This document shows positions 1 through 64,000 of a stretch of 64,000 bases of DNA, piece after piece. Both the position numbers and the translations under genes were made by a program. The number at the start of each line of letters is the position of its first letter. Within the stretch, counting starts at the first letter, position 1. The DNA is from Weissella muntiaci (GTDB lineage Bacteria > Bacillota > Bacilli > Lactobacillales > Lactobacillaceae): assembly GCF_008107635.1 (NCBI RefSeq), contig NZ_SDGZ01000003.1, positions 62,001-126,000 of the forward strand, written 5' to 3'. The notes below the pieces were generated by a model. The model ran no database searches. It was not told the origin of the DNA and saw only the letters and a program-made list of their open reading frames with translations.

Positions 1-239
1 GCCTGCTTTGGTTGAGCAGTGCTTGCTGCAGAAATTTGTTTCGTAAGATCAGCAACTTGTGATTCTAACAAGTCAACCTTGGTTTGTGCCTCAGTGAGGT
101 TACTTTGGTACGCTTGATAATCACCAATAATTTCATCAAGAAAGGCATCCACATCGGCCATATCATAACCGGTTCCAATACGGGTCTTCTTAAATTCCTT
201 ACTTAAAATCTCTTCGCGAGTATGTAAAACATTTTCCAT
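1..239 (-). CDS. gpsB: GpsB/DivIVA-family cell division protein (partial, C-terminus beyond window)
   Basis: The minus strand from the ATG at 239 encodes a protein beginning MENVLHTREEILSKEFKKTR, followed by GYDMADVDAFLDEII and then a coiled-coil stretch. This is the N-terminal DivIVA-type membrane-binding domain of GpsB, the adaptor that links peptidoglycan synthases (PBPs) to the division site in Firmicutes. A GGAG ribosome site lies just upstream of the ATG. The reading frame runs off the left edge of the window, so only about 79 residues are seen. The recU-pbp1A pair is encoded divergently close by; PBP1 enzymes are known GpsB partners. Confidence 0.9.
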   Translation of the reverse strand, partial: MENVLHTREEILSKEFKKTRIGTGYDMADVDAFLDEIIGDYQAYQSNLTEAQTKVDLLESQVADLTKQISAASTAQPKQ

Positions 240-267
240 CACGGAACTCCTTCGTGTACTGATATAC

Positions 268-296
268 ATGTAATTGTAACATTCTTTACAGGTCAA
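268..296 (-). promoter_or_regulatory. Possible gpsB promoter
   Basis: On the minus strand TTGACC (291-296) is followed after 17 nt by TTACAT (268-273), about 30 nt upstream of the gpsB start. The -35 box is good and the -10 box is weak, so this is a tentative call. Confidence 0.35.
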
Positions 297-307
297 GCAA
301 ATAAAAA

Positions 308-856
308 TTATCTAAATTCCAATTCATCTGCGAAATCTTGTAAACGATCAAAATCAATTAGGCGAATCGGATAATCATGATCAACCGCAAACTGCTTAGC
401 AGCAAGATAGTCAAAGCGTGCCTTGGACTCCTCTGCACTATCATCATAGAAAAATACTGCCTGGTCTGTATGCTCCAGCATGAACCTTTGATAATTCTTA
501 AGCTGGCTTGGATCACTGTAATCGAGCTGACTAACAGGTGCTGTATAGTCGACGGCTGCTTTGAGCTGACTCAATTTAGCCTGATTAGCTTCGTTCCACT
601 GTTTTCCAAAATTATTAAAAGGCGTCATTAAAGCAACCTTGAGCTTCTGATCTTGGTCTTCTAAATTCAAGGCGGCATCGATCGACCATTGCTCAATTCC
701 TAATTGTCCACCAGTGATTAGCCAATCTGCATCGTCTGCTATTAATTGTTGAAGAACCTTCTTCAAAGCAAAATCAATCACAACTTTCTTAGGATCCTTA
801 GTACCCATGATACCAAGTTCAAAGCTTCTAAAACCGGTCATCCAGATTCTATTCAT
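308..856 (-). CDS. ypsA: YpsA-family protein (DUF1273, SLOG superfamily)
   Basis: The 182-residue protein starts at the internal ATG MNRIWMTGFRSFELGIM, which has a good AAAGGA ribosome site; the longer open frame upstream to 1009 has none and overlaps the recU promoter. The TGFRS opening, the LITGGQLGIE segment and the PFNNFGKQWNE segment are typical of YpsA/DUF1273, a Rossmann-like SLOG-fold family thought to bind nucleotide-type ligands. In B. subtilis and lactobacilli it sits beside gpsB and recU, as here, and YpsA overproduction affects division. The biochemical role is not established. It is divergent from recU. Confidence 0.85.
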   Translation of the reverse strand: MNRIWMTGFRSFELGIMGTKDPKKVVIDFALKKVLQQLIADDADWLITGGQLGIEQWSIDAALNLEDQDQKLKVALMTPFNNFGKQWNEANQAKLSQLKAAVDYTAPVSQLDYSDPSQLKNYQRFMLEHTDQAVFFYDDSAEESKARFDYLAAKQFAVDHDYPIRLIDFDRLQDFADELEFR

Positions 857-973
857 ACGTTTGTCCTTTTCAATATTAGTTTCATTATACATTTCCGCCT
901 TAAAGGTTAAATAAATTTGTGAACTTTTAATGCCTTTTTTGGTGAAATTTAGGCTGTTTTTAGGAGATTTTGC

Positions 974-1003
974 TTGCCTAATCGTCCCGAGCAGTGGGAT
1001 AAT
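974..1003 (+). promoter_or_regulatory. Promoter of recU-pbp1A
   Basis: TTGCCT at 974-979 and GATAAT at 998-1003 are spaced by 18 nt and lie about 30 nt upstream of the recU start. This is a plausible sigma-A promoter for the recU-pbp1A pair. Confidence 0.55.
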
Positions 1004-1032
1004 ACTCAAGATAGTATAAAGTGGAGGTTATT

Positions 1033-1650
1033 ATGGTATTCAAATATCCTAATGGTCAAGAATACAAACCGCAAGCTTTGGTGCAAAGAAAACTTCAGGC
1101 ATCATCGCAAAGTAGGCGTGGAATGTCGCTTGAAGCGGATATTAACGTGGCTAATGAATATTATCGTAAAGAAAAAATTGCTGTAATTTATAAAAAGCCA
1201 ACGCCAATTCAAATCGTCGACGTTGATTACCCTGCCCGCTCCGCGGCTCGCATTACAAAGGCTTTTTTTCGTCAAGCCTCTACCACCGATTATAACGGAA
1301 TTTATCAAGGGAAGTATATTGATTTCGATGCCAAAGAAACCGGTAATCTGAATTCCTTTCCTTTAAAGAATGTTCATGAGCATCAAGTTACACATTTGCA
1401 AGCGATTATGGAGCAAGGCGGTTTAGCTTTTATGATTATTCGCTTTACTCAACGCTCAGAAACCTATGTTATTTGGGCTAATTTATTAGTTGAGTTTTGG
1501 CAAAATCAAAATGTAGAGCGTAAATCGATCCCCTACAAAACAATTGTAGATCACGGAGCACTCGTGCCAAATAAGCTACAACCTACAACGCCCTATCTTG
1601 ATGCAATTGATACATTAATACAAACAGAAAAAAGGAGTCCTAACTTATGA
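1033..1650 (+). CDS. recU: Holliday junction resolvase RecU
   Basis: RecU cleaves four-way DNA junctions in recombination and chromosome segregation. The 205-residue protein has the family landmarks GMSLEADINVANEYY near the N-terminus, IVDVDYP, and the catalytic segment STTDYNGIYQGKYIDFDAKE, which carries the metal-binding acidic residues and the E-x-K-like motif. The ATG at 1033 is chosen over the in-frame GTG at 1021 because TGGAGG at 1021-1026 gives proper spacing to 1033. The stop overlaps the pbp1A start by 4 nt (ATGA), so the two genes are translationally coupled, as in most Bacilli. Confidence 0.95.
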   Translation: MVFKYPNGQEYKPQALVQRKLQASSQSRRGMSLEADINVANEYYRKEKIAVIYKKPTPIQIVDVDYPARSAARITKAFFRQASTTDYNGIYQGKYIDFDAKETGNLNSFPLKNVHEHQVTHLQAIMEQGGLAFMIIRFTQRSETYVIWANLLVEFWQNQNVERKSIPYKTIVDHGALVPNKLQPTTPYLDAIDTLIQTEKRSPNL

Positions 1651-3902
1651 GTGAGGAAGTAACGCGCGCTAGCCGAAACGCATCAAAGCGCGGGCAAAAA
1701 AAGCGCAAGGTTCCCCGCGGGAATAAAAAGAAGGGCTTTGGCCACTATGCTAAATTAACACTACTAACCTTGGTAACGATTGGTGCAGTTGGTTTACTAG
1801 CCGGTGCGGGTCTGTTCGCTTATTATGCTTCATCAGCACCAAAAGTAACGAACGCTGCCCTTGTTGGCACACAACAATCAGAAATCCTTGATACTAAAGG
1901 TGATGTTGTTTGGACCTCTGGTACCCAAGATCGCAAGATTGCAGCTCAATCAGAAATTCCATCTATTTTGAAGAAATCCGTTGTATCGATTGAAGATCGA
2001 CGTTTCTATCAACACGGTGGTGTTGATCTTCAAGGAATTGCCGGTGCAGCCCTTGGCGACCTAACTGGCTCAAGCTTAGGTATGCGTGGTGGCTCAACAC
2101 TAACGCAACAACTTGTTAAGCTAACAGTTTTCTCAACTGCCGCTAGTGACCAAACATTGCGTCGTAAAGCGCAAGAAGCATGGTTAGCTGTACGTCTTGA
2201 AAAGAAATACTCTAAAAACCAAATTCTAACAATGTACATTAATAAGGTGTATATGGGAAATGGTGTTTATGGAATGAAGACTGCTGCTGAATACTATTAT
2301 GGTAAGTCTATGGATCAGCTTTCGGTTCCGCAAATTGCCTTGTTAGCGGGTCTCCCCCAATCCCCGAGTGGTCATGATCCATACACTAACCCAACAGGAG
2401 CAACTCAACGTCGTAATACGGTCCTTGCAGCAATGGCCGAAACTGGTGCAATTTCAAAGAGTGATGCAAAGACTTATGCAGCAACCTCAATCAATGATGG
2501 ATTATTGACTGAACATCCTGCAGCTGAGCAAACAGCCAAACTAGCTAAAGTTTCAGACGCCTACTTGACTTCAACAATTGCCGAACTTAAGAAAAAGGGC
2601 TACGACTTAGGCAACGATGGGATTATTGTTCATACAAATCTTGATATTGATATTCAACAAAAAGCATATGACTTGGCCAATTCAGACGATTCCCCACTTT
2701 ATTGGATGGATGATGAAGTTCAAATTGGTGCAACGGTGCTTAATCCAAATAATGGTAAAGTCGTTGCCCAAATTGGTGGGCGTAAACAAGATACGACCTT
2801 TGGTCTAAATCGTGCCACGCAAACAACTCGTTCTTCAGGATCAACTGCTAAGCCAATTGTTGACTATGCGCCAGCGATTGAGAACTTAAACTGGCCAACC
2901 TATCGCGGAGTTGATGATTCACCTTACACCTATGCCGGCACGGATATCCAGGTTTATGATGCCGATCATTTGAATAAGGGCTACATTACCATGCGTCAAG
3001 CATTGGTCGAGTCTCGTAACATCCCTGCCATTCGTACTTTACAAGCAGTTGGAAATTCTAAAGCAACTACCTTCTTAGGTAAGCTTGGTATCAAACTCGA
3101 TTCAGCTTTGAAGCCTGCAAGCGCCATCGGAATCAATGTCTCAACCGAGCAACAAGCTGCTGCTTATGCTGCCTTTGATAATGGTGGAACATACTACAAG
3201 CCGCAGTATGTTTCTTCAATTGATGAACGTAATGGTGAAACTAAGAAATTCGATAATCCTGGTACAACAGCCATGAAGTCATCAACTGCCTTCATGATGA
3301 CTAGCATGTTGCAGTCTTACGTGAGTGATTCTTACGCAAAGTTCATTAATACATCATCTTACGCCCAAGGTGGAAAGACTGGAACTGTTAACTATGACTC
3401 AAATGTCAGCGTGCCAACCAATGCAGTCTCTGATTCATGGTTTACAGGTTTCACCAAGGCAATGTCGATCTCTGTTTGGACCGGTTATGATAGTCCAAAT
3501 GATCCTGGGAACTACCTTGCTCAAACCGCTTCGGCTAGTTCGCCACAGTATCTATCGCTTTACTTCTACAAGAACTTGATGCAATACATCATGACCGATT
3601 CGAATCGTGATGGTAGTTCTTGGTCGATGCCTTCAACGGTCGACAAAGTAACGAAGTACGGGAATACTGAATACGAAGTTAAAGATGCAAAGTTCACAGA
3701 TCCTGGGATCACGTCTTCTAAGACAACTTCCAGCAGTGCTACTACAAGTTCAACATTGACTAGTTCAGTGATAGCGTCAAGTAGTTCTTCTTCAAGTAGT
3801 TCAGCCGCAAGTACCTTTACAGGAACAGCTGGAAACAACACTACTACTGAGAGTTCCAATTCAGGTTCTAGCTCAGCAACAACGACAACAAATACACAAT
3901 AA
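1647..3902 (+). CDS. pbp1A: Class A penicillin-binding protein 1A
   Basis: This bifunctional peptidoglycan synthase has 751 residues. A basic cytoplasmic tail is followed by one membrane anchor near residues 30-52. The glycosyltransferase GT51 domain shows EDRRFYQHGG (about residue 115) and RGGSTLTQQL. The transpeptidase domain has the SxxK motif in SGSTAKP (about residue 397), SRN, and KTGT (about residue 575). The C-terminus is a Ser/Thr-rich, low-complexity tail of some 70 residues, common in lactobacillar PBP1A and probably wall-spanning. It is coupled to recU by a 4-nt overlap and followed by a strong terminator. Confidence 0.95.
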   Translation: MSEEVTRASRNASKRGQKKRKVPRGNKKKGFGHYAKLTLLTLVTIGAVGLLAGAGLFAYYASSAPKVTNAALVGTQQSEILDTKGDVVWTSGTQDRKIAAQSEIPSILKKSVVSIEDRRFYQHGGVDLQGIAGAALGDLTGSSLGMRGGSTLTQQLVKLTVFSTAASDQTLRRKAQEAWLAVRLEKKYSKNQILTMYINKVYMGNGVYGMKTAAEYYYGKSMDQLSVPQIALLAGLPQSPSGHDPYTNPTGATQRRNTVLAAMAETGAISKSDAKTYAATSINDGLLTEHPAAEQTAKLAKVSDAYLTSTIAELKKKGYDLGNDGIIVHTNLDIDIQQKAYDLANSDDSPLYWMDDEVQIGATVLNPNNGKVVAQIGGRKQDTTFGLNRATQTTRSSGSTAKPIVDYAPAIENLNWPTYRGVDDSPYTYAGTDIQVYDADHLNKGYITMRQALVESRNIPAIRTLQAVGNSKATTFLGKLGIKLDSALKPASAIGINVSTEQQAAAYAAFDNGGTYYKPQYVSSIDERNGETKKFDNPGTTAMKSSTAFMMTSMLQSYVSDSYAKFINTSSYAQGGKTGTVNYDSNVSVPTNAVSDSWFTGFTKAMSISVWTGYDSPNDPGNYLAQTASASSPQYLSLYFYKNLMQYIMTDSNRDGSSWSMPSTVDKVTKYGNTEYEVKDAKFTDPGITSSKTTSSSATTSSTLTSSVIASSSSSSSSSAASTFTGTAGNNTTTESSNSGSSSATTTTNTQ

Positions 3903-3904
3903 TT

Positions 3905-3948
3905 AAAAAGATCCACAACATAATACATAATGTTGTGGATCTTTTTTT
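3905..3948 (+). terminator. Intrinsic terminator after pbp1A
   Basis: A near-perfect stem AAAAAGATCCACAACAT / ATGTTGTGGATCTTTTT ends in a T run. It can also serve the convergent DUF1275 gene on the other strand. Confidence 0.9.
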
Positions 3949-3982
3949 GCTAGTATTTACATTCTCATTTTGACGCTCAACC

Positions 3983-4669
3983 TTACTTAAGCATGTGATT
4001 ATTAAGACGTTGGAAGCGCCAGAGTTTATAACTTTCTCGTAGCGCCAAACCAAGCGCTATTACTGCGATGATCTGAATTGCTCCAATTCCAAGTGTTTTA
4101 TAGGTAAAGACTGCGATAATCACCCCTGAAATGAAAAAAGCAATTACCAAGGCGTAATTCAGAAATTTACGATACGCAACCTCATTTTTCTCACTTATCA
4201 TATCGTAAAAATTAATTGCTAGGCTTTTCAGATTACCTGTTGTAAATAAGTTTGTATACGGAATCCCATCAATCTTGTCAAATGTAACCCATTGAATTGC
4301 AGCCGTGAAGGCAATTGCAGTCGTAACAAGTACTTGATTACGATTAATATTAGCAAACCCAAGTAGAAAGAAAATAACAGCCTCAAAATATAAGATATAG
4401 AGGCGCCAGAAATATATCTTGCTAGTACTAAAGATTCTGATTAAATGTTTTGCCATCACGATGCCAACCAGAAAGGCTAACGTCGATAATAGCTTCTTTC
4501 CAACATTGATCCAATCACCATCTGACGCTTGAATAATTGCCAGGACTAGATTACCCGTCTGTGCAGAGGCAAAGGCTCCATAATGAATAAAAGTATAACC
4601 GTCTAATGAACCACCAATTAGGCTAAGAATTAAACCCACTGATTGGCGTTCATGAAAAGAATGATCCAT
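3983..4669 (-). CDS. YoaK family membrane protein (DUF1275)
   Basis: This is a 228-residue integral membrane protein. The segments GLILSLIGGSLDGYTF, FASAQTGNLV and FTTGNLKSL match the DUF1275/YoaK family, which has about six membrane helices and conserved TGN motifs. No transport substrate has been established for the family. The start is MDHSFHERQS at 4669, eight codons inside the longer frame, because AAAGGAG lies directly before it. The gene is convergent with pbp1A and shares its terminator. It looks monocistronic. Confidence 0.85.
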   Translation of the reverse strand: MDHSFHERQSVGLILSLIGGSLDGYTFIHYGAFASAQTGNLVLAIIQASDGDWINVGKKLLSTLAFLVGIVMAKHLIRIFSTSKIYFWRLYILYFEAVIFFLLGFANINRNQVLVTTAIAFTAAIQWVTFDKIDGIPYTNLFTTGNLKSLAINFYDMISEKNEVAYRKFLNYALVIAFFISGVIIAVFTYKTLGIGAIQIIAVIALGLALRESYKLWRFQRLNNHMLK

Positions 4670-4873
4670 CTCTGCTCCTTTAATTATTTTCATGTTCTAA
4701 TAAAATTAGGAACATAATTTGTCCACAATTTAGTCTAATTTAGCATTTAAAATATATATCATAAGCACATCGAATACAAATAATATTCAACAATGACTGG
4801 ATGAGTATCGCTTGTTCAGGAAAGTGATTATTAAATGCCCCGAAAAATCTAACCACTAGAATAGGAGTATGCT

Positions 4874-5083
4874 ATGCGATCATTAGAAGCAATCGGTATC
4901 TTGTTCACCATCATTGGCAATAGCTGTGGGTTATTAATTATCTTTGTCCCATTCGGTTTCACAAAGCAAGGCGCAAATATCAATTTGGGATTGTTTATCA
5001 CAATGGCGCTCGCCCTAGTGATCGCGACATTTTTATTCTCTCAAGCCGTGATCAATATAAAAAGGCAAAATTATATTGAATAA
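4874..5083 (+). CDS. Small two-helix membrane protein, unknown function
   Basis: This 69-residue protein is almost entirely hydrophobic, with two predicted membrane segments (roughly residues 5-27 and 36-57) and a short charged tail, KRQNYIE. A good ribosome site (AGGAG, 7 nt spacing) supports the start at 4874. I do not recognise a family. It stands alone between two convergent genes and is followed by a weak hairpin terminator shared with dnaD. Expression is plausible, but no function can be inferred. Confidence 0.65.
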   Translation: MRSLEAIGILFTIIGNSCGLLIIFVPFGFTKQGANINLGLFITMALALVIATFLFSQAVINIKRQNYIE

Positions 5084-5116
5084 AATTCATGGTGGCTAAG
5101 GACTTATCTCATCTCT

Positions 5117-5146
5117 CAAAGGGGCGATGAAATGAGCCCTTTTTAT
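5117..5146 (+). terminator. Terminator between the small membrane protein and dnaD
   Basis: A stem AAAGGG / CCCTTT with a short interrupted loop is followed by T residues. It lies between convergent genes and is modest in strength. Confidence 0.55.
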
Positions 5147-5874
5147 AGTGCACTCCAATCAACTTTTGAAAGATCAATATCCAATGGAATATCTGGCACA
5201 TCATCAACCTTGGTCTCAGCACGATTCTGTCGATATTCACGATTTGCAATCACTTCTTGAACAGAACGATAGTTTTTCTTCTGCCAAGATACTAAGATTG
5301 TTTCAATATAACGCAAACTGAGCGCCTGGTTTACAACAGCTTCTTGTAATGCCTGCTTAATCATCGCGGGTTCAAAATGATCTTTGTTAAACCAAGCACC
5401 AATCGTTTCATATTCCATCGGGGTTAGTTGGCGGCCAAACTCTTGCTCAAGCATCTGGTAAACTTCAGTTCGGTTATTGGATTGCACCTGCTTTACAACC
5501 GGTTCGTTGATTCGCTCAGCGACAGCTCGCTCTCCATCTAGACTAATTTCTAATAATTGTTCAAGTAACGGTTCAAAATTTAATACTGTAATCACTCGCC
5601 CCGTCTCATCACGGTGTGTGTCAAAACGCAGTAATCCCTTACCTCTAAGATCAGTTAGATGCCCGAAAACGACCTGAGGTGTCCATCCTAAACGAGCACC
5701 AATCTTCTCAGTACTAGGTTCATTTGAGCCACCATCAATCATCATTTTTACCTGTAGATACACCAAAAATTCATCGTTAGACATTCCTAACTCAATGTAA
5801 TGAGTTAGCAAAAAATTATTAATTGTCGTGTTTTTTGCCTGTAAATATGCTGATAAATTCTTGTATTCTGCCAT
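5143..5874 (-). CDS. dnaD: DnaD-family replication initiation protein
   Basis: The 243-residue protein has a winged-helix N-terminal domain (about 20-100: SNDEFLVYLQVKMMIDGG, IGARLGWTPQVVFGHLTDLRGKGL) and a C-terminal DnaB2/DnaD domain (about 145-215) with the FGRQLTPMEYETIGAWF and YIETILVSW segments that bind DNA. DnaD takes part in primosome assembly with DnaB and DnaI in Firmicutes. GAGGT before the ATG supports the start. In many lactobacilli dnaD lies beside recU-pbp1A, in keeping with this position. Confidence 0.92.
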   Translation of the reverse strand: MAEYKNLSAYLQAKNTTINNFLLTHYIELGMSNDEFLVYLQVKMMIDGGSNEPSTEKIGARLGWTPQVVFGHLTDLRGKGLLRFDTHRDETGRVITVLNFEPLLEQLLEISLDGERAVAERINEPVVKQVQSNNRTEVYQMLEQEFGRQLTPMEYETIGAWFNKDHFEPAMIKQALQEAVVNQALSLRYIETILVSWQKKNYRSVQEVIANREYRQNRAETKVDDVPDIPLDIDLSKVDWSAL

Positions 5875-5894
5875 AATAACCTCAATATTTTAAC

Positions 5895-5923
5895 TAAAAG
5901 AACCGGCCAAATCAGCCGGTTCT
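5895..5923 (-). terminator. Intrinsic terminator after the GNAT gene
   Basis: The stem AGAACCGGC / GCCGGTTCT with a 7-nt loop is followed by a T run on the minus strand, just past the end of the acetyltransferase gene and before dnaD. Confidence 0.85.
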
Positions 5924-5976
5924 CTTATTTATGCCGAAAAGCTTAACTTCATTCTATCACGAATTTAGTCTGTGGA

Positions 5977-6507
5977 TTAATCGATTTGAGTATCTACAAC
6001 GTGGGTCTCAATTCCGATCTGTGAGCTGGCCATTTCATAGTCAGCAACCGTGATTTCTGAGGTGCTTGCTAGCAGATGGAAGGTCCCGCCTAAGTTCTCT
6101 GTAACGTACTTAGTATCAATTAACCCATTCTTTTGATAGAACCGATACCGTCTGGTACGTTGCTCCTCATTAGGTGCATCGGAACCAGTCAATTCACTCT
6201 CCAAGATAATTCCGCCTGGGTAAGTACTTTTCAAAGCATTTAACGCCTTTGATCCAAGCCCGCCACTTCGCTTCGACTCATCGATTGCAAAGTATAATAT
6301 AAAGCTTTTCTGATGATCTAACTCAATATTCAGAACAATCCCAACTGGTTGCTCGTCTTCGATCAAGGTGTTTAGCTTAATCATCTGATTTGCCTGAGCA
6401 ATTCTAATTAAATCATCAAAATCAATGCGCTCATAAGGCGGAAAAGCGGCTAAATAGATACTCTGCCAGTATTGGTAACCATCTTGTGTTAATTCTTGTA
6501 GTTGCAT
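5977..6507 (-). CDS. GNAT-family N-acetyltransferase
   Basis: This 176-residue protein has a GCN5-type fold: an N-terminal helix with AAFPPYERIDFDDL, strands NTLIEDEQPVGIVLN and FILYFAIDESKR, and an acetyl-CoA pyrophosphate-loop region SGGLGSKAL (about residues 88-96) in place of the usual R/Q-x-x-G-x-G/A. A later YRFYQKNGL motif is the common GNAT alpha-4 signature. The acceptor substrate is unknown. The start MQLQELTQ at 6507 is chosen for its GGGGGA ribosome site; the upstream M codons lack one. It is transcribed alone, with its own terminator. Confidence 0.8.
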   Translation of the reverse strand: MQLQELTQDGYQYWQSIYLAAFPPYERIDFDDLIRIAQANQMIKLNTLIEDEQPVGIVLNIELDHQKSFILYFAIDESKRSGGLGSKALNALKSTYPGGIILESELTGSDAPNEEQRTRRYRFYQKNGLIDTKYVTENLGGTFHLLASTSEITVADYEMASSQIGIETHVVDTQID

Positions 6508-6595
6508 AGAATCCCCCAAAGTAATTTTCATCAAAATTTACTGACTACCCTCACTATGCTACCAGAAAAGCAAATTCTTAGCATGTTTATGAATT

Positions 6596-6627
6596 AAAAA
6601 AACAGCCAGTTCATTGAGACTGACTGC
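6596..6627 (-). terminator. Terminator after csbD
   Basis: On the minus strand CAGTCAGT / ACTGGCTG forms a stem with one wobble pair, an 8-nt loop and a trailing T run, immediately after the csbD-like stop. Confidence 0.75.
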
Positions 6628-6635
6628 TTTAAAAA

Positions 6636-6836
6636 CTAGAACTTCTTTTTTACATCATCAACAACATCTTCTGCATGTTCTTTTAGATCGTCAACGGCCT
6701 TACGTGCTTTTCCCGTCAAACCTTCGAGTTTTCCCTTAGCTTCTGACTTAGAATCACCGGTCGCCGCCCCTGCAACTTCCTTTGCCTTACCTGAAACTTG
6801 TTCTGCTGTCCCCTTAACTTGTTCATCCAATGTCAT
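6636..6836 (-). CDS. csbD: CsbD-family stress-response protein
   Basis: This is a 66-residue hydrophilic, Lys/Ala/Gly-rich protein with the family pattern EQVKGTAEQVSGKAKEVAGA and a repeated KGKLEGLTGKARKA segment. CsbD-like proteins are abundant, general-stress-induced small cytoplasmic proteins in Bacilli; their molecular activity is unknown. GGAGG lies 9 nt before the ATG. It is a single-gene unit with its own terminator. Confidence 0.88.
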   Translation of the reverse strand: MTLDEQVKGTAEQVSGKAKEVAGAATGDSKSEAKGKLEGLTGKARKAVDDLKEHAEDVVDDVKKKF

Positions 6837-6937
6837 TACTTAGTTCCTCCTCATAATTTTACAGAAATAAAAACCATTTCTTGAGTTCATTGTAACTCAT
6901 TTTTGTTTTTTACTGGTCAATAATGAACTATTTCGAT

Positions 6938-6975
6938 ATAAAAAACCACAGATAGATCTGAGATCATCTCTGTGG
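6938..6975 (-). terminator. Hairpin terminator downstream of the cupin gene
   Basis: The CCACAGA / TCTGTGG stem carries an inner GATC pairing and a T run on the minus strand. It lies 120 nt past the cupin stop, with a small TTGAAGA / TCTTCAA palindrome in between. Confidence 0.65.
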
Positions 6976-7095
6976 CAAATTTGAAGAGTTCTTCAAATTA
7001 TTTTTGAGGGCGCAAACTACTGTGCAGAATTCGTTTGCTTGTATATTATATCACTATCACACCAGTTACTTATTTCACAATATCATAAAATCTGT

Positions 7096-7497
7096 CTATT
7101 CAGGCTTATTTTCCTGAACAACATCTGCTGGATGTTTAACTGGCGCATACAATGAAAAGACCTTCATTTCTTCTGATCCGATATTTGTGATGTTGTGCCA
7201 GACGTTCTTGGGAACAATCACCGTTTGCTCAGCTGTAACAGTCTTTTCAAAAGAGATTTGGTCCTTTGCGTCTCCCATTTGAACTTTGCCGGTTCCGGCT
7301 GCTAGGTACAACATCTGATCGTGATCCCGATGAATCTCCATCCCAATATCACCGCCACCTGTTGGAATACTCATTAAAGTAATTTGGAACTCTTCACCCG
7401 TCCAAATTGCTTCACGATAGTTCTCATTTAACTTGGCCATCTCAACCAAATTTGCAACAAATGGTTGCTTACCACTATCTTTAAATTGCTTAACCAT
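7096..7497 (-). CDS. Cupin-domain protein
   Basis: This is a single-domain cupin of 133 residues. Motif 1 is GGGDIGMEIHRDHDQMLYLAAG (metal ligands His, His/Asp and Glu region, about residues 50-70) and motif 2 is PKNVWHNITNIGSEEMKVF (about residues 95-115). The small beta-barrel matches the family often annotated as mannose-6-phosphate-isomerase-like cupins in lactobacilli. Enzyme activity or ligand is unknown. AAAGGAGA precedes the ATG. It is transcribed alone, apart from polA. Confidence 0.82.
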   Translation of the reverse strand: MVKQFKDSGKQPFVANLVEMAKLNENYREAIWTGEEFQITLMSIPTGGGDIGMEIHRDHDQMLYLAAGTGKVQMGDAKDQISFEKTVTAEQTVIVPKNVWHNITNIGSEEMKVFSLYAPVKHPADVVQENKPE

Positions 7498-7590
7498 ATT
7501 TAGAATCTCCTTTAACTTTGGCTATCTTCACAAGTTCATTGTATCACTTATTATACTTAATAGATTGGTACACCTTTAGTCCAAAGTATG

Positions 7591-7638
7591 AAAAAAACAA
7601 CTATCAATGCAGTCGTTTAGGACAACAATTGATAGTTG
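7591..7638 (-). terminator. Intrinsic terminator after polA
   Basis: CAACTATCAAT / ATTGATAGTTG forms an 11-bp stem with a 19-nt loop and a run of seven T on the minus strand. Confidence 0.8.
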
Positions 7639-7655
7639 ATTGAAAATTCTTTTAA

Positions 7656-10361
7656 TTATTTAGCATCGTACCACGTTTTGCCTTCATGAGTTGCAACTTT
7701 TAATGGAACAGCTAGTTGCATCGCCGAATCCATTACACTAGGAATCAATTCTTCTAGTTCCGCCAACTCACTTGCGGGAGCTTCAAAAATTAATTCATCG
7801 TGTACTTGCAGGAGCATTTTGGCCTTTAGACCACGTTCCTGTAAGATCTTATTCATATTAATCATGGCGATCTTAATGATGTCCGCAGCTGATCCTTGAA
7901 TAGGTGAATTCATCGCAGTTCGTTCAGCAAATGATCGTAAGTTGAAATTCTTTGCTTTAATATCCGGTAGATAACGGCGCCGGTGAGCAATTGTCTCAAC
8001 GTATCCCAATTCTCGCGCTGATTCAATAATCTCTTCAGTCCATTTTCGAACGCCTGCATATTCATTCAAATAAGTCTCAATAATTTGCTTAGCTTCCTTA
8101 CGTGTAACACCAATGTTTCGTGCTAAGCCAAAGTCAGAGATACCATAGACAATTCCAAAATTAACCGCCTTAGCTTTGCGACGCATCTCAGCATCAACAG
8201 GCGTGTCATCTGCTAAACCAAAAATTCGACGAGCCGTTGCCGCGTGGATATCTTGATCGTCCCGGAAGGCCGCCTGCATTTCAGGATCACCGGTAATATG
8301 TGCCAATACACGCAATTCAATTTGCGAATAATCAGCTCCAATGATAATCCAATCTGGCTCACGCGGGATAAAGGCTTGTCGGATTCTACGACCTTCCTCA
8401 ACTCGCACGGGAATATTTTGCAAATTAGGATCAACTGAGGATAAACGACCAGTCTGTGTGAGCGTCTGAAGATAACGCGTATGCACCTTTGAGTCACTGC
8501 CATGAATGACGCGCAACAATCCTTCAATATATGTTGATTGGATCTTGGCTAATTGCCGATACATCAATATCGACTCAACGATTGGCACATCGGTCATTTG
8601 TTCAAGAACTTCAACACTCGTCGAGAAACCGGTCTTAGTCTTTTTCAACGGGGTCAGGCCCATCTCTTCAAATAAAATGACACCCAATTGCTTTGGTGAT
8701 TGTATATTGAATTCGTGACCAGCCTGTTGATAAATTCTCTGTTCGAGCTCAGATAAACGCTCAGTTAGTTTACTACGCATTTGCAGCAACCGCTCTGCGT
8801 CAACCTTGATTCCAGTGATTTCCATGTCCGCTAGCACAAAAGATAGTGGCAATTCAATTGTTTCATATAACTCTAATTGAGCATGTTCGTTCAACTTTTC
8901 AAATAATGGTTGAGCTAAAGAGCCAATTGCAAAAGCTTTTCGACCTAGATGTTCAAACAAATCTGCATCCATTTCAGGAATCTGGAACTTAGCACCCTTA
9001 CCGTAGACCTCTTCATCGGTTTTAACCGCAAAGAAGTTATTCTCGTGTGCTAATGCTCCCAAATCATTTTGATTATCGTTTGTATCCAATAAATATGACG
9101 CTAGCAATAAATCAAAATTCACATTCTTTAACGTAATTCCTAACCGATGAAGGGCCACAATCATCGCCTTGGCATTGAAGACATTCTTTTTTACCTGATC
9201 ATCATTCAAAATTTGATTAACCGGCGTTCTCTGTGTTAACAATTCAATATCACGTGAGGCAAAATAACCGTGAGCTTCATTCCCGATGACAAAGGCAACG
9301 GGAGCCGCTGTATGATAGTTTTCTCCGTCAAGCTCTAGGTAGAAGTCGATCTCTGCCCCTAGTTCCTCGATGGCACTGAGGTTTGTGACTGTTAATTCGC
9401 GGACATTTAATTCCGTATTAGTCATATTGACGCTCGTCTCACCCGCATCCGTCGAACCAGCTTCACCGATCACATAACCCATATTTGCAAGCTTAACGAG
9501 CTGCGCCTTGAAATCGAGATGTTGATAGAAAGGAACTAGCTCTTCATAGCGAATACCCTGGTAGTTTAGATCATCCAAGCTAATTTCAAGCGGTGCATCA
9601 ACTTCAATCGTGGCAAGCTCCCTTGATAAGAAAGCATCCTCTTTACCAGCGATGAGCTTTTCTTTCTGTTTAGAAGTCTTCATTTCATCAATTCGCTCAT
9701 ACATCTCTGGAATTGAATGATATTCCTTCATTAATTTAACGGCCGTCTTTGGACCAATACCAGCAACCCCAGGGTAGTTATCAGATGTGTCGCCTTGCAG
9801 ACCTTTAATATCAATGATTTGCTTTGGTGTCAAACCATCATATACTTCAGCGACCATTGCAGGCGTATAGTGGTCAACCTCTGAGATACCCTTTTTAGTT
9901 ACCCACACAGTGATGTCGTCTGAAACTAATTGTGTCATGTCTCGGTCACCAGTCACAATTGTAACTGCATAGCCAGCAGCCGCTCCCTTAGTAGCAATCG
10001 TCCCGATGATATCATCAGCTTCAAAACCTGGTAGCTGATAGTTCTTAATTCCATGTAATTCGACCATTTGTCGTAAAGGCTCAAACTGCTCAACCAATTC
10101 TGATGGTGTCGTGTCTCGATGTCCTTTATAGTCATCAAATTTTTCCGTTCTAAAGGTGGTCTTCCCTGCATCCCAAGCCACCAATGCTAAATCTGGTTGG
10201 AATGGGTCAACAATGCCATCTAGTAAGTTATTGAAACCGACTAGTGCATTCGTATGTAAACCTTCATGACTCAAGAAGCGGTCAACTTGATTAATTAGTG
10301 CGTAAAATGCCCGAAAGGCCAGAGAATTTCCATCAATTAAGAGTAATGTTGGTTTCGCCAT
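7656..10361 (-). CDS. polA: DNA polymerase I
   Basis: PolA fills gaps and removes RNA primers. The 901-residue protein has an N-terminal 5'-3' exonuclease domain (LLIDGNSLAFRAFYAL; GFEADDIIGT; VTGDRDMTQLV; QGDTSDNYPGVAGIGPKTA). Its middle 3'-5' exonuclease-like domain lacks the usual catalytic acidic motifs (around FYLELDGENYHTAAPV), as in Bacillus enzymes. The polymerase domain has motif A DYSQIELRVLAH, motif B RRKAKAVNFGIVYGIS and motif C QVHDELIFE. Proofreading is therefore probably absent. GAGGT precedes the ATG at 10361. Confidence 0.97.
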   Translation of the reverse strand: MAKPTLLLIDGNSLAFRAFYALINQVDRFLSHEGLHTNALVGFNNLLDGIVDPFQPDLALVAWDAGKTTFRTEKFDDYKGHRDTTPSELVEQFEPLRQMVELHGIKNYQLPGFEADDIIGTIATKGAAAGYAVTIVTGDRDMTQLVSDDITVWVTKKGISEVDHYTPAMVAEVYDGLTPKQIIDIKGLQGDTSDNYPGVAGIGPKTAVKLMKEYHSIPEMYERIDEMKTSKQKEKLIAGKEDAFLSRELATIEVDAPLEISLDDLNYQGIRYEELVPFYQHLDFKAQLVKLANMGYVIGEAGSTDAGETSVNMTNTELNVRELTVTNLSAIEELGAEIDFYLELDGENYHTAAPVAFVIGNEAHGYFASRDIELLTQRTPVNQILNDDQVKKNVFNAKAMIVALHRLGITLKNVNFDLLLASYLLDTNDNQNDLGALAHENNFFAVKTDEEVYGKGAKFQIPEMDADLFEHLGRKAFAIGSLAQPLFEKLNEHAQLELYETIELPLSFVLADMEITGIKVDAERLLQMRSKLTERLSELEQRIYQQAGHEFNIQSPKQLGVILFEEMGLTPLKKTKTGFSTSVEVLEQMTDVPIVESILMYRQLAKIQSTYIEGLLRVIHGSDSKVHTRYLQTLTQTGRLSSVDPNLQNIPVRVEEGRRIRQAFIPREPDWIIIGADYSQIELRVLAHITGDPEMQAAFRDDQDIHAATARRIFGLADDTPVDAEMRRKAKAVNFGIVYGISDFGLARNIGVTRKEAKQIIETYLNEYAGVRKWTEEIIESARELGYVETIAHRRRYLPDIKAKNFNLRSFAERTAMNSPIQGSAADIIKIAMINMNKILQERGLKAKMLLQVHDELIFEAPASELAELEELIPSVMDSAMQLAVPLKVATHEGKTWYDAK

Positions 10362-10391
10362 GTTATGACCTCTTCTTTTAGTGTTATTTCT

Positions 10392-10421
10392 ATTTTAACA
10401 AACTCCCCCGCATGAAACCAA
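10392..10421 (-). promoter_or_regulatory. Promoter of polA
   Basis: On the minus strand TTGGTT (10416-10421) and TAAAAT (10392-10397) are separated by 18 nt and lie about 30 nt upstream of the polA ATG. Confidence 0.6.
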
Positions 10422-10440
10422 TCTCAGCGCATCTGGCACA

Positions 10441-10476
10441 AAAAAAAAGAAGCTCATGTCGACCCACGAGCTTCTT
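10441..10476 (-). terminator. Terminator after the Bax-inhibitor-1 gene
   Basis: AAGAAGCTC / GAGCTTCTT forms a clean stem followed by an uninterrupted T run on the minus strand. Confidence 0.88.
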
Positions 10477-10487
10477 TTTAAACTTTA

Positions 10488-11198
10488 TTAGTCGCGTCCA
10501 CCAAACAAACGCAAGATGTAGATAAACAAATTGATGAAATCCATATAGAGACTTAATGCCCCTGAGACCGCCAAGCTTTGTTCTAAAGTAACTTGGCCTT
10601 GACCACCATGTTCAAGATACATCGCCTTCAACCGGTTCATATCGTATGCAGTTAATAGTCCAAAAACAATTACTCCAACAATTGAAAGGAAGAAGTATAC
10701 AACACTATTAAAGAAGAAAATGTTGATTATTCCACCAACAATTAAAGCAATCACACCACCAAACAGAATAGATCCCATTGATGCCATCGAACGCTTAGTT
10801 ACCAATCCGTAAATTGCCATACCAGCAAATAACAGTGCCGTGGTAGAAAGTGCCGCCGCAATCGTTGAAAGGTTATACATCAAACCAATCGTTGAGAAGA
10901 AAACCCCATTCAGAACAGAGTAACCCATTAACATACCAAATGCTTGTGCAGGATTCTGGAATACTCGTCTTGAGAAGATCCAAACGATTCCAAACATCAC
11001 TCCGAGCAAGGCCAACTGCGCAATCCCTGAACTAAACAGTACGATGATCTGTTGTCTGAAAATTGTTGCGCCTAGGTAAGCGGTAACTCCTGTAACAATT
11101 AAGGCTAACGCCATATAAGTGTACACTTTTTTAAAGAAGCTATTCAGTCCTGCTTTATCAGGATTAACAACTCGCATTTTTTGATTAAAATTATCCAT
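10488..11198 (-). CDS. Bax inhibitor-1/YccA family membrane protein
   Basis: The 236-residue protein has about seven membrane helices. It shows the BI-1 family pattern: an N-terminal FFKKVYTYMALALIVTGVTAYLG, a central GYSVLNGVFFSTIGLMY, FGLLTAYDMNRLK, and a C-terminal SGALSLYMDFINLFIYILRLF containing the conserved Asp. Bacterial members are pH-sensitive calcium leak channels in the one structurally studied case (B. subtilis YetJ); otherwise the physiological role is unclear. AGAGGGA precedes the ATG. The gene has its own promoter, overlapping the end of murC. Confidence 0.9.
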   Translation of the reverse strand: MDNFNQKMRVVNPDKAGLNSFFKKVYTYMALALIVTGVTAYLGATIFRQQIIVLFSSGIAQLALLGVMFGIVWIFSRRVFQNPAQAFGMLMGYSVLNGVFFSTIGLMYNLSTIAAALSTTALLFAGMAIYGLVTKRSMASMGSILFGGVIALIVGGIINIFFFNSVVYFFLSIVGVIVFGLLTAYDMNRLKAMYLEHGGQGQVTLEQSLAVSGALSLYMDFINLFIYILRLFGGRD

Positions 11199-11269
11199 AG
11201 CAATTCCCTCTTTCTACCTGAAATTTTCTTTCAGAAATGGACTTTGGGTGCCGTTATCCCCATGAAAAT

Positions 11270-11299
11270 ATTATAACGATATCTACGAATTACTGCAAA
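11270..11299 (-). promoter_or_regulatory. Promoter of the Bax-inhibitor-1 gene
   Basis: On the minus strand TTTGCA (11294-11299) and a perfect TATAAT (11270-11275) are spaced by 18 nt. The -35 box lies inside the last codons of murC. Confidence 0.7.
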
Positions 11300-12636
11300 T
11301 TGCTTTGCGTGTTCGCCAAGATCTTTTCGTACGCAAATTCTGTGTTTTGCAAATCACCGGCACCCATGAAAATAATGACACCATCTTCATGGTCCAACAA
11401 TGGTGCAACATTTGCTGGTGAGACAATTCCATTGAATTTCGCAATTTTAGCACCTAGATCAGCAGAAGAGATTGCCCCGGCCTGTTCCCGAGCTGAAGCA
11501 AAAATTTCTGTCAAATAAACTTTGTCCGCTAAATTTAGTGAACTTGCGAAATCATCTAAGTAAGCAATCGTCCGTGAGAATGTATGTGGTTGGAAGACTG
11601 CCACTAACTCACGCCCAGGATATTTCTGCCTTGCAGCATCCAAAGTTGCTGTAATTTCTGATGGATGATGCGCATAATCATCGATAATTGTGACCGGACC
11701 AATTTGCTTTTCAGTGAAACGCCGTTTAACACCCTTAAAGGTCAATAATTCTTGGCGAACAAGATCCATGTCGACTTCTTCCATATAAGCAATTGCAATT
11801 GTCGCAAGCGCATTCAAAATTCCATGTCGACCAAATAGCGGTACTGTGAAGCTTCCTAGGTTTTGATCATGATAAAAGACCGTAAATGTTGACCCAGTTG
11901 TACTTCGCTTAACATCACTTACATAGAAATCATCAGTTTCTGAATTTCCGCCGTAAAAGTGCACTGGCACTTTTACGTGTTCCGCTAATTTGCGTAGTTC
12001 GGGATCATCACCCCATGCAAGAATTCCTTTTTTAACCTTATTACCAAAATCTTCAAAGGCATCTCTAACATCGTCGACACCTGTATAGTAGTCTGGGTGA
12101 TCAAAATCAATGTTTGTCATAATGGCATAGTCTGGCGTATAGTCAGCAAAATGCCGGCGATACTCATCTGCCTCAAAGATGAAGAAACGAGCATCCTGAA
12201 TTCCCTTACCAGTACCATCACCAATCAAGTATGATGTAGGCGCGATTCTTGATAAGACGTGCGCTAACAGCCCAGTCGTTGATGTCTTTCCATGCGCACC
12301 AGCGACCCCAATTGACGTATATTGCTCAATAATTTGTTCGACCATTTCAGGATAGCTTAAAATAGTAACTTGATCTTCCAAAGCCAAGGCGGCCGCAACT
12401 TCAACCTGATCATCCGTAAACGCATTTCCGCGAATAATCGTCATACCAGGTTTAATATTATCAGCTGAAAATGAGTACATCTCAATTCCTGCATTTGCCA
12501 GTGGCTTTTGTGTGAATGTATATTCATCAATATCAGAGCCGGCAACATAATGGCCTTCGTCATGCAAAATGAGGGCCAAGGCACTCATTCCAGAACCTTT
12601 GATTCCAATAAAGTAGTAAGAAGCATCTTTATCCAT
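11290..12636 (-). CDS. murC: UDP-N-acetylmuramate--L-alanine ligase
   Basis: MurC adds the first amino acid of the peptidoglycan stem peptide in the cytoplasm, using ATP. The 448-residue protein shows the UDP-MurNAc-binding opening [16 protein letters not shown] (residues 9-24), the ATP loop [10 protein letters not shown] (111-120), [22 protein letters not shown], and [10 protein letters not shown] in the Mur ligase C-terminal domain. Length is standard. A terminator separates it from ytpR and the small gene upstream, so murC may have its own promoter in the 50-nt gap. An AAGGAT ribosome site precedes the ATG. Confidence 0.96.
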
Positions 12637-12658
12637 TATTTTATCCTTATCTCCATAT

Positions 12659-12682
12659 TAAAAAGTCCGTCCTAAGACAGAC
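12659..12682 (-). terminator. Small terminator between the 120-aa gene and murC
   Basis: On the minus strand GTCTGTC / GACGGAC, with a TTAG loop, is followed by TTTTTAAT. The stem has 7 bp with one wobble pair and lies just before murC, so it may be a partial terminator or attenuator. Confidence 0.6.
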
Positions 12683-12686
12683 CATT

Positions 12687-13049
12687 TTATCCAAAATAGT
12701 TATGATCATTCTCTTTACTGGCAACACGGTTTTCTTCGCTTAGGATATCATCCAAGCTCAAACCCAAGCCCGTCGTAATCTTTGGGATTTTCTTACTATT
12801 TTGATCCTTGCTCTTTACAGCCTTAGATTTCGGCTTATCTTTTAATGGCTCAACGACTGGTCGCGTCATTTCTGATTGAGCTTCATCGCTGGCATCCTGT
12901 AAGTGATCTAGATCAATTAAGTCATGCGTTACAACATCATCTGCCAATAAAATATAGCTCACCTTATTAGCCATTAATTGATCAACAAAAGGCTGTTTTG
13001 AATTTGCTAAATTCTCATAATAAACAATTGGTCTTGGTGTTATCATCAT
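12687..13049 (-). CDS. Hypothetical protein between ytpR and murC
   Basis: The protein has 120 residues from MMITPRPIVYYENLANSKQ, chosen for the GGGGTGGT ribosome site; the longer frame overlaps ytpR. The N-terminal half is ordered (FVDQLMANKVSYILLADDVV). The C-terminal half is charged and probably disordered (KDKPKSKAVKSKDQNSKK), ending in a short SLDDILSEENR helix. In other lactobacilli this slot between ytpR and murC often holds an FtsK/SftA-type translocase gene, which I do not see here. I do not recognise a family. The start overlaps no neighbour but lies only 13 nt after the ytpR stop, so co-transcription is likely. Confidence 0.7.
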   Translation of the reverse strand: MMITPRPIVYYENLANSKQPFVDQLMANKVSYILLADDVVTHDLIDLDHLQDASDEAQSEMTRPVVEPLKDKPKSKAVKSKDQNSKKIPKITTGLGLSLDDILSEENRVASKENDHNYFG

Positions 13050-13062
13050 ACCACCCCATACA

Positions 13063-13704
13063 TTAATTGAAGATGGCTTGAGCGGAAGCACTCATTCGAT
13101 CAAAGGGTGTTCCAACGACCGCAAAATCTGCTGGTAAGATCATCGCCCCAGGAACTTGTGGTGCATTCGGCAAATTCAATTCTCGTCCAGATACAATCAT
13201 CCCGTTTGAAGGTATTCCACGTAGTTCACCGGGCCAAATGATCAAGCCCGATGGCATCATTGCGCCAACTTTAGCAACAACAACAGTAATACCGACTGCC
13301 ATATTTGGTGAACCAGACACAATTTGCAAACGCTGATCATTATCAATCACAGTCGTCGTAATTTGCAAATGATCAGAATCAGGATGTGGCGTCATGCTTT
13401 CAACATAGCCAATTACAAATTTAGGCTCCGGGTCGGCAACTAAATCACCGGGAAAGTCCAAAGAAATCATTGTTTCATTAAGCGTTGCTACCTGTTCAGT
13501 GGATAAAACAACTGGCCCAGCAATCCCTGATAGATCCAACAACGTACTTGCTTCTGCAAAATTAACACCGATTAGTTGACCGGCGCCATCTTCGATACGC
13601 GTGACATTTCCTTTTTGCTTAATAATTTTTTGTTCCGTAGCTGGCGCAGTTAACACCACCAGCATATCGCCCATTGCGGCACGATTATAACTTGCAATTA
13701 ACAT
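13063..13704 (-). CDS. ytpR: YtpR-family tRNA-binding-domain protein
   Basis: This 213-residue protein has an N-terminal DUF4479 domain (about 1-90, starting MLIASYNRAAMGDMLVV) and a C-terminal EMAP/OB-fold tRNA-binding domain (about 95-205) with the GYVESMTPHPDSDHLQITT and QIVSGSPNMAVGITVVVAKVGAMMPSG segments. This domain resembles the N-terminus of the phenylalanyl-tRNA synthetase beta subunit. A general nucleic-acid or tRNA-binding role is assumed for the family. It follows the M42 peptidase gene by 18 nt in the same operon. Confidence 0.88.
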   Translation of the reverse strand: MLIASYNRAAMGDMLVVLTAPATEQKIIKQKGNVTRIEDGAGQLIGVNFAEASTLLDLSGIAGPVVLSTEQVATLNETMISLDFPGDLVADPEPKFVIGYVESMTPHPDSDHLQITTTVIDNDQRLQIVSGSPNMAVGITVVVAKVGAMMPSGLIIWPGELRGIPSNGMIVSGRELNLPNAPQVPGAMILPADFAVVGTPFDRMSASAQAIFN

Positions 13705-13722
13705 AAATAACTCTCCGTTTTT

Positions 13723-14796
13723 TTAATCCCCATAAACGATGGTATCAACAGTTGTACGATCTAAGCGTTCTGCCAAAATCTCAACTAAGGCCTGAGCCGC
13801 TTCAAAGTCAGCAATTGACCAAACTGTTTGATGGGTATGAATGTACCGTGATACGACACCTAAAGCAACTGCTGGAATTCCAAAATTCTCAGATTGAGCT
13901 GCACGCGCATCGGTCCCACCTTGTGCCACAAAATACTGTAGCGGTATTCCGGCATCGCTTGCTGTGTCTAAGATAAATTCCTTAAGTCGAAGTGGCATGA
14001 TGACCCCCGGATCAAAGACTCTTAGAATTGTCCCTTGATCAAGTTGCCCTTGTCCAGACGCACTTCGAATATCATCAGCGGCCGATGAATCCAACGCAAA
14101 GAAAAGATCTGGTTGTAGTTGATGCACGGCCGGAGCAACACCACGAGTGCCGACCTCTTCCTGAACATTGGCGCCCATGATCAACTCATTTGGTAGAGCC
14201 TTGCCACGTAAATTCTCAAGTGCATTCAAGATCGTAACCAGACCAAAACGATTATCCCAACTTTTTGAAACAACTCGTTTTCCATTGGCTAACTTAACAG
14301 TCTTAACATCTGGAACAATAAAATCACCTGGACGTACACCGGTCGCAATTGCGTCTGCGTAATCAACAAAACCTCCGTCGAAGAGGATATCATTTGTTTG
14401 CAACTGTCGGTTGGCACCTTCACCCCGCAAAAGATGTGGCGATACGGACGATGAAATTACCGGAAACGTCTGGTTTCTAGTAAAAAGCGTAAACCGTTGC
14501 GCTGATACCGTATAAGGATTCCAACCACCAACTGCCCGAACTTCTAACATCCCCCGTTCAGTTACCTTAATTACGATGAAACCGACTTCATCCAAATGCG
14601 CACCGAACATCACTCTTGGGGCTTGTTTGTCAGAGTTCTCGCGTATGCCGTAAAGGCCACCCAAACCATTCTGCTCAATTCGATCAACTAGTGGTGTTAA
14701 GTCCTCACGAAAGGCGCGGCGCACAAGCTGCTCTTGCCCTGAGGTGCCTTGCAATTCAGTATATTTAACAATTCTTTCCCAAACTCGATCTTCCAT
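13723..14796 (-). CDS. pepA: M42-family glutamyl aminopeptidase/endoglucanase-like
   Basis: This 357-residue metallopeptidase contains the M42 metal-ligand segments MFGAHLDEVGF (His and catalytic Asp), SKSWDNRFGL (bridging Asp), NVQEEVGTRG (catalytic and metal Glu), FALDSSAADD and YIHTHQTVWS (metal His). These enzymes trim N-terminal residues from peptides as large dodecamers; in lactic acid bacteria the family includes the glutamyl aminopeptidase PepA. Exact specificity is inferred. It sits between udk and ytpR in a minus-strand operon. Confidence 0.88.
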   Translation of the reverse strand: MEDRVWERIVKYTELQGTSGQEQLVRRAFREDLTPLVDRIEQNGLGGLYGIRENSDKQAPRVMFGAHLDEVGFIVIKVTERGMLEVRAVGGWNPYTVSAQRFTLFTRNQTFPVISSSVSPHLLRGEGANRQLQTNDILFDGGFVDYADAIATGVRPGDFIVPDVKTVKLANGKRVVSKSWDNRFGLVTILNALENLRGKALPNELIMGANVQEEVGTRGVAPAVHQLQPDLFFALDSSAADDIRSASGQGQLDQGTILRVFDPGVIMPLRLKEFILDTASDAGIPLQYFVAQGGTDARAAQSENFGIPAVALGVVSRYIHTHQTVWSIADFEAAQALVEILAERLDRTTVDTIVYGD

Positions 14797-14810
14797 GCCA
14801 TACCTACTTC

Positions 14811-15452
14811 CTAGCGACTGGCCGCAACTCGTAGCAATATATCGCGAATTTGTGCTTCTAACATATTTATTCCAACTTTGTTGGCACCGCCTTCTGGCAA
14901 AATGATGTCAGCATAACGCTTTGATGGCTCGACAAACTGATGATACATTGGCTTAACGGTCTCTAAGTACTGTTCGATAACTGTCTCAGCCGTTCGTCCA
15001 CGTTCTGCAACATCACGTTGTAATCTTCGAATAAAACGCAAATCATCATCAGTGTCGACAAAAATCTTAATATCCAGCAAATCACGCACAGCTGGGTCAA
15101 CAAACAACAAAACGCCTTCTAAAATAATTACATCAGCAGGTTCTATCGTGACAGTCTCCGCTGCTCGTGTATGATGACTGTAATCATACGTTGGTAGCTC
15201 AATTGTCTCGCCAGCTAATAACTGCTTAACTTGGTGAATTAATAATTCATGGTCAAATGCATCCGGGTGGTCATAATTAGTCTTAACCCGTTCTTCAATA
15301 ATCTTGTCACTTTGATCTTTGTAATAAGCGTCTTGCGGAATCATCACAACTGATTCACCTTGTAAACGCTCAATAATATCCCGGCTGACAGTCGTCTTTC
15401 CAGAGCCTGAACCACCGGTAACACCAATAACTACGGGACGTGCATCTAACAT
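14811..15452 (-). CDS. udk: Uridine kinase
   Basis: Udk phosphorylates uridine and cytidine with ATP or GTP in pyrimidine salvage. The 213-residue protein has the P-loop GVTGGSGSGKTTVS (about residues 9-22), the substrate segment QDAYYKDQSD, YDHPDAFDHELL, YDYSHHTR and the lid RRLQRDVAERGR. Length and order are canonical. It lies 24 nt downstream of phoR and 15 nt upstream of the M42 peptidase gene, so it probably shares their transcript. Confidence 0.94.
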   Translation of the reverse strand: MLDARPVVIGVTGGSGSGKTTVSRDIIERLQGESVVMIPQDAYYKDQSDKIIEERVKTNYDHPDAFDHELLIHQVKQLLAGETIELPTYDYSHHTRAAETVTIEPADVIILEGVLLFVDPAVRDLLDIKIFVDTDDDLRFIRRLQRDVAERGRTAETVIEQYLETVKPMYHQFVEPSKRYADIILPEGGANKVGINMLEAQIRDILLRVAASR

Positions 15453-15475
15453 TTTCTTTTTTCCTAACTATATAA

Positions 15476-16849
15476 CTATTTATTTAAAGGTAACACAACG
15501 GTCATGGTTGTTCCAACGCCAACTTGTGAGTCAACAGTGACAGTTCCATCAGCTTGATCGATCAAATTTTGAATAATTGATAAACCTAAGCCGGTCCCTG
15601 CAATCTGTTTCTGACGTGATTTATCAACTCGATAAAAGCGTTCAAAAATTCGCGCTTGCTCTTCGCTTGAAATTCCAAGACCGGTATCTTTAACTTGCAA
15701 GGTTAAAATCATATTTGAAACATGTGCATACACATCAATTTTACCATTTTGACGATTATATTTAACAGCATTCGTGATCAAATTATTTAAAATTTGGTAA
15801 ATTGGTTCAACCGTATAATCAACCGTCAAATGTTGATTAATGTGATCCACGACTTGCAAATTCTGCTCTTTAATCCGGCGTTCTTCACTTCGAATAATAT
15901 CTTGACTGATATTAGCAAGTTTAATTGGTTCGCGCTGTTTTGTATGTAAGTTATTTTTTGCGAGAGTCAGAATATCTTCCGTTAACGCCAATAAGCGCTT
16001 AGTCTCGCTTTGAATAATCTCGAGGAATTCTTGCCGAACCTCAACATCGTCTGCTGCACCAGCCAATAGGGTTTCCACGAACCCTGAAATTGCGGTTAAG
16101 GGCGTCCTCAATTCGTGCGAGGCGTTTGCTACGAAATCGTTTTGTCCATTCTGCAACCGTGTCAAATCAGTAATGTCGTAAAGCAAAACCAATAGAGCGA
16201 AATGGTTCGAACGAGTTCGGTAATAAACCGTCGTTACGTCAAGGACCTTCGCTTGACCACTGCTTTGGGCATTAATTTGTTCGCGCCCCGGCTCATGATC
16301 AGCTAACCCTCGCTCAATCATGCTTAGTAGTTGGTGCTGTTGGATAATATCATCATATGCTTTATCAACACTTGATCGTTCTAACCCAAGCACATCAGCC
16401 GCACGATCATTAATCATACTTAATCGGCGATCAGCTTCAATCTGGAGCACCCCAATCGGCAGGTTTGCCAACAACGTCTGTAGAGTAGCGTCTTGTTGCT
16501 GCAATTGCTTTAGATGTTGTGTATTTACTGACTGAACTGCATTAATCGCCTGCGCCAGCTTGTAATAGTCATCATTAGGCTTCAGCAAAATCAAGCCATC
16601 ATTAGTTGTCGCCCCCTGCAAGAGTTCGAGTTTGGCCATGATTAGTGCTAATTGATCAATTCGCTTTTTTTCGCGATATGCCATTACGCCGCCACCAAAT
16701 GCCGCAAAGAAAAAAACAATTATAATAACTTCAGACCAATTAATTTCATTTAAAATTGAACTACTTTTAATCAAAATTTCAAGGAATAACAAGGTTGCTA
16801 GCAAACCGGCGATGAAAATTTGAACAAAACGTTTAAAAAATGTTACCAC
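15476..16849 (-). CDS. phoR: PhoR-type sensor histidine kinase
   Basis: The 457-residue kinase has two membrane helices at the N-terminus (about 10-30 and 38-57) with almost no extracellular loop. These are followed by a PAS domain (about 105-210, VLQIEADRRLSMINDRAADVLG), the HisKA dimerisation helix with the phosphoacceptor in NASHELRTPLTAISG (about residue 245), and a HATPase with NLITNAVKYN, VKDTGLGI, FERFYRVDKSR and GTGLGLSI. The lack of a sensing loop suggests intramembrane or intracellular sensing, or input from partner proteins. It overlaps the response regulator stop by one nucleotide (TAATG). Confidence 0.92.
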   Translation of the reverse strand: MVTFFKRFVQIFIAGLLATLLFLEILIKSSSILNEINWSEVIIIVFFFAAFGGGVMAYREKKRIDQLALIMAKLELLQGATTNDGLILLKPNDDYYKLAQAINAVQSVNTQHLKQLQQQDATLQTLLANLPIGVLQIEADRRLSMINDRAADVLGLERSSVDKAYDDIIQQHQLLSMIERGLADHEPGREQINAQSSGQAKVLDVTTVYYRTRSNHFALLVLLYDITDLTRLQNGQNDFVANASHELRTPLTAISGFVETLLAGAADDVEVRQEFLEIIQSETKRLLALTEDILTLAKNNLHTKQREPIKLANISQDIIRSEERRIKEQNLQVVDHINQHLTVDYTVEPIYQILNNLITNAVKYNRQNGKIDVYAHVSNMILTLQVKDTGLGISSEEQARIFERFYRVDKSRQKQIAGTGLGLSIIQNLIDQADGTVTVDSQVGVGTTMTVVLPLNK

Positions 16850-17574
16850 TATTCATCCCCCAAACCATTTGTATTGAAACGATATCCAAAGCCTCGTACT
16901 GTTTGCAACATCACTGGATGCTTTGGATCGATTTCCAATTTGTCGCGTAAGTGAGAAATATGCATGTCAACCATCCTAGTATCTGGACCGGTTTCTTTAA
17001 AGTCCCACACACCGTCTAGAATATTTTCGCGGGCCAACACTCGATTTGAACGCGCCACTAAATAAACTAATAATTCGTATTCTTTCGGTGTCAATTTCAC
17101 TAACACACCATTCTTTTGCACAACCAACTTATCGTAATCAATCGTAATTGATCCAATTCTAGTGATATTGTCAGAACTATCTGTGCTTTCGACAACATTA
17201 CTAGATTTGTCAAAACGCCGTAGTACGGCCCTAATTCGGGCAATTACTTCCCGCGGACTGAACGGCTTTGTTATATAGTCGTCAGCACCGATTTCCAAAC
17301 CAAGAATTTTATCTATTTCTTCATCTAAGGCAGTCACCAAAATAATGGGGATCTGGTTCCCTTTACCACGTAGCTCTTTGGTTACATCAATCCCAGATTT
17401 AATTGGTAACATAACATCTAAGAGCACGATGTCCAAGTCGGGGGTTGTTTCAATCATTTTCTGCGCATCGGGGCCATTTGTGGCTGTTAAAACATCAAAT
17501 TCATTTTTTTGTAAATTATAGGACATCAAGGTTACTAGTGATGGTTCATCGTCAACAATTAAAACTTTTGTCAT
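16849..17574 (-). CDS. phoP: PhoP-type response regulator (OmpR family)
   Basis: The 241-residue regulator has a receiver domain (1-120) with acidic pocket VDDEPSL, the phosphoacceptor Asp in VLLDVMLP (about residue 54), and YITKPFSPRE with the conserved Lys. A winged-helix DNA-binding domain follows (about 140-235: LTPKEYELLVYLVARSNRVLARE, TRMVDMHISHLRDKLE, TVRGFGYRF). It pairs with the kinase encoded next. Phosphate-response PhoP and cell-wall WalR are close relatives; the downstream udk context does not settle the signal. Confidence 0.93.
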   Translation of the reverse strand: MTKVLIVDDEPSLVTLMSYNLQKNEFDVLTATNGPDAQKMIETTPDLDIVLLDVMLPIKSGIDVTKELRGKGNQIPIILVTALDEEIDKILGLEIGADDYITKPFSPREVIARIRAVLRRFDKSSNVVESTDSSDNITRIGSITIDYDKLVVQKNGVLVKLTPKEYELLVYLVARSNRVLARENILDGVWDFKETGPDTRMVDMHISHLRDKLEIDPKHPVMLQTVRGFGYRFNTNGLGDE

Positions 17575-17645
17575 TTCGCTTCCTCGCAGTGCATTTCTTT
17601 TTCCAGTTTACCATGCAAGTCTTTGCTTGTTGGAACTAAGTCCTA

Positions 17646-18356
17646 TCAAAAAAACATTAATCCTCCCACAATCACGAAGAATCCGTATAAATATTTATTC
17701 AACGTTGCCGTATTGATTCGCCTAAGAAAGATTTCGGACACAATTAAAACAGCTACCACCCCGGGAACTAAGAACAGCAAGTCTTTAAATACTGTCATAT
17801 TCCATAGACCTGAAGCTCCTTGCCCAAATACAATTACAAGACCAACGATACCAAAATACGTTTGTAGATTGGCTCGCAAATACTTATCCGGCCAGTTTGC
17901 TGCCTGTCCAAACATGGCCACAGGTGCCCCATGAGTATTAATGGCGCCTCCTAAAAATCCAGAAACGATTCCAACTAATAATGTAGGGATCCTCAGATGT
18001 CCTTTAACAATCCGAATACCAATTAAATTTATCAGACCATACAAGACTAAGAAAATTCCCATCAGAACTTTTAGCATATATGTGTTGCCATAATGTAGAA
18101 AGATCAATCCAAGTGGCACACCCAGGATGGCACCGGAGACAAGGTGTTTGATTAAGTGAAAATCAATTGCTTGATAATTCTTAATTGCTGCTGGCAATGC
18201 CAAAGCCAATCCCAGAATGCCGATCATAGCAATCGCATTATTCGTATTAAACGACACTAACAATAGCAGTGGCGTCGTTACCAATGCTTCTCCAAAGCCG
18301 AAAACATACCTAGCTAGTGCGCCAAGCAAAAATATTGCATAAACAGCGATATCCAC
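17646..18356 (-). CDS. TSUP-family (TauE/SafE) membrane transporter
   Basis: The 236-residue protein has about eight membrane helices with the paired TSUP motifs: GFGEALVTTPLLLLV in the first repeat and VGIVSGFLGGAINTHGAPVAMFG in the second. The family includes exporters of sulfur-containing or small organic anions; the substrate here is unknown. A small single-helix protein is encoded 17 nt upstream on the same strand. It lies between the phoP-phoR operon and rpoD. Confidence 0.85.
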   Translation of the reverse strand: MDIAVYAIFLLGALARYVFGFGEALVTTPLLLLVSFNTNNAIAMIGILGLALALPAAIKNYQAIDFHLIKHLVSGAILGVPLGLIFLHYGNTYMLKVLMGIFLVLYGLINLIGIRIVKGHLRIPTLLVGIVSGFLGGAINTHGAPVAMFGQAANWPDKYLRANLQTYFGIVGLVIVFGQGASGLWNMTVFKDLLFLVPGVVAVLIVSEIFLRRINTATLNKYLYGFFVIVGGLMFF

Positions 18357-18373
18357 TTCAATACTCCTATAAA

Positions 18374-18493
18374 TTACTTTCTACGACGCCGACCTTTAAG
18401 CATGAAGAATAGCGCTAAGATAATCAATATTGCTCCAATAACCATCATTGCATAAGCAAAATAATTTAAGTTAGTTGTAATAAATTCTGTCAT
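18374..18493 (-). CDS. Very small single-helix membrane protein
   Basis: The protein has 39 residues starting MTEFITTNLNYFAYAMM. It has one hydrophobic helix (about 10-32) and ends in the strongly basic KGRRRRK, which would stay in the cytoplasm. AAAAGGGGAACGAAAT before the ATG is a good ribosome site, while the longer frame to 18589 reads through the rpoD terminator hairpin and is unlikely. It lies 17 nt upstream of the TSUP gene. I do not recognise a family. Confidence 0.6.
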   Translation of the reverse strand: MTEFITTNLNYFAYAMMVIGAILIILALFFMLKGRRRRK

Positions 18494-18549
18494 ATATTTC
18501 GTTCCCCTTTTGTTATTAATAATAACATTTACAAGCTTAAAATTTACAA

Positions 18550-18589
18550 AACAAAAATGGATCAGCCCAATGCGATTAAGCTGATCCAT
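18550..18589 (-). terminator. Intrinsic terminator after rpoD
   Basis: ATGGATCAGC / GCTGATCCAT forms a perfect 10-bp stem followed by a T run on the minus strand, just beyond the rpoD stop. Confidence 0.9.
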
Positions 18590-18595
18590 TATCTA

Positions 18596-19732
18596 TTAAT
18601 CTAGGAAATCACGTAATTGCTTTGAACGTGAGGGATGACGCAACTTGCGCAAAGCCTTGGCTTCGATTTGACGAATCCGTTCCCGAGTAACACCAAAGAC
18701 CTTACCAACTTCCTCTAGTGTCCGAGTACGACCATCTTCTAACCCAAAACGCAATCGCAAAACATTCTCTTCACGATCTGTTAGTGTATCAAGTACACCT
18801 TCCAATTGCTCTTTAAGCATTTGGTAAGCTGCCGAATCAGCTGGTGATACGGCCTCATTATCCTCAATAAAGTCACCCAAGTGAGAGTCGTCCTCTTCAC
18901 CGATTGGTGTCTCCAATGAAACTGGCTCTTGAGCAATCTTTAAGATATCACGAACCTTATCGGTAACAATATCCATCTCAGCACCAATTTCTTCAGGCGT
19001 AGGTTCGCGACCAAGATCTTGCAACAATTGCCGTTGAATCCGGATCAACTTATTGATTGTCTCAACCATGTGAACAGGAATTCTGATCGTACGTGCTTGA
19101 TCTGCAATCGCACGAGTAATCGCCTGACGGATCCACCAAGTTGCATAGGTTGAAAACTTGAATCCCTTACGATAGTCAAACTTTTCAACAGCCTTCATCA
19201 AGCCCATATTACCTTCTTGGATCAAATCCAAGAATTGCATACCACGACCTACATAACGCTTAGCAATCGAAACAACCAGACGCAAATTTGCCTCTGCTAG
19301 TTCTTGTTTAGCCAGTTCGTCGCCTTGTTCAATACGCTCTGCGAGTGAAACTTCTTCCTCACCAGTCAGTAATGAAACACGACCAATTTCTTTCAAATAC
19401 ATCCGGACTGGATCATTAATTTTCAAGCCAGTTGGTGCATCGGCCGCCTGCTTTAACTCTTTTTCTGATAACTTAGTCTTTTTGTTCTCCAAAGCGCGAG
19501 CAGTAGGTTCTCCATCTTGATCAACAACTGAAATACCAGCGGCTTCAATCTTTTCGTAAAGCTCGTCGATTTGATCAGCATTCAAATTCATTGGCTTTAC
19601 TAAGACATCTTGTAAAGCGTCTTCTTTAACTTGCTTGTCTGCTTTGAACTCTTTAATGATTTTTTTAATCGTTGCATCAAATGCCTTTTGATCAAAAGCA
19701 CTAGTTGTCGTCTTTTTTTGTTCGTCTGCCAT
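18596..19732 (-). CDS. rpoD: Primary sigma factor RpoD (sigma A)
   Basis: This is the 378-residue housekeeping sigma factor. Region 1.1 is short. Region 1.2 has [17 protein letters not shown], region 2 has [27 protein letters not shown] and [17 protein letters not shown] (-10 recognition), and region 4.2 has [20 protein letters not shown] (-35 recognition). The start [10 protein letters not shown] at 19732 has GGAGG 6 nt before it, whereas the upstream ATG at 19753 overlaps the dnaG stop. The dnaG-rpoD pair is the standard macromolecular-synthesis arrangement. Confidence 0.97.
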
Positions 19733-19749
19733 TTTGGCCTCCCAAGTAT

Positions 19750-21627
19750 TCATTCATAACGAGCAGCTTCTTGTTGCTTTAAAGCGCTCATCAGTTCAGC
19801 ACCTTTTTGTCGTAAGCGCGCAATATCCCCAGTTTGTTTTGCCTCTAGATATTCACGGCGCAGTGTTTTAATTTTATCAGATAATGGTAATTTATTCATT
19901 ATAACTTCAATATAATCGGCAACTTTTGTCCTGTCTGTTAGCAGGTCATCTGCAATACTATCAAAACTAGCTAATATTCGCGTCAATTCAGGGCGTCGTA
20001 CATAATCCATAAAACTTGCTAGATCAACGGTTGTCGTATTATTATGTTCAGCTTTGTAAGCTGAAGCAAGCATCACGAGCGTTTCAAAGTTAGAGTCCGA
20101 AAAATGAAAGGCTGGGTTTGCAGTTACCTGTAGCCAGACCTCTTGATCCTTTAGCATCCAGTCAAGCAAGATCAGTTGCGCCATTTCAACCCCTGAAACC
20201 AACTGAGGTTGTGAAGATACGAATTCTTCTTGTGACCTGTCGGCACTTGAATAATTTGTGGAATTACCTCGGTTTTCATTTTGATTACTCTGATGCGTCC
20301 GATTAGCGGTCTGTTGCAGTAACAGAGGGCGCAATTGCTCATTCAAAGCAGGCAAGGAAATACTAAATTCATCAGCCAGTTGGCGTAAGAAGCGGTCGCG
20401 AACAACCGGTTCACGCTCTCCAGCGATTAGTTTAATTGCATCGCTGATGTAACTAAGCTGTTCTTGTTGATTCGACAAATCTCGACCATCACGTAAGTAG
20501 CGCAAACCAAAGGCAACCGGTGTTTCGACATTCTTCTGTAGCAACGACTTAAACGCATCCGCACCTTCCGCACGAAAAAATTCATCAGGATCTTGTGTCC
20601 CAGGAATATGAACTACTTGAGCAGCCATCTTCCCATCTTTTTGAATCATATCAAGTGCCCGTTTTGTGGCCGCTTGTCCAGCATGATCAGCATCATAGCT
20701 GATAAATATTTTTTCAGCATTCCGACCAAGTATTTGTACTTGCTCTGGAGTCAGGCTTGTACCCATCGATGCGACAGTATTAGTGACACCTGCTTGAAAT
20801 GCTGCAATAACGTCCATGTAGCCTTCCAAAAGGATTACTTCCTTCGCCTGGCGAATACCATTTCTAGCCAGATCGAAATTAAATAACTCTTGGGATTTAT
20901 TGAATAAGGGGCTTTCAGGACTATTAATGTATTTGGGTTGATCGTCATCACTGGACATCTTTCTTCCCGAATAAGCAATTGGATGACCAGAGCGATCTCG
21001 AATCGTGAATAGGATTCGATTACTAAATCGATCAACTAAGCTACCGTCATCTCGCTCGACAAATAATTCTGAACGTCGTAATAACTGATAGTCTCGGCCT
21101 TGTTCAGTGAAAAAATTTAATAGTACGTTGCCCTCAGGTGCAAATCCAAGCATAAAAGCATCAATTGTTCCATCATCAAGACCACGACCATGCAGGTAAT
21201 TTAAACCTTGCTCTCCAGCTGCGGTATTAACAAGTAGGTGATGATATAACTTGGTCGCATCTGCATATAATTCACGCAATTCGCGAACATCAGCAGATAC
21301 ATTCTCAGTACGCCCATTGTTGACAAGACTATCATCAACATTAACACCCGCAAAAGGAGCAACTTTTGCAACTGCCTGTGGGAAAGAAAGATTTTCAATC
21401 TCCATCATGAAATTGAAAACATTACCACCACGACCACATGAGAAACAATGAAAAATTTGTTTATCTTCATTGACGGTAAATGAACCAGTCCGTTCTTCAT
21501 GCCAAGGGCAAATGCCGAAGAGATTACGCCCCCTTTTTCGTAATTGAACGTATGGGGAAACTACATCAACAATATTTACCTTTTGGCGAATTTCTTCAAC
21601 CAATTCTTCAGGTACTCTACTGGCCAT
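19750..21627 (-). CDS. dnaG: DNA primase
   Basis: DnaG makes RNA primers for replication. The 625-residue protein has an N-terminal zinc-binding domain with C40, H43, C61 and C64 ([11 protein letters not shown] and HCFSCGRGG), the RNA polymerase core with [13 protein letters not shown] of the Toprim fold, [12 protein letters not shown], and a C-terminal helicase-interaction region after a Gln/Asn-rich linker near residues 440-470. GGGGGTGGTG precedes the ATG. The expected upstream neighbours (glyS, glyQ, recO, era in many lactobacilli) are absent; an IS30 element lies there instead. Confidence 0.96.
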
Positions 21628-22052
21628 TGGTCACCACCCCCAATTTAATTCGATATATAATGATAGTTTATTTTAGAACGGTTGTCAACCCCTGTGAAAG
21701 TCGCTGAGCGCCTGTATTATAGGAGACTCGAATAATCGCTTCATTATTATGTAAACTAGGATTTCACCGGGAAATGTCAATACCTATCAAGTACGTAAAT
21801 GTGAAAAAATGAGTTAAGTTCATCAAAAAAAGGCTACCAGTCCCGCAGTGAAAGGGTTTGTAGTCTTTTTTTACAATATTGTTACAAAACTGACTTTTTT
21901 CTACCTTTTAGAACTATCTACTTACCTTCAGGTCTGAGTTTCGGATCTTACTTTTACTATGTATGATTTCAAAATTTTAGAACAACGACAAATAGCACCT
22001 CGTAAATTACACATTTTTACCAGGTGTATCAATTACCAATATAATTTACTAA
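21628..22052. other. Gene-free segment between dnaG and the IS30 transposase
   Basis: These 425 nt hold no convincing gene. Visible features are a hairpin at 21825-21872 (AAAAAAGGCTAC pairing with GTAGTCTTTTTT, with a wobble), which looks like a terminator reading rightward although no plus-strand gene precedes it here, and a CACCT...AGGTG palindrome at 21994-22026. The hairpin may be a remnant of sequence displaced when the IS inserted. Confidence 0.5.
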
Positions 22053-23090
22053 TTAGGCGTGAAGATTTACTTGTTTGGAAACGTAGTTCACAGCTGACTT
22101 TTTTTCATTTCTACTGATTGCCTGATTAAATCGGTAGTTTGGTGTATCCCACTGTAAAGTTTGTCTTGGATATCCATTTATCAAATTGACGGCATACCTT
22201 ACTTCAGTGGGTGTTACATTTGCAAACGAAGTCTTTCTGGGGAAATACTGACGTATATCTCGATTGATTCTTTCTATTGTTCCCTTTTCCTCAGGACTGT
22301 ATGGATGGGCGTAGTAAACCCCTATGTTGTTTGATTCAAGAAAGAACATAACATTGGTATTCGTAAATTCGCTTCCACGATCTGTGGTAATTGTCTTTAT
22401 CGCACTCTTATAACGTTGTTTGAACTTCCTTAATGCACCGACTATTTGTGAAGAGCTTTTATCACTAACCTTGTATACGACCGTGAAGCGAGTTAATCTT
22501 TCAACTAAGACTAACAAAGCTGCTTTAACACCCGATCTGGAGTCAATACAGTCCATTTCCCAGTGACCAAAATGCTGTCTTTTAGTGGCTCTGACAGGAC
22601 GATATTCAATAGATCTAGCAGTGATGGCAGCTTGCTGGACTGCTGTTGGTTTAAAACGTTTAGCTTTTTTGCGATACTTTCTCAATTTATACTCTGACAG
22701 AGCGGCAAATCCTCTTCTCAGGTACTTATACAACGTTGCTGGTGCAAGCTCAATGCCATTATGATGAGCGATCATTGGTATACTCATATGTCTCTCAACT
22801 TGTAACTTTTTAATTTTTCTGAGTTGTTTTGCATTTACTTTATAAGTTCCCAGTTTCTTCTGCCTCCGTTTCTTCTCAGCATTAAAGTCCGCAAACTCTG
22901 GATTATATGGAAGTTTATTCAATGAAACATCGGGCCGCATTCTATTCTTATGCACCTCATTAAAGATTGTAGATTTCGCTCTATTTAAGCGTTTTGCAAT
23001 GACTGCATAAGATAATGCTGGCTTTGTCTCGTAACGCCAAGTCCATATCAGATATCGTTCTCTAGTGGTCAGTCTTGTATAGGTTCTCAT
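22053..23090 (-). mobile_element. IS30-family transposase
   Basis: The 345-residue DDE transposase has an N-terminal helix-turn-helix region (LTTRERYLIWTWRYET; SYAVIAKRLNRAKSTIFNEV) and a catalytic core with GHWEMDCIDS (first Asp), TDRGSEFTN (second Asp) and YSPEEKGTIERINRDIRQYFP (Glu), the typical IS30 spacing. It appears full length and intact. I could not fix the terminal inverted repeats; TAAATTACAC near 22003 and the short palindromes near 23196 and 23213 are candidates only. It marks the boundary between chromosomal core genes and the conjugative element. Confidence 0.92.
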
Positions 23091-23212
23091 AGAATCATTC
23101 TCCCAAGCTATTTAATCACCTTCTTGTTTTTGAACCAACTAATACTTTATCCTTAACAACAAATAATATTGCCAAAATATAGTCTGATATATTTAGTTGG
23201 ACATCCAACAAG

Positions 23213-23234
23213 AAAGCCCTTTAAATAGGGCTTT
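23213..23234. terminator. Symmetrical hairpin near the IS30 right end
   Basis: AAAGCCCT / AGGGCTTT forms an 8-bp stem with a 6-nt loop. A GTTGGA / TCCAAC palindrome lies directly before it at 23196-23209. It is either a terminator or part of the IS end. Confidence 0.5.
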
Positions 23235-23353
23235 AAATGCAATTTCCGCATACATTTAAAACAGTAGACCAAACTACTTACTGTTTGCAAGTGTTTTCAC
23301 ACCTCAGATACGAATCTTTATTGAATTACATTGATCATAGGATCATACATAAA

Positions 23354-23390
23354 AAAAGGGACTTTCCAAAAAATTGGATAGTCCCTTTTT
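23354..23390. terminator. Bidirectional terminator-like hairpin
   Basis: AAAAGGGACT / AGTCCCTTTT with a partly paired interior ends in a T run on both strands. No gene abuts it within 140 nt. The 445 nt between the IS30 gene and the antitoxin gene contain only this hairpin and the one at 23213-23234. Confidence 0.7.
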
Positions 23391-23535
23391 ATCTAAATTT
23401 AAACTGCGAATTTCGTTACAATATGGCGGAATTTTATGCAAAGTAGCAAAAAAATCAACTAAATTGTAAGTTTAAATGTCAAAATGCTCCAATATCACAC
23501 GTGAACTGAAGACTTATTTTAGCCATAAGATTGAA

Positions 23536-23706
23536 TTAATCTTTAGCTACAAACAAGTTATCAAAAGGTGATTTTCCAGTATTTGCTACTTGTGTAAGGA
23601 AAATCTTGATTGCTGTTTGTGTAGTCAAACCTTGCTTCTTGAAAATTTCGTCCGCTTGATCCTTTATTGCATCTTCTACACGTAATTGAATTAGTTTTTC
23701 TGCCAT
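23536..23706 (-). CDS. Short RelB/DinJ-family antitoxin, no toxin partner seen
   Basis: This 56-residue protein reads MAEKLIQLRVEDAIKDQADE, then IFKKQGLTTQTAIKIFLTQV, and ends SPFDNLFVAKD. The beta strand plus two helices are the ribbon-helix-helix DNA-binding part of RelB/DinJ antitoxins, and the SPFDN motif marks its end. Classic DinJ is about 86 residues with a C-terminal toxin-wrapping tail, and that tail is missing here. No YafQ-type toxin gene lies on either side, so it may act only as a DNA-binding regulator or be a remnant. A strong promoter and an AGGTAGGTG ribosome site precede it. Confidence 0.8.
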   Translation of the reverse strand: MAEKLIQLRVEDAIKDQADEIFKKQGLTTQTAIKIFLTQVANTGKSPFDNLFVAKD

Positions 23707-23739
23707 TTTAAACACCTACCTCATTTAATAATAAATATC

Positions 23740-23768
23740 ATTATAAGACTTATAGGATAGTATTACAA
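23740..23768 (-). promoter_or_regulatory. Promoter/operator of the DinJ-like gene
   Basis: On the minus strand TTGTAA (23763-23768) is followed after 17 nt by a perfect TATAAT (23740-23745). The interval contains CTATAAG and CTTATAA in inverted arrangement, the kind of site a ribbon-helix-helix repressor would bind, so autoregulation is likely. Confidence 0.65.
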
Positions 23769-23790
23769 TAAATAGACCTTAAAACACAAC

Positions 23791-23851
23791 AAAAACACCA
23801 GGTAAGTTGCTAATGACATTTTATGAAAGGAATATCATACCTGGTGTTTTT
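23791..23851. terminator. Long perfect inverted repeat (bidirectional hairpin)
   Basis: AAAAACACCAGGTA at 23791-23804 pairs perfectly with TACCTGGTGTTTTT at 23838-23851 around a 33-nt loop. It resembles a bidirectional terminator but the loop is long; a transposon-end or protein-binding role is possible. The 427 nt between the antitoxin gene and the membrane-protein gene hold the antitoxin promoter, this repeat and the terminator at 24066-24114, with no gene that I can support. Confidence 0.6.
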
Positions 23852-24065
23852 GAAAGAGTCCAGATTGAGGGATCCAGAACCCATGCAGAAAGTAAAAATT
23901 GATACGTTAAGTTATTTATGGATCACTTAACATGTTCAATATATCACCTTCTTTCCAACACGTCCAGGTACTAACTTTAAAGAAATTACAGTTCACTAAC
24001 GTTATTTAATTATGACTTTGTGACTAAATTATCTTATCCGAAGAATGAATAGAAAGACAAAAAGA

Positions 24066-24114
24066 AAAACCCACGTGCAGTTCCAAACTTAGCGAGCGCG
24101 GAACACGTGAGTTA
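24066..24114 (-). terminator. Terminator of the 589-aa membrane protein gene
   Basis: AACTCACGTG / CACGTGGGTT plus an inner GTTCC / GGAAC pairing forms a stem followed by T residues on the minus strand. Confidence 0.75.
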
Positions 24115-24133
24115 ACTTATTCGAATAACTAAA

Positions 24134-25903
24134 TTATACTCTAAACCTTCTAATAATTACATACCCACCTGTGATTAATACAATGGAAAGCACTCCAAGA
24201 ATTTGAATCCATGAACCAATCACAAACCACAAAGACGGCTTATATGATACCTTGAGCGTATTAACACCTTTCTTACTTTGAACTGATACTGTACCGATAT
24301 AAGACAAATTAGAGTAGTTATTTGGTAATTTTTTACCGTTTAACGTCAATTCGGTATGAGCATATTTAATAATTGGGAGCTGCTCAACTCCCCCTGTATT
24401 AGAAGTCCATGAAACAATCATAGAGTTGTTGCCAACTTTTCGCTCCAAGTTTCTCCCTTTAAAGTTATTGTTCTGTAAAATCTCACTCGAGAAATATGCA
24501 TTAAACGCATTGCTGCTAGCAACCTCAGATTTATAATCCTCTTCAAACGGTGAGTCATTTGGTAGGTAGTCCGCTAACCCCATAGGCATTTTTGCGTGTT
24601 TATAGATACTTTGATCGGTAAATGCCATTGGTCTTGTATATACCTGGTAAGTTAATTCATCTGAATCTAATGGCGGAATAGAATTGGTCAATTTTTTGCT
24701 AGTTGTCGTTGAGTCAACTCCGACCGGAATTGTCTGCTGTAAGTAAATTGCTGCCCCACCAATGGTAGCAACAATTAACACCACGCTACCATATTTGCTG
24801 ATATTCTGTTCGCTATATTGACCTAAAGAGTACAATCCAAACGTAAATGTGATCAAGAAGAATCTAGTTAAGAATTGGAAGGTTGTCATTCCTGGAATTC
24901 CATTGATATTGATGATGCCCATGGCAATTAGTAAGAACAACAGGCTAACTATCAATGCAAATTTGTCTGCTAATTGTGATTCTTTCCATTGTGCAAATCT
25001 CACCGCCCAAGCGATCAGCAACGCAATGAATACAATTCCCGAAATTGAGGCAAAGGATATGTTACCAAAATCAATCACCGTATTGAAATACATTTGTGTT
25101 GGTGTAAATGGACTTATGATCTTCGAATTTGAGTGCATGACCTCAATGTAAGCACCATAAACATTGAAATTAACGACTAAGACCGTTAGTGCAGCAACAA
25201 CTAATACCTTGATTGTTTTGAATATTGCTTTTATATTTTTTCGAGAAAAAATATAAACGATAAAAGCAAGTGCATAGACAATTAATCCTAAAACCAATGA
25301 TAAGACATGTGTCTGTGCTAAAACAGTTATTGATAATACGAGTTCCCAAAACTTAATTGGCTGTTCTCTATTTTTCAATAATCTGATTGCTGCACTTACG
25401 ATCAAAGGAAAGAACGCATAGCCGAAAGCATAAGCACCTGAAACTACTGTTACGGTAACATTCCCCGCAACTACAAACAATATTCCCAACATCAATGACT
25501 TCTTTTTAGCAACACCATTCTCACGTTGAAGCCAATACATACTACCTATTCCAATTAGGTTTATTTGAAATAGATACAAATACCACCAAATAATTCCATT
25601 GAAATGTACGATGTTAAGAAGCAAACCTTGAAAATATGCTACTAGAGGGCCATATAGGGCATTAACAATCTTTCCGCTATTATTTAATGTAAAGAACTGT
25701 TGAAAGAAGCTGTAATGCCCCGTTTTAATTTGCATGGCTGTATCCATATATCGTGATATATGGAAAAACGAGTCTGCCCCACCAAACCCAGGCAGTTGGC
25801 CATAAAGTATGCTTGGAAGTACCAACAAAAAAGCTAGCGCGATGATCGTTCCTGCAACTTTAGATTTATTCGTTATTATTTTTAACGACACAATAAACAC
25901 CAT
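24134..25903 (-). CDS. Large membrane protein, GT-C/YfhO-like, unknown substrate
   Basis: The 589-residue protein has about 11-12 membrane helices in the first 370 residues, a soluble extracytoplasmic region (about 390-555), and a final membrane helix followed by the basic tail RRFRV. The first loop holds GGADSFFHISRYMDTAMQIK with acidic residues and a His, the arrangement seen in GT-C glycosyltransferases and the related 6-pyruvoyl-tetrahydropterin-synthase-related membrane family. It might modify a surface polymer or protein, such as the adhesins encoded just upstream on the same strand. No direct evidence fixes a substrate. The start is uncertain because AGGAA is very close to this ATG. 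Confidence 0.7.
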   Translation of the reverse strand: MVFIVSLKIITNKSKVAGTIIALAFLLVLPSILYGQLPGFGGADSFFHISRYMDTAMQIKTGHYSFFQQFFTLNNSGKIVNALYGPLVAYFQGLLLNIVHFNGIIWWYLYLFQINLIGIGSMYWLQRENGVAKKKSLMLGILFVVAGNVTVTVVSGAYAFGYAFFPLIVSAAIRLLKNREQPIKFWELVLSITVLAQTHVLSLVLGLIVYALAFIVYIFSRKNIKAIFKTIKVLVVAALTVLVVNFNVYGAYIEVMHSNSKIISPFTPTQMYFNTVIDFGNISFASISGIVFIALLIAWAVRFAQWKESQLADKFALIVSLLFLLIAMGIININGIPGMTTFQFLTRFFLITFTFGLYSLGQYSEQNISKYGSVVLIVATIGGAAIYLQQTIPVGVDSTTTSKKLTNSIPPLDSDELTYQVYTRPMAFTDQSIYKHAKMPMGLADYLPNDSPFEEDYKSEVASSNAFNAYFSSEILQNNNFKGRNLERKVGNNSMIVSWTSNTGGVEQLPIIKYAHTELTLNGKKLPNNYSNLSYIGTVSVQSKKGVNTLKVSYKPSLWFVIGSWIQILGVLSIVLITGGYVIIRRFRV

Positions 25904-25998
25904 TTCCTATAATTTCTGTATTAATAATCTCATTTTGTTGTTTCTATCACAACAAGGAATTTACTTTCTTTAAGTATTGCTTATGAAAATTATGTATA

Positions 25999-26020
25999 GT
26001 GGCCTATTGATCATGGCCAC
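25999..26020. other. GTGGCC...GGCCAC palindrome between two genes
   Basis: A 6-bp GC-rich stem with a 10-nt loop lies between the MucBP adhesin gene and the membrane protein gene. It lacks a T run, so it may be a weak terminator or processing site. Confidence 0.35.
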
Positions 26021-26047
26021 CATTGTACTTATAAAGTTATTTTGTTA

Positions 26048-27196
26048 TTAGAACTGACGTGGTTTCTTAAAGAAGAACAGTGATCCAGTAAGAACACTAA
26101 GAATTCCCAATAGAGTTAGCCATGCCATATTATTCATTCCTGTGATTGGTAATTCATCACTTTGTTGACCTTGAGGTAGCTGTGAAGAATTCCATGTTGT
26201 GAAGCTTCTTGAAGTATTAGTTTTAGGTTGTCCAATGTTAGTCATATTAGTTGTTGCTTTGGCGAGATTTTGACTGTCATTAGGTTTTGAACCATTTATA
26301 ATCTGACTACCTGAATTATCTTCAGTAGTTGAAATAGGCTCATTTTTCACATAAGAATAAGTCACACTTTGAGCTTCAGTACCATACTCACCTGAAGTGT
26401 CTCCATCGACACTCTTCAAGGTATACCCTTCAATGGCTTTCTGACTAAGCGAATACTGACTACCGATCATACCCGATAGTTGTGTATTCTCTGCAATCTT
26501 ATTACCATCAGAGTCCACATAATTCACTGTGACGTTTGATTTAACACGGGTAAAGACTAAGTTGAAACCTATTATTCCATCGTTACCATAACCTGGAGAC
26601 GCATGAATTTGATTAACTGTAGCTGCCAATGTGTTCATGCCCATTAACTGACGTAAAGAAGCCGCAATTCTGACACCACCGCCGAAATCAACAGAATACA
26701 TTGATTTGTCTAAATCCAGTTCCCAATCATTCAGTTCAAACTTGTTAATATCAGCTTGAAAATTTTCCCACATACCGTAAGTTGTACTATCCGTGGTTTT
26801 AATTTCCTTGCCACTTTGGTCTGAATACTTGTAATAGACATTGAGGCTACCGTCTTTGGCGGGTGTAAAGAATGCTTTGATAACTTGTGGTTTAACCGTG
26901 AATGCACCATCAAAGGCCACAGCATTTGGCATTTGATAATCATGAACGTGTTTGCGCGGATCATAAGACCATGTATCACCCACTTTTCCAGTCAATGTTT
27001 CATCATCTCTGATTTTTTCACCGGAATCCATATCAATAAATTGATAGGTTACCGTTCCCATTTGTTGTGGATCGTCACTGGAGGCTGAGGATTGAGAAGC
27101 TGCTTGTACGTCAGCATTTACATGCACCGCAGAAACACTCAGGCCAATAGTTAATGATGACAGTAATGTAGTCGCAAATAATAATGCTTTCTTCAT
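26048..27196 (-). CDS. MucBP-domain surface protein with LPITG sortase signal
   Basis: The 382-residue protein has a signal peptide (KKALLFATTLLSSLTIGLSV, cleaved near residue 30), a MucBP-like segment at about 45-130 (GTVTYQFIDMDSGEKIRDDE), and a second, clear MucBP domain at about 205-270 (VTVNYVDSDGNKIAENTQLS ... GYTLKSVDGDTSGEYG). A Ser/Thr/Asn-rich linker follows, then LPITGMNN, a hydrophobic helix and the tail KKPRQF. It should be anchored to peptidoglycan and may bind mucin or partner-cell surfaces. It lies 11 nt after the adhesin gene and close to the sortase gene, so all three are probably co-transcribed. Confidence 0.85.
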   Translation of the reverse strand: MKKALLFATTLLSSLTIGLSVSAVHVNADVQAASQSSASSDDPQQMGTVTYQFIDMDSGEKIRDDETLTGKVGDTWSYDPRKHVHDYQMPNAVAFDGAFTVKPQVIKAFFTPAKDGSLNVYYKYSDQSGKEIKTTDSTTYGMWENFQADINKFELNDWELDLDKSMYSVDFGGGVRIAASLRQLMGMNTLAATVNQIHASPGYGNDGIIGFNLVFTRVKSNVTVNYVDSDGNKIAENTQLSGMIGSQYSLSQKAIEGYTLKSVDGDTSGEYGTEAQSVTYSYVKNEPISTTEDNSGSQIINGSKPNDSQNLAKATTNMTNIGQPKTNTSRSFTTWNSSQLPQGQQSDELPITGMNNMAWLTLLGILSVLTGSLFFFKKPRQF

Positions 27197-27207
27197 TCAA
27201 GCCACCA

Positions 27208-28989
27208 TTATTTGAAGCTATTGAACAGCTTGTTGAAGAATGACATTACAGGATTAGTTGTTCCTGTACTTGGTAGATCCTTGGCTGGTGCTTCAACTGG
27301 AGTATCTAACTTTGGAGTCGTATTTTCGACTGTATTTGAATCCGTTTCGACCTGGTTACTAGATTCATGACCGGTGTTTTTAATATCTGCTCCATCAACA
27401 TTGACCTGACCAGTGATTACAATGTAGTCCTTTGCAAATGCCTTTGATTTATCAGCATTTTGCTGAGCCAGGTAAGTGTCCTTTGCTGTGCCCGTGAAGG
27501 TTTGTCCATCATTATTAAGTTCCCAATTAGTTGAATCATCTTGGCCATTTGCATTGTAAGCCTTGGCAGACTTGAAGGAAACACCATCAGGCAAAGTGTC
27601 AGAGATAACATCATCTTTAATATCATCTTGTCGGTTCGCTGGAAGATCACTACTCTTTAGTACATAAGAAATAGTGTCCCCGTTTTTAACCTCCTCGCCA
27701 TCAATCGAAGTATTCGAATCACTACCATCTGTTTCCCCTGCCTGGACATCTTTGGCCAAAGTAGGAACTTCAAATTGTTGATAATTGGCCGATATGTCTG
27801 GAAGTACCGGCTTAACGGCAGTCGGCGCAATTGTGTCTGTTGCGGTCATAATATGATTAAATGTCGAATGAAGATTTGCATTACCTTGTGGCTCTTGACC
27901 TTCTGCCACACCTGATTCTCCGACCCAAATCGAAGCACCATTATTCACTAGGTAAGTAACACCTTCTTTTGTAATTGCTTCAGGTGATTCGTCTGAGATA
28001 CCAGGCTGGGCTGTACCGATCTTACCGGCAAAGCCTTTTTGAACTTTCTTAGTGGCCGTTCCAAACAACTGTTGCAATGTTGGCTCAAGAATTGTGTCCT
28101 TATTCATGAAAGTAGCAACTACACCTTTATCAGGCGCCGTAAATTCTGCCCTAATTCCATCTTGAAAATTCAAAGAACCGATTGTCCAATAGAATTTTTT
28201 ATCATAGTTCTTTCCATTGTCGGCATAAGTATAACTGAGTGTTTCTTTCATAGCCGTGATACCACCGATACCGACGTTATCTACAAAGTTGGAATAAACA
28301 AAGCCTCCTGGATTACCGTCAGTATTCGTAGATGCTTGACCATCACTGAGTGTAATCTTCGCATTCAACTGACGGCCGCTTTCTTTATCAGTTGCTACGT
28401 TTTTCCAATTAAATGAATAACTTCCGCTAGCATCTTCCTTAATTTTTATTCCATAAGTCTTGTCAGAGTTATAGTCATTTTGAGAATTCAATCCTCCATC
28501 GTAGTTAGAATCAATAGTTTGCAAACTATCCCGATCACTATTAATTGTAAAGGGCTGTTCGTAAGCTAACTGTCCTGGTTGCAGTGGGTCGTTCGGATTG
28601 GCGTCATCCAATTGCCCCTTCACAGCATCATTGTAATCTGACGTATCTTTTGCATATTTATCGAGGGCAGCGTTTATCGAATCAGCTTGTGAATCCTCAT
28701 CCTTTGTTGCAGCGTCAGCAAGACTTTTAGCCTTATCCGCTGTCGTTACGGTTGTCGTGGTTTTACTTTTTACTTCGATGCCAAAATCCTTTGATTTTGC
28801 CCTTGCTACTGCTTTATCTAATTTTGAACTATCTGGTGAAACAATAGTCGCTTTAGGAGCAGTTACGCCTTTAGATGAGTCATTTGAACCAGTTGTACTC
28901 TCCGCAAACGCTGAAATTTGTCCAGCTGCGACTCCCATGAGCATGGTTGTAATTGCCACACTAGTAGCCACTTTGATTCCCTTTGACAT
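27208..28989 (-). CDS. Large LPSTG surface adhesin with isopeptide-type domain (aggregation-substance-like)
   Basis: The protein has about 593 residues. A signal peptide (AFAES near residue 30) is followed by a central region resembling GbpC/Spa lectin-like adhesin domains (about 130-400, NFQDGIRAEFTAPDKG, GVTYLVNNGASIWVGES). Next comes an SspB/fimbrial isopeptide-forming domain (about 410-560, starting FEVPTLAKDVQAGE with a reactive-Lys candidate and YIVITGQVNV). It ends in LPSTG and a short hydrophobic tail. This layout resembles PrgB/antigen I/II adhesins, which promote mating aggregates on conjugative plasmids. The second in-frame ATG (28989) is preferred for ribosome-site spacing; 28995 is possible. 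Confidence 0.8.
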   Translation of the reverse strand: MSKGIKVATSVAITTMLMGVAAGQISAFAESTTGSNDSSKGVTAPKATIVSPDSSKLDKAVARAKSKDFGIEVKSKTTTTVTTADKAKSLADAATKDEDSQADSINAALDKYAKDTSDYNDAVKGQLDDANPNDPLQPGQLAYEQPFTINSDRDSLQTIDSNYDGGLNSQNDYNSDKTYGIKIKEDASGSYSFNWKNVATDKESGRQLNAKITLSDGQASTNTDGNPGGFVYSNFVDNVGIGGITAMKETLSYTYADNGKNYDKKFYWTIGSLNFQDGIRAEFTAPDKGVVATFMNKDTILEPTLQQLFGTATKKVQKGFAGKIGTAQPGISDESPEAITKEGVTYLVNNGASIWVGESGVAEGQEPQGNANLHSTFNHIMTATDTIAPTAVKPVLPDISANYQQFEVPTLAKDVQAGETDGSDSNTSIDGEEVKNGDTISYVLKSSDLPANRQDDIKDDVISDTLPDGVSFKSAKAYNANGQDDSTNWELNNDGQTFTGTAKDTYLAQQNADKSKAFAKDYIVITGQVNVDGADIKNTGHESSNQVETDSNTVENTTPKLDTPVEAPAKDLPSTGTTNPVMSFFNKLFNSFK

Positions 28990-29016
28990 ATTCATTTCCT
29001 CTTCTCTTCCTAGGTT

Positions 29017-29880
29017 TTACCTATTAAACGCTGGAAACAATGACTTCTCGTAGTCAGTTGCTCCATTGAAACTAACTGCCTTAATCAAATGAGCAGTCAT
29101 GATAATTCGATTTTCAGGGTGACTATTCCAAGCTCCTGGTTCATCACAAGTTGCCAAAACTAATCGAGGATCTTCTCCATTAGTTACATCGTCAGCAACC
29201 TTTCCGCCACCCTTGTAAGAAATGACCTGACGGCCTTTCACACTGTCTGATTCTTTATAAAACTGATAAACAAGGATATTTTTCCCGTTGCTGAGATAAG
29301 CTTTAGGTTCTTGATTAACATCAATGCCTTTCTGCATTGGCGAAAACATTAACGATCCACCACCGTAGCCTACATTGTGTGCTGCAAGTCCATAGGTTCC
29401 TTGGCCCATCACTTGATTTGGTTTGATTGTTCCTGCACCATAAGCCAAAACTTTGTTAGAAGCACCCTCATTGATTTGTAGCGTTTTAATAGGTGTTGAT
29501 ACACCATTTTGCTTGGGAACGGCGATATATCCATCGAAACTGAGCTTTTCTGGCAAATTACGGTAGTTTTGAAGAGTCTTTGCATCCGGAATATCGCCAT
29601 TTTGATCAAAAGAAATATCCTTATTAGCTAACTTCTCAGCATGTGTACTTGCGTGATGCTTAGTCTTTGAATCTGCCTTCTGATTTGCCGAGACTTGTTG
29701 CTCAATTTGATGGTGATTAATGAGGACGTATCCACTGACTGCACCAATTCCAACTGTCAAAATAGCTACGACAATCCATAATCGTTTAAGCCACTTATTC
29801 ATCGACTTCTTAAATGGACGCTTTGAATTTTTCTTTATGGGCTTCTTTGGCCCACTTCCATCTACTACGTGAAATGCCAT
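29017..29880 (-). CDS. Sortase
   Basis: The 287-residue transpeptidase has one N-terminal membrane helix (about 30-53), a linker, and the sortase barrel. Catalytic His is in YGLAAHNVGYGGG (about residue 168), Cys in LVLATCDEPG (about 245) and Arg in NRIIMTAHLI (about 263). It would attach the LPITG and LPSTG proteins encoded immediately downstream to the wall. The start lies 2 nt after the stop of the 784-residue gene, so it belongs to the transfer operon. It resembles class A-type enzymes, although the class was not determined rigorously. Confidence 0.9.
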   Translation of the reverse strand: MAFHVVDGSGPKKPIKKNSKRPFKKSMNKWLKRLWIVVAILTVGIGAVSGYVLINHHQIEQQVSANQKADSKTKHHASTHAEKLANKDISFDQNGDIPDAKTLQNYRNLPEKLSFDGYIAVPKQNGVSTPIKTLQINEGASNKVLAYGAGTIKPNQVMGQGTYGLAAHNVGYGGGSLMFSPMQKGIDVNQEPKAYLSNGKNILVYQFYKESDSVKGRQVISYKGGGKVADDVTNGEDPRLVLATCDEPGAWNSHPENRIIMTAHLIKAVSFNGATDYEKSLFPAFNR

Positions 29881-29882
29881 AA

Positions 29883-32237
29883 CTAGTTACCTGCCTGTGC
29901 TTCACCGATCGCCATCCACAAATCAGAACTGTGATTTGGATTAGCTTGGGCCAACAATTTTGCGTCAGAGATATTACCACTCGCTATCAATCTCTTTCCA
30001 ACCAACAAAACGCGACTATTTGTACCTAAGTCCTTGTTATAGAAAGATTGGTAATAGACCTTTAGCGAATTATTAGCGATATCTTGATCAAGACTTTCAA
30101 AAGACGTATCTGAAGCTGACGATTTACTCGTTTGAGTGTTTTCATCTGAAGCAGTATTAGCTTTCTCTGATGACTCAGTTGACGACTTGCTGCTAGACAA
30201 TACAATTTGACGAGACTTCTTCTCATAACTTGCCTGAGCCGCCTTGGCAGTCGCAACAGCCGAATCAGCCTTTGCATTTGATGCCTGTACATAGTGGAAA
30301 CCATACACACCAGCTCCAAAAACACCAATAATTCCGGCACTTGTAAGCATTCCACGAACAAAGCCATGCTTCTTTTGTGGCGCTGAAGATTGGGTTTCTG
30401 ATGCAGCTGACTTTGGACCACCATTAAGATTTGCGACTAAAGCAGTTGTTAATTGTTGCTGCGATTGATCTGAAAGTCGCCGAGCGGTAGACTCCGCCTC
30501 ACTTTGCGCATTCTGATACTTAAGTTGCAGATCTTCATTTGCTGCACGGAGGTCTGCTATGCGTTGATCCAATCTCGCTTGAGTTTCAGCGAATGAGTTA
30601 TTCTTCTGAGTTAATGCGGTATTTTGTTCCTGTAATTTCACAATCCCAGCATGTTCAACTTCAGTCTTTTGCATCTCTTGACGTTTTGCTGCCAGATCCT
30701 TTGCTTCTTGAACGGCTTTTTCGTGAATCTCTTGGAGTTCCACCGACTTTTGCTCCAATTGAGTCTTTAATTGCTTAAAGGCTTCTGTCATTTGACCGTT
30801 AGCATGTTGTAAGTAAGCTGTTGCCTGCATAGCAATTTGCTGTTCAGTCTTACGGACCAAATCCTCATTGAGCTGCTTAACTTCTGTTTCAGCGTATAAC
30901 TGCTGTTCAGCAATTAAGTTGTTCGCTTCAGCGACAATGCTGTCATGCAATGCAATTTGGTTTTGTTTGACCTTTGCGTCCTTACTAACTTGGTAATTTT
31001 TCTCTAGCTCCTGGAGTTGGCGCTCATGTCGCTGATTTTCAGCTTGAACATCATCTTGGTAATTTGCCTCCAGAGCATTAAGTTCTTTACTCTGACAGTC
31101 CGAAAATTCTTCTTGGAGCTTGGACGTAACCTTAGCTTTTACTTTCTCCTGCCAATCTCCACTCACGAAATCGCTCGCAGTTTTAGTTACGTTAACTGCT
31201 GCCGCAACCTCAACCAACTTTGTCCGAATGGTGTTCGTTAGCTGGTTGGCTGACAATTTTAAAAATTCGTTGGCTTCTTTATACTCCAACTCTAATTGAG
31301 CATTTACATAGCTATCGTCAATAGCAGTGAAACTTTCACCTTCAAAACCACCTTGCAAAGGAAATTGCGGAGCTTCTACATTAAATCCCTGCATTAGCTT
31401 TGAAATTGTACTTTGCGAATTTGATGTTGGCTTTGGTTCGCCGTTTGCATCGCTAGCTGGAGCTTGAAGTACGGGTTTAGCTCCATCAGAGTCACCCGCT
31501 GGCTCAGGATTTGCACCACCCGCACTTGCACCTGACTCTTCGACTCCTGGTTCTGAAGCAGGAACTGGAGCTGGAATTGGCGCGTCACTGGCATGACTTT
31601 GAGTAGGCATAGGAAAATCACTTGTGGGTGTCTCTGATTCTGTTACTTTTGTTTGCGTACTGGACTGAATTGATTCTCCAATTACCGCTTTACTAGGCAA
31701 GATAGTAAGCTGCTTATTGTGTTCAAGCGCATCAATATACTCATCTTCACTTGGTAACTTAGGTAAATCACCTGCATCAAAATTTGCCAGTTCCTGTGCA
31801 CCTGCGATCAATTCTTCAAAGGCATTAGTTAGTAATCCATACGAGGTATCCTCGTCTAACCTAGTCTCTTCATCGTTAATGGTGTTTCTAACAGTCTCAA
31901 TAACGAAATTACTTGAGTTAGGTGATATTTCTGCATCCATCCAGGTCAACCCTGATTCATTCGGACGTTTCTTACCAGCCTCTTGATGCAAGTAAGTTAC
32001 TGTTCCCAATGGAACAATTGCCCCAGACGGAATTGAAATCTTTTGTCTTATTTGCTCAGTTAGAGCTCTTAGATCCTTTAAGGATAATTGTGGCCAAGTA
32101 TCTGTGATCGACCCTGTATCTTCTACAATCTCCTCAATAATTTCATTATCAAAATCCAAGACACCGTCCTGAATTTCTGCAAAATACGGTCCTAATTCAC
32201 TTGTAGGATGCCGCTTAAAACTTTTCCACTTACTCAT
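29883..32237 (-). CDS. Coiled-coil protein with one membrane helix, conjugation-associated, unknown
   Basis: The protein has 784 residues and no recognised family. The N-terminal 170 residues look folded (SELGPYFAEIQDGVLDFDNE). A Pro/Ser/Glu-rich linker follows (about 190-275), then some 280 residues of heptad-rich coiled coil (about 310-590, rich in Gln/Glu/Lys/Ala). After it come one membrane helix (GMLTSAGIIGVFGAGVYGFHY, about 640-660), another Ser/Thr-rich linker and a small C-terminal domain (about 715-784). Topology suggests a long cytoplasmic rod with a small external domain. It lies between the pilin and sortase genes and is translationally close to both. It may be a scaffold of the mating channel. 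Confidence 0.65.
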   Translation of the reverse strand: MSKWKSFKRHPTSELGPYFAEIQDGVLDFDNEIIEEIVEDTGSITDTWPQLSLKDLRALTEQIRQKISIPSGAIVPLGTVTYLHQEAGKKRPNESGLTWMDAEISPNSSNFVIETVRNTINDEETRLDEDTSYGLLTNAFEELIAGAQELANFDAGDLPKLPSEDEYIDALEHNKQLTILPSKAVIGESIQSSTQTKVTESETPTSDFPMPTQSHASDAPIPAPVPASEPGVEESGASAGGANPEPAGDSDGAKPVLQAPASDANGEPKPTSNSQSTISKLMQGFNVEAPQFPLQGGFEGESFTAIDDSYVNAQLELEYKEANEFLKLSANQLTNTIRTKLVEVAAAVNVTKTASDFVSGDWQEKVKAKVTSKLQEEFSDCQSKELNALEANYQDDVQAENQRHERQLQELEKNYQVSKDAKVKQNQIALHDSIVAEANNLIAEQQLYAETEVKQLNEDLVRKTEQQIAMQATAYLQHANGQMTEAFKQLKTQLEQKSVELQEIHEKAVQEAKDLAAKRQEMQKTEVEHAGIVKLQEQNTALTQKNNSFAETQARLDQRIADLRAANEDLQLKYQNAQSEAESTARRLSDQSQQQLTTALVANLNGGPKSAASETQSSAPQKKHGFVRGMLTSAGIIGVFGAGVYGFHYVQASNAKADSAVATAKAAQASYEKKSRQIVLSSSKSSTESSEKANTASDENTQTSKSSASDTSFESLDQDIANNSLKVYYQSFYNKDLGTNSRVLLVGKRLIASGNISDAKLLAQANPNHSSDLWMAIGEAQAGN

Positions 32238-32265
32238 TTTCTACTTACTCCTTATTCAAATAGAA

Positions 32266-32634
32266 CTAGAACGACCAACTCCAAGTGAATGAACCACCAC
32301 CGCCAGTTACAGCTTTGATGATGAAAGCAACCACAGTTACGAATAGCAAGGCTCCTGCAATTCCAAAAAGAGAGTACATAAGTCTTTTTTGACCTTGTTG
32401 GGTCAACCAAGAAATACCGGACGTGATTGACAAAATACCAACTATTCCGCCTATCGCCCCGACTACAATAGTGGCAACAATCAGATAAGTAATGATTGTT
32501 GAGGCAGTGTCCTTCGTACTATTAGTTAACTCAGCTGCAAATACTGAAGAATTTGCAGTTAAAAATGCCATAACACTAGCTGACAGGGCTGTCATAGTGG
32601 TGCGCCATTCAAAGCGCTTTATTCCAACATTCAT
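32266..32634 (-). CDS. VirB2/TrbC-like pilin candidate
   Basis: The 122-residue protein starts MNVGIKRFEWRTTMTALSAS, chosen for GGAGG 9 nt upstream. It has a cleavable signal peptide ending near VFAA-E (about residue 34) and two hydrophobic helices (about 45-70 and 85-110) separated by a short basic loop, QQGQKRL. This is the size and topology of VirB2-type pilins of type IV secretion systems. The Gly-rich end TGGGGSFTWSWSF is unusual. It has its own motif-bearing promoter, fitting a need for high expression. Confidence 0.75.
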   Translation of the reverse strand: MNVGIKRFEWRTTMTALSASVMAFLTANSSVFAAELTNSTKDTASTIITYLIVATIVVGAIGGIVGILSITSGISWLTQQGQKRLMYSLFGIAGALLFVTVVAFIIKAVTGGGGSFTWSWSF

Positions 32635-32682
32635 AATGTTGTACCTCCAAAAAATTTTAGTTTGCACTTAATGTGCACCCAT

Positions 32683-32723
32683 AAATTAACAAATATATTT
32701 AGCTTCAAAATTTTTTGCGCCAA
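32683..32723 (-). promoter_or_regulatory. Transfer-operon promoter motif, copy 3 (pilin)
   Basis: On the minus strand TTGGCGCAAAAAATTTT starts at 32723. 29 nt after TTGGCG comes TAATTT (32683-32688), a -10-like hexamer at the same distance as in the other two copies (40161-40201 and 52508-52548). Another possible -10, TATATT, lies closer. A terminator hairpin directly abuts the T run in front of it. Confidence 0.5.
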
Positions 32724-32750
32724 AAAAAAAGACGTAACCAAAGTTACGTC
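32722..32750 (-). terminator. Terminator after the 325-aa membrane protein gene
   Basis: GACGTAAC / GTTACGTC forms an 8-bp stem with a 4-nt loop followed by nine T on the minus strand. The T run continues straight into the GGCGCAA motif of the pilin promoter. Confidence 0.85.
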
Positions 32751-32767
32751 CAAAGTTGGATCTATTT

Positions 32768-33745
32768 TTAATAATGTTTCTTCTGTAAAAATCTTACGTA
32801 TGTCCCGTTTTCAACAATCGTACCTTCATCTGCATGTGTGAAATTCACTGATAGTTGCTCTTTAAGCTCCTTTATCAGCTTTTTCTTATCTGCATCCGTA
32901 ACTCCAATTGAGAGTGCGTGCTGCTCGATTAAATCATGCTTACGTAAGAAATTTAGCAAGTTCTTTGCAAGTTGGTCTTTAAATGAGTATTCAGGAATAG
33001 AGTCTAGTGACCTATTCACTTCTTTATCCTCAACTATCTGAACTGCCCACTCAGGCAATTGACCTTTCAGGAACAAATACTTAATCAACGTTTGTACATT
33101 GATATTCATCTGGATGATATCGTCATAGTTGTCCTCAAGCAGCTTCGAAACAGCTGCACGGTCGATATCGTAAATATAAGGGATCGTCACTGTGTCTTGC
33201 TGTTGACTATGTTGATCCCAAAATTCCTCTTGCTTTTTGAAAACTAGAACTCTGGGAATAAAGAATGGAATTCTTCGGTTAAAAGGGAGTTTTGTAGTCA
33301 AATAAGTAACCCAGATAGGGGTGAAAATATGATTTTCACCTAATATTGCACCTAATCCACCAAAAAAAGTTATAACGAATGCGATTGGCAGTGCGAAGTA
33401 GATGTACCATTGCACTATCACAGATGTGAAGTTTGAAGATGTGATTGTATTAGTAATATCGCCTTGCAGACTTGTAAAAATTTGTAAAAAAACGATCAGA
33501 AGCCAGACCTTAAAACTTAATATTAATTCGGTCATGACCCAAGATCCAGCAACTCTGATCCAGTAACTTAGATAATCAAAAATCAGACCTGGAGCATTAA
33601 AAATTACAAACAATTTTGAGTATAAAAAACTTAGGAATCTATGGTCTCCATAGAACAAAGACGCATCTGATTGTGCCTTCTCCTCGTGGTGACCTAGACC
33701 AATATATTCATCTCTGTTGACGTTTAACATTTTAAATGGAAACAT
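32768..33745 (-). CDS. Conjugation-associated membrane protein, unknown
   Basis: This 325-residue protein has three to four membrane segments between about 40 and 160 (LFVIFNAPGLIFDYL; ELILSFKVWLLIVFLQIF; WYIYFALPIAFVITFFGGLG). A soluble C-terminal half of about 160 residues (KQEEFWDQHSQQQDTVT to the end) contains helical segments such as DKKKLIKELKEQL. I do not recognise a family. It starts with TAATG overlap on the preceding gene and GGAGG, so it is part of the same transfer operon. Its position before the pilin suggests a channel or pilus-assembly role, which is inference from context only. Confidence 0.6.
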   Translation of the reverse strand: MFPFKMLNVNRDEYIGLGHHEEKAQSDASLFYGDHRFLSFLYSKLFVIFNAPGLIFDYLSYWIRVAGSWVMTELILSFKVWLLIVFLQIFTSLQGDITNTITSSNFTSVIVQWYIYFALPIAFVITFFGGLGAILGENHIFTPIWVTYLTTKLPFNRRIPFFIPRVLVFKKQEEFWDQHSQQQDTVTIPYIYDIDRAAVSKLLEDNYDDIIQMNINVQTLIKYLFLKGQLPEWAVQIVEDKEVNRSLDSIPEYSFKDQLAKNLLNFLRKHDLIEQHALSIGVTDADKKKLIKELKEQLSVNFTHADEGTIVENGTYVRFLQKKHY

Positions 33746-34074
33746 TACACCCTCCCTTTGGCTTTTGCCGTATTTCGACTGTCACCATACCTGAATAGCA
33801 AACTTACAGCCATGATAAAAATAGTCATGGATAAGATCATCCAGAAAAATCCCATCGAAAATGTTTGGTAGAAGTTTCCTGGCAAATTCTTCATTTGTAA
33901 CGCCTGACTATTTATTTTACTGTCCATTTTCGGTGCCATTCGAATTGCACCAAACAATAAAATAGTTGCGATTGACCCAATTGATATAAGCCATGATTTA
34001 ATGAATGATCCTAACAATAATTTAGTCATCTTCCAGTTTCTTGACTCACTTAGCTTTTTTATTGAATTATTCAT
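33745..34074 (-). CDS. Small two-helix membrane protein of the transfer operon
   Basis: The protein has 109 residues from MNNSIKKLSESRNWKMTKLL. It has two hydrophobic helices (about 20-42 and 70-92) and a basic tail ending KAKGRV. The chosen start overlaps the stop of the upstream gene by 8 nt with no good ribosome site of its own, suggesting translational coupling; the longer frame to 34140 lies deep in that gene. I see no recognisable family. It is one of a chain of small membrane genes (33745-35609) in the secretion operon. Confidence 0.6.
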   Translation of the reverse strand: MNNSIKKLSESRNWKMTKLLLGSFIKSWLISIGSIATILLFGAIRMAPKMDSKINSQALQMKNLPGNFYQTFSMGFFWMILSMTIFIMAVSLLFRYGDSRNTAKAKGRV

Positions 34075-34663
34075 AAAGTGTACTATCTGTATTAACAGAC
34101 AAATCTCCCTTTTTAGAAATATTAGTAATCTTGTTATCACTTCGATTGAACGTTACATCATATAGCGCTTGTCCAGTACCCGCTTTCTTATCTGCATAGT
34201 TGGCAGAATATGAGACATAGACTGAACCAGTGACTTCAGTATCATTTAACGTTGCTGGGAAGAATTTAAGACTAGTAAATTTGCTCTGCAACTCTAACTG
34301 CTTAACCTTTTTGTAGGGATCAGATTCAAAGATTTTTTCATCCGTAAGAACATCTGAGCTAGCAACATTCCTCAAACTTTTTGCTCTGTTGTTATACTCT
34401 TGCTGATTCTCAAAGGTATAATAACCATCAAAAAAATCATTTAATGCATCAAGACTATTTGAAATGCCAGGACGCTTGGATTTCTTTTCTTTTGCCTCAT
34501 CAATCACAAGATCTTCTGATTTTTTATGAGTCATTTGAATTTTGTCGTTGATACTAGCCTTCTGATTATTTGTATCAATAACACTGACCGTTAGAAATGT
34601 TAGCGAGATTAATGAAAATACAGCTATTACTATTGTGAGAATTGAATCATTGTGCTTTTTCAT
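34067..34663 (-). CDS. Membrane-anchored protein of the transfer operon, VirB8-like topology
   Basis: The protein has about 198 residues from MKKHNDSILTIVIAVFSLIS. There is one N-terminal membrane helix (about 7-28) and then a soluble domain of about 165 residues, with a charged segment followed by strands (TGSVYVSYSANYADKKAG; ALYDVTFNRSDNKITNI). Short cytoplasmic tail, single helix and an external alpha/beta domain is the topology of VirB8-type channel proteins. Fold similarity is not proven. GGGGG sits 6 nt before the start. It overlaps the preceding gene by 17 nt. Confidence 0.6.
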   Translation of the reverse strand: MKKHNDSILTIVIAVFSLISLTFLTVSVIDTNNQKASINDKIQMTHKKSEDLVIDEAKEKKSKRPGISNSLDALNDFFDGYYTFENQQEYNNRAKSLRNVASSDVLTDEKIFESDPYKKVKQLELQSKFTSLKFFPATLNDTEVTGSVYVSYSANYADKKAGTGQALYDVTFNRSDNKITNISKKGDLSVNTDSTLYE

Positions 34664-35192
34664 CATTAACCCCCGCATTCGTCAGTAGCTTGATCTCAGT
34701 CACTTTATTATTCTTAACAGTTGCAAGCACTGTATAAGAAACATCCTGAGCACCATCTTGCTTAACTAATAATGATCCTAATGCATCTACTACATTTGAA
34801 TTCTCAACCCTCTGTGACATTGAAACGTCTTGTAGAACAACCTTTGCTGAATATTGTCCTTCTGCCCCGAGAACGCTTTGCAGGGCTTGAAATGATGAGT
34901 CACTTCCATATTTCTTATATGAGATGCCAGATGCCTCTGGCGATTTAGTCAGATCATTATTTGAATTGGTAATAAAATTGTCTAAGACATTAAATTTTTC
35001 ACTTAAGTCAGGTAATTCATCAACTGCTTCTGATCTCACATTTTCAAAATTTTCTCGCTTTGACGCCATTACTTGATTTGCTTTTACTAGATCATTTTTA
35101 CTGTGATCAATGCTTGATAATTCCACAAACCCAATTAGTAGACTCAATACACCAATTAACCCCAACAATGTATTAATTATCTTTTTACTCAT
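34647..35192 (-). CDS. Membrane-anchored protein of the transfer operon, related in layout to its neighbour
   Basis: This 181-residue protein has one N-terminal membrane helix (about 5-25, NTLLGLIGVLSLLIGF), a polar spacer and a C-terminal strand-rich domain (SAKVVLQDVSMSQRVENSN; DVSYTVLATVKNNKVTEI). Its layout matches the adjacent 198-residue protein, including the closing 'V-T-x-I' strand pattern, so the two may be diverged paralogues that form a hetero-oligomer. No family is recognised. TGGAG precedes the ATG, and the gene overlaps its downstream neighbour by 17 nt. Confidence 0.6.
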   Translation of the reverse strand: MSKKIINTLLGLIGVLSLLIGFVELSSIDHSKNDLVKANQVMASKRENFENVRSEAVDELPDLSEKFNVLDNFITNSNNDLTKSPEASGISYKKYGSDSSFQALQSVLGAEGQYSAKVVLQDVSMSQRVENSNVVDALGSLLVKQDGAQDVSYTVLATVKNNKVTEIKLLTNAGVNDEKAQ

Positions 35193-35204
35193 AATTAACT
35201 CCAG

Positions 35205-35609
35205 TTACTCACCTTTCAGAATATCTTTAACCAAGTCATTGTCTGTGCCCTCATATCTTCGATATTCTCTGCCATTGTGTAGCTGCATAATCGTTGGAGT
35301 AGAGGTCAGATTGAACTGCTTAATTAAGTAGCGATTCTGAGACTTTTTTAGATCAACCACGATATATCTAACATGATTGCTATTTGCCTTGATTGTTTTC
35401 TTGACGGTGTTCTTGATGGCTTCGCAATCAGAACAACCAGTCTTATGAAATACAATCACAACGTTTTCTTTATTTTTTACTGCCGATTCAATCAGAGATT
35501 TTGGATTGTCAGAGTCAGGATATGAGATTGACTTACTATAAAAAATTGCACTCAATCCGCCTAAAAATATGCCGACAATGACAATTAATAATTTGACCCA
35601 CTTACTCAT
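35205..35609 (-). CDS. Membrane-anchored thioredoxin-like protein
   Basis: The 134-residue protein has an N-terminal membrane helix (about 5-25) followed by a thioredoxin fold with the active-site motif HKTGCSDCEAIK (CxxC at about residues 58-61) and the cis-Pro region LTSTPTIMQL. It would face the outside and act as a thiol oxidoreductase or disulfide isomerase. Gram-positive conjugation operons often carry such a protein, perhaps to fold channel components. GAGGTGA precedes the ATG. It lies 13 nt upstream of the paired membrane-anchored genes. Confidence 0.82.
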   Translation of the reverse strand: MSKWVKLLIVIVGIFLGGLSAIFYSKSISYPDSDNPKSLIESAVKNKENVVIVFHKTGCSDCEAIKNTVKKTIKANSNHVRYIVVDLKKSQNRYLIKQFNLTSTPTIMQLHNGREYRRYEGTDNDLVKDILKGE

Positions 35610-35632
35610 TAGCTTTCACCTCTCCTCTTAAA

Positions 35633-36925
35633 TTACTGATCTTTCTGTTCTGACGCATCAAATACAGTAGACATATCAGGATTTACCACACCATCTTTTG
35701 GAACCAGTTGCTTTGGGAAATTCTGCAAATATTTTGCAGGACTATCAATACCCTTCGGAGTATGAGGGTTAAAATTATTTAGCACGGGATTAACCCCAAA
35801 ATGGACGTGGATTCCAGTTGCACTACCCGTTTGACCCTCGTGGCTAATATGTTGACCTTTCTTAACTTGCTCACCTACATTCACGACAATTGCTTGTTGG
35901 CTTGGCGCATGTCCGTAGTAGGCATAAACACCATCTGAATTTCGGATTACAACATAATTTCCACCGGCTAAATCGAATGTCTTGGTAACAACCGTGCCGT
36001 CTGATACAGAGTAAACATTACTTTCTTCGCCGGTCTCTGTGTGATCTACAGTTTGAAAATCAACACCCCAATGTATATATCCTTCTTGACCATCATAATT
36101 TGGATATCCTCCTGTAATCCTATACTTTCCTTTGATTGGTAGACCGCTAGTAGTACCGGATACTCCAGAGTCGCATATTGCCATATCACTATCTGATCCT
36201 GAATTTGCCACACCGTCGCCATTACTAATCTGACTATCACCAACGTTAATATCACCGTTGAAATTAAGATTGAATATTTTCTGGACTTCAACTGCTGTTG
36301 CCGTTGTCTCTGGAAGTTTTCGTTGAGGATCATTAAGTGATAGTATTTCAAAATTCACATCCCATGCATCCAAAGAACCTGCTAAGTCTGCATCCTTCAT
36401 CTCACTCAATGCTTTTACATGTGTTGTCGTTAGTTCTTTAATTGCTAGGCCGACTTGGCCTTCTAATGTACTTTCAGTGTTTCCATAACGATCACCATTT
36501 AAACCGCCATTACCCCATTGCCAAATACCGATAACATGACCAGAAGGATTTACAGACGCCGTATTAAAGCCACTTTCGCGTAACCCAATAGCTAATGCTG
36601 CTGCGATATTTGTTCCGCTCATATGTAGCCGACTTTTAAATTGATCAGCCGCATATTGCATAGCTTTGTGTGTATCTGAGTTTTCATCCTTCCAATCTCC
36701 CCCAATAGCGGCCCCACCACTAGTAGAAGGAGTGTTAGTGTTAAAACAGCTGGATTTGCTTCCCCCAGTAATCACAATTATTAGGAACATCGCACAGAAT
36801 GTAGCAATCGCAATCGGAATTAACACTGAAAAAATTGAGATGAATACCTTTAGTTTTTTGCTACCTTTGATTGTGCCTAACACCGCACTTCCACCGGTAC
36901 TTTGCTTTTGATTATTTTCATCCAT
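35633..36925 (-). CDS. TrsG-like bifunctional cell-wall hydrolase (lysozyme-like + M23 peptidase)
   Basis: The protein has 430 residues from MDENNQKQSTGG. It has a cytoplasmic tail and one membrane helix (about 28-52). A phage-tail-lysozyme-like domain follows (about 75-205) with the catalytic-Glu candidate in IGLRESGF and IGIWQWGNGG. A C-terminal M23 endopeptidase (about 275-405) has the zinc ligands in YIHWGVDF and HVHFG. It would open the peptidoglycan locally so the mating channel can be built, as VirB1/TrsG enzymes do. The ATG at 36925 follows AGGTG; the GTG three codons earlier is less likely. Confidence 0.88.
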   Translation of the reverse strand: MDENNQKQSTGGSAVLGTIKGSKKLKVFISIFSVLIPIAIATFCAMFLIIVITGGSKSSCFNTNTPSTSGGAAIGGDWKDENSDTHKAMQYAADQFKSRLHMSGTNIAAALAIGLRESGFNTASVNPSGHVIGIWQWGNGGLNGDRYGNTESTLEGQVGLAIKELTTTHVKALSEMKDADLAGSLDAWDVNFEILSLNDPQRKLPETTATAVEVQKIFNLNFNGDINVGDSQISNGDGVANSGSDSDMAICDSGVSGTTSGLPIKGKYRITGGYPNYDGQEGYIHWGVDFQTVDHTETGEESNVYSVSDGTVVTKTFDLAGGNYVVIRNSDGVYAYYGHAPSQQAIVVNVGEQVKKGQHISHEGQTGSATGIHVHFGVNPVLNNFNPHTPKGIDSPAKYLQNFPKQLVPKDGVVNPDMSTVFDASEQKDQ

Positions 36926-36937
36926 TGAGATCACCTA

Positions 36938-37180
36938 CTAAAACACTAATGTTATAAGGACCATTAAGAGAATCACTACAACCAGACACAAGAAGGCAGT
37001 ACCAATTTTCTTCTCGAAGCCTTTTGTGACTGTGCTGGGCATTTCGCCAGCATCCAAGCGTTCTTTAAACTTCGCATAATCTCTTTCGGCATCACGACGA
37101 ATTGTGCTTGGACGGTAAGGATTAATATGCTTGTTCTCAACAAACCTAGGCTTTGCCTTCTTAGTTTTATTCTTTGCCAT
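36938..37180 (-). CDS. Small C-tail-anchored protein of the transfer operon
   Basis: The protein has 80 residues, with a basic N-terminal region (MAKNKTKKAKPRFVENKHIN) and a single hydrophobic helix at the C-terminus (about 57-80, GTAFLCLVVVILLMVLITLVF). It overlaps the VirB4 stop by one nucleotide (TAATG) and has GGAGGTGG upstream. In Trs-type operons a small gene of this kind often follows the VirB4 gene. The function is unknown; it may dock a partner ATPase to the membrane. Confidence 0.65.
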   Translation of the reverse strand: MAKNKTKKAKPRFVENKHINPYRPSTIRRDAERDYAKFKERLDAGEMPSTVTKGFEKKIGTAFLCLVVVILLMVLITLVF

Positions 37181-39129
37181 TAGATTCCACCTCCATACAA
37201 GACCTCGTCATCTGGTTCTGGTCTATTTCCTGTAAAGAAAGTTGATTGTACGCCTCTTATTACCATCAGAAATTGCCCTTGATGCAACATTGGTAGAGTA
37301 TTAATTTGATCCATAGTTACGTCGGTTCGGCTTGTAATTTGAGAATAGCGAGTGAGCTCGTCTTGTGGGAGGCGGCCAACTTGATGATTTTGAAAACGAT
37401 TGAAGAAATCGCGAATTGACTTTGTTCCTTCAGTTACTTGCTGATTACCATCAAGGACAACCTGCTTTAAACCAGGGAAAATCATAAATGTTCCAAAATA
37501 ATTTTTTCGTTGCTGCTGCATCATTTGATCTGCAAAAATTGCTCCACGTGGATTAGTTTCATTGATGATGTCATCAGCTTCATCTTGAATCCACCAGAAA
37601 TACTTGGGTGCAGCGGTTCCATCTAGCATGGTAGCCCTTGAAATCTCACCACTTTTCTCACGCTTCAGTTGGGTGAACCCATTCATAACAACATAAGCGC
37701 TCATTAACGATAAAATGTTGTAATACTGAGCACTGTAAACTTTTTTGTCCCAAGCAGACATTCCTGATGTATCAAAAAGAATCAAATTCTCTTTAGATAA
37801 ATCGGGTACATTTGTATATCCACTGACCTTTGAACCGTACTTTCTAAGAAGTGCGCCAAATGTTGTGATTATTGAATCTAAGCGTTCATAATCTTTAGGG
37901 CTCATGCTGTTAGCCTCTAAAGCCTTAGATCTCAAATAACTGATGAACATTTCCAATGTTGGATATGCATCATTAGCCAATCCTAGAACTTTCAGCTTTT
38001 CAGGATGATCTTCAGGAGAGCTAGACCACATACCCAGATCTTGATAAAAGTTCTGCAACTCAGTCGAAACTAGTGCTACTTCAGCTTCACCAGCTTCAGG
38101 ATTAATCGTACGGTAGTAATTCTCAACCTTATCTAAGTGGTTGATAAATGAAGCAATGGTATTGACGTTACCCTCTTCATCTAATTCGGTAGCAAATATA
38201 TGGAGAATATTTACCATGTTCTTACTACCATCCATAGTCATAACAATGCCACCAAGATTTTTAATGTGAGGTATATATCGCTGCGATCGATCAAAAGCCC
38301 AAATAGTATCGCCTCTTGCGAATAAGGGATCTAAATTTTGATGCATCCAAGTTGTCTTACCAGAGCCAGCATCTCCAATTACAAGATTGTATGCTGTATT
38401 TCGATGTTGACCGTCAGAATGACTGGGATCAAAAGTCACTTCACCTTCTTGAAAGGTAGTACCTAGCCAGGTACCACGAGGATCAGATAGGAACGTCTGA
38501 TTGAACGCGTATGTTCCCGCCAGAGCCTTAGCCTTCATTGGAAAACCGCGATCTCTTAACCCAAGATGTTCAATTTTTGTAGCTGGTTTCAAGAACTGTA
38601 TAGACTGATTCACCATCTCATCCATGAAAATCTTGGTTTTAAAGTTCATCACTTTTTGCCTGAATTCATCTTCTTGTTTGTGCAGCTCTTCAGGCGTTCG
38701 AGCGATCAGCATGATACGTGTATACAGACGCTTATAGACATCCAGCCCATTCACAGCATTACGTAAATCCTCACGGTCTTGTTGGTATTCGTCGACCGCT
38801 AAAATCTGACGTTGCTTATTTTGAAGCTTATCATTAGCAATTCCTTCATTTGCATTTAACGCATCGTTCAATGCTTTTTGAACCTTCGCACGATCTTCAG
38901 TACCAATCTTTAATTGTGTAATTGAGTTGGGCGTATCCAATAGATTTCTAAACCACATTTGCTGTTGGTCTTCTTTGGGGTAATCCCAAACAGTGGTAAT
39001 ACTTGCAACACCATCACCATACTCAATATAGTTTGAGTGATAAATTGTAGGACCTGGATTTTTAACCTCATGAATTAAATCTAGGTCATAACCCCTACCC
39101 CTTAACTTTGATGCCTCACTTTTCTTCAT
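37180..39129 (-). CDS. trsE: VirB4/TrsE-type conjugation ATPase
   Basis: This 649-residue motor ATPase of the type IV secretion system has an N-terminal VirB4 accessory region and then the RecA-like domain. The Walker A motif is VIGDAGSGKTTWMH (about residue 255) and the Walker B-like motif is FWWIQDEADDII (about residue 515), followed by RGAIFADQMMQQQRKNYFGT. It would power assembly or operation of the channel at the cytoplasmic membrane. It follows trsD by 13 nt and precedes the small tail-anchored gene. AAGGA precedes the ATG. Confidence 0.92.
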   Translation of the reverse strand: MKKSEASKLRGRGYDLDLIHEVKNPGPTIYHSNYIEYGDGVASITTVWDYPKEDQQQMWFRNLLDTPNSITQLKIGTEDRAKVQKALNDALNANEGIANDKLQNKQRQILAVDEYQQDREDLRNAVNGLDVYKRLYTRIMLIARTPEELHKQEDEFRQKVMNFKTKIFMDEMVNQSIQFLKPATKIEHLGLRDRGFPMKAKALAGTYAFNQTFLSDPRGTWLGTTFQEGEVTFDPSHSDGQHRNTAYNLVIGDAGSGKTTWMHQNLDPLFARGDTIWAFDRSQRYIPHIKNLGGIVMTMDGSKNMVNILHIFATELDEEGNVNTIASFINHLDKVENYYRTINPEAGEAEVALVSTELQNFYQDLGMWSSSPEDHPEKLKVLGLANDAYPTLEMFISYLRSKALEANSMSPKDYERLDSIITTFGALLRKYGSKVSGYTNVPDLSKENLILFDTSGMSAWDKKVYSAQYYNILSLMSAYVVMNGFTQLKREKSGEISRATMLDGTAAPKYFWWIQDEADDIINETNPRGAIFADQMMQQQRKNYFGTFMIFPGLKQVVLDGNQQVTEGTKSIRDFFNRFQNHQVGRLPQDELTRYSQITSRTDVTMDQINTLPMLHQGQFLMVIRGVQSTFFTGNRPEPDDEVLYGGGI

Positions 39130-39142
39130 AGTTCTTAGTCCT

Positions 39143-39784
39143 TTAGTTTTTTAGTTGACGAGTTGGGTCTTGAAGCATTGAAAGAACATTCTTTTTCTGT
39201 TTCAATGAAATTCGTTTAGCGTTTATAGCCATGCCGCCCAGCCTAATAAATGAATCACGATTTTCCCTAGTCTCGCTCATCGAATCGCCGTAAATCAACG
39301 CAGTATAAGCTTGGTGCACAACTACATCTTCAACTGTCTGTAAATTACCCACGATCTTTTCAGCCGCCATGTAACGACGCCGTAACTGTTCTCGCAAGTT
39401 TGCATCAGAACTGTTTTGTAGTTCTTTTAATATTTGGTCACGATTATTAATCCAGCTCCGTTGCTGAATTGTAGTAGATGCAGGCATCTTAGTTATTAGG
39501 ATGTCAAAATCACTTAGATAGGTATTAAGTAGCATGTGATAGTCCTGAATAATTCGACTTGCTCCATCTGAACCAATACCATAAACAAAGTCCAAGTCCT
39601 TACCTTCAATTGATAGCATGTCTAAATATCCATCAGGCTCACCATCTTCATTTGCTAATCTGAGTAAGTTATCTGTCCCCTCAAATTTTTGCCAAGGTAG
39701 CAATGAAACTAAAGGCATTGTAGATCTGAAAGACACAACATCCTTAGCATTAAGAACCTTGCTGCTTTTTCGTTTGAAAGCCAT
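39143..39784 (-). CDS. trsD: TrsD-like conjugation protein
   Basis: The 213-residue soluble protein is encoded directly before the VirB4 ATPase. Segments such as YLDMLSIEGKDLDFVYG and DYHMLLNTYLSDFDILITKMP resemble TrsD/TraD proteins of staphylococcal and lactococcal transfer regions and the N-terminal part of longer VirB4 proteins. TrsD plus TrsE may therefore be a split VirB4. It has no membrane helix. AGAGAGGA precedes the ATG. Neighbours on both sides are separated by 2 and 13 nt. Confidence 0.78.
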   Translation of the reverse strand: MAFKRKSSKVLNAKDVVSFRSTMPLVSLLPWQKFEGTDNLLRLANEDGEPDGYLDMLSIEGKDLDFVYGIGSDGASRIIQDYHMLLNTYLSDFDILITKMPASTTIQQRSWINNRDQILKELQNSSDANLREQLRRRYMAAEKIVGNLQTVEDVVVHQAYTALIYGDSMSETRENRDSFIRLGGMAINAKRISLKQKKNVLSMLQDPTRQLKN

Positions 39785-39786
39785 TC

Positions 39787-40119
39787 CTAGTCCTCTCTTT
39801 CTAATGGCAACACTTTGATTGATCCTCGCAATTGAGGGTGGAACATTGATTTAAATGACCGTACGGTGACTTCAGATAATACCGTCGCATGTGGATTACT
39901 TGGAGCTGGTAACATTGCATAAATCGCCGCTACAATCATCGTGATAATGAAACCTAGCTGCAAAACCGAAAATTGATACGAGAATGCTGTATTCACAATT
40001 ACATAGGTAAAAATGCCATGTCCGGCTGCAATTCCTATTCTTTCAAAACTCAGCGCCATTACGCGCGCTGGCTTTTTCCAGATATTATTACCTGGCGAAA
40101 ATGTTATATATTGTGCCAA
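39787..40119 (-). CDS. trsC: TrsC/VirB3-like small membrane protein
   Basis: The protein has 110 residues with two membrane helices (about 33-50 and 52-70). A soluble tail contains VTVRSFKSMFHPQLRGSIKV. Small size, two helices and position directly before TrsD-VirB4 match VirB3/PrgI/TrsC proteins. The start codon is TTG at 40119, supported by AAGGAG 8 nt upstream. It is the first gene of the second transfer block and follows a motif-bearing promoter. Confidence 0.75.
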   Translation of the reverse strand: MAQYITFSPGNNIWKKPARVMALSFERIGIAAGHGIFTYVIVNTAFSYQFSVLQLGFIITMIVAAIYAMLPAPSNPHATVLSEVTVRSFKSMFHPQLRGSIKVLPLERED

Positions 40120-40160
40120 ATTACTATCTCCTTTTTTATTCCTTGATTAACTACAGGCTA

Positions 40161-40201
40161 AGAATACTTATTTTTAAAGGCCGAAAAAAATTTTGCGCCA
40201 A
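40161..40201 (-). promoter_or_regulatory. Transfer-operon promoter motif, copy 2 (trsC operon)
   Basis: On the minus strand TTGGCG (40196-40201), followed by CAAAATTTTTTT, lies exactly 29 nt before TATTCT (40161-40166). No canonical -35 box stands 17 nt before the -10, so an activator is likely. A bulged hairpin plus nine T (40202-40230) abuts it. Confidence 0.6.
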
Positions 40202-40230
40202 AAAAAAAGACCAGCAAATATTGCTGAGTC
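40202..40230 (-). terminator. Hairpin with T9 run abutting promoter copy 2
   Basis: GACTCAGCAA / TTGCTGGTC (one bulged A) forms a stem followed by nine T on the minus strand. No minus-strand gene ends here, so it may insulate the operon from the partition locus or form part of the regulatory site. Confidence 0.6.
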
Positions 40231-40257
40231 TCATTTCTCTGCTAAACAGAAAACATA

Positions 40258-40410
40258 CTTCAAAGTATAACTTCCGTTATACTTATTAAGAAAATTATAC
40301 GTATACTTATGATTATATTTCTAATTATACTTTTAGTTATACTTTTAATTATGCTTATAAGTATCATTAAACGTATACTTATCATTATAACTAGAGTATA
40401 ATGATAGTTG
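40258..40410. repeat. AT-rich repeat array upstream of parA (candidate centromere/operator)
   Basis: About nine copies of a TTATACTT-like octamer occur in both orientations over 150 nt. Examples are AAGTATAAC-TTCC-GTTATACTT (an inverted pair), AATTATAC, GTATACTTAT, AATTATACTTTTAG, GTTATACTTTTAA, CTTATAAGTATC, CGTATACTTATC and TAGAGTATAATGA. Together with a downstream ParA and a ribbon-helix-helix protein, this is the expected organisation of a type Ib partition site bound by the RHH partner. A 15-nt direct repeat, TCCTTGATTAACTAC (40140-40154 and 40423-40437), brackets the array. Confidence 0.75.
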
Positions 40411-40483
40411 TAATTGATAATATCCTTGATTAACTACTGTTTATTTCATTTTGACAAATACTTTAAACAGCGAGGAAATTACA

Positions 40484-41284
40484 ATGGCTAATACAAAAAT
40501 TGTTACATTTACAGGTTCTAAAGGTGGTGTTGGAAAGACAACCATTCTATTTAATATCTCTTCTTGGCTTGCTACAAATTCAAAAAAGATTCTACTTATT
40601 GACGCAGACTTTCAAGCAAGTCTAAGCTCAACTTTCAACGTAATAACCAATCAACATACATTACTAGATGTGTTCATGGGCGGAGAACCAACCGTGCGGC
40701 ACGTTGCAGAAAACATAGATCTGATACCGGCTTCGCCTAATCTCGATCAAGTAGAAACATTGATTCAAGGTAAAATGTTCCGTGAATACATGCTACTAAA
40801 CTGGATGCATAAGAATGAAGATCTTATCTACACTTATGACTATGTATTTATTGATACACATCCAGAATTTAGTATGTTGACTAAGAATATGATTGCCGTA
40901 AGTGATGCAGTGATTGTTCCTCTTGAGCCAAGTGAATATGGCTTTACACAACTAAAGAATCAGTTTGAGCTTCGTATGGCTGAATTTAGAGAAGCCAGCA
41001 TTGATCCTCGTACTAATACGAGTGATATTGACGCACAAGTCTTTTTCGTCGGTAGTAAAGCACGTACAACCACCACATCGAGTCGCTTATTCCGTGAAGA
41101 ATTGCTAAGTATTCCTAATAATATTGGGGTCATTAAATTTAGCGAAATAATGCCCACCTCGACGTTTACAAAGGTTGCAGTCACAAATATGAGCGCCGAC
41201 AAACTTCGCTCTTACAAGGGCTATAAGGACCATTTAGTTGATGAGTTCTCGAAAATCCAAAGAGTAATTGATAACTTGAATTAA
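40484..41284 (+). CDS. parA: ParA-family partition ATPase
   Basis: The 266-residue ATPase has a deviant Walker A motif, TGSKGGVGKTTILFN (residues 8-22), LLIDADFQASLSS and YVFIDTHPEFSMLTKN. It lacks an N-terminal DNA-binding domain, as in type Ib ParA. Together with the RHH protein encoded 17 nt downstream it would segregate copies of the element. The ATG at 40484 (MANTKIVTFTG) has GAGG upstream; the longer frame from 40451 does not. It is oriented opposite to the surrounding transfer genes. Confidence 0.92.
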   Translation: MANTKIVTFTGSKGGVGKTTILFNISSWLATNSKKILLIDADFQASLSSTFNVITNQHTLLDVFMGGEPTVRHVAENIDLIPASPNLDQVETLIQGKMFREYMLLNWMHKNEDLIYTYDYVFIDTHPEFSMLTKNMIAVSDAVIVPLEPSEYGFTQLKNQFELRMAEFREASIDPRTNTSDIDAQVFFVGSKARTTTTSSRLFREELLSIPNNIGVIKFSEIMPTSTFTKVAVTNMSADKLRSYKGYKDHLVDEFSKIQRVIDNLN

Positions 41285-41301
41285 ATTTTAGGAGGACGCA
41301 A

Positions 41302-41595
41302 ATGTCATTGAATTCAAAAAAAGAACAGCTTGATTCTATGGTTGGTTCCGATAAGGAAGCAATGGCCAAGGCCATGCAAGAGAATCCATTAAAAAATGCA
41401 GTGTTCAATGTTGATAACTTTGTTTCGGATCTTTCGATGAAAAAGTCTTCAAAGGAACGCAAGCAATCTGTTTCAATCACAATGACGCCTACCATGAAAG
41501 CTCAACTTCTTGAGTTAGCAAAGCAAAATGGTTATTCAGGTTTGTCAGAATTCGCAGTAGATGTATTTCAAAAGATGATCGATTTTAACAAGTAA
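41302..41595 (+). CDS. Ribbon-helix-helix partition partner (ParB/ParG-like)
   Basis: The 97-residue protein has an unstructured N-terminal half (MSLNSKKEQLDSMVGSDKEA ...) and a C-terminal ribbon-helix-helix domain at about 53-95 (QSVSITMTPTMKAQLLELAK followed by SGLSEFAVDVFQKMIDF). This is the layout of ParG/omega-type centromere-binding proteins: a flexible tail stimulates ParA and the RHH dimer binds repeats. AGGAGG precedes the ATG. It probably binds the AT-rich array at 40258-40410 and represses parA. Confidence 0.82.
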   Translation: MSLNSKKEQLDSMVGSDKEAMAKAMQENPLKNAVFNVDNFVSDLSMKKSSKERKQSVSITMTPTMKAQLLELAKQNGYSGLSEFAVDVFQKMIDFNK

Positions 41596-41597
41596 AC

Positions 41598-41637
41598 AAA
41601 AAAGGCCCTGAAAGCATAATGCTTTTAGAGCCTTTTT
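41598..41637. terminator. Bidirectional terminator between the partition locus and the transfer operon
   Basis: AAAAAGGC...AAAGCA / TGCTTT...GCCTTTTT forms a long stem with a few mismatches and T runs on both strands between convergent genes. Confidence 0.85.
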
Positions 41638-41649
41638 AGCTTAAATTAT

Positions 41650-42156
41650 TTATCTAACAATTTCTGTTACGTATTGACTTACATCGGTATCTTTCTTTGC
41701 ATCCTTCAAATTGTCAAAGTAAGGTTCGTAAACCTTATCTGGATATTTCGTGGCATATTTATTAAATTCACCATTATCTGCTAACGCACCCCAGATATAA
41801 CTTACTTCTCCACTATCAAGAGAAGTATCAACAATTTTGGTATTGTCAAAGGTCTTACTTGTTCCAAATGTATTTTTCTCATCATTTGGGAGCTTACCAG
41901 AACCGTACCACTTATACAAATCATTTTTGGTCCATGTGGTTTTATATAAAAACTTACTTGTTTTAGTAAGATGCACATAATGTCCTTCCGGAGCTAACTC
42001 AAATTGCTTCTTAATATCAAGTTTTCGCCACTCAGCATCAGACATCTTAGCTGCCGCAGCCTTGGTTGGATGAGCCTTAACATATGCAAATGTACCACCA
42101 CCAGCAATCACCACTGCTAGCAGAACACCAATAATCCACCAAATTTTCTTTGTCAT
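41650..42156 (-). CDS. Membrane-anchored protein, unknown, end of first transfer block
   Basis: The protein has 168 residues from MTKKIWWIIGVLLAVVIAGG, with an N-terminal membrane anchor (about 5-27) followed by a soluble extracytoplasmic domain rich in Tyr, Trp, Lys and Asp (TKNDLYKWYGSGKLP, VSYIWGALADNGEFNKYA). I recognise no domain. The ATG at 42156 has GGTGGAG upstream. A terminator separates it from the VirB6-like gene, so it may have its own promoter. Surface exclusion or channel accessory roles are possible, but that is context only. Confidence 0.6.
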   Translation of the reverse strand: MTKKIWWIIGVLLAVVIAGGGTFAYVKAHPTKAAAAKMSDAEWRKLDIKKQFELAPEGHYVHLTKTSKFLYKTTWTKNDLYKWYGSGKLPNDEKNTFGTSKTFDNTKIVDTSLDSGEVSYIWGALADNGEFNKYATKYPDKVYEPYFDNLKDAKKDTDVSQYVTEIVR

Positions 42157-42216
42157 AATTTTCAACTCCACCAAATCGTTTTATTACCTTAATGTTACCT
42201 TAATCACAGTGATAAA

Positions 42217-42260
42217 AAAAGGGTATATCCATATCAATTAATGATGGATATATCCTTTTT
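42217..42260 (-). terminator. Terminator after the VirB6-like gene
   Basis: GGGTATATCCAT / ATGGATATATCC forms a 12-bp stem with one wobble pair and T runs on both strands. Confidence 0.85.
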
Positions 42261-42267
42261 ATAATCA

Positions 42268-44250
42268 TCAGTATAATTCAATAGGAGGCATCATTTCGTC
42301 TAACTCTGCTTGCGTAGGCAAAGGTGGCATGTTCTGCTCGAAGTCTTGGTAATTTGAATCATCTGTTGAGGTCATAGTTGAATTATCACCAGGACGGTTA
42401 TCAGATGAGTCTACAAAACTTGGGGTATTAATCGGCGCCATTCCCGTCTTTGCCTTAGAATTATTACCAGCACTATTTTGACCTTTAGAAGAACCAGCGT
42501 TCATCGGTACATGTACTGTGCCGGTATCACCCTTTGAAGCGGAATTTTTAGATGTTTGTGGTACCTTATTCGTACTAGAGTTATCACTACCTGGCTCGCC
42601 TATTCCACTCTCATCTCCATTTGATTCTGAAGATTGTGGACCAGCTGGATTAGGAGGGGCCGTAGGCGCATCTGATCCTGATTGGCCAGCACCATCTTGT
42701 CCCGCTTGGTCGTTATTATCGCTCGATCCCATTCCTCCAGATGACTGTGGATTATTTTCGTCTGTGTCTGTATTTGTACCTCCATCATTTTTCGAGCCAC
42801 TGCCATCAGGTTTATTGGCATCATCTCCATTTGTTGATTTATTAAGTGGCTGTTGCATACTTTTAGCCTTATGCTTCAAAGCCAAGTCGTTCGCTTTCTC
42901 GGCAACTTTATCTGATATTTTTCCAGAAGCAGCACTAGCTTTGTCCACTAGGGCTTTAGTTGCACCCAAACCACTCTTAGCAGTATTTCCAGCACTCTTA
43001 GCCATGTTTCCAACTGCTCCTGCTGCCATACCTCCAGCTATTAATGATTGTGCGGTATTACCATGTCCAGTGGGTACACCCGTCCAGTCATCAATTAATG
43101 AGAATCCACCAAACAGTCCTTTTGCGCCACCGATCATGATTCCGATTGAGAGAATTGTATATGGCATTGTACTGAGGCCCATACTTTCAAGCTTAGTCAT
43201 TGACCATTGAATGAAGGCAAAAAACAAGACTACATTTAATGGCATTAAGGCCATTCCGATAAATGAACCTTCAATCAGATGCATAATCTGCATGGCCTTT
43301 TCACCCTTCAGGTCACGGAAGGCAAACACTAGAATTGTTATCGTGTAGTAAGCAATTCGATATAAACGCACGACTAATTCAATTATTGCTAGAAAGCCAA
43401 CAATACTAAACGTTATTTCAGCTCCAATAATTCCCATCCAATTAACCTTGATCATTGGATAAATTTCATTAAATATTCCACCAGTGAACCATACTCCCTT
43501 GTCTAATTCCTCTTTTTGTTCATCAACACCTCTTTTATTTTTGAAAACATCTTGATTATTTCTGGCATTATCACCTGTGACTTTTTTAACTTCATTATCA
43601 TCCATCACCTTTGAAAAGAATGGTGCATGTACTATTGCTGGATCATCTCCATCTTTAATTGGACTGTAATTTTTGAGCTCTTCGACTTTTACATCAAAGT
43701 TTTTATCCGCGACTTTTTCAAGATCCACACTATTATTCTTCCAAACCTGTACAAGGACATTATTATCTTTTGGTAAGAAAGTATCATTAGCGCTCTTACT
43801 AATCGCAGTACCACCTGTAATAAGCCACGGCATAGTTCCAAGCACCATAAAGATTATTATTATTCCCTTAGGCCATTCCTTACCTTTCTCACCGTTGGTA
43901 AGAGTGAACATAAACAGGCTAATGTACATCATGATAGCAAATACTACAAAGCCAATCGTTGCAAACATTGGTACATACTGTCCAAGGTTGTAGCCAGTGA
44001 TATCACCATGCGTGTTGGCCACAAAAATTCCACTAAAATCAGCTAAATCCCAAACCTTGGTCCATGCAGTTAGAACTGCATTACCAAGATCGAAAAATAT
44101 TTCTGCAATACCATGCATGATCGTTTCAATCATGCTTAGGTACACTCGTGGCATTGGTGACAGATAATTTGACCAGGCATCATAGAAAGCCGTGTTTGGT
44201 CCCCCATCCGGTACTTTCATTAAAGCTGCCAGGTAAAAAATATTTTGCAT
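42268..44250 (-). CDS. VirB6/TrsL-like polytopic channel protein
   Basis: The 660-residue protein has about six or seven membrane helices in residues 1-400 (EIFFDLGNAVLTAWTKVWDL; FATIGFVVFAIMMYISLFMF; AYYTITILVFAFRDLKG; YTILSIGIMIGGAKGLFGG). A C-terminal region of about 250 residues is low-complexity, rich in Ser, Asn, Gly, Asp and Pro, and probably disordered. This resembles VirB6-type subunits such as TrsL and the pLS20 p28 family of Gram-positive conjugation systems. It lies 12 nt downstream of the coupling-protein gene. AAAGGAA precedes the ATG. Confidence 0.82.
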   Translation of the reverse strand: MQNIFYLAALMKVPDGGPNTAFYDAWSNYLSPMPRVYLSMIETIMHGIAEIFFDLGNAVLTAWTKVWDLADFSGIFVANTHGDITGYNLGQYVPMFATIGFVVFAIMMYISLFMFTLTNGEKGKEWPKGIIIIFMVLGTMPWLITGGTAISKSANDTFLPKDNNVLVQVWKNNSVDLEKVADKNFDVKVEELKNYSPIKDGDDPAIVHAPFFSKVMDDNEVKKVTGDNARNNQDVFKNKRGVDEQKEELDKGVWFTGGIFNEIYPMIKVNWMGIIGAEITFSIVGFLAIIELVVRLYRIAYYTITILVFAFRDLKGEKAMQIMHLIEGSFIGMALMPLNVVLFFAFIQWSMTKLESMGLSTMPYTILSIGIMIGGAKGLFGGFSLIDDWTGVPTGHGNTAQSLIAGGMAAGAVGNMAKSAGNTAKSGLGATKALVDKASAASGKISDKVAEKANDLALKHKAKSMQQPLNKSTNGDDANKPDGSGSKNDGGTNTDTDENNPQSSGGMGSSDNNDQAGQDGAGQSGSDAPTAPPNPAGPQSSESNGDESGIGEPGSDNSSTNKVPQTSKNSASKGDTGTVHVPMNAGSSKGQNSAGNNSKAKTGMAPINTPSFVDSSDNRPGDNSTMTSTDDSNYQDFEQNMPPLPTQAELDEMMPPIELY

Positions 44251-44262
44251 TATATTTCCTTT

Positions 44263-47200
44263 CTAATTTTCTTCATCGTACAGACCTTGAGCCTCTTCTA
44301 AACGTCTTAATTCATCATCAGACATACCGGTAGTATCGGTATCCTTGCTTACTTCAGCATTCTCTGAATCTTCCGCCTCATCATCAGCATCCTGTGATGC
44401 TGATGGTGTATGCGTTCGACCATCTAATCGCTTCTGAAGTTCAAACATCGAATCCATATTTCGATCCAACAAATCGAGCAACTTTCGGTTTGTATTTAAC
44501 TGTGGCATCGTCGCGAAGAGTTCACCGCGTTCTGATAGTTGTAAGGCATTAGTCTGAGGAACCGTTCGACTAAGGTAGTGCTTTGTTGAAAGAATACCGT
44601 TAATGAGTTCTTCAATTTCCATTACGACTGACAGATTACTCATTTGATCTTCAGGTATAAATGGCTCATCCAAGTTGGCAGTAAATTGTTCACGCCACTT
44701 TGTTCGATAATCTTCATCACTAACCTGCTTCTCCGACAATTGCACATGATCACGGCCATAAGCCTCATCAATGACTGCCTTAAGGTCGGTAGCATCTTTC
44801 AACATAGTGCCTAAGTCATCTCCAACACGAGCATTAAGAGAGAGACGTTCTTGAAGCTCATAGAAATATCTACTGAAGTCCTGGAACAAATCATCATAAG
44901 TAAAGTTCTTGATGTGATTCTTGATTGGTAACTTTGTTGTGAAATAGTCTAATCTGTATGACTTACCAATTAAGTCACGCGAATTAGGCATCGCCGTTCC
45001 TTCCGTATCAAAGATCGGTAACGCACGCACAGGCTTCCAATGGCGGTTAGAACGCTTTGCTGTTCTGAAAACAATTGCCTCACCTTCTAGCATTTCTTCG
45101 ATGTTTTTCTCTGGCATGAGGGGCACGCTGTCAATTGAAACCACACGATTACCTCGATCTTGTTGTTGCTCACCCATTTGTGAGTTAACCAATTCCTTCT
45201 GTACTTCGATATTTCCTAATCTCTTTGATACCTCTTCCTTAGTTCCTGAATCCTTGGTCTGGAGGTAATACTGAGTCAACATGTTACTTTTAATTTCTTT
45301 ACTTTCAATATCTGAATAGTGTTTACTTATCTGCACATCATCTTGTAAATAAAGATTCACAATATGCCCATAAGTAAGTCCGCGGGTAAGGAAATTTGAA
45401 AAGCCTGGAATTTTTGGCCACATCGAGAACTCATTCAATTTGAAAATAATCCAACGATCCATCTTCCTACGAGTAATCTGTGACGCAATTTCTGTATTGA
45501 CCGAAAAAACTTGGCCAATAAACAGCGATGCTAGTGCAGAGTAATTATCATTATTCTGCGGAGCCACAATAAAGGTTGCCTTTGGCTTTTCAGAATAACG
45601 AAGGTCATACTTTGCACGTCCGTTTTCAAACAACTCGAATTTCAAAGCCCCTGGTACAATTTTTAATACAGGTTTTCCAGAATACTTATCAAATAATGGT
45701 TTACCTCCGATTGAATGCTTCTGCCGTTTTTCACCTTGCAGACGAACCCAGTCATTTCTCAGATGATGCGGATTGTCATTGCTCTTAAAGTGAACACGAA
45801 TTTCCCACTGTTCAGAGAAGTATTTTTTAAAAGGATAATGGATCACACCTGTGCTACTAACCTTCATGGAATCTTGTTCCACAAATTTTTTAGGATCATC
45901 ACTCAATAGGTCATATAATTCGACGTAAGCTGTCAGACCGGCATAAGCCACTGGCAGCATTATCTTTAACATTCTTGGGAAACCATAATCTGATATTTGA
46001 ATGGTTGACCGTGAAGTAAGCTTTGCTACAGTTTGACTGGCAAACAGACTAGAATGTCGTTGCAGTGTGAACATAACTGAAGTTCTCGTATCACCAGTTG
46101 ACTGAAGGTACGATGCTGCTTTCAGAATCGCTTGGTCAATTATCGGTGGCTTTGGGTCAAGTTGACTGAGCATTTTAAAGTATTCTGATAAGCCATCCTT
46201 GTTTTTATCCTTTGGATCACTAAATTGGCCCAATGAGTTAATAAATTGTGGCACACTAGCAGGAGTTGCAAAGGTTGGATCATTATGATCAATTGCCAAC
46301 CAGAGTAGAACAAGAATAATTGCTAGTTGTGTATCTTCGGCCGATTTATCCCATTGATCATCTCCTCCAAATTGATCGGTATTTCCAGCACTTCCAATAA
46401 TCTGTACGATAACGTTTGATTCATCTATTGCTTTGTCCATTTCACCATCAATGGCGTAATTGAGCGCTACTTGCAAAGGATTCCAAAGTTCTGACCAATA
46501 GGGATCCATAATATTAATGAAACTCACATCATATCCAGCTTCCAACAATGGAATGAACGCCATTTTTCCATCTTCATTCTTTGCATCAGTATCAATAATA
46601 TTTGGCTGGATTTCTGCGCGCCTTATTACATCAATCGTCGGATATCCAATTCGTTGATCCTTACCAATTCGGGTCGGAGCGGTAATACTAGTATGCGTGG
46701 GTGTTGTATCAATCCAATAAAAACCAGAAAAACCACCTTTGACATTCTCTTGCCCTTGAAACAACTTGCTTCCAATTGGTGTCTTTAACAGTATCTTTCT
46801 AATGAACCGGTAGTATAAGGGAAATATCTGCATATTCAGCCCAAATGGCAGCTTGAGAAACTGGATTACCCACAAAAGTGGGTGAATCGACAAAAATTGT
46901 AAAGAGTAACCAGAAATGTGAACAATTGGTTCTCCAGCTTGGCCCTTATAATATTTATTTCTATCCGGAATTAACTTATAAACTGCATCAATTTCCTTCA
47001 ATTCTGCCCACCGATTTTGATTAGTAGTTCGATCACTGAACTTTTGAAGCCAGTCATAAGAGTTTTTGAATGCTAGTCGTAAGATCAATAGGAAAGTGAT
47101 TCCCATCAATATCCATGTGATCCATGACCTATCCTGGAAGGTCCCGCCAGATATCGAAAACATAAAATACCGTTTCAGGTAATCCAAGCTAAACGCCGGA

Positions 47201-47421
47201 TCAATATAATAACCAAGCGGGTTAAATATCAAATTACCCAAACCATTTGCTAAAACATACCAAAGCACTCTTGCAAATGTACCAACTAAGAGTGCTAATA
47301 AAAGTCCAACAGCGACATACAAAAAGAATATGAATACTTGATACCAAAGTTTTCCACGTAAGCGGATCTGACTTTTCTGTTCAAAACCACGCTCGCGTTC
47401 GTATCTCCTTCGATTAAACAT
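44263..47421 (-). CDS. VirD4/TrsK-like coupling protein with altered Walker motifs
   Basis: The protein has 1052 residues. Two N-terminal membrane helices (about 25-50 and 95-120) are followed by the VirD4-type ATPase. Its Walker A is APTRIGKDQ (about residue 248), with Asp where Ser/Thr or Gly is usual. Its Walker B segment reads IIFKLNEFSMWPKIPGF (about residue 660), with Asn in place of the catalytic Asp; the codon is AAT. After it comes GLTYGHIVNLYLQDD, as in the family. The C-terminal 280 residues are extra. It would recruit relaxosome substrate to the channel. It overlaps the Clp-like gene by 8 nt; the ATG at 47421 has GAGGAGGTGG upstream. Confidence 0.82.
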   Translation of the reverse strand: MFNRRRYERERGFEQKSQIRLRGKLWYQVFIFFLYVAVGLLLALLVGTFARVLWYVLANGLGNLIFNPLGYYIDPAFSLDYLKRYFMFSISGGTFQDRSWITWILMGITFLLILRLAFKNSYDWLQKFSDRTTNQNRWAELKEIDAVYKLIPDRNKYYKGQAGEPIVHISGYSLQFLSIHPLLWVIQFLKLPFGLNMQIFPLYYRFIRKILLKTPIGSKLFQGQENVKGGFSGFYWIDTTPTHTSITAPTRIGKDQRIGYPTIDVIRRAEIQPNIIDTDAKNEDGKMAFIPLLEAGYDVSFINIMDPYWSELWNPLQVALNYAIDGEMDKAIDESNVIVQIIGSAGNTDQFGGDDQWDKSAEDTQLAIILVLLWLAIDHNDPTFATPASVPQFINSLGQFSDPKDKNKDGLSEYFKMLSQLDPKPPIIDQAILKAASYLQSTGDTRTSVMFTLQRHSSLFASQTVAKLTSRSTIQISDYGFPRMLKIMLPVAYAGLTAYVELYDLLSDDPKKFVEQDSMKVSSTGVIHYPFKKYFSEQWEIRVHFKSNDNPHHLRNDWVRLQGEKRQKHSIGGKPLFDKYSGKPVLKIVPGALKFELFENGRAKYDLRYSEKPKATFIVAPQNNDNYSALASLFIGQVFSVNTEIASQITRRKMDRWIIFKLNEFSMWPKIPGFSNFLTRGLTYGHIVNLYLQDDVQISKHYSDIESKEIKSNMLTQYYLQTKDSGTKEEVSKRLGNIEVQKELVNSQMGEQQQDRGNRVVSIDSVPLMPEKNIEEMLEGEAIVFRTAKRSNRHWKPVRALPIFDTEGTAMPNSRDLIGKSYRLDYFTTKLPIKNHIKNFTYDDLFQDFSRYFYELQERLSLNARVGDDLGTMLKDATDLKAVIDEAYGRDHVQLSEKQVSDEDYRTKWREQFTANLDEPFIPEDQMSNLSVVMEIEELINGILSTKHYLSRTVPQTNALQLSERGELFATMPQLNTNRKLLDLLDRNMDSMFELQKRLDGRTHTPSASQDADDEAEDSENAEVSKDTDTTGMSDDELRRLEEAQGLYDEEN

Positions 47422-49309
47422 CTGAGGCCACCTCCTCGATTTCAAATTGAGTCACAACTGTGTCCCAACGTCCACGAGGGTGTGTATCATCGGGTGGATT
47501 TCCCCAAGTCCTAAACACAAATGAATGACCTTTAGAGATTCCAGTTCGACGCTCTTCCAAAATCCCTTCAGCCACCAATGCTTCGACATGGTCCAAGATC
47601 ACATCATCTAACGGTCGAACTCCTTGATTACGCTTATAACCACGTTCAAGTAAATAATCTGATAGTGGAAAAGAACCCGTTGTTTCATCTCCAATTTCTT
47701 CATAATTCTCGGCAAAAGTTGGAATCAATTTTTCAATTTGATCCTGTTTGTAAATAATTTGATAGTTTTGTTTTGCTGCTTGAGCTGATAGCTTTGCCAT
47801 CTTTAGATCAATAATTTGAAGCACATCTAAATCACTAAGTGGGCTGTACACAACGACTGAACCAATACGAGAGATCAATTCTTGTCGCATACCAGCTCCT
47901 CGTAATGCACTTTCAAAGTCTTGACTAAAAGTATTCTTGCTTGCTTCATCACGTTTGTATTCTTCGCTTCGTTCGTCACGATCAAGAATTAGCTTGTGGC
48001 CGATATTCGTGGTCATAATGACAATCAGGTCTTTGAAGTTGATTAATTGACCGTAGCGATCAGTTAGCCGCCCATCATCTAATATCTGTAACAGCAAGTC
48101 CCAAATCATGGGATCTGCTTTTTCTATCTCATCTAGCAAAAGAACAGAGTATGGATGATATTTAACTGCTTCAGCTGCACGTTCAATGAAAAGCTCCATC
48201 GACGCTTTAGCAAACTTGAACTCAGACATATCAAATCTGATAATTTGATCCTCACCACCAAAAAAATGCCTAGCCAATGATTTTGCAGTTTCCGTCTTTC
48301 CAACACCAGGCGTACCAGCTAACAGAAACGATAAGGGTTTAGACATATCGCCAAGACCGGCCGCCCGTACGCGAATACCATTAGTAATTTTCTTTAAAGC
48401 CTCATCTTGGCCAATTACGTCACCCTGCATACGTTCTAGCAAATTGTATAAACGACTATTGTCAGTTTCATTCAAGACCGCAAGAGGGACAAAGTATTGT
48501 TCATGGATAATTTCAGCGATATCATCAAATTCCAATAATGAATGCTCATTTAATTTAGCCTCTGAAAGTGCACTATCAAGTAATGTAACTGCCTTATCAG
48601 GGAAATATTCAGTGGTAATAAAACGATCTGAGAATGATACGACTGCCTCTAGCAACCCTTTACCTTCAGGAACATTAACACCCGTTCGCTTTTCAAAATC
48701 AGCTTTGATGTTATTTAGGACCGCAAGAGTTTGCTGAGTCGTTAGCTCATCCAAATGCACACGGCTAAATCGACGTCTGATTGCTTTATCTGATTCAATG
48801 TATTCGTGATACTCTTCCAGAGTAGTAGCACCAATCACTTGGATTTCACCGCGACCAATTGCTGGTTTCAAGATATTGGCAGCGTCCATACTTGAATTAC
48901 CATCTGATCCAGTACCAATTAATTCGTGCATTTCATCAATGAATAAAATAATGCTCTTATCAGCTTTCACATGATCCACTAAGTTATAAAGATTTGACGC
49001 AAAAGTTGCTCCATCCTGATATTCCATTAGTGCTGATAATTCGAGTCCTAAAATGGTTTTCGCTCTCAGGTTTTCAGGTAAATCATCCGGCTCAAATTCA
49101 ATCTTTTTGGCCAATTCCTCGATTAAAGCTGTCTTACCTACACCGGCTTCTCCGACAATAGCAACACTATTCTTACGGGCCTGATTCAAAGTACGAATGA
49201 TTTGTCTTAATTCACTCTCACGCTCAAAGGCTCCATATTTACCTGGATCTTGTGCGACCAGCTTAGAAAAGTTAGTTGTAAACCTTTCAATATAGTTATC
49301 TTCTGCCAT
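47414..49309 (-). CDS. Clp/Hsp104-type double AAA+ ATPase of the transfer operon
   Basis: The 631-residue protein has two AAA+ modules: D1 with GEAGVGKTALI (about 53), LFIDEMHELIG, GATTLEEYHEYIE and RRRFSRV; D2 with AGTPGVGKTETAKS (about 330), VLLLDEIEKADP, LLQILDDGRLTDRYG and MTTNIG. It lacks the Clp N-domain, a long M-domain, and any visible ClpP-docking loop. The D2 pore-loop GYVGYEEGG is absent: the chain runs from MSEFKFAKASM directly to KYHPYSVLLLDE. Clp-type ATPases are not standard type IV secretion components. It lies 3 nt from the preceding gene and overlaps the coupling-protein gene. Confidence 0.85.
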   Translation of the reverse strand: MAEDNYIERFTTNFSKLVAQDPGKYGAFERESELRQIIRTLNQARKNSVAIVGEAGVGKTALIEELAKKIEFEPDDLPENLRAKTILGLELSALMEYQDGATFASNLYNLVDHVKADKSIILFIDEMHELIGTGSDGNSSMDAANILKPAIGRGEIQVIGATTLEEYHEYIESDKAIRRRFSRVHLDELTTQQTLAVLNNIKADFEKRTGVNVPEGKGLLEAVVSFSDRFITTEYFPDKAVTLLDSALSEAKLNEHSLLEFDDIAEIIHEQYFVPLAVLNETDNSRLYNLLERMQGDVIGQDEALKKITNGIRVRAAGLGDMSKPLSFLLAGTPGVGKTETAKSLARHFFGGEDQIIRFDMSEFKFAKASMELFIERAAEAVKYHPYSVLLLDEIEKADPMIWDLLLQILDDGRLTDRYGQLINFKDLIVIMTTNIGHKLILDRDERSEEYKRDEASKNTFSQDFESALRGAGMRQELISRIGSVVVYSPLSDLDVLQIIDLKMAKLSAQAAKQNYQIIYKQDQIEKLIPTFAENYEEIGDETTGSFPLSDYLLERGYKRNQGVRPLDDVILDHVEALVAEGILEERRTGISKGHSFVFRTWGNPPDDTHPRGRWDTVVTQFEIEEVASDV

Positions 49310-49312
49310 CGC

Positions 49313-49858
49313 TTATTCCCCACGGCTACGGCGTGCTAACTCCGACAATGTTGGTTTGTCTGAATTAGTAATAGTATCAACATCTGAGTCACTAAAAAGC
49401 TGTTCTACACCAACCGCACTCAACCGATTATTAATACTGGACTTTCGCCACTCTGTTTCGGTTTTTACCATCGCTTCCAATTCATCTTGCAATGCATTAT
49501 CACCTTCAATGGTTTTCAATTCCTTGTCATGTGCTTCTTGTAAACTCTTGAAATCCATAGCTTTTCTCCCTCTAACTTCTAAATTCCTAATTGCTTCAAA
49601 ATCTGGTATATCTTCAGCTGCAATGACTTCTGCATTCATCGGGAAAACAGACGTTACAACTGGCTTGTCTTCAATAATTTGTATTTCAAATTCGTAAATC
49701 TCTCGCAATAATGGGGCTCCAGCTGGGAAGATGATTGAATACTCTTCCCCATTCACAACCAAAGTTACTGAATCCTCTTTTGAAATCTGTACTGATAGAA
49801 CGTAATAACCTCTGCCATAGGCAACATCTAACAGCATTCCAATAATTGTTTTTTTCAT
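49313..49858 (-). CDS. Hypothetical protein encoded before the Clp-like ATPase
   Basis: The 181-residue protein has an N-terminal strand-rich domain (about 1-85: YYVLSVQISKEDSVTLVVNG, IYEFEIQIIEDKPVVTSVF) and a charged helical C-terminal half (SLQEAHDKELKTIEGDN, ELEAMVKTETEWRKS) that ends in a flexible tail. No membrane segment and no known family is recognised. It lies 1 nt after the Toprim/ArdC-like gene and 3 nt before the Clp-like gene, so it is likely an obligate member of that set, perhaps an adaptor for the ATPase. Confidence 0.6.
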   Translation of the reverse strand: MKKTIIGMLLDVAYGRGYYVLSVQISKEDSVTLVVNGEEYSIIFPAGAPLLREIYEFEIQIIEDKPVVTSVFPMNAEVIAAEDIPDFEAIRNLEVRGRKAMDFKSLQEAHDKELKTIEGDNALQDELEAMVKTETEWRKSSINNRLSAVGVEQLFSDSDVDTITNSDKPTLSELARRSRGE

Positions 49859-49859
49859 C

Positions 49860-52211
49860 TTATCTAGTCCTTACGGCTTCCTGTGATTGATCTTGAATAA
49901 CTTGTTCTTGTAATTTAGTTGCATTGTTACTCTTAACTGTCTTGCTGCTTAACGCCTCGTAGTGGATTACTTCTCCGTTTGCCAGCCTGTCTGATAAAAA
50001 ACGCGTCACCTCGGATCCTGCATGCGTTACCTCCATGAGTTCTGCGCTCTTATCCGAATCGGCTAAATTCATAAATGCATCTGTCAAACTGCCTTTTTTA
50101 CCCTCTTGACCTTCAGCGGATCCATTTGAGTTCACTTGCGACAATTCTTCTGGATCAAGTCCTAGGTTTTTAAGCACGACATAACTTGTCAAATTAGCTT
50201 TTGCTTCCCGTAAATGGCTATCTTTATCAACTGCTGCATCATTTGAATTTTGATATAGCGAGACCTTACCTACCTCATAGGCGAGTGTCTGTACCTTATC
50301 GAGGTTAGACATATCGGGGCGAAGAATAATCGTATTATTCTCAGGATGTTTACTATCTGTATAAATTGCACCCTTGTGACTGAAAGCCCCACCATAAACT
50401 TCATTTGGACTGTGACTAGCGTTGTTATCTAAGAACGTATTTGCTTGAGCATCGTTATCAACAACTCGATAACCTTGCTTCTCGACATATTGTTTCAACA
50501 CGCCATAGGCATTTGCCAAGTGCTGTGGTGAATTATCAATATGTAAATCAATTGGGCGTTGAGGTAAAAGCCTCTTTAGATCCTCAGTTGTCGCATTTGT
50601 TTGCGAAATATCAAATACGTTCTGAATCGGATAAAACTTACTTTCCTTGGTATTTAAAATACCGGCATTCGCATCTTTACGTTGCTGCTCAGTTGCTTGA
50701 TTCCATCTCACAATCTCACCATCAGGAGTAACGATTGTCTTTATATTTTTGGGCGCGCCAAATGTTTTGATACCTTTTCCTTTGGCTTGCTCGTGCAGCA
50801 CTTGGATACCTTCATTTTGGAACTGTTCGTATCCCATAACGATCGTTGCATTGGGTCGCTGACCATAAATGGCCCAACTATTACTAGGTGAGAATTTTTG
50901 ACCCTGTGCTACAAAATCAAGCAACTCACGGACTTTCGCACTATCCTTTTGACTCGCTTGGACATTTTTCATCGCATTCGAAATGATAGCTACATTCCTG
51001 GTACGGTTTTCCAGCGCACGATCTTCCTTGTTAGTTGTGGTCTTATTAGTTGCTGAACTCGAACCAACACTATTAACATCCTTAAGGGGCTTTTGTTTTG
51101 CTCTAGCTCCGACCACGTTATCGCCTCTACTAGGTATGAATGAACTATCAAGGTCTCGAAGCTTATACAAGGTGTCATAACGCTTTTTATTCTCTTCAAG
51201 TGAGAACTGCTCAATACCTTTAACTCCAGCTTTTAGCTGATCATTCCAATCCTTGCCCTCGACTGGTATTTGTCGAACTACTTCCATATGTTCATGCCAG
51301 CTGTAGCCGGTATAAATCTCATTGGCAAAGTTCATTCCTGCCAGGTCATTATCAGTGGCAATGATCAACTTTTCAGGTAATGAATTATTTCTTGCTTGGG
51401 TCATGATATTAAGTTGGTTTAATACCTTATTTGTATTAAGCCCTGATAATGACAACACCGTTGTATTCTCGTGACGTAACGTTCCTAGATTTTGTTGCGT
51501 ATAGGAAAGCGCATCTATTGGCGCTTCAAAAACAATTAGGTTATCCGTGCCGTTACCAAATTTCAGATTGAAGCCATAATTTGTATCGGAAGAGTAGCCA
51601 ATTCGCTTTTCAGTTCCACGTTTACCAAACTTTTCAAAGTCAACGTCCGTCCCCTGGACATCTAGACCAACAACTTTCGAGTCTTCATTGATCCACGGAA
51701 ATAAAATTGCTGGTTTCATCCATTCACCAGTCTCTTTGTCTTTTCGTGGTGTACCTTGTTTGATAACCCCACTCTTCAGTAAAGGTTCAACAAACTTTGG
51801 ATGAAAGCCACGGACATTTATCAGGTAGTCTTCAGTGTTTGTAGTGGTCTTTGCAGTACGCCAGCGTCCAAAATCAAAATCTTCCTTCTTAGAAACTGGG
51901 GCCGTGTAATCAGCTTTTGTACTTTCATCCATTGACCCATAAGCTCGACTGAAGGCAGCCCATTCTTTCCAAGCAGACTTTTTATCCATTTCAAACCAGT
52001 TCTCAATAAAATCACCTAAGTCACCATAAACATCTCCAGCAGGGCTTGAGTACCACTGGAAGGTATTCTTTTCAAGATTTACAACTAATCCATGACCGTT
52101 TTTTTCTGTTAAATGAATCGTATTGCGGCCATGTGGCTCGTATCCAATAGCTTTGTGGTCCAAATAGGCCTTAATTGGAATAGCTTTCATCGCTTCACGA
52201 TTAATTGCCAT
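49860..52211 (-). CDS. Toprim/DUF3991 primase-like protein fused to an ArdC-like region (LtrC type)
   Basis: The protein has 783 residues. The N-terminal part (about 1-290) has DUF3991 and a Toprim-like fold (NLIVFEAPIDALSYTQQ, IIATDNDLAGMNFA), as in plasmid primase-like proteins. After a Ser/Asn/Thr linker, residues about 410-530 resemble the ssDNA-binding domain of ArdC (DFVAQGQKFSPSNSWAIYGQ, ATIVMGYEQFQ). A zincin-like region follows at about 600-700. Its usual HExxH is replaced by AYEVGKVSL, so it is probably not a protease. Roles in priming or protecting the incoming strand are likely. The ATG at 52211 has GGAGG upstream. Confidence 0.78.
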   Translation of the reverse strand: MAINREAMKAIPIKAYLDHKAIGYEPHGRNTIHLTEKNGHGLVVNLEKNTFQWYSSPAGDVYGDLGDFIENWFEMDKKSAWKEWAAFSRAYGSMDESTKADYTAPVSKKEDFDFGRWRTAKTTTNTEDYLINVRGFHPKFVEPLLKSGVIKQGTPRKDKETGEWMKPAILFPWINEDSKVVGLDVQGTDVDFEKFGKRGTEKRIGYSSDTNYGFNLKFGNGTDNLIVFEAPIDALSYTQQNLGTLRHENTTVLSLSGLNTNKVLNQLNIMTQARNNSLPEKLIIATDNDLAGMNFANEIYTGYSWHEHMEVVRQIPVEGKDWNDQLKAGVKGIEQFSLEENKKRYDTLYKLRDLDSSFIPSRGDNVVGARAKQKPLKDVNSVGSSSATNKTTTNKEDRALENRTRNVAIISNAMKNVQASQKDSAKVRELLDFVAQGQKFSPSNSWAIYGQRPNATIVMGYEQFQNEGIQVLHEQAKGKGIKTFGAPKNIKTIVTPDGEIVRWNQATEQQRKDANAGILNTKESKFYPIQNVFDISQTNATTEDLKRLLPQRPIDLHIDNSPQHLANAYGVLKQYVEKQGYRVVDNDAQANTFLDNNASHSPNEVYGGAFSHKGAIYTDSKHPENNTIILRPDMSNLDKVQTLAYEVGKVSLYQNSNDAAVDKDSHLREAKANLTSYVVLKNLGLDPEELSQVNSNGSAEGQEGKKGSLTDAFMNLADSDKSAELMEVTHAGSEVTRFLSDRLANGEVIHYEALSSKTVKSNNATKLQEQVIQDQSQEAVRTR

Positions 52212-52473
52212 GGTTAACCTCCATTCCTGCACCACTCTCCATGTGACTAGCTTGATCTTGTGACTTTGGTAATGGACGTACACTTCTAACAAAACGTTCG
52301 ATTTCATCAAGATCATCAGTTTCCAAGTTAGTTTGAAGGATTCCCATCAACTCAATTAGGTACTCATCCTTAGCCTGCTTTGTGATCTCGGCAAGTTCAT
52401 TGACTTTTTCTTGAGCGACGTTCAATTGTTCCAATTTCTTCTTTAATTTGTTCTTTGCATTTACTGTTGCCAT
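52201..52473 (-). CDS. Small coiled-coil protein, first gene of the transfer operon
   Basis: The protein has 90 residues. A helical, heptad-like N-terminal half (KLKKKLEQLNVAQEKVNELA) and a middle helix (DDLDEIERFVRSVRPLP) lead to a polar tail. It resembles in size the small relaxosome-accessory or regulatory proteins that open many transfer operons, but no family is certain. AGGAGA precedes the ATG. It overlaps the Toprim/ArdC-like gene by 11 nt. The promoter with the shared GGCGCAA motif lies just upstream. Confidence 0.6.
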   Translation of the reverse strand: MATVNAKNKLKKKLEQLNVAQEKVNELAEITKQAKDEYLIELMGILQTNLETDDLDEIERFVRSVRPLPKSQDQASHMESGAGMEVNHGN

Positions 52474-52507
52474 AGTATTTCTCCTATATTTGTTTGATTA
52501 CGAACAT

Positions 52508-52548
52508 AGAATACACAAAAAAAAAGAACCAAAAATTTATTGCGCCAA
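52508..52548 (-). promoter_or_regulatory. Transfer-operon promoter motif, copy 1
   Basis: On the minus strand TTGGCG (52543-52548), followed by CAATAAATTTTT, lies exactly 29 nt before TATTCT (52508-52513), about 35 nt upstream of the first transfer gene. The same motif, spacing and -10 recur at 40161-40201. Confidence 0.6.
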
Positions 52549-52595
52549 AATAAAAGACTGATTCTTTAATATTCGATTTTTAATTATCCAACCGG

Positions 52596-52770
52596 CCCCA
52601 GTCCCCGCAAGCGGGGTCAAATTTACTACGTACGTTCTGCCTCCAGTCACAGCTATTTTGTCTCTGTGCCACCAAATTTATAGCATCTGGCAGAGTGGCT
52701 AACAAGCAAGCTTGTAAACCACTCTAGCCAAGATACAAGGGTAAATGAACGGCAAGCCGCCCTTGTATCT
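52596..52770 (+). repeat. Structured leading-region element, copy 1 (three hairpins)
   Basis: Hairpin 1 is CCCCGC-AA-GCGGGG (52603-52616). Hairpin 2 spans 52689-52729: GGCAGAGTGG / CCACTCTAGCC outside, ACAAGC / GCTTGT inside. Hairpin 3 spans 52731-52770: AGATACAAGGG / CCCTTGTATCT outside, CGGC / GCCG inside. A further fold follows at 52795-52858 (TGTCAC / GTGACA, GCTGT / ACAGC). The element starts in the divergent intergenic region and precedes the gene at 52889. Confidence 0.85.
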
Positions 52771-52888
52771 CGGCTGCCAACTGCAATTAATTCTATGTCA
52801 CGACGACAAAAAAACAGCTGTAACAGGCGACAGCCGTCCGAAAGGTTTTTGTGTGACAAATCTATATTTTTTAGTTAGGAGTTTTTTC

Positions 52889-53164
52889 ATGAAAAAGAAA
52901 GAACCTTTGTTTGACCGTGCTTTACGTTTTGTTGAAGCACAAGGGAAAGAACCTATGTACCTGCCCGGCCGATTAGCTTTATTAGCTGATGAGAACCCTG
53001 ATAGGCACGGGAAACTTACTATCTCACTGTGGCATGTGGATGATGCCAACCGGCTAACACATAAAATTCATGAAGTTACCTATTGGTATTCCTACCAAAA
53101 TAAGTTTGTAAATCTGTTCAATGTAACGGATATTTTAACTATTGCCTTAAAGTACACAAGATAA
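52889..53164 (+). CDS. Leading-region protein, unknown (91 aa)
   Basis: The protein begins MKKKEPLFDRALRFVEAQGK and continues with PMYLPGRLALLADENPDRHG and a strand-rich end (KLTISLWHVDD, HEVTYWYSYQNKFVNLFNV). It is soluble, with no known domain. The ATG at 52889 has TTAGGAG upstream; the longer frame through the hairpin element is not coding. It is the first of four plus-strand genes (52889-54177) behind structured element copy 1 and 119 nt after its last hairpin. An anti-defence or establishment role is possible from position only. Confidence 0.65.
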   Translation: MKKKEPLFDRALRFVEAQGKEPMYLPGRLALLADENPDRHGKLTISLWHVDDANRLTHKIHEVTYWYSYQNKFVNLFNVTDILTIALKYTR

Positions 53165-53178
53165 GAGGAGATTAAATA

Positions 53179-53538
53179 ATGGGACTAGATATGTATCTTT
53201 CAACGACAACCAAGCAAGAACGTATGGTTTTCTACTGGCGCAAAGCTAATCAAATTCGTGAATGGATAGCAAATAGAGCTAATGAAGATAGGGAAGAACA
53301 AATTGAATACCGTCTTTCAAAAAATGAACTTACTAACCTTTTAGAAGATATTCAAAAGGTCATGAGCAAACCGGAATTAGCATCTGATATTTTACCAACT
53401 GCCAGTGGATTTTTCTTCGGCTCAACTGAATACGACCAATATTATTTCGCTGAATTAGCACGCACTCTGGAAGAATTAAAACCTATCGTGGACGATTTGA
53501 ACAAAAACGAAACATTGTTATATGGGGAATGGTGGTAA
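53179..53538 (+). CDS. Phage/plasmid conserved hypothetical protein (119 aa)
   Basis: The opening MGLDMYLSTTTKQERMVFYW followed by RKANQIREWI, and the segment LPTASGFFFGSTEYDQYYFAEL near residues 74-95, are the recognisable pattern of a widespread phage and plasmid protein sometimes mislabelled in databases. Its function is unknown. Family members usually lie among accessory or early genes. The GAGGAG ribosome site is good. The gene follows its neighbour by 14 nt and abuts or overlaps the next gene. Confidence 0.72.
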   Translation: MGLDMYLSTTTKQERMVFYWRKANQIREWIANRANEDREEQIEYRLSKNELTNLLEDIQKVMSKPELASDILPTASGFFFGSTEYDQYYFAELARTLEELKPIVDDLNKNETLLYGEWW

Positions 53539-53540
53539 AA

Positions 53541-53972
53541 GTGACAAGAAGTTATTATGATGAATTTTCTAAATTATCCGTAACTCAAATGCCACAGGCC
53601 ATTGCAGATATGACTTACGCATATAATGAGACACAAGTTCCCGCTAAGCATTATAAGGAAATGCTAGGGAAACAATTTGAAGAACTAATGGAAGCCCAAG
53701 CCAGTGTCAAATTAGTTGACGTGCTGTTCTCTACTCTTAGCAGTCTGCAAAAAGAAAGCCCCCGCCTTTTCTTTCAAGCATTACTTTTACTTGATTTAGG
53801 TATTAAGCCAAAAGGTTTAACAGCACAACAATATCAAGCTATGTCAGTTACAGCTGATAAATTTGAGCAAGACAAAAAAGCAAAAATGCTTGATAAGGAC
53901 ATTCTTGGCCTGTTTAATAACATTCTTAAAAATGGCGTACTCTACAAAATGAAGGAGGAAGATAATGACTAG
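53541..53972 (+). CDS. Leading-region helical protein, unknown (143 aa)
   Basis: This is a mostly helical soluble protein (SVTQMPQAIADMTYAYNETQ; YKEMLGKQFEELMEAQASVK; KAKMLDKDILGLFNNILK). The start is uncertain. The ATG at 53529 lies inside the preceding gene with its Shine-Dalgarno too close, while the GTG at 53541 has GGTGG 6 nt upstream. I recognise no family. It overlaps the following 70-residue gene by 8 nt (translational coupling). Confidence 0.6.
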   Translation: MTRSYYDEFSKLSVTQMPQAIADMTYAYNETQVPAKHYKEMLGKQFEELMEAQASVKLVDVLFSTLSSLQKESPRLFFQALLLLDLGIKPKGLTAQQYQAMSVTADKFEQDKKAKMLDKDILGLFNNILKNGVLYKMKEEDND

Positions 53973-54177
53973 AAAAGTACAAATTCAATATGTAGACTCT
54001 TGGGAATTTACGACCGAGGTAGAAATTCCCGACGGTATGAGTACAAAAGAATTTGCAAAAGATTTTTTGGAAAAGGAAGATTATTTTACTGAAAAATTTG
54101 AACGCACGAATATGCAAGTTCAGACCAGAGACTTAGATACTGGCAAAACAGAGAGGTTACAAGATATTGATGTCTAG
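53965..54177 (+). CDS. Small acidic leading-region protein (70 aa)
   Basis: The protein begins MTRKVQIQYVDSWEFTTEVE and continues IPDGMSTKEFAKDFLEKEDY, then a final strand VQTRDLDTGKTERLQDIDV. It is small, acidic and alpha/beta, with no family recognised. AGGAGGAAG precedes the ATG. Its TAG stop forms the first bases of a small TAGGGC / GCCCTA hairpin that leads into structured element copy 2. It is last in the four-gene unit. Confidence 0.6.
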   Translation: MTRKVQIQYVDSWEFTTEVEIPDGMSTKEFAKDFLEKEDYFTEKFERTNMQVQTRDLDTGKTERLQDIDV

Positions 54178-54194
54178 GGCTCTGCCCTAACCAG

Positions 54195-54389
54195 CCCCAG
54201 CCCCCGCCAGCGGGGATCGAATTATAACCCTATGCCAGTCAATATTGCCATATATCACTAGATTCAACGCACCGTTACATTTCCTTCGTCATTTTGACAT
54301 GGCGTGTCGCTCTAAGTGCGGCTGCGCCCCACCAAGACCGAATCGTAAAGCAAGGGCAAGCTCCGTCGGCAAGCCGACCCTTGCTTTAC
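54195..54389 (+). repeat. Structured leading-region element, copy 2
   Basis: Hairpin 1 is CCCCGC-CA-GCGGGG (54202-54215). Hairpin 2 at 54307-54341 has the outer arms TCGCTCT / AGACCGA (one mismatch), the inner stem GTGCGGC / GCCCCAC (one mismatch) and the loop bases CTAA / CAAG. Hairpin 3 at 54345-54389 has GTAAAGCAAGGG / CCCTTGCTTTAC outside and TCGGC / GCCGA inside. A TAGGGC / GCCCTA hairpin precedes it. It is about 96% identical to copy 3 over some 280 nt. Confidence 0.88.
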
Positions 54390-54482
54390 TACATCACCAG
54401 GTCGTCAATCCTTGTAAATTTCACTAGGCGTTGAAGAACGCTAACATATACGGCAAATTGACCGTCAAGAGGAGTCTGAATT

Positions 54483-54662
54483 ATGGCAAGATACCAAGCA
54501 TTCGTTTCACAAACAGTAGTTGCAGTTGTTGATTTAAAAGCCGGCAGTCTTGAAGAGGCTAAAAAAGAAATACAAAATCTAGTCGATAGTGATGCTGTCT
54601 ATTCTCTAGACTTTGACTCCACCAATTCGGATTTTGAAATTGATAGTATCGAAGAGCATTAA
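54483..54662 (+). CDS. Small leading-region protein (59 aa), unknown
   Basis: The protein reads MARYQAFVSQTVVAVVDLKA, then GSLEEAKKEIQNLVDSDAV, and ends in an acidic tail (IDSIEEH). One strand-helix-strand unit is likely. AGAGGAG lies 8 nt before the ATG. It is 94 nt after hairpin 3 of element copy 2 and is followed 24 nt later by the 75-residue gene. I recognise no family; small acidic proteins in this position could be DNA mimics, but that is a guess. Confidence 0.6.
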   Translation: MARYQAFVSQTVVAVVDLKAGSLEEAKKEIQNLVDSDAVYSLDFDSTNSDFEIDSIEEH

Positions 54663-54686
54663 AGATTAATTCAGAAGGGTAAAATT

Positions 54687-54914
54687 ATGACTAAAAAAGA
54701 ACAAAGTTTGTTTGATTTTTTAATTGAGTGGGTAACTGACAAAGCAACAGCGTATCTATTTATAAATGGAGGCTACAATGGTTATGTCTATGGTTCAGCC
54801 GGCTATGTAGAAGACCCTGACGATGAATATTGGGACGAGCAAGTAAAACTTGGTGCCATGACAATTGAAGACGCGATACTTGAACACCGATATCTAATTG
54901 GCAGTGTACTTTAA
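54687..54914 (+). CDS. Small acidic leading-region protein (75 aa), unknown
   Basis: The protein begins MTKKEQSLFDFLIEWVTDKA, followed by an aromatic, acidic middle (YGSAGYVEDPDDEYWDEQVK) and AMTIEDAILEHRYLIG. The high Asp/Glu/Tyr content would suit a DNA-mimic antirestriction protein of the ArdA kind, but it is much shorter and I see no ArdA motif. AGAAGGG precedes the ATG. A very strong terminator follows directly, ending this two-gene unit. Confidence 0.6.
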   Translation: MTKKEQSLFDFLIEWVTDKATAYLFINGGYNGYVYGSAGYVEDPDDEYWDEQVKLGAMTIEDAILEHRYLIGSVL

Positions 54915-54930
54915 TCAGCGACTAATTGGA

Positions 54931-54977
54931 ACAAACGAAAAGACCAATCGTAAAAATGATTGGTCTTTTTCGTTTGT
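54931..54977 (+). terminator. Strong intrinsic terminator before element copy 3
   Basis: ACAAACGAAAAGACCAATC pairs with GATTGGTCTTTTTCGTTTGT (19-bp stem, 8-nt loop). It closes the 54483-54914 unit and shows that the following element starts a new transcription unit. Confidence 0.88.
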
Positions 54978-54984
54978 GAACCAG

Positions 54985-55179
54985 CCCCAGACCCCGCAAG
55001 CGGGGATCGAACTATAACCCTATGCCAGTCAATATTGCCATATATCACTAGATTCAACGCACCGTTACATTTCCTTCGTCATTTTGACATGGCGTGTCGC
55101 TCTAAGTGTGGCTAAGCCCCACTAAGACCGAATCGTAAAGCAAGGGCAAGCTCCGTCGGCAAGCCGACCCTTGCTTTAC
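54985..55179 (+). repeat. Structured leading-region element, copy 3
   Basis: Same layout as copy 2: hairpin 1 at 54992-55005, hairpin 2 at 55097-55131 with inner stem GTGTGGC / GCCCCAC, hairpin 3 at 55135-55179. About ten differences from copy 2 over 283 nt are visible by eye; the hairpin 2 loop changed (TGC to TAA) while the stem was kept. It lies 91 nt before the methylase start. Confidence 0.88.
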
Positions 55180-55269
55180 TACATCGCCAGGTCGTCAGTC
55201 CTCGTAAATTTCACTAGGCGTTGAAGAACGCTAACATATACGGCAAATTGACCGTCAGAGAGGTTTGAA

Positions 55270-56856
55270 ATGTTTGAAAATGAATTCTACCCTACACCAC
55301 AAAATGTAATTGGTAAAATGCTAAAGGACTTGGACTTAAATACTATTGGTTCAGTTTTAGAACCTTCTGCGGGTAAAGGGGATATTGCCACTGCTTTAGC
55401 CGAAAGAACTAAAACAGTGTATTCAAATCGTACATTAGATATTGATACGGTTGAAATTGATGAGAACCTTGTTGCAATCCTCAAAAGCCAAAATATTAGG
55501 GTCATACATAATGACTTTTTGACTCTCAAGACTTTTAAGAAATATGATTTAATCATCATGAATCCCCCTTTCTCCAATGGAGATAAGCATTTATTAAAAG
55601 CATTAGATATGCAAAAAAATGGTGGCCAAATAATCGCCTTGTTGAATGCTGATACTATCAGAAATCCATTTAGCAATATTCGCCAACAATTGTTAAGAAC
55701 GTTAGATGAGAGAACTGATTATTCAATCGAATATCTAACCGAGAGTTTTTCGAATGCGGAACGTTCAACAAATGTAGATGTTGCTCTACTTAGAATAAAT
55801 GTAAAGGAAGTTCAGCAACCTTCATATTTTAAATCCGAACTTGAAAAAGCTGACAAAATGCAAGAGATTGACCAAGAAGAAACCTTTCAATTGGCCAATA
55901 GTGATATGTTACGGGAAATCGTACACCAATATAACTTAGAAACAGAGCTTGGCGTAAAGCTAATAAACGAATTTAAGGCAATGAAACCGTTCCTTTTACG
56001 CTCATTTGACGAGGATAGGAAGAATGATACTATCTTATATCTGCAAACTAATGTAATTGGCAACTATTCTTCTGAGAATGTTTCAGTTAATGATTATCTG
56101 AAATTAGTTCGTTATAAATACTGGAGTGCACTATTTGACAATAGTAAATTCACTGGCGACTTAACTACAAACCTACTCTCAGACCTTCGAGGTCGAATTT
56201 CTGAATTTGCAGAGTATGACTTCACATTGTTTAATATTTACAGTTTGCAACTAGATCTAAGTAAGAACATGACTGCTAGCCTAGAGGATACTATTATAAA
56301 ATTGTTTGATAAATTATCTCATCAGTTCTCATATGCAGATTATTCAAGTAACGTTCACTACTTTAACGGTTGGTCTACAAATAAAGCATGGTACATTAAT
56401 AAAAAAGTAGTCATACCTATTGATAGCCCTTGGAACTTCCTGAATAATATTTCCTTCAGTACAATCATTTATGAGTTGCGAGACATTGAGAAGGTTCTAA
56501 GGTATTTCAATGGTAACAAGCAGATTAGCACTGACTTATCTGAAGCTTTGAAAGAAGCTGAAGCAATTGAACAATCAAGAAATATTGAAACAGAATTTTT
56601 CTATATCACCTTTTACAAGAAGGGCACGGCTCACATTACATTTAAGGATTTGGAATTACTAAAGCGATTCAACATATATGCCGGACAAAAAAAGGCATGG
56701 CTTCCCCCTACTTATGGAAAAGCTGCCTATAATGATATGAGCCAAACTGAGAAAGATGTTATTGATGCATTCGAAGGCGAAGCAAGTTATAACAAGGTTT
56801 ATAGCAATAACGATAACTATATTGTTGATACAAATAAAATACTGTCATTGAATTAG
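55270..56856 (+). CDS. Orphan N6-adenine-type DNA methyltransferase with DUF4942
   Basis: The protein has 528 residues. The N-terminal methyltransferase domain (about 1-190) has SAM motif I in VLEPSAGKGDIATAL (about residue 35) and the catalytic NPPF motif in LIIMNPPFSNGDK (about residue 98). The C-terminal 300 residues match DUF4942 (DRKNDTILYLQTNVIGNYSS, WSTNKAWYINKKVVIPID, FYITFYKKGTAHITF, KKAWLPP). No restriction gene is near. It could methylate the element to avoid host restriction. It is the only gene between element copy 3 and a strong terminator. Confidence 0.85.
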   Translation: MFENEFYPTPQNVIGKMLKDLDLNTIGSVLEPSAGKGDIATALAERTKTVYSNRTLDIDTVEIDENLVAILKSQNIRVIHNDFLTLKTFKKYDLIIMNPPFSNGDKHLLKALDMQKNGGQIIALLNADTIRNPFSNIRQQLLRTLDERTDYSIEYLTESFSNAERSTNVDVALLRINVKEVQQPSYFKSELEKADKMQEIDQEETFQLANSDMLREIVHQYNLETELGVKLINEFKAMKPFLLRSFDEDRKNDTILYLQTNVIGNYSSENVSVNDYLKLVRYKYWSALFDNSKFTGDLTTNLLSDLRGRISEFAEYDFTLFNIYSLQLDLSKNMTASLEDTIIKLFDKLSHQFSYADYSSNVHYFNGWSTNKAWYINKKVVIPIDSPWNFLNNISFSTIIYELRDIEKVLRYFNGNKQISTDLSEALKEAEAIEQSRNIETEFFYITFYKKGTAHITFKDLELLKRFNIYAGQKKAWLPPTYGKAAYNDMSQTEKDVIDAFEGEASYNKVYSNNDNYIVDTNKILSLN

Positions 56857-56889
56857 TTCAGATTTGTTCATTGATAGGGAATATTTACT

Positions 56890-56922
56890 AAAAGGCTAGC
56901 CACGAAATGGCTGGTCTTTTTT
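56890..56922 (+). terminator. Terminator after the methylase gene
   Basis: AAAAGGCTAGCCA / TGGCTGGTCTTTT forms a long stem with a 5-nt loop and a T run. Confidence 0.85.
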
Positions 56923-56936
56923 AATTGTTCAACCTG

Positions 56937-57133
56937 CCCCAGTCCCCGCAAGCGGGGTTCAAACAAAACCATAACCCAAAGGTTTCAAAAATATCATCAT
57001 TTAGTACCTATCACTGCCCTGTTCCATTTCCTTCGTCATTATGGCACATGGTGCCGCACTAAGTGTGCAAAGCACACCAAGAGCGGATCGTAAAACAAGG
57101 GCAAGCCTTCGGTCGTACCGACCCTTGTTTTAC
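56937..57133 (+). repeat. Structured leading-region element, copy 4
   Basis: Hairpin 1 is CCCCGC-AA-GCGGGG (56944-56957). Hairpin 2 at 57054-57086 has CCGC / GCGG outside, GTGTGC / GCACAC inside, and CTAA / CAAG loop bases. Hairpin 3 at 57090-57133 has GTAAAACAAGGG / CCCTTGTTTTAC outside and GGTCG / CGACC inside. The stem sequences differ from copies 1-3 but pair fully. Confidence 0.87.
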
Positions 57134-57226
57134 TACATCCATATGCCTCCAATCCTTGTAAATTCCACCAGGCAGTGAAATCTACTACTCAATAATTTAT
57201 TTTTTGACCTTTAGGAGGGTTTGATC

Positions 57227-57691
57227 ATGGTAACTAAACTACATAATACTGAAGCATCATATTTCATTAGAATTTTTAACGGTGAATCAAAAGCACAGAT
57301 TATCAATACCTTTGAACTTTTGAAAGAATATCGCCTAGTCGGTAACAACTCGGATGCCACCGAGTTCATCAAAGAGCTTGAAGACAGCTATGACACAGCA
57401 AAAGCTTTGTACGATAGCATCAAACTATTGGATGAGCCAGAAGCATATAGCGTAAATGCTTGGGGTTATGAACAAACAAACTATGAAAATATCACGGTAA
57501 TTGGTACATATAGAAATGCCGTGATTGCGATTGGTAAATACGAAGTTTATGCAATTTCTAAAAAGAAATATTTAGAACGAACATACGCATATTTAGATGC
57601 CAATGGTGTGAGATCTACTAACTGGGAAGAGCCATATTCACTTGATGAGATTGCTAAACAGAGGCTACAAAATGCGTATTTTGGTCATTAA
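57227..57691 (+). CDS. Leading-region protein, unknown (154 aa)
   Basis: The protein begins MVTKLHNTEASYFIRIFNGE. Its N-terminal helical half (ELLKEYRLVGNNSDATEFIK) and strand-rich C-terminal half (ITVIGTYRNAVIAIGKYEVY) suggest two small domains. No family is recognised. AGGAGGG lies 7 nt before the ATG; the TTG two codons earlier is not the start. It is the sole gene between elements 4 and 5. Confidence 0.62.
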   Translation: MVTKLHNTEASYFIRIFNGESKAQIINTFELLKEYRLVGNNSDATEFIKELEDSYDTAKALYDSIKLLDEPEAYSVNAWGYEQTNYENITVIGTYRNAVIAIGKYEVYAISKKKYLERTYAYLDANGVRSTNWEEPYSLDEIAKQRLQNAYFGH

Positions 57692-57719
57692 AAGAAACTG
57701 TAGGGCTTTGCCCTACCCA

Positions 57720-57895
57720 CCCCAGACCCCGCCAGCGGGGATCGAACCAATTTACCTGCCGCCTTTTCTTCCTTTAACATTTCCTTTTGCCATCCACACA
57801 ATAACCCAATCAGTTGTACTAAGGGCATTCGCCCCAAGTACAACTAAGATAAATAACAAGGGTAAATGCACGGCAAAGCCGCCCTTGTTATTTAT
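57720..57895 (+). repeat. Structured leading-region element, copy 5
   Basis: A GTAGGGC / GCCCTAC hairpin (57700-57716) precedes it, as in copy 2. Hairpin 1 is CCCCGC-CA-GCGGGG (57727-57740). Hairpin 2 at 57813-57844 has GTTGTACT / AGTACAAC outside and GGGC / GCCC inside, with AA / CA opposed. Hairpin 3 at 57849-57895 has ATAAATAACAAGGG / CCCTTGTTATTTAT outside and CGGC / GCCG inside. Confidence 0.87.
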
Positions 57896-58008
57896 CCCTG
57901 ATTTGGTTACTGCATTCCTGTCAAAATGAAATAAATATTAAAGGAGTTAAAAAGGACCGTCAGGAAGGTTTTTCAGCCTAATCCAAATTAGATAGGAGTT
58001 GATCAATT

Positions 58009-58305
58009 ATGGTGACTGTGAATGTAGAAACACCTAGTCATGATTTCATTCTCAAAGTTTCACACGAAGAATCAGCGGTGTTATTCCAGATCACCGGTTC
58101 TAAATATATTGGCGTAAGTTTTATCTTTCGTACCAGCGATGATGCTAGCGCTGAAGAGCAGTATTATTATTTGCTCAGGGTCATAGGTACCACATTTTTC
58201 AAAAAAATGTCTGAAGCGAAAATCCTTTCAAACTTGTATACACTAATGCACACAGTTCTAAAAAACTGGGAGCAGACCACAATGGAGGCGAATATTAATG
58301 ATTAA
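58009..58305 (+). CDS. Leading-region protein, unknown (98 aa)
   Basis: The protein reads MVTVNVETPSHDFILKVSHE, then SAVLFQITGSKYIGVSFIFR, and ends in a helical region (SNLYTLMHTVLKNWEQT). An N-terminal beta sheet plus a helix suggests a compact fold, but no family is recognised. A TAGGAG ribosome site precedes the ATG. It overlaps the next gene by 8 nt. It is first in a three-gene unit after element copy 5, 114 nt past hairpin 3. Confidence 0.6.
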   Translation: MVTVNVETPSHDFILKVSHEESAVLFQITGSKYIGVSFIFRTSDDASAEEQYYYLLRVIGTTFFKKMSEAKILSNLYTLMHTVLKNWEQTTMEANIND

Positions 58306-58492
58306 TAATTATCTTGAGACCTTGCAGCAAACTGGCCAGGATGGAGTCTTTCTATTCCTATTAATTTTCGTTGTTTTATTCGTTTTGATTGCGGTTGCAG
58401 CCTACTTGTTAAAATACTTGTTTATCATAATTGGACGGGATTTATATGTACGCCATTTGCGTAAGCAAGGTAAGAAAATCGTTATCAGATAA
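58298..58492 (+). CDS. Small membrane protein of the leading region (64 aa)
   Basis: A single long hydrophobic segment (about 18-50, GVFLFLLIFVVLFVLIAVAAYLL in part) is flanked by a polar N-terminus and a basic C-terminus (RHLRKQGKKIVIR), so the tail should be cytoplasmic. GGAGG precedes the ATG, which lies inside the preceding gene. No family is recognised. Entry exclusion is one role played by small membrane proteins of conjugative elements. Confidence 0.58.
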   Translation: MINNYLETLQQTGQDGVFLFLLIFVVLFVLIAVAAYLLKYLFIIIGRDLYVRHLRKQGKKIVIR

Positions 58493-58554
58493 GTGCTTTG
58501 CCGGTTCTTTAAATGACCGGATACATAATAATAAATCAAACGGAGGATCACATA

Positions 58555-58926
58555 ATGGAAACTATTCATCTCGAATCTATTGCAACAAACCAGTATTTAC
58601 CAATCTTAAATTTACAGCGTCGTGCTCTTGTCTTATCGACAGCTGAATACGCCGTTGGAGATGTTATGATTCTGAATCCTTTTAACCGTGAGGCTAACAG
58701 ATACATGAACTATGATGCTTTAGATAATCATTTCTATCCTGGTAATGCTAATAATCCTTTATTGGCTCATGGAATCATAGTTGAAATTACCGATGTTGAA
58801 TATCTGGATTCTGATTCTGATCAACAGTTGGTTAGTTTCAAACCTGTGAATCATTTTCTGCGTAAGCACGTCATACTTGCAGAAGCAGAATCGCGACGAA
58901 ATGGACACCTTCTCCCTCAAGGATAA
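58555..58926 (+). CDS. Leading-region protein, possibly ASCH/PUA-like (123 aa)
   Basis: The protein begins METIHLESIATNQYLPILNL. The pattern ALVLSTAEYAVGDVMILNPF (about 25-45), then GIIVEITDVEYLDSD and LVSFKPV, resembles the VGD-x-hydrophobic strand and later strands of ASCH/DUF3850-type beta-barrels, which bind nucleic acid. The match is by eye and weak. CGGAGG precedes the ATG at 58555. It is last in the three-gene unit after element copy 5. The next 195 nt hold small palindromes (TGCAC / GTGCA near 58987; CCCGC / GTGGG near 59068) and no gene. Confidence 0.55.
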   Translation: METIHLESIATNQYLPILNLQRRALVLSTAEYAVGDVMILNPFNREANRYMNYDALDNHFYPGNANNPLLAHGIIVEITDVEYLDSDSDQQLVSFKPVNHFLRKHVILAEAESRRNGHLLPQG

Positions 58927-59121
58927 TCAGTCAAGTCAACAAATCTGGAACGTGGCCGCCTTAAAGATCGCCCTCACATAAAATTTGCACATGCCTGGTG
59001 CATAATACCCTATTCTTGAATCCCCTCTTAAGAATCAATACACTCCTAACTAAAAATCGTGAGGCCCGCAGCAATGTGGGTTACATATCGCTGTCTCAAC
59101 TAAAATGAAAGGATCGATACT

Positions 59122-59310
59122 ATGCTACTAATTTTCTTTATTGCTGGATTAATTTTTCAGGGGTTTTCATTTCTGCTACGTTCATTTTTTTACCTTGTTG
59201 GTCTGATACTTGGAATTTATTTAAAATTGCTGTTCAATAAAGAATCTGGCTTAATCGTTCTTCCGCTATCAGTCATTGGAGTATTCATGTTAATTTTCGC
59301 GGCTTCCTGA
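59122..59310 (+). CDS. Small hydrophobic membrane protein (62 aa)
   Basis: The protein reads MLLIFFIAGLIFQGFSFLLR, followed by two more hydrophobic stretches, giving two to three membrane helices and almost no soluble part. AAAGGA lies 8 nt before the ATG. It is convergent with the AbiH-type gene and shares a terminator with it. No family is recognised. No structured element precedes it, unlike the upstream units. Confidence 0.5.
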   Translation: MLLIFFIAGLIFQGFSFLLRSFFYLVGLILGIYLKLLFNKESGLIVLPLSVIGVFMLIFAAS

Positions 59311-59312
59311 TC

Positions 59313-59349
59313 AAAAAAACTCATACATTAAATGCATGAGTTCCTTTTT
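59313..59349. terminator. Bidirectional terminator between the small membrane gene and abiH
   Basis: AACTCATACATT / AATGCATGAGTT forms a stem with one mismatch and T runs on both strands between convergent genes. Confidence 0.82.
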
Positions 59350-60703
59350 AAATTTCAATCAATTCTAGCTTATCTTCATTATTAAGTTGAGTTAAAATAG
59401 TTTTCCCAATCAAGTCGCCTTGGACACTCGTTGCATAAGTTTCAAGTAACTTTGCCACGCTTAATTTTTGTGACATAAGAATACGTTCGGCAGAGCTCCC
59501 CTCATAGATCGAATAATAAAATTCAAGTTTAATATCCATATTCAATAATCCAACATCATTGAATATTTGAAAAAAATAACCATAATCTGCCTCACCAAAT
59601 GAATGACCGTAAAATTTTATTTGCTTAATTCCTTTGTTATAAAGGGTCGGCTGTGGATTTTGTCTATTTCTCATAGTTCTATATGATTTTGTTAAACTAT
59701 ATTCGATCATTGATAAGTCGGCATCAATATTTGCATTATCTATTCCAAATATTATTTCACCTTGCTTCTTTGCTATTCCATGTATATTTTTTGCAAATAT
59801 TGTCGCGCCATCATTTTCGATATTAGATAAATTTAATTCAGGTTGAGTATAGTTGAAATTCAATAAATTGAAGCTTGCGTTCTTTTTTCCAGTTAACAAC
59901 GTTAGGATTTCAGAACTATTTTTTTTATACATTTCAACTTCTTGATTTTCTATTAAAAAGAATTTGAATGAATTTTCAAACTTTGTTAATTCTCCTGCCA
60001 ATATACGTATGAAATAATTTTCATTGTTTTTAGTTGGAACTTTCTCGTCCCCATAGACACTATATTTATCAAATAAACAAATAAACATTATAAATGCTTC
60101 TCTAGAGAAAAAATCATCACGTGAAACAAAACCATCTTTTGATTTTTCGAAACCATTTGTAAAAATGCTAGTCACTCTAATATATAAGTTTGCTTCAAAA
60201 TCGCTATCTCTGACAGAATTTATTACTCTATAAATTAACGACTCAATATCTTGCCAATTGAAGTCCATGTTAAAATTACTAAAATTTGAGTTATAGAGAA
60301 GCAGCACTTCCCATACTGACCAATCGTTTCCCATTAAATATTCTATGACTTTTATTCCATCTTCTAATTCTGGAATTCTATAGAATATTTGCTGTGATAG
60401 CGGCACAAAATCAACAGCATTTGCCGGAAGTTTCATATATTCTACATCTATGATGCTTGCTACTGTATCAAAATATATTTGGCCTATTGAATTTTTTTTG
60501 AGTTGATCCTCTCGCTTTTGCAAGTCGTTTCTGAGCTGAACGGTACTTTTTATTTCAGGAAATCCATCAAAATCCATTCGGCTTAATTTCGTACCTAAGA
60601 ATTCTTTATACGAGCTTGGAAGCCCCGCCGCAAGGTCGAATCCATTACCGAGAATTATTAATTGCTCTACCGCATCAATTTTCGTTTCTTCTTCATTCTT
60701 CAT
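59348..60703 (-). CDS. abiH: AbiH-family abortive-infection protein
   Basis: The 451-residue protein has the AbiH signatures: a nucleotide-binding-like LIILGNGFDLAAGLPSSYKE near residue 15, FNLLNFNYTQPEL at about 280, NIHG at about 310, and IKFYGHSFGEADYGYFFQ near 380. AbiH was described from lactococcal plasmids as a phage abortive-infection system; the mechanism is unknown. The gene is very AT-rich compared with its neighbours, a sign of separate transfer. No partner gene is visible. No strong ribosome site is seen at the assigned ATG, so a nearby start is possible. Confidence 0.8.
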   Translation of the reverse strand: MKNEEETKIDAVEQLIILGNGFDLAAGLPSSYKEFLGTKLSRMDFDGFPEIKSTVQLRNDLQKREDQLKKNSIGQIYFDTVASIIDVEYMKLPANAVDFVPLSQQIFYRIPELEDGIKVIEYLMGNDWSVWEVLLLYNSNFSNFNMDFNWQDIESLIYRVINSVRDSDFEANLYIRVTSIFTNGFEKSKDGFVSRDDFFSREAFIMFICLFDKYSVYGDEKVPTKNNENYFIRILAGELTKFENSFKFFLIENQEVEMYKKNSSEILTLLTGKKNASFNLLNFNYTQPELNLSNIENDGATIFAKNIHGIAKKQGEIIFGIDNANIDADLSMIEYSLTKSYRTMRNRQNPQPTLYNKGIKQIKFYGHSFGEADYGYFFQIFNDVGLLNMDIKLEFYYSIYEGSSAERILMSQKLSVAKLLETYATSVQGDLIGKTILTQLNNEDKLELIEI

Positions 60704-60881
60704 TTTCTCTATACCAATGTTTGTTTACATAATCATGGTTATAGACAGTTGTTGATTTACCGGCGTTGATAGCTTGGTCTAAATTTTCGCACGATCACAA
60801 ACTAATTTCAGCCTTTTCACAATCTCTCTGACGTGTACCCCAAAAGTTATAGTGAAATCTATGATTTTTGAGGTTTTTATT

Positions 60882-61355
60882 ATGCACAAACATTCTAGTC
60901 AAGAAAAAATCGCCGCTGTTCATGAAGCTCTTGCTAAAAACTCGTCTCTTTATGATATCGCAAAAAGAAATACTATGAGTGTAAATCTGCTAAAAAAGTA
61001 TCTTGCTGTATATCGAGGTTATGGAGAAGTTGGGTTATTATGTCCTCCAAAGGTAACCATTGATTTTAAAATTCGAGTTACTGAATGGACAATTGAAAAT
61101 GATGCCAATGAGTTTGAAGTGGCCGAATATTTTGGCTACACTGGCTTTAATAACATTAAACGTTGGAAAGAAGCATACTTAAAGCACGGGGCTGATGGCT
61201 GGAAACCTAAAAAGATGTACAAAAAGACTCAAAATAAAAATACACAGATGAAAAAAATTGAGAAGCTTGAAAATAAAGTTCAAGAATTAGAAGACGAAAA
61301 TCGTCGACTTGCTATAATGACTGCAGCTTTAAAATTGATCGCCTCGAGGGACTAA
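60882..61355 (+). CDS. IS3-family transposase OrfA
   Basis: The protein has 157 residues from MHKHSSQEKIAAVHEALAKN. It has two helix-turn-helix repeats typical of the IS150 group (SSLYDIAKRNTMSVNLLKKY; EFEVAEYFGYTGFNNIKRWK) and a C-terminal leucine-zipper-like helix (KIEKLENKVQELEDENRRLA). A TTTAAAA heptamer at 61328-61334 lies in the correct phase for -1 slippage into orfB. GAGG precedes the ATG. Confidence 0.85.
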   Translation: MHKHSSQEKIAAVHEALAKNSSLYDIAKRNTMSVNLLKKYLAVYRGYGEVGLLCPPKVTIDFKIRVTEWTIENDANEFEVAEYFGYTGFNNIKRWKEAYLKHGADGWKPKKMYKKTQNKNTQMKKIEKLENKVQELEDENRRLAIMTAALKLIASRD

Positions 61356-62236
61356 GTAACAAACAAATTGCTAAAGTTATTTTTCAGCTTGAGGCTCATT
61401 TTAAGCTTGGTGAATTATTAAAGTATCTTCCTATTAAGTCACAAACATACTTTTATTGGAAAAGAAAATTTAAACAAGCGGATCCAGATAATGATTTAAA
61501 ACAGCTTATTAAATATATTTGGAGCCAGGATAATCATCTAGGTGTTCGCAGAATACATTTAATTCTAAGAAATCAATATTGTCTAAATGTTAATCATAAA
61601 AAAGTTCAAAGGTTGATGGTGTATTTGAACATTAAAGGACTTGGTTACTCAAAAAGAAAACGTAAATATGATTCTTCTAAGGGACCGGAAGGTCGCCGAA
61701 TGAAAAACAGGTTAAAGAGACGTTTTAAAACTGATCGTCCATGGCAAAAATTGGTTTCAGATATGACTGAATTCAGAGTACCAATGACAAATGAAAAGGT
61801 GTATTTAGAACCTATTATGGATCTTTACAACAATGAGATTTTATCTTACTCGATCACCTCGGAAAGGCCAGATTTAAACTTTGCCCTGAGTCCCTTAAAA
61901 AAAATACATGATTTAATACCAAAATTAGAATATCGAACGACAGTGCATACTGACCAAGGTTGGCAATATCGACATAATAATTGGCAAAGAATTCTCAAAC
62001 AGAATAAGATTTTCATAAGTATGTCAAAACGAGCTACATGCCTGGATAACGCTTGTATCGAAAGCTTCTTCAATAAACTAAAAGTAGAGCTTAAAAGTCT
62101 AAAGGAATATTCTAACTCTAACGAGTTAATAAATGACATAGAAAAATGGATTCATTATTATAACAACAATCGCGTTCAAATTAGACTAAATGGATATTCA
62201 CCTATTGAATACAAAAAAAGAAACATTCAAACGTAA
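61334..62236 (+). CDS. IS3-family transposase OrfB (via -1 frameshift)
   Basis: After slippage at TTTAAAA the frame reads IDRLEGLSNKQIAKVIFQLE through to the integrase core without a stop, giving about 300 residues. Catalytic residues are in LVSDMTEFRV (first Asp), TTVHTDQGWQYRH (second Asp) and CIESFFNKLKVE (Glu), followed by YYNNNRVQIRLNGYSPIEY. The frame is intact, so the element may be active if both ends exist. The OrfAB fusion is the expected transposase. Confidence 0.85.
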   Translation: MDRLEGLSNKQIAKVIFQLEAHFKLGELLKYLPIKSQTYFYWKRKFKQADPDNDLKQLIKYIWSQDNHLGVRRIHLILRNQYCLNVNHKKVQRLMVYLNIKGLGYSKRKRKYDSSKGPEGRRMKNRLKRRFKTDRPWQKLVSDMTEFRVPMTNEKVYLEPIMDLYNNEILSYSITSERPDLNFALSPLKKIHDLIPKLEYRTTVHTDQGWQYRHNNWQRILKQNKIFISMSKRATCLDNACIESFFNKLKVELKSLKEYSNSNELINDIEKWIHYYNNNRVQIRLNGYSPIEYKKRNIQT

Positions 62237-62255
62237 TTCGCATTGCCTTTCAGTC

Positions 62256-62286
62256 AATAAAAGCACCTATTCAAATGAATAAGTGC
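62256..62286 (-). terminator. Hairpin after merR
   Basis: AAGCAC...ATTC / GAAT...GTGCTT forms an interrupted stem on the minus strand between merR and the IS3 element; the following T run is weak. Confidence 0.55.
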
Positions 62287-62316
62287 TTACTTTGAAACTA
62301 CTAGATTCGATTTTAA

Positions 62317-62847
62317 TCAGTCATTATCAACAACTGTGACTTGAGACAGAGGCATGAACTCTTCTAAACCTGCTTTATCTCCCTTGTTTTTTAGGTAGGC
62401 AATATATTCTTCTTCTAAGATACTGTCATCTTTAATTTGGTCGCTACCTTCAATTAAGTGTATCGATTCAGTCCCAGCTTCGATCGATGTCATGAAATAC
62501 CATTTTTTGAATTTCATGTATGCTAGAGTAATTTTAATTTCTTCTAATTTTTCCTCTAGTTCATTTTCTTGTGTCAGCAAAATATCAAAACGTTCCTTGA
62601 GTGAACTATCACCGTCATTTTGCCGAAGATTTACAAACTCTGAAATTTTTGCGACTGAAAGTCCTGATAGTTTCAAATACATTATCATTCGCAATAGGTG
62701 CATATCATTAGATGAAAACCTTCTTCTACCGGCTTCATCGCGGCCAACAAAAGGCAGTAGACCTTCTTTGTCATAGTAACGTAATGTTTCAACACTAACA
62801 CCTAGTTTACGCGCAACTTGTCCGATTGAATAATATGTTTCATTCAT
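62317..62847 (-). CDS. MerR-family transcriptional regulator
   Basis: The 176-residue protein has an N-terminal winged helix (YYSIGQVARKLGVSVETLRY, YDKEGLLPFVGRDEAGRRRF), LRMIMYLKLSGLSVAKISEFV, and a long dimerisation helix (about 80-115). The C-terminal 55 residues (SIHLIEGSDQIKDDSILEEE) may hold the sensor. The start has no obvious strong ribosome site; a TG-rich gap of 34 nt separates it from the SRPBCC gene upstream. It may regulate the SRPBCC pair, whose product or ligand is unknown. Confidence 0.85.
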   Translation of the reverse strand: MNETYYSIGQVARKLGVSVETLRYYDKEGLLPFVGRDEAGRRRFSSNDMHLLRMIMYLKLSGLSVAKISEFVNLRQNDGDSSLKERFDILLTQENELEEKLEEIKITLAYMKFKKWYFMTSIEAGTESIHLIEGSDQIKDDSILEEEYIAYLKNKGDKAGLEEFMPLSQVTVVDND

Positions 62848-62881
62848 TTTTATATACCCCGTTCAGTAGAAATTTTGTAAC

Positions 62882-63394
62882 TTACTTTACGTCAGATTTT
62901 GCCTTTTTAACGAGACCATCTAACCAAGCTTGATGACCATTTAACATTGGATTGGGTAATTCGTTTGCCATATCTGCGGCTGGCTTACCAATCTGTGATT
63001 CTTGTGTCAACAAACGTACTCGATTTGCTGGTAATTGTTCAATTAAGAATGCGTGGTATACATCCAAGGCAGTATCTGCATCACCATCTTGCCAACCATG
63101 CCATGCGATTCGGGCAATGCCATCTATCGGCTCCACAAGCTCCATAACTTGAGCATCGATAGGGAATCCAAAGGTATCAAAATGAAAGTTTACTCCATGA
63201 CTGAGTAGTTTTTGATCACTGTGGTTAATAACGATATTTGCCGCATTATCATAGTAACTTTCCCATTGGCTTGAATCAACAAGGTTTTTCCAAATTTCAT
63301 CGATGGTAACGCCGCTAGCAATAACTTCATTTGAGACAAAATTATCAGTTGTTCCAGGTAGGTACTTTGATGGCCAGTTAATTTCATGTAACAT
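62882..63394 (-). CDS. SRPBCC-fold protein, copy 1
   Basis: The 170-residue protein resembles START/AHSA1-type lipid or hydrophobic-ligand-binding proteins: an N-terminal strand with SNEVIASGVTIDEIWKNLVD, HGVNFHFDTFGFPIDAQVM, IARIAWHGWQDGD and a C-terminal helix with PNPMLNGHQAWLDGLVKKA. It has no signal peptide or membrane helix. It is a close paralogue of the next gene upstream (63471-63980), sharing the first 22 residues except for one or two positions. AGAGGAA precedes the ATG. Confidence 0.75.
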   Translation of the reverse strand: MLHEINWPSKYLPGTTDNFVSNEVIASGVTIDEIWKNLVDSSQWESYYDNAANIVINHSDQKLLSHGVNFHFDTFGFPIDAQVMELVEPIDGIARIAWHGWQDGDADTALDVYHAFLIEQLPANRVRLLTQESQIGKPAADMANELPNPMLNGHQAWLDGLVKKAKSDVK

Positions 63395-63470
63395 AATTAA
63401 TTCCTCTAATACTTTCTTGTTATTTTGTTTATATATGTGTTGTATTTAGTTAAACAAGTAGTGAACTCTT

Positions 63471-63980
63471 TTAGTCATTTTTTGACGCTTGAGCCAGGCT
63501 ATCTAACCACTCTTGATGTCCATTTAGCATCGGGTTTGGTGATTGTTCTGACATTTCTGCGGCTGCTTCGCCGAGTTGAGATTCTTTGGTTATGATTCTG
63601 ACAAGACTATCAGTATAACTATCAATGGTGAATACTTGGTATCCTTCCAAAGAAATTTTACCATCAACTTCTTGCCAACCGTGCCAAGCAATTTGGGCAA
63701 ATTTATTATCGATTGGTTCAATCAATTCCATAATTTGACCATCGATAGGAAAGCCGAACTTTTCAAAATGAAAATTTACACCGTGTGTAAATGATGTCGA
63801 TCCTTGATTACCTACGGTAATATTATTAACGCCGTTGAAATAGTTTCCCCACTTTGATGTATCAACCAAGTTATTCCAGACTTCTTTAACAGAAGTACCA
63901 GAAACGATAATTTCATTCGAGACAAAGTTATCTGTTGTTCCAGGTAGGTATTTTGATGGCCAGTTAATTTCATGTAACAT
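63471..63980 (-). CDS. SRPBCC-fold protein, copy 2 (tandem paralogue)
   Basis: The protein has 169 residues from MLHEINWPSKYLPGTTDNFV; GGAGGAAATAACT precedes the ATG. It shares the full layout with copy 1 (HGVNFHFEKFGFPIDGQIME, IAWHGWQEVDGK, PNPMLNGHQEWLDSLAQAS), so the pair arose by tandem duplication. Ligand-pocket residues differ in the middle (EGYQVFTIDSYTDSLVRIIT against copy 1), suggesting different ligands. It is encoded upstream of copy 1 and merR on the same strand, probably in one operon that begins at or beyond the right edge of the window. Confidence 0.75.
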   Translation of the reverse strand: MLHEINWPSKYLPGTTDNFVSNEIIVSGTSVKEVWNNLVDTSKWGNYFNGVNNITVGNQGSTSFTHGVNFHFEKFGFPIDGQIMELIEPIDNKFAQIAWHGWQEVDGKISLEGYQVFTIDSYTDSLVRIITKESQLGEAAAEMSEQSPNPMLNGHQEWLDSLAQASKND

Positions 63981-64000
63981 AGTTATTTCCTCCAAATTTT

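Follow-up and report, generated by a model that had tools for sequence, protein, structure and literature searches.

A repeated structured element in front of putative leading-region genes

We analyzed a stretch of 64,000 nt of the Weissella muntiaci genome (assembly GCF_008107635.1, contig NZ_SDGZ01000003.1, positions 62,001 to 126,000 of the forward strand), hereafter the window. It contains leftward T4SS genes, among them a divergent primase-like gene whose homologues also adjoin element clusters in relatives, and five copies of a structured element that are all followed by + strand genes (Table 1), in agreement with the first-pass annotation of one copy before each operon. Hairpin 1 was recovered at all five starts given there, the pattern CCCCAGNCCCCGCN{1,3}GCGGGG matching five times in 64 kb (0.00 expected). 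No sixth copy was found in the W. muntiaci genome with this pattern or with R1, a model of hairpin 3.

Table 1. Elements, genes and terminator-like hairpins in the window
Feature	Position	Strand	Evidence
Divergent primase-like gene among leftward T4SS genes	49860..52316	-	Pfam: Toprim and weak ArdC-N matches
Copy 1, hairpin 1 (CCCCGC/GCGGGG)	52596..52616	+	Pattern match, 0 expected by chance
Copy 1, P0 around hairpins 2 and 3 (CAGCT/AGCTG, TTTTGTC/GACAAAA, GGCAG/CTGCC)	52650..52820	+	Fold without G-U pairs; 39 enclosing pairs; ends by eye
Copy 1, hairpin 2	52693..52724	+	Fold
Copy 1, hairpin 3, bulge TAAATGAA, including GGGTAAATGAAC, also in F Frpo2	52727..52774	+	R1, 60.8 bits (copy in R1 training); motif match
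First gene after copy 1, protein of no assigned function; small genes to 54177 next	52889..53164	+	
Copy 2, hairpin 1	54195..54215	+	Pattern match
Copy 2, P0 (TTCAACGC/GCGTTGAA, TTACA/TGTAA, TTGAC/GTCAA)	54263..54435	+	Fold; ends by eye
Copy 2, hairpin 2 (CTAA/CCAAG internal loop)	54308..54340	+	Fold
Copy 2, hairpin 3	54342..54392	+	R1, 45.3 bits
Terminator-like hairpin, 15 nt before hairpin 1 of copy 3	54938..54969	+	Listed on - strand; + strand T-rich tail by eye
Copy 3, hairpin 1	54985..55005	+	Pattern match
Copy 3, P0	55053..55225	+	Fold; ends by eye
Copy 3, hairpin 2 (CTAA/CTAAG)	55098..55130	+	Fold
Copy 3, hairpin 3	55132..55182	+	R1, 45.3 bits
Gene after copy 3, methyltransferase-like N-terminus and DUF4942	55270..56856	+	Pfam: DUF4942 3.9e-31, MTS 1.1e-7
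Intrinsic-terminator-like hairpin, 16 nt before hairpin 1 of copy 4	56890..56920	+	
Copy 4, hairpin 1	56937..56957	+	Pattern match
Copy 4, P0 (TCACTGCC/GGCAGTGA, GGCA/TGCC)	57011..57178	+	Fold; ends by eye
Copy 4, hairpin 2	57054..57086	+	Fold
Copy 4, hairpin 3	57087..57136	+	R1, 52.5 bits
Copy 5, hairpin 1	57720..57740	+	Pattern match
Copy 5, P0 (CCTTTAA/TTAAAGG, ATTTC/GAAAT, TTTTG/CAAAA, AATCAG/CTGATT)	57771..57944	+	Fold; ends by eye
Copy 5, hairpin 2 (GTTGTACT/AGTACAAC)	57813..57844	+	Fold
Copy 5, hairpin 3, bulge TAAATGCA (includes GGGTAAATGCAC)	57848..57896	+	R1, 71.5 bits; motif match
First gene after copy 5, no Pfam match	58009..58305	+	

The first description of hairpins 2 and 3 is confirmed, including the CAAGGG/CCCTTG core and the arms of hairpin 3 that covary. 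An outer imperfect stem (P0) had been overlooked: it closes hairpins 2 and 3 into a three-way junction of ~170 nt in all. The internal loop of hairpin 2, reported as CTAA opposite CAAG in copies 2-5, reads CCAAG on its 3' side in copies 2, 4 and 5 and differs in copy 3 (CTAAG). On one side of hairpin 3, 8-9 nt bulge out (TAAATGAA, TAAATGCA, CAAGCTCCG, CAAGCCTT); this bulge is probably the key feature. In copies 1-5, the start codon lies 114, 90, 87, 90 and 112 nt from where the R1 match to hairpin 3 has its outer end (start codon after copy 2 placed by eye), close to the earlier count of 91-119 nt. DnaG start trinucleotides in hairpin 2 would be compatible with either strand. A G-quadruplex in the G runs adjoining hairpin 1, a by-eye impression in a subset only, was dropped.

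The small genes at 53179-53535, 53529-53969, 53965-54174 and 54687-54911 showed no Pfam match. The region contains 11 sigma-70-like sites relative to 19.9 in shuffles, and the only + strand site inside an element or between an element and its gene is a weak one in copy 5 (57774-57802; 9/12). A by-eye search likewise revealed no consistent pair of -10/-35 boxes in the arms of the folded strand. The terminator-like hairpins lie so close to hairpin 1 of copies 3 and 4 that little room is left upstream for an ordinary promoter.

Covariation and relatedness of the copies

The first-pass annotation proposed that the folded form, as RNA or as single-stranded DNA, is under selection, a signal that might have vanished in a larger alignment. 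With more homologues aligned, 93.0% of the hairpin-3 cells are paired relative to 75.7% after shuffling, 12 of the 19 pairs are altered on both sides, and 66 cells carry double changes relative to 18.1 (0/500 shuffles in each case); the number of pair types is ordinary (137/500 shuffles). In one alignment, A2, the inner-stem columns of three rows are off by one, which biases against the structure. The covariation thus remains strong with the added homologues, and this objection falls.

The other objection, that the copies represent one recent duplication followed by drift, does not hold either. Copies 2 and 3 are the only recent pair in the window (96% identity). Among the best four matches of each copy, a W. 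oryzae copy reaches 92% identity to copy 1, 91% to copy 4 and 91% to copy 5; a second W. oryzae copy is 89% identical to copy 4, and the next match of copy 5 is another W. oryzae copy (78%). Within the window, by comparison, the best match of copy 4 reaches only 75%.

Strand preference of the folding

The hairpin-1 pattern was found in at least 118 stretches of genome contigs. We used the eight from named Weissella (L045, L058, L067, L076, L104, L111, L122, L133) and took the others, many of which come from GC-rich genomes, as chance matches; three viral contigs with the pattern presented no R1 match. From 32 sequences with the pattern, we left out eight cut-off partial copies, which yielded 24 distinct elements, all with the three-way junction; since these elements are related, they do not provide independent counts.

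Compared with the coding strand, the strand that serves as template for the downstream genes is the more stable one in 24 of 24 Weissella elements. In an energy test controlled by shuffling, the preference of the template strand averages z = -2.59, with z < 0 in 22 of the 24 elements; the other two show no preference beyond composition. The same test gave a mean z of -3.46 for Frpo/ssi sequences (n = 5: two of F, ColIb upstream of ssb and two BLAST homologues; 5/5 with z < 0), -0.33 for random windows (n = 30) and +1.09 for T-box leaders (n = 12, of which only three loci pass the Rfam cut-off; 9/12 not below 0).

Raw counts of G.T/A.C 1x1 mismatches are also asymmetric in the Weissella elements (1 versus 37). 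However, this asymmetry is partly due to composition: random windows are skewed as well (21 versus 7), and the test gives P = 0.0096 under a composition null. We therefore demoted this test and used the shuffle-controlled energy test instead. Among six F/ColIb control regions, three gave no mismatch signal (upstream of ColIb ardA, of L190 position 4593 and of L186 position 5785), and the coding strand is the more stable one in two of these three.

These results support selection of the folding on the - strand. The ambiguity between RNA and single-stranded DNA thus appears to be resolved towards single-stranded DNA of the template strand, probably the transferred one.

Predicted origin and direction of transfer

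In all five Weissella loci compared, an inverted repeat followed by CCCTTAACCTGTT precedes the RHH and relaxase genes. The same oriT layout is found in pWBG749, whose nic lies within CCTTATGCTCTTACGG, 3' of the repeats, and in an L. brevis plasmid, with CTTATCCTG. In the Weissella oriT, nic is predicted in CTTAACCTGTT on the relaxase-coding strand. This layout suggests that the - strand is both the transferred strand and the template of the element-driven genes. Both in the contig of the window and in W. kandleri, the elements are oriented toward the predicted oriT. In this arrangement the transferred strand would lead into the relaxase gene, which seems atypical. The gene order and oriT core of both loci fit a leading region with genes running toward oriT, but the direction of transfer follows from the predicted nic and is opposite to that given by the published nick of pLS20. 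The nick of this related MobL plasmid lies on the other strand and, if valid here, would imply transfer of the + strand.

Distribution of the element

At E ≤ 0.01, and counting weak matches, R1 hit 71 of the 395 genomes that represent the order. Matches scoring alike on both strands are probably plain hairpins and were set aside. Contig C14 of genome G691 contains ten copies, all on one strand, and most of the longer ORFs in the 18 kb listed run in the same direction. Small plasmid-like contigs also carry the hairpin-3 core, one per unit, together with an ORF that appears Rep-like by eye and has no NCBIfam match. The hairpin is opposite to this ORF in both contigs inspected, and the strand preference, counting one orientation per hairpin, is not uniform among these contigs, where the hairpin may only prime DNA synthesis. 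Neither the elements of the window, nor two from other Weissella, nor a copy of G691 had a DNA match in PLSDB.

A candidate single-stranded DNA promoter and its alternatives

We consider that each element is probably a Gram-positive, Frpo-type promoter of single-stranded DNA, judging from sequence and predicted folds. The - strand of the window would enter the recipient with its 5' end leading, starting at an oriT predicted ~10 kb past the right edge; while still single-stranded, it would fold at each element into a long, imperfectly paired stem that bears hairpins 2 and 3. As inferred from Frpo, this duplex would recruit the host RNA polymerase, with the conserved hairpin-3 bulge as a probable contact, and the polymerase would read the transferred strand in the direction of its 5' end, giving immediate mRNA of the + strand genes; the transcript would perhaps double as a primer for second-strand synthesis. 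Once the complementary strand is made, the hairpins would become duplex and expression would end, so that establishment and anti-defence genes would be expressed early and only briefly. The terminator-like hairpins before copies 3 and 4 may contribute to silencing of the genes in the donor.

Alternatively, the elements could be single-strand origins (sso) only, with the folded transferred strand letting RNA polymerase or primase begin the second DNA strand, the genes using other promoters and the position before operons being incidental. The single hairpin-3 core per unit of the small plasmid-like contigs is in line with this reading, as are the three stem-loops of the pBAA1/ICEBs1 sso and the priming, besides transcription, reported for Frpo (Masai and Arai). 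We nevertheless consider it unlikely: all five copies lie directly before + strand genes and none was found elsewhere in the genome, the ten copies of G691 share one strand with most of the longer ORFs co-directional, and no + strand sigma-70-like site other than the weak one of copy 5 lies in an element or between it and its gene. In addition, for origins of the ssoU and pTA/ICEBs1 types, R1 with filters off gave no bulged match among the alignments shown for pUB110, pTA1015, pTA1060 and pTA1040; the best match in these sequences (17.2 bits, E = 0.004) is a plain hairpin found on both strands.

We give little credence to a device of double-stranded DNA, i.e., an insulator or terminator that blocks read-through, or a cruciform recognised by a plasmid protein. 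EGeRS1-B of pLS20 does stop read-through in its native orientation, yet it is not evident why a cruciform or duplex site would favour one strand for folding, as the template strand is favoured here. Finally, a cis-acting RNA leader (riboswitch or attenuator) in the downstream mRNA is scarcely credible, although the element lies 87-114 nt before the start codons and could also fold as RNA: the would-be RNA strand is the poorer folder in every element, T-box leaders tend the opposite way, only one of 399 hairpin-3 cells shows a one-sided change of the G-U kind, promoter room before copies 3 and 4 is scant, and no Rfam family matches at the gathering threshold.

Single-stranded DNA promoters have so far been established in Gram-negative plasmids, and the candidate described here is Gram-positive. 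It bears on the way in which anti-defence genes of Gram-positive conjugative elements are expressed ahead of the double-stranded stage, a question that a compact family with a shared core makes amenable to testing. The family can serve as a model to search for leading regions among lactic acid bacteria and related organisms, the candidate promoter offers a handle for finding unrecognised anti-defence genes, and the comparison of strand energies provides a sequence-only test of which strand folds.

Comparison with known systems

The first-pass annotation knew of no described family that matches. The element would work like Frpo, and EGeRS1 is a further analogue. Frpo1 and Frpo2 of F and ssi of ColIb-P9 precede leading-region operons whose genes run toward oriT, and their transferred strand is the template and folds better than its complement, an arrangement that the Weissella elements probably share; a DUF4942 protein is also annotated near the relaxosome genes of ColIb-P9. 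Hairpin 3 of copy 1 shares 13 identical bases with Frpo2, and both present a 5'-side bulge beside a GGG/CCC stem, the setting in which the motif GGGTN{0,1}ARATGNAC is found in F and in copy 1. This motif is restricted to Frpo2 and Frpo1 in 20 kb of F (0.07 expected), to one site upstream of ssb in 22.5 kb of ColIb (0.06 expected) and to copies 1 and 5 in the window (0.06 expected), and it occurs six times in the 18 kb of the ten-copy array (0.04 expected). It is absent from all three F/ColIb regions without mismatch signal. Frpo escaped detection by R1 in both F and ColIb, which leaves a short motif in a shared setting as the basis for relating the element to Frpo; the motif is missing from copies 2, 3 and 4. 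In contrast to Frpo/ssi, the Weissella element has a Gram-positive host, combines hairpin 1 with a three-way junction, yielded no -10/-35 boxes and, relative to F, has no long A/T inner hairpin in hairpin 3.

The sso of rolling-circle plasmids and sso1 of ICEBs1 are comparable in that they act only on one single strand and have stem-loops, with RNA-polymerase priming in several classes. An sso is not known to occur in series before operons.

EGeRS1 of the pLS20-family plasmids of Bacillus is also present as five copies before establishment operons, with inverted repeats and no sigma-A promoter found, and its template strand folds better in 5 of 5 cases. It differs from the Weissella element in length (420-751 bp) and sequence; the motif is absent from the 45.8 kb of pLS20 searched, and R1 has no match in the pLS20 stretches that it was run on. 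Its authors judged a single-stranded DNA promoter highly unlikely on the grounds of its length, of a fold that shows no visible promoter and, chiefly, of the published nick strand. Much of the published case against such promoters in Bacillus plasmids rests on this nick, which deserves re-mapping.

It is conceivable, although on balance we doubt it, that a single ancient or convergent module for single-strand entry of RNA polymerase, with a GGG/CCC stem and a T(N)ARATGNAC-type bulge, operates on both sides of the Gram divide: it would be Frpo in plasmids of enterobacteria, a serial single-stranded DNA promoter in conjugative elements of Lactobacillales and a single-strand origin in small rolling-circle plasmids. 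In this view EGeRS1 would also be a single-stranded DNA promoter system, and the nick strand published for pLS20 would be wrong: its oriT has a pWBG749-type CTTATGCTCTT core oriented such that the template strand would be the transferred one.

Structure and covariation of the element

The five CCCCGC/GCGGGG hairpins (H1) that the first-pass annotation placed ahead of the leading-region operons are all present, with 0.00 expected by chance, and the H1 pattern occurs five times in the whole genome. R1, our model of hairpin 3, recovered the same five copies over the whole genome and additionally matched copy 5 on the reverse strand. The exact H1 pattern was found in 7 of the 397 genomes of the family, all of them Weissella. 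When 24 distinct Weissella elements were folded with G-U pairs forbidden, every one (24/24) presented a common shape: H1, followed by an imperfect outer stem of 22-53 enclosing pairs, from which hairpins 2 and 3 project as its two arms.

Hairpin 3 was aligned across 21 distinct forms (399 cells). Partners paired in 93.0% of the cells relative to 75.7% when shuffled, and pairing fell to 30-50% when they were slid by 1-3 columns. Both sides had changed in 12 of 19 pairs (6.9 in shuffles), a one-side change of the G-U kind was observed in a single cell of the 399, and pair types were ordinary (24 vs 22.2 when shuffled). Hairpin 3 covaries, as had been proposed from the five copies, and the signal was kept when more homologues were aligned. 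The copies are old: the counterparts of copies 1, 4 and 5 in W. oryzae are 91-92% identical.

A second conserved stretch, recognized by eye and roughly GACCGTCARGARGGTTT, lies at the end of each element; in copies 2-4 this stretch and the ribosome-binding site overlap, and in copies 1 and 5 a separate ribosome-binding site follows. No -10 or -35 boxes were found in the elements.

Coordinates of features in the window and in compared loci (L-numbers)
Feature	Location	Remark
GACCGTCARGARGGTTT-like stretch	window 52800-52860, 54450-54480, 55250-55270, 57205-57225, 57955-57975	by eye
Four G runs across H1, - strand	window 57700-57740	not all copies; present in copy 5 and several relatives; possible G-quadruplex (by eye)
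Methyltransferase-like protein with DUF4942	window 55270-56856	behind copy 3
DUF4942 protein of ColIb-P9	L190:20227-21075	close to nikA
AbiH-like abortive infection gene	window 59348-60703	beside element-linked genes; then an IS with integrase core
MobL/MobP2 relaxase	~70.0-71.5 kb (window coordinates)	beyond right edge
Listeria sRNA rli28, weak Rfam match	L182:6163-6352	47 bits against a gathering score of 45; W. oryzae, directly downstream of the relaxase gene
pLS20 oriT	L189:7660-7830	
Ten-copy array of genome G691	L223 and L224, 34.9-57.7 kb	

Strand preference of the fold

With DNA energies, the more stable fold was that of the template strand of the downstream genes, not that of the coding strand, in all 24 Weissella elements. 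Composition was removed by setting each strand energy difference against shuffles of the same sequence (z, negative when the template strand folds better). The Weissella elements present a mean z of -2.59, with 22 of 24 below 0 and 17 below -1.65. The sequences of the Frpo/ssi type of ssDNA promoter (two of plasmid F, the one upstream of ssb in ColIb-P9 and two BLAST homologues) averaged -3.46 (5/5 below 0). T-box leaders of the same genome, only 3/12 of which pass the Rfam cut-off, averaged +1.09 (3/12 below 0), and random chromosome -0.33 (16/30 below 0). The shuffle test leans the right way both for ssDNA promoters and for RNAs, and these controls therefore group the element with the ssDNA promoters, not with the RNAs. 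Single mismatches on the coding strand (1 G.T vs 37 A.C) point in the same direction, yet this count is confounded by composition. Six F/ColIb regions were also run: the count was 1 vs 11 in the three bearing the motif GGGTN{0,1}ARATGNAC and 6 vs 2 in the three without it (upstream of ColIb ardA and two others).

The conjugative element and its probable transferred strand

By our reading of the proteins, the window is chromosomal left of ~22 kb, and a conjugative element extends from ~24 kb to beyond the right edge. Its T4SS genes, including the coupling protein, are on the - strand; it also encodes the MobL/MobP2 relaxase, an RHH protein with a weak match to Pfam and, as read from the sequences, an SSB and a UmuC-like polymerase.

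An inverted repeat followed by CCCTTAACCTGTT lies in the gap upstream of the RHH gene in all five of the Weissella loci that were compared. For pWBG749-type plasmids, PMC4652767 (2015) narrows nic to CCTTATGCTCTTACGG, with repeats 5' of the core, and states that the recipient receives the strand lying downstream of the core. A plasmid of L. brevis with an annotated MobL relaxase carries CTCCCCTTATCCTGTTG before its RHH gene. TATCCTG is the RP4-type nic. With the putative nic of the Weissella loci placed in this way, the - strand of the window would be the one transferred; its 5' end would lie ~10 kb past the right edge, and the + strand genes that follow the elements would have it as their template. 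The order in W. kandleri is the same: oriT comes first, then the relaxase gene and the UmuC-like gene, next the elements, which lie on the opposite strand, and last the divergent primase-like gene. Once transferred, the folded element would be recognized by a polymerase and expression would be transient.

Spread beyond Weissella

Within the order, R1 matched 71 of 395 genomes (32 of 80 genera) at E<=0.01 and 31 at E<=1e-5; across the class, it matched 4 of 250 at E<=1e-5, the W. muntiaci genome itself being one of them. In genome G691, contig C14 carries ten copies, all on the same strand within 23 kb. Small genes surround them, one for a cytosine methyltransferase being among these, and a MobQ relaxase is encoded on the same contig. 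The genes between these copies are candidate anti-defence genes.

Twenty-one non-Weissella elements were kept by pattern, six of them from G691. The template strand was more stable in 18 of 21, with one tie (L203), and the exceptions were L201 and L219; z was below 0 in 17/21, below -1.65 in 12 and above 1.65 in two. The contigs of L203 and L202 (L228 and L230) are small and plasmid-like, with hairpin 3 once per unit and, opposite to the hairpin in both, an ORF that is Rep-like by eye but without an NCBIfam match. This suggests an sso-like role for hairpin 3 there, as a possible single-strand origin.

Comparison with known systems

The accessible part of the openly licensed literature on Frpo/ssDNA promoters, leading region, establishment genes and pLS20 names no tested Gram-positive ssDNA promoter. 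For a Streptococcus pneumoniae island, where a more sensitive search was also run, PMC11541004 reports that no sequence similar to Frpo was found.

Val-Calvo et al. (2021; PMC8708921) describe five inverted-repeat regions, EGeRS1, before the establishment operons of pLS20, report no sigma-A promoter in them and judge ssDNA promoters highly unlikely on the basis of length, the nick strand and a fold in which no promoter is present. Like the Weissella element, EGeRS1 folds on the template strand: this strand is 26-32 kcal/mol more stable across whole regions, and over a stretch of 260 nt close to the 3' end it folds better in 5/5 (mean z -4.56). Neither R1 nor the motif matched the EGeRS1 sequence. 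The pLS20 oriT contains a pWBG749-type core, CCCCTTATGCTCTT (CTTATGCTCTT), with an adjoining 5' repeat CACCAT/ATGGTG, 40 bp before the published nick, which is on the other strand. We see a conflict here: should nic truly lie in the core, pLS20 would transfer the opposite strand.

In recipients, early expression of the downstream genes depends on Frpo1 and Frpo2 of F (PMC9849209). Hairpin 3 of copy 1 (ACA-AGGG-[TAAATGAA]-CGGC) resembles the Frpo2 hairpin (GTCC-AGGG-[TAAATGAA]-CAG) in its GGG/CCC stem, the same one-sided bulge and 13 consecutive identical bases. In 20 kb of F the motif occurs at Frpo1 and Frpo2 and nowhere else (0.07 expected); ColIb has a single match, upstream of ssb, and in the window there are matches at copies 1 and 5 alone. 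Copies 2, 3 and 4 present another bulge, without the motif. A search for Frpo with R1 gave no match, so that common descent with Frpo is only a possibility. It is also possible that the element and Frpo converged on the same polymerase contact.
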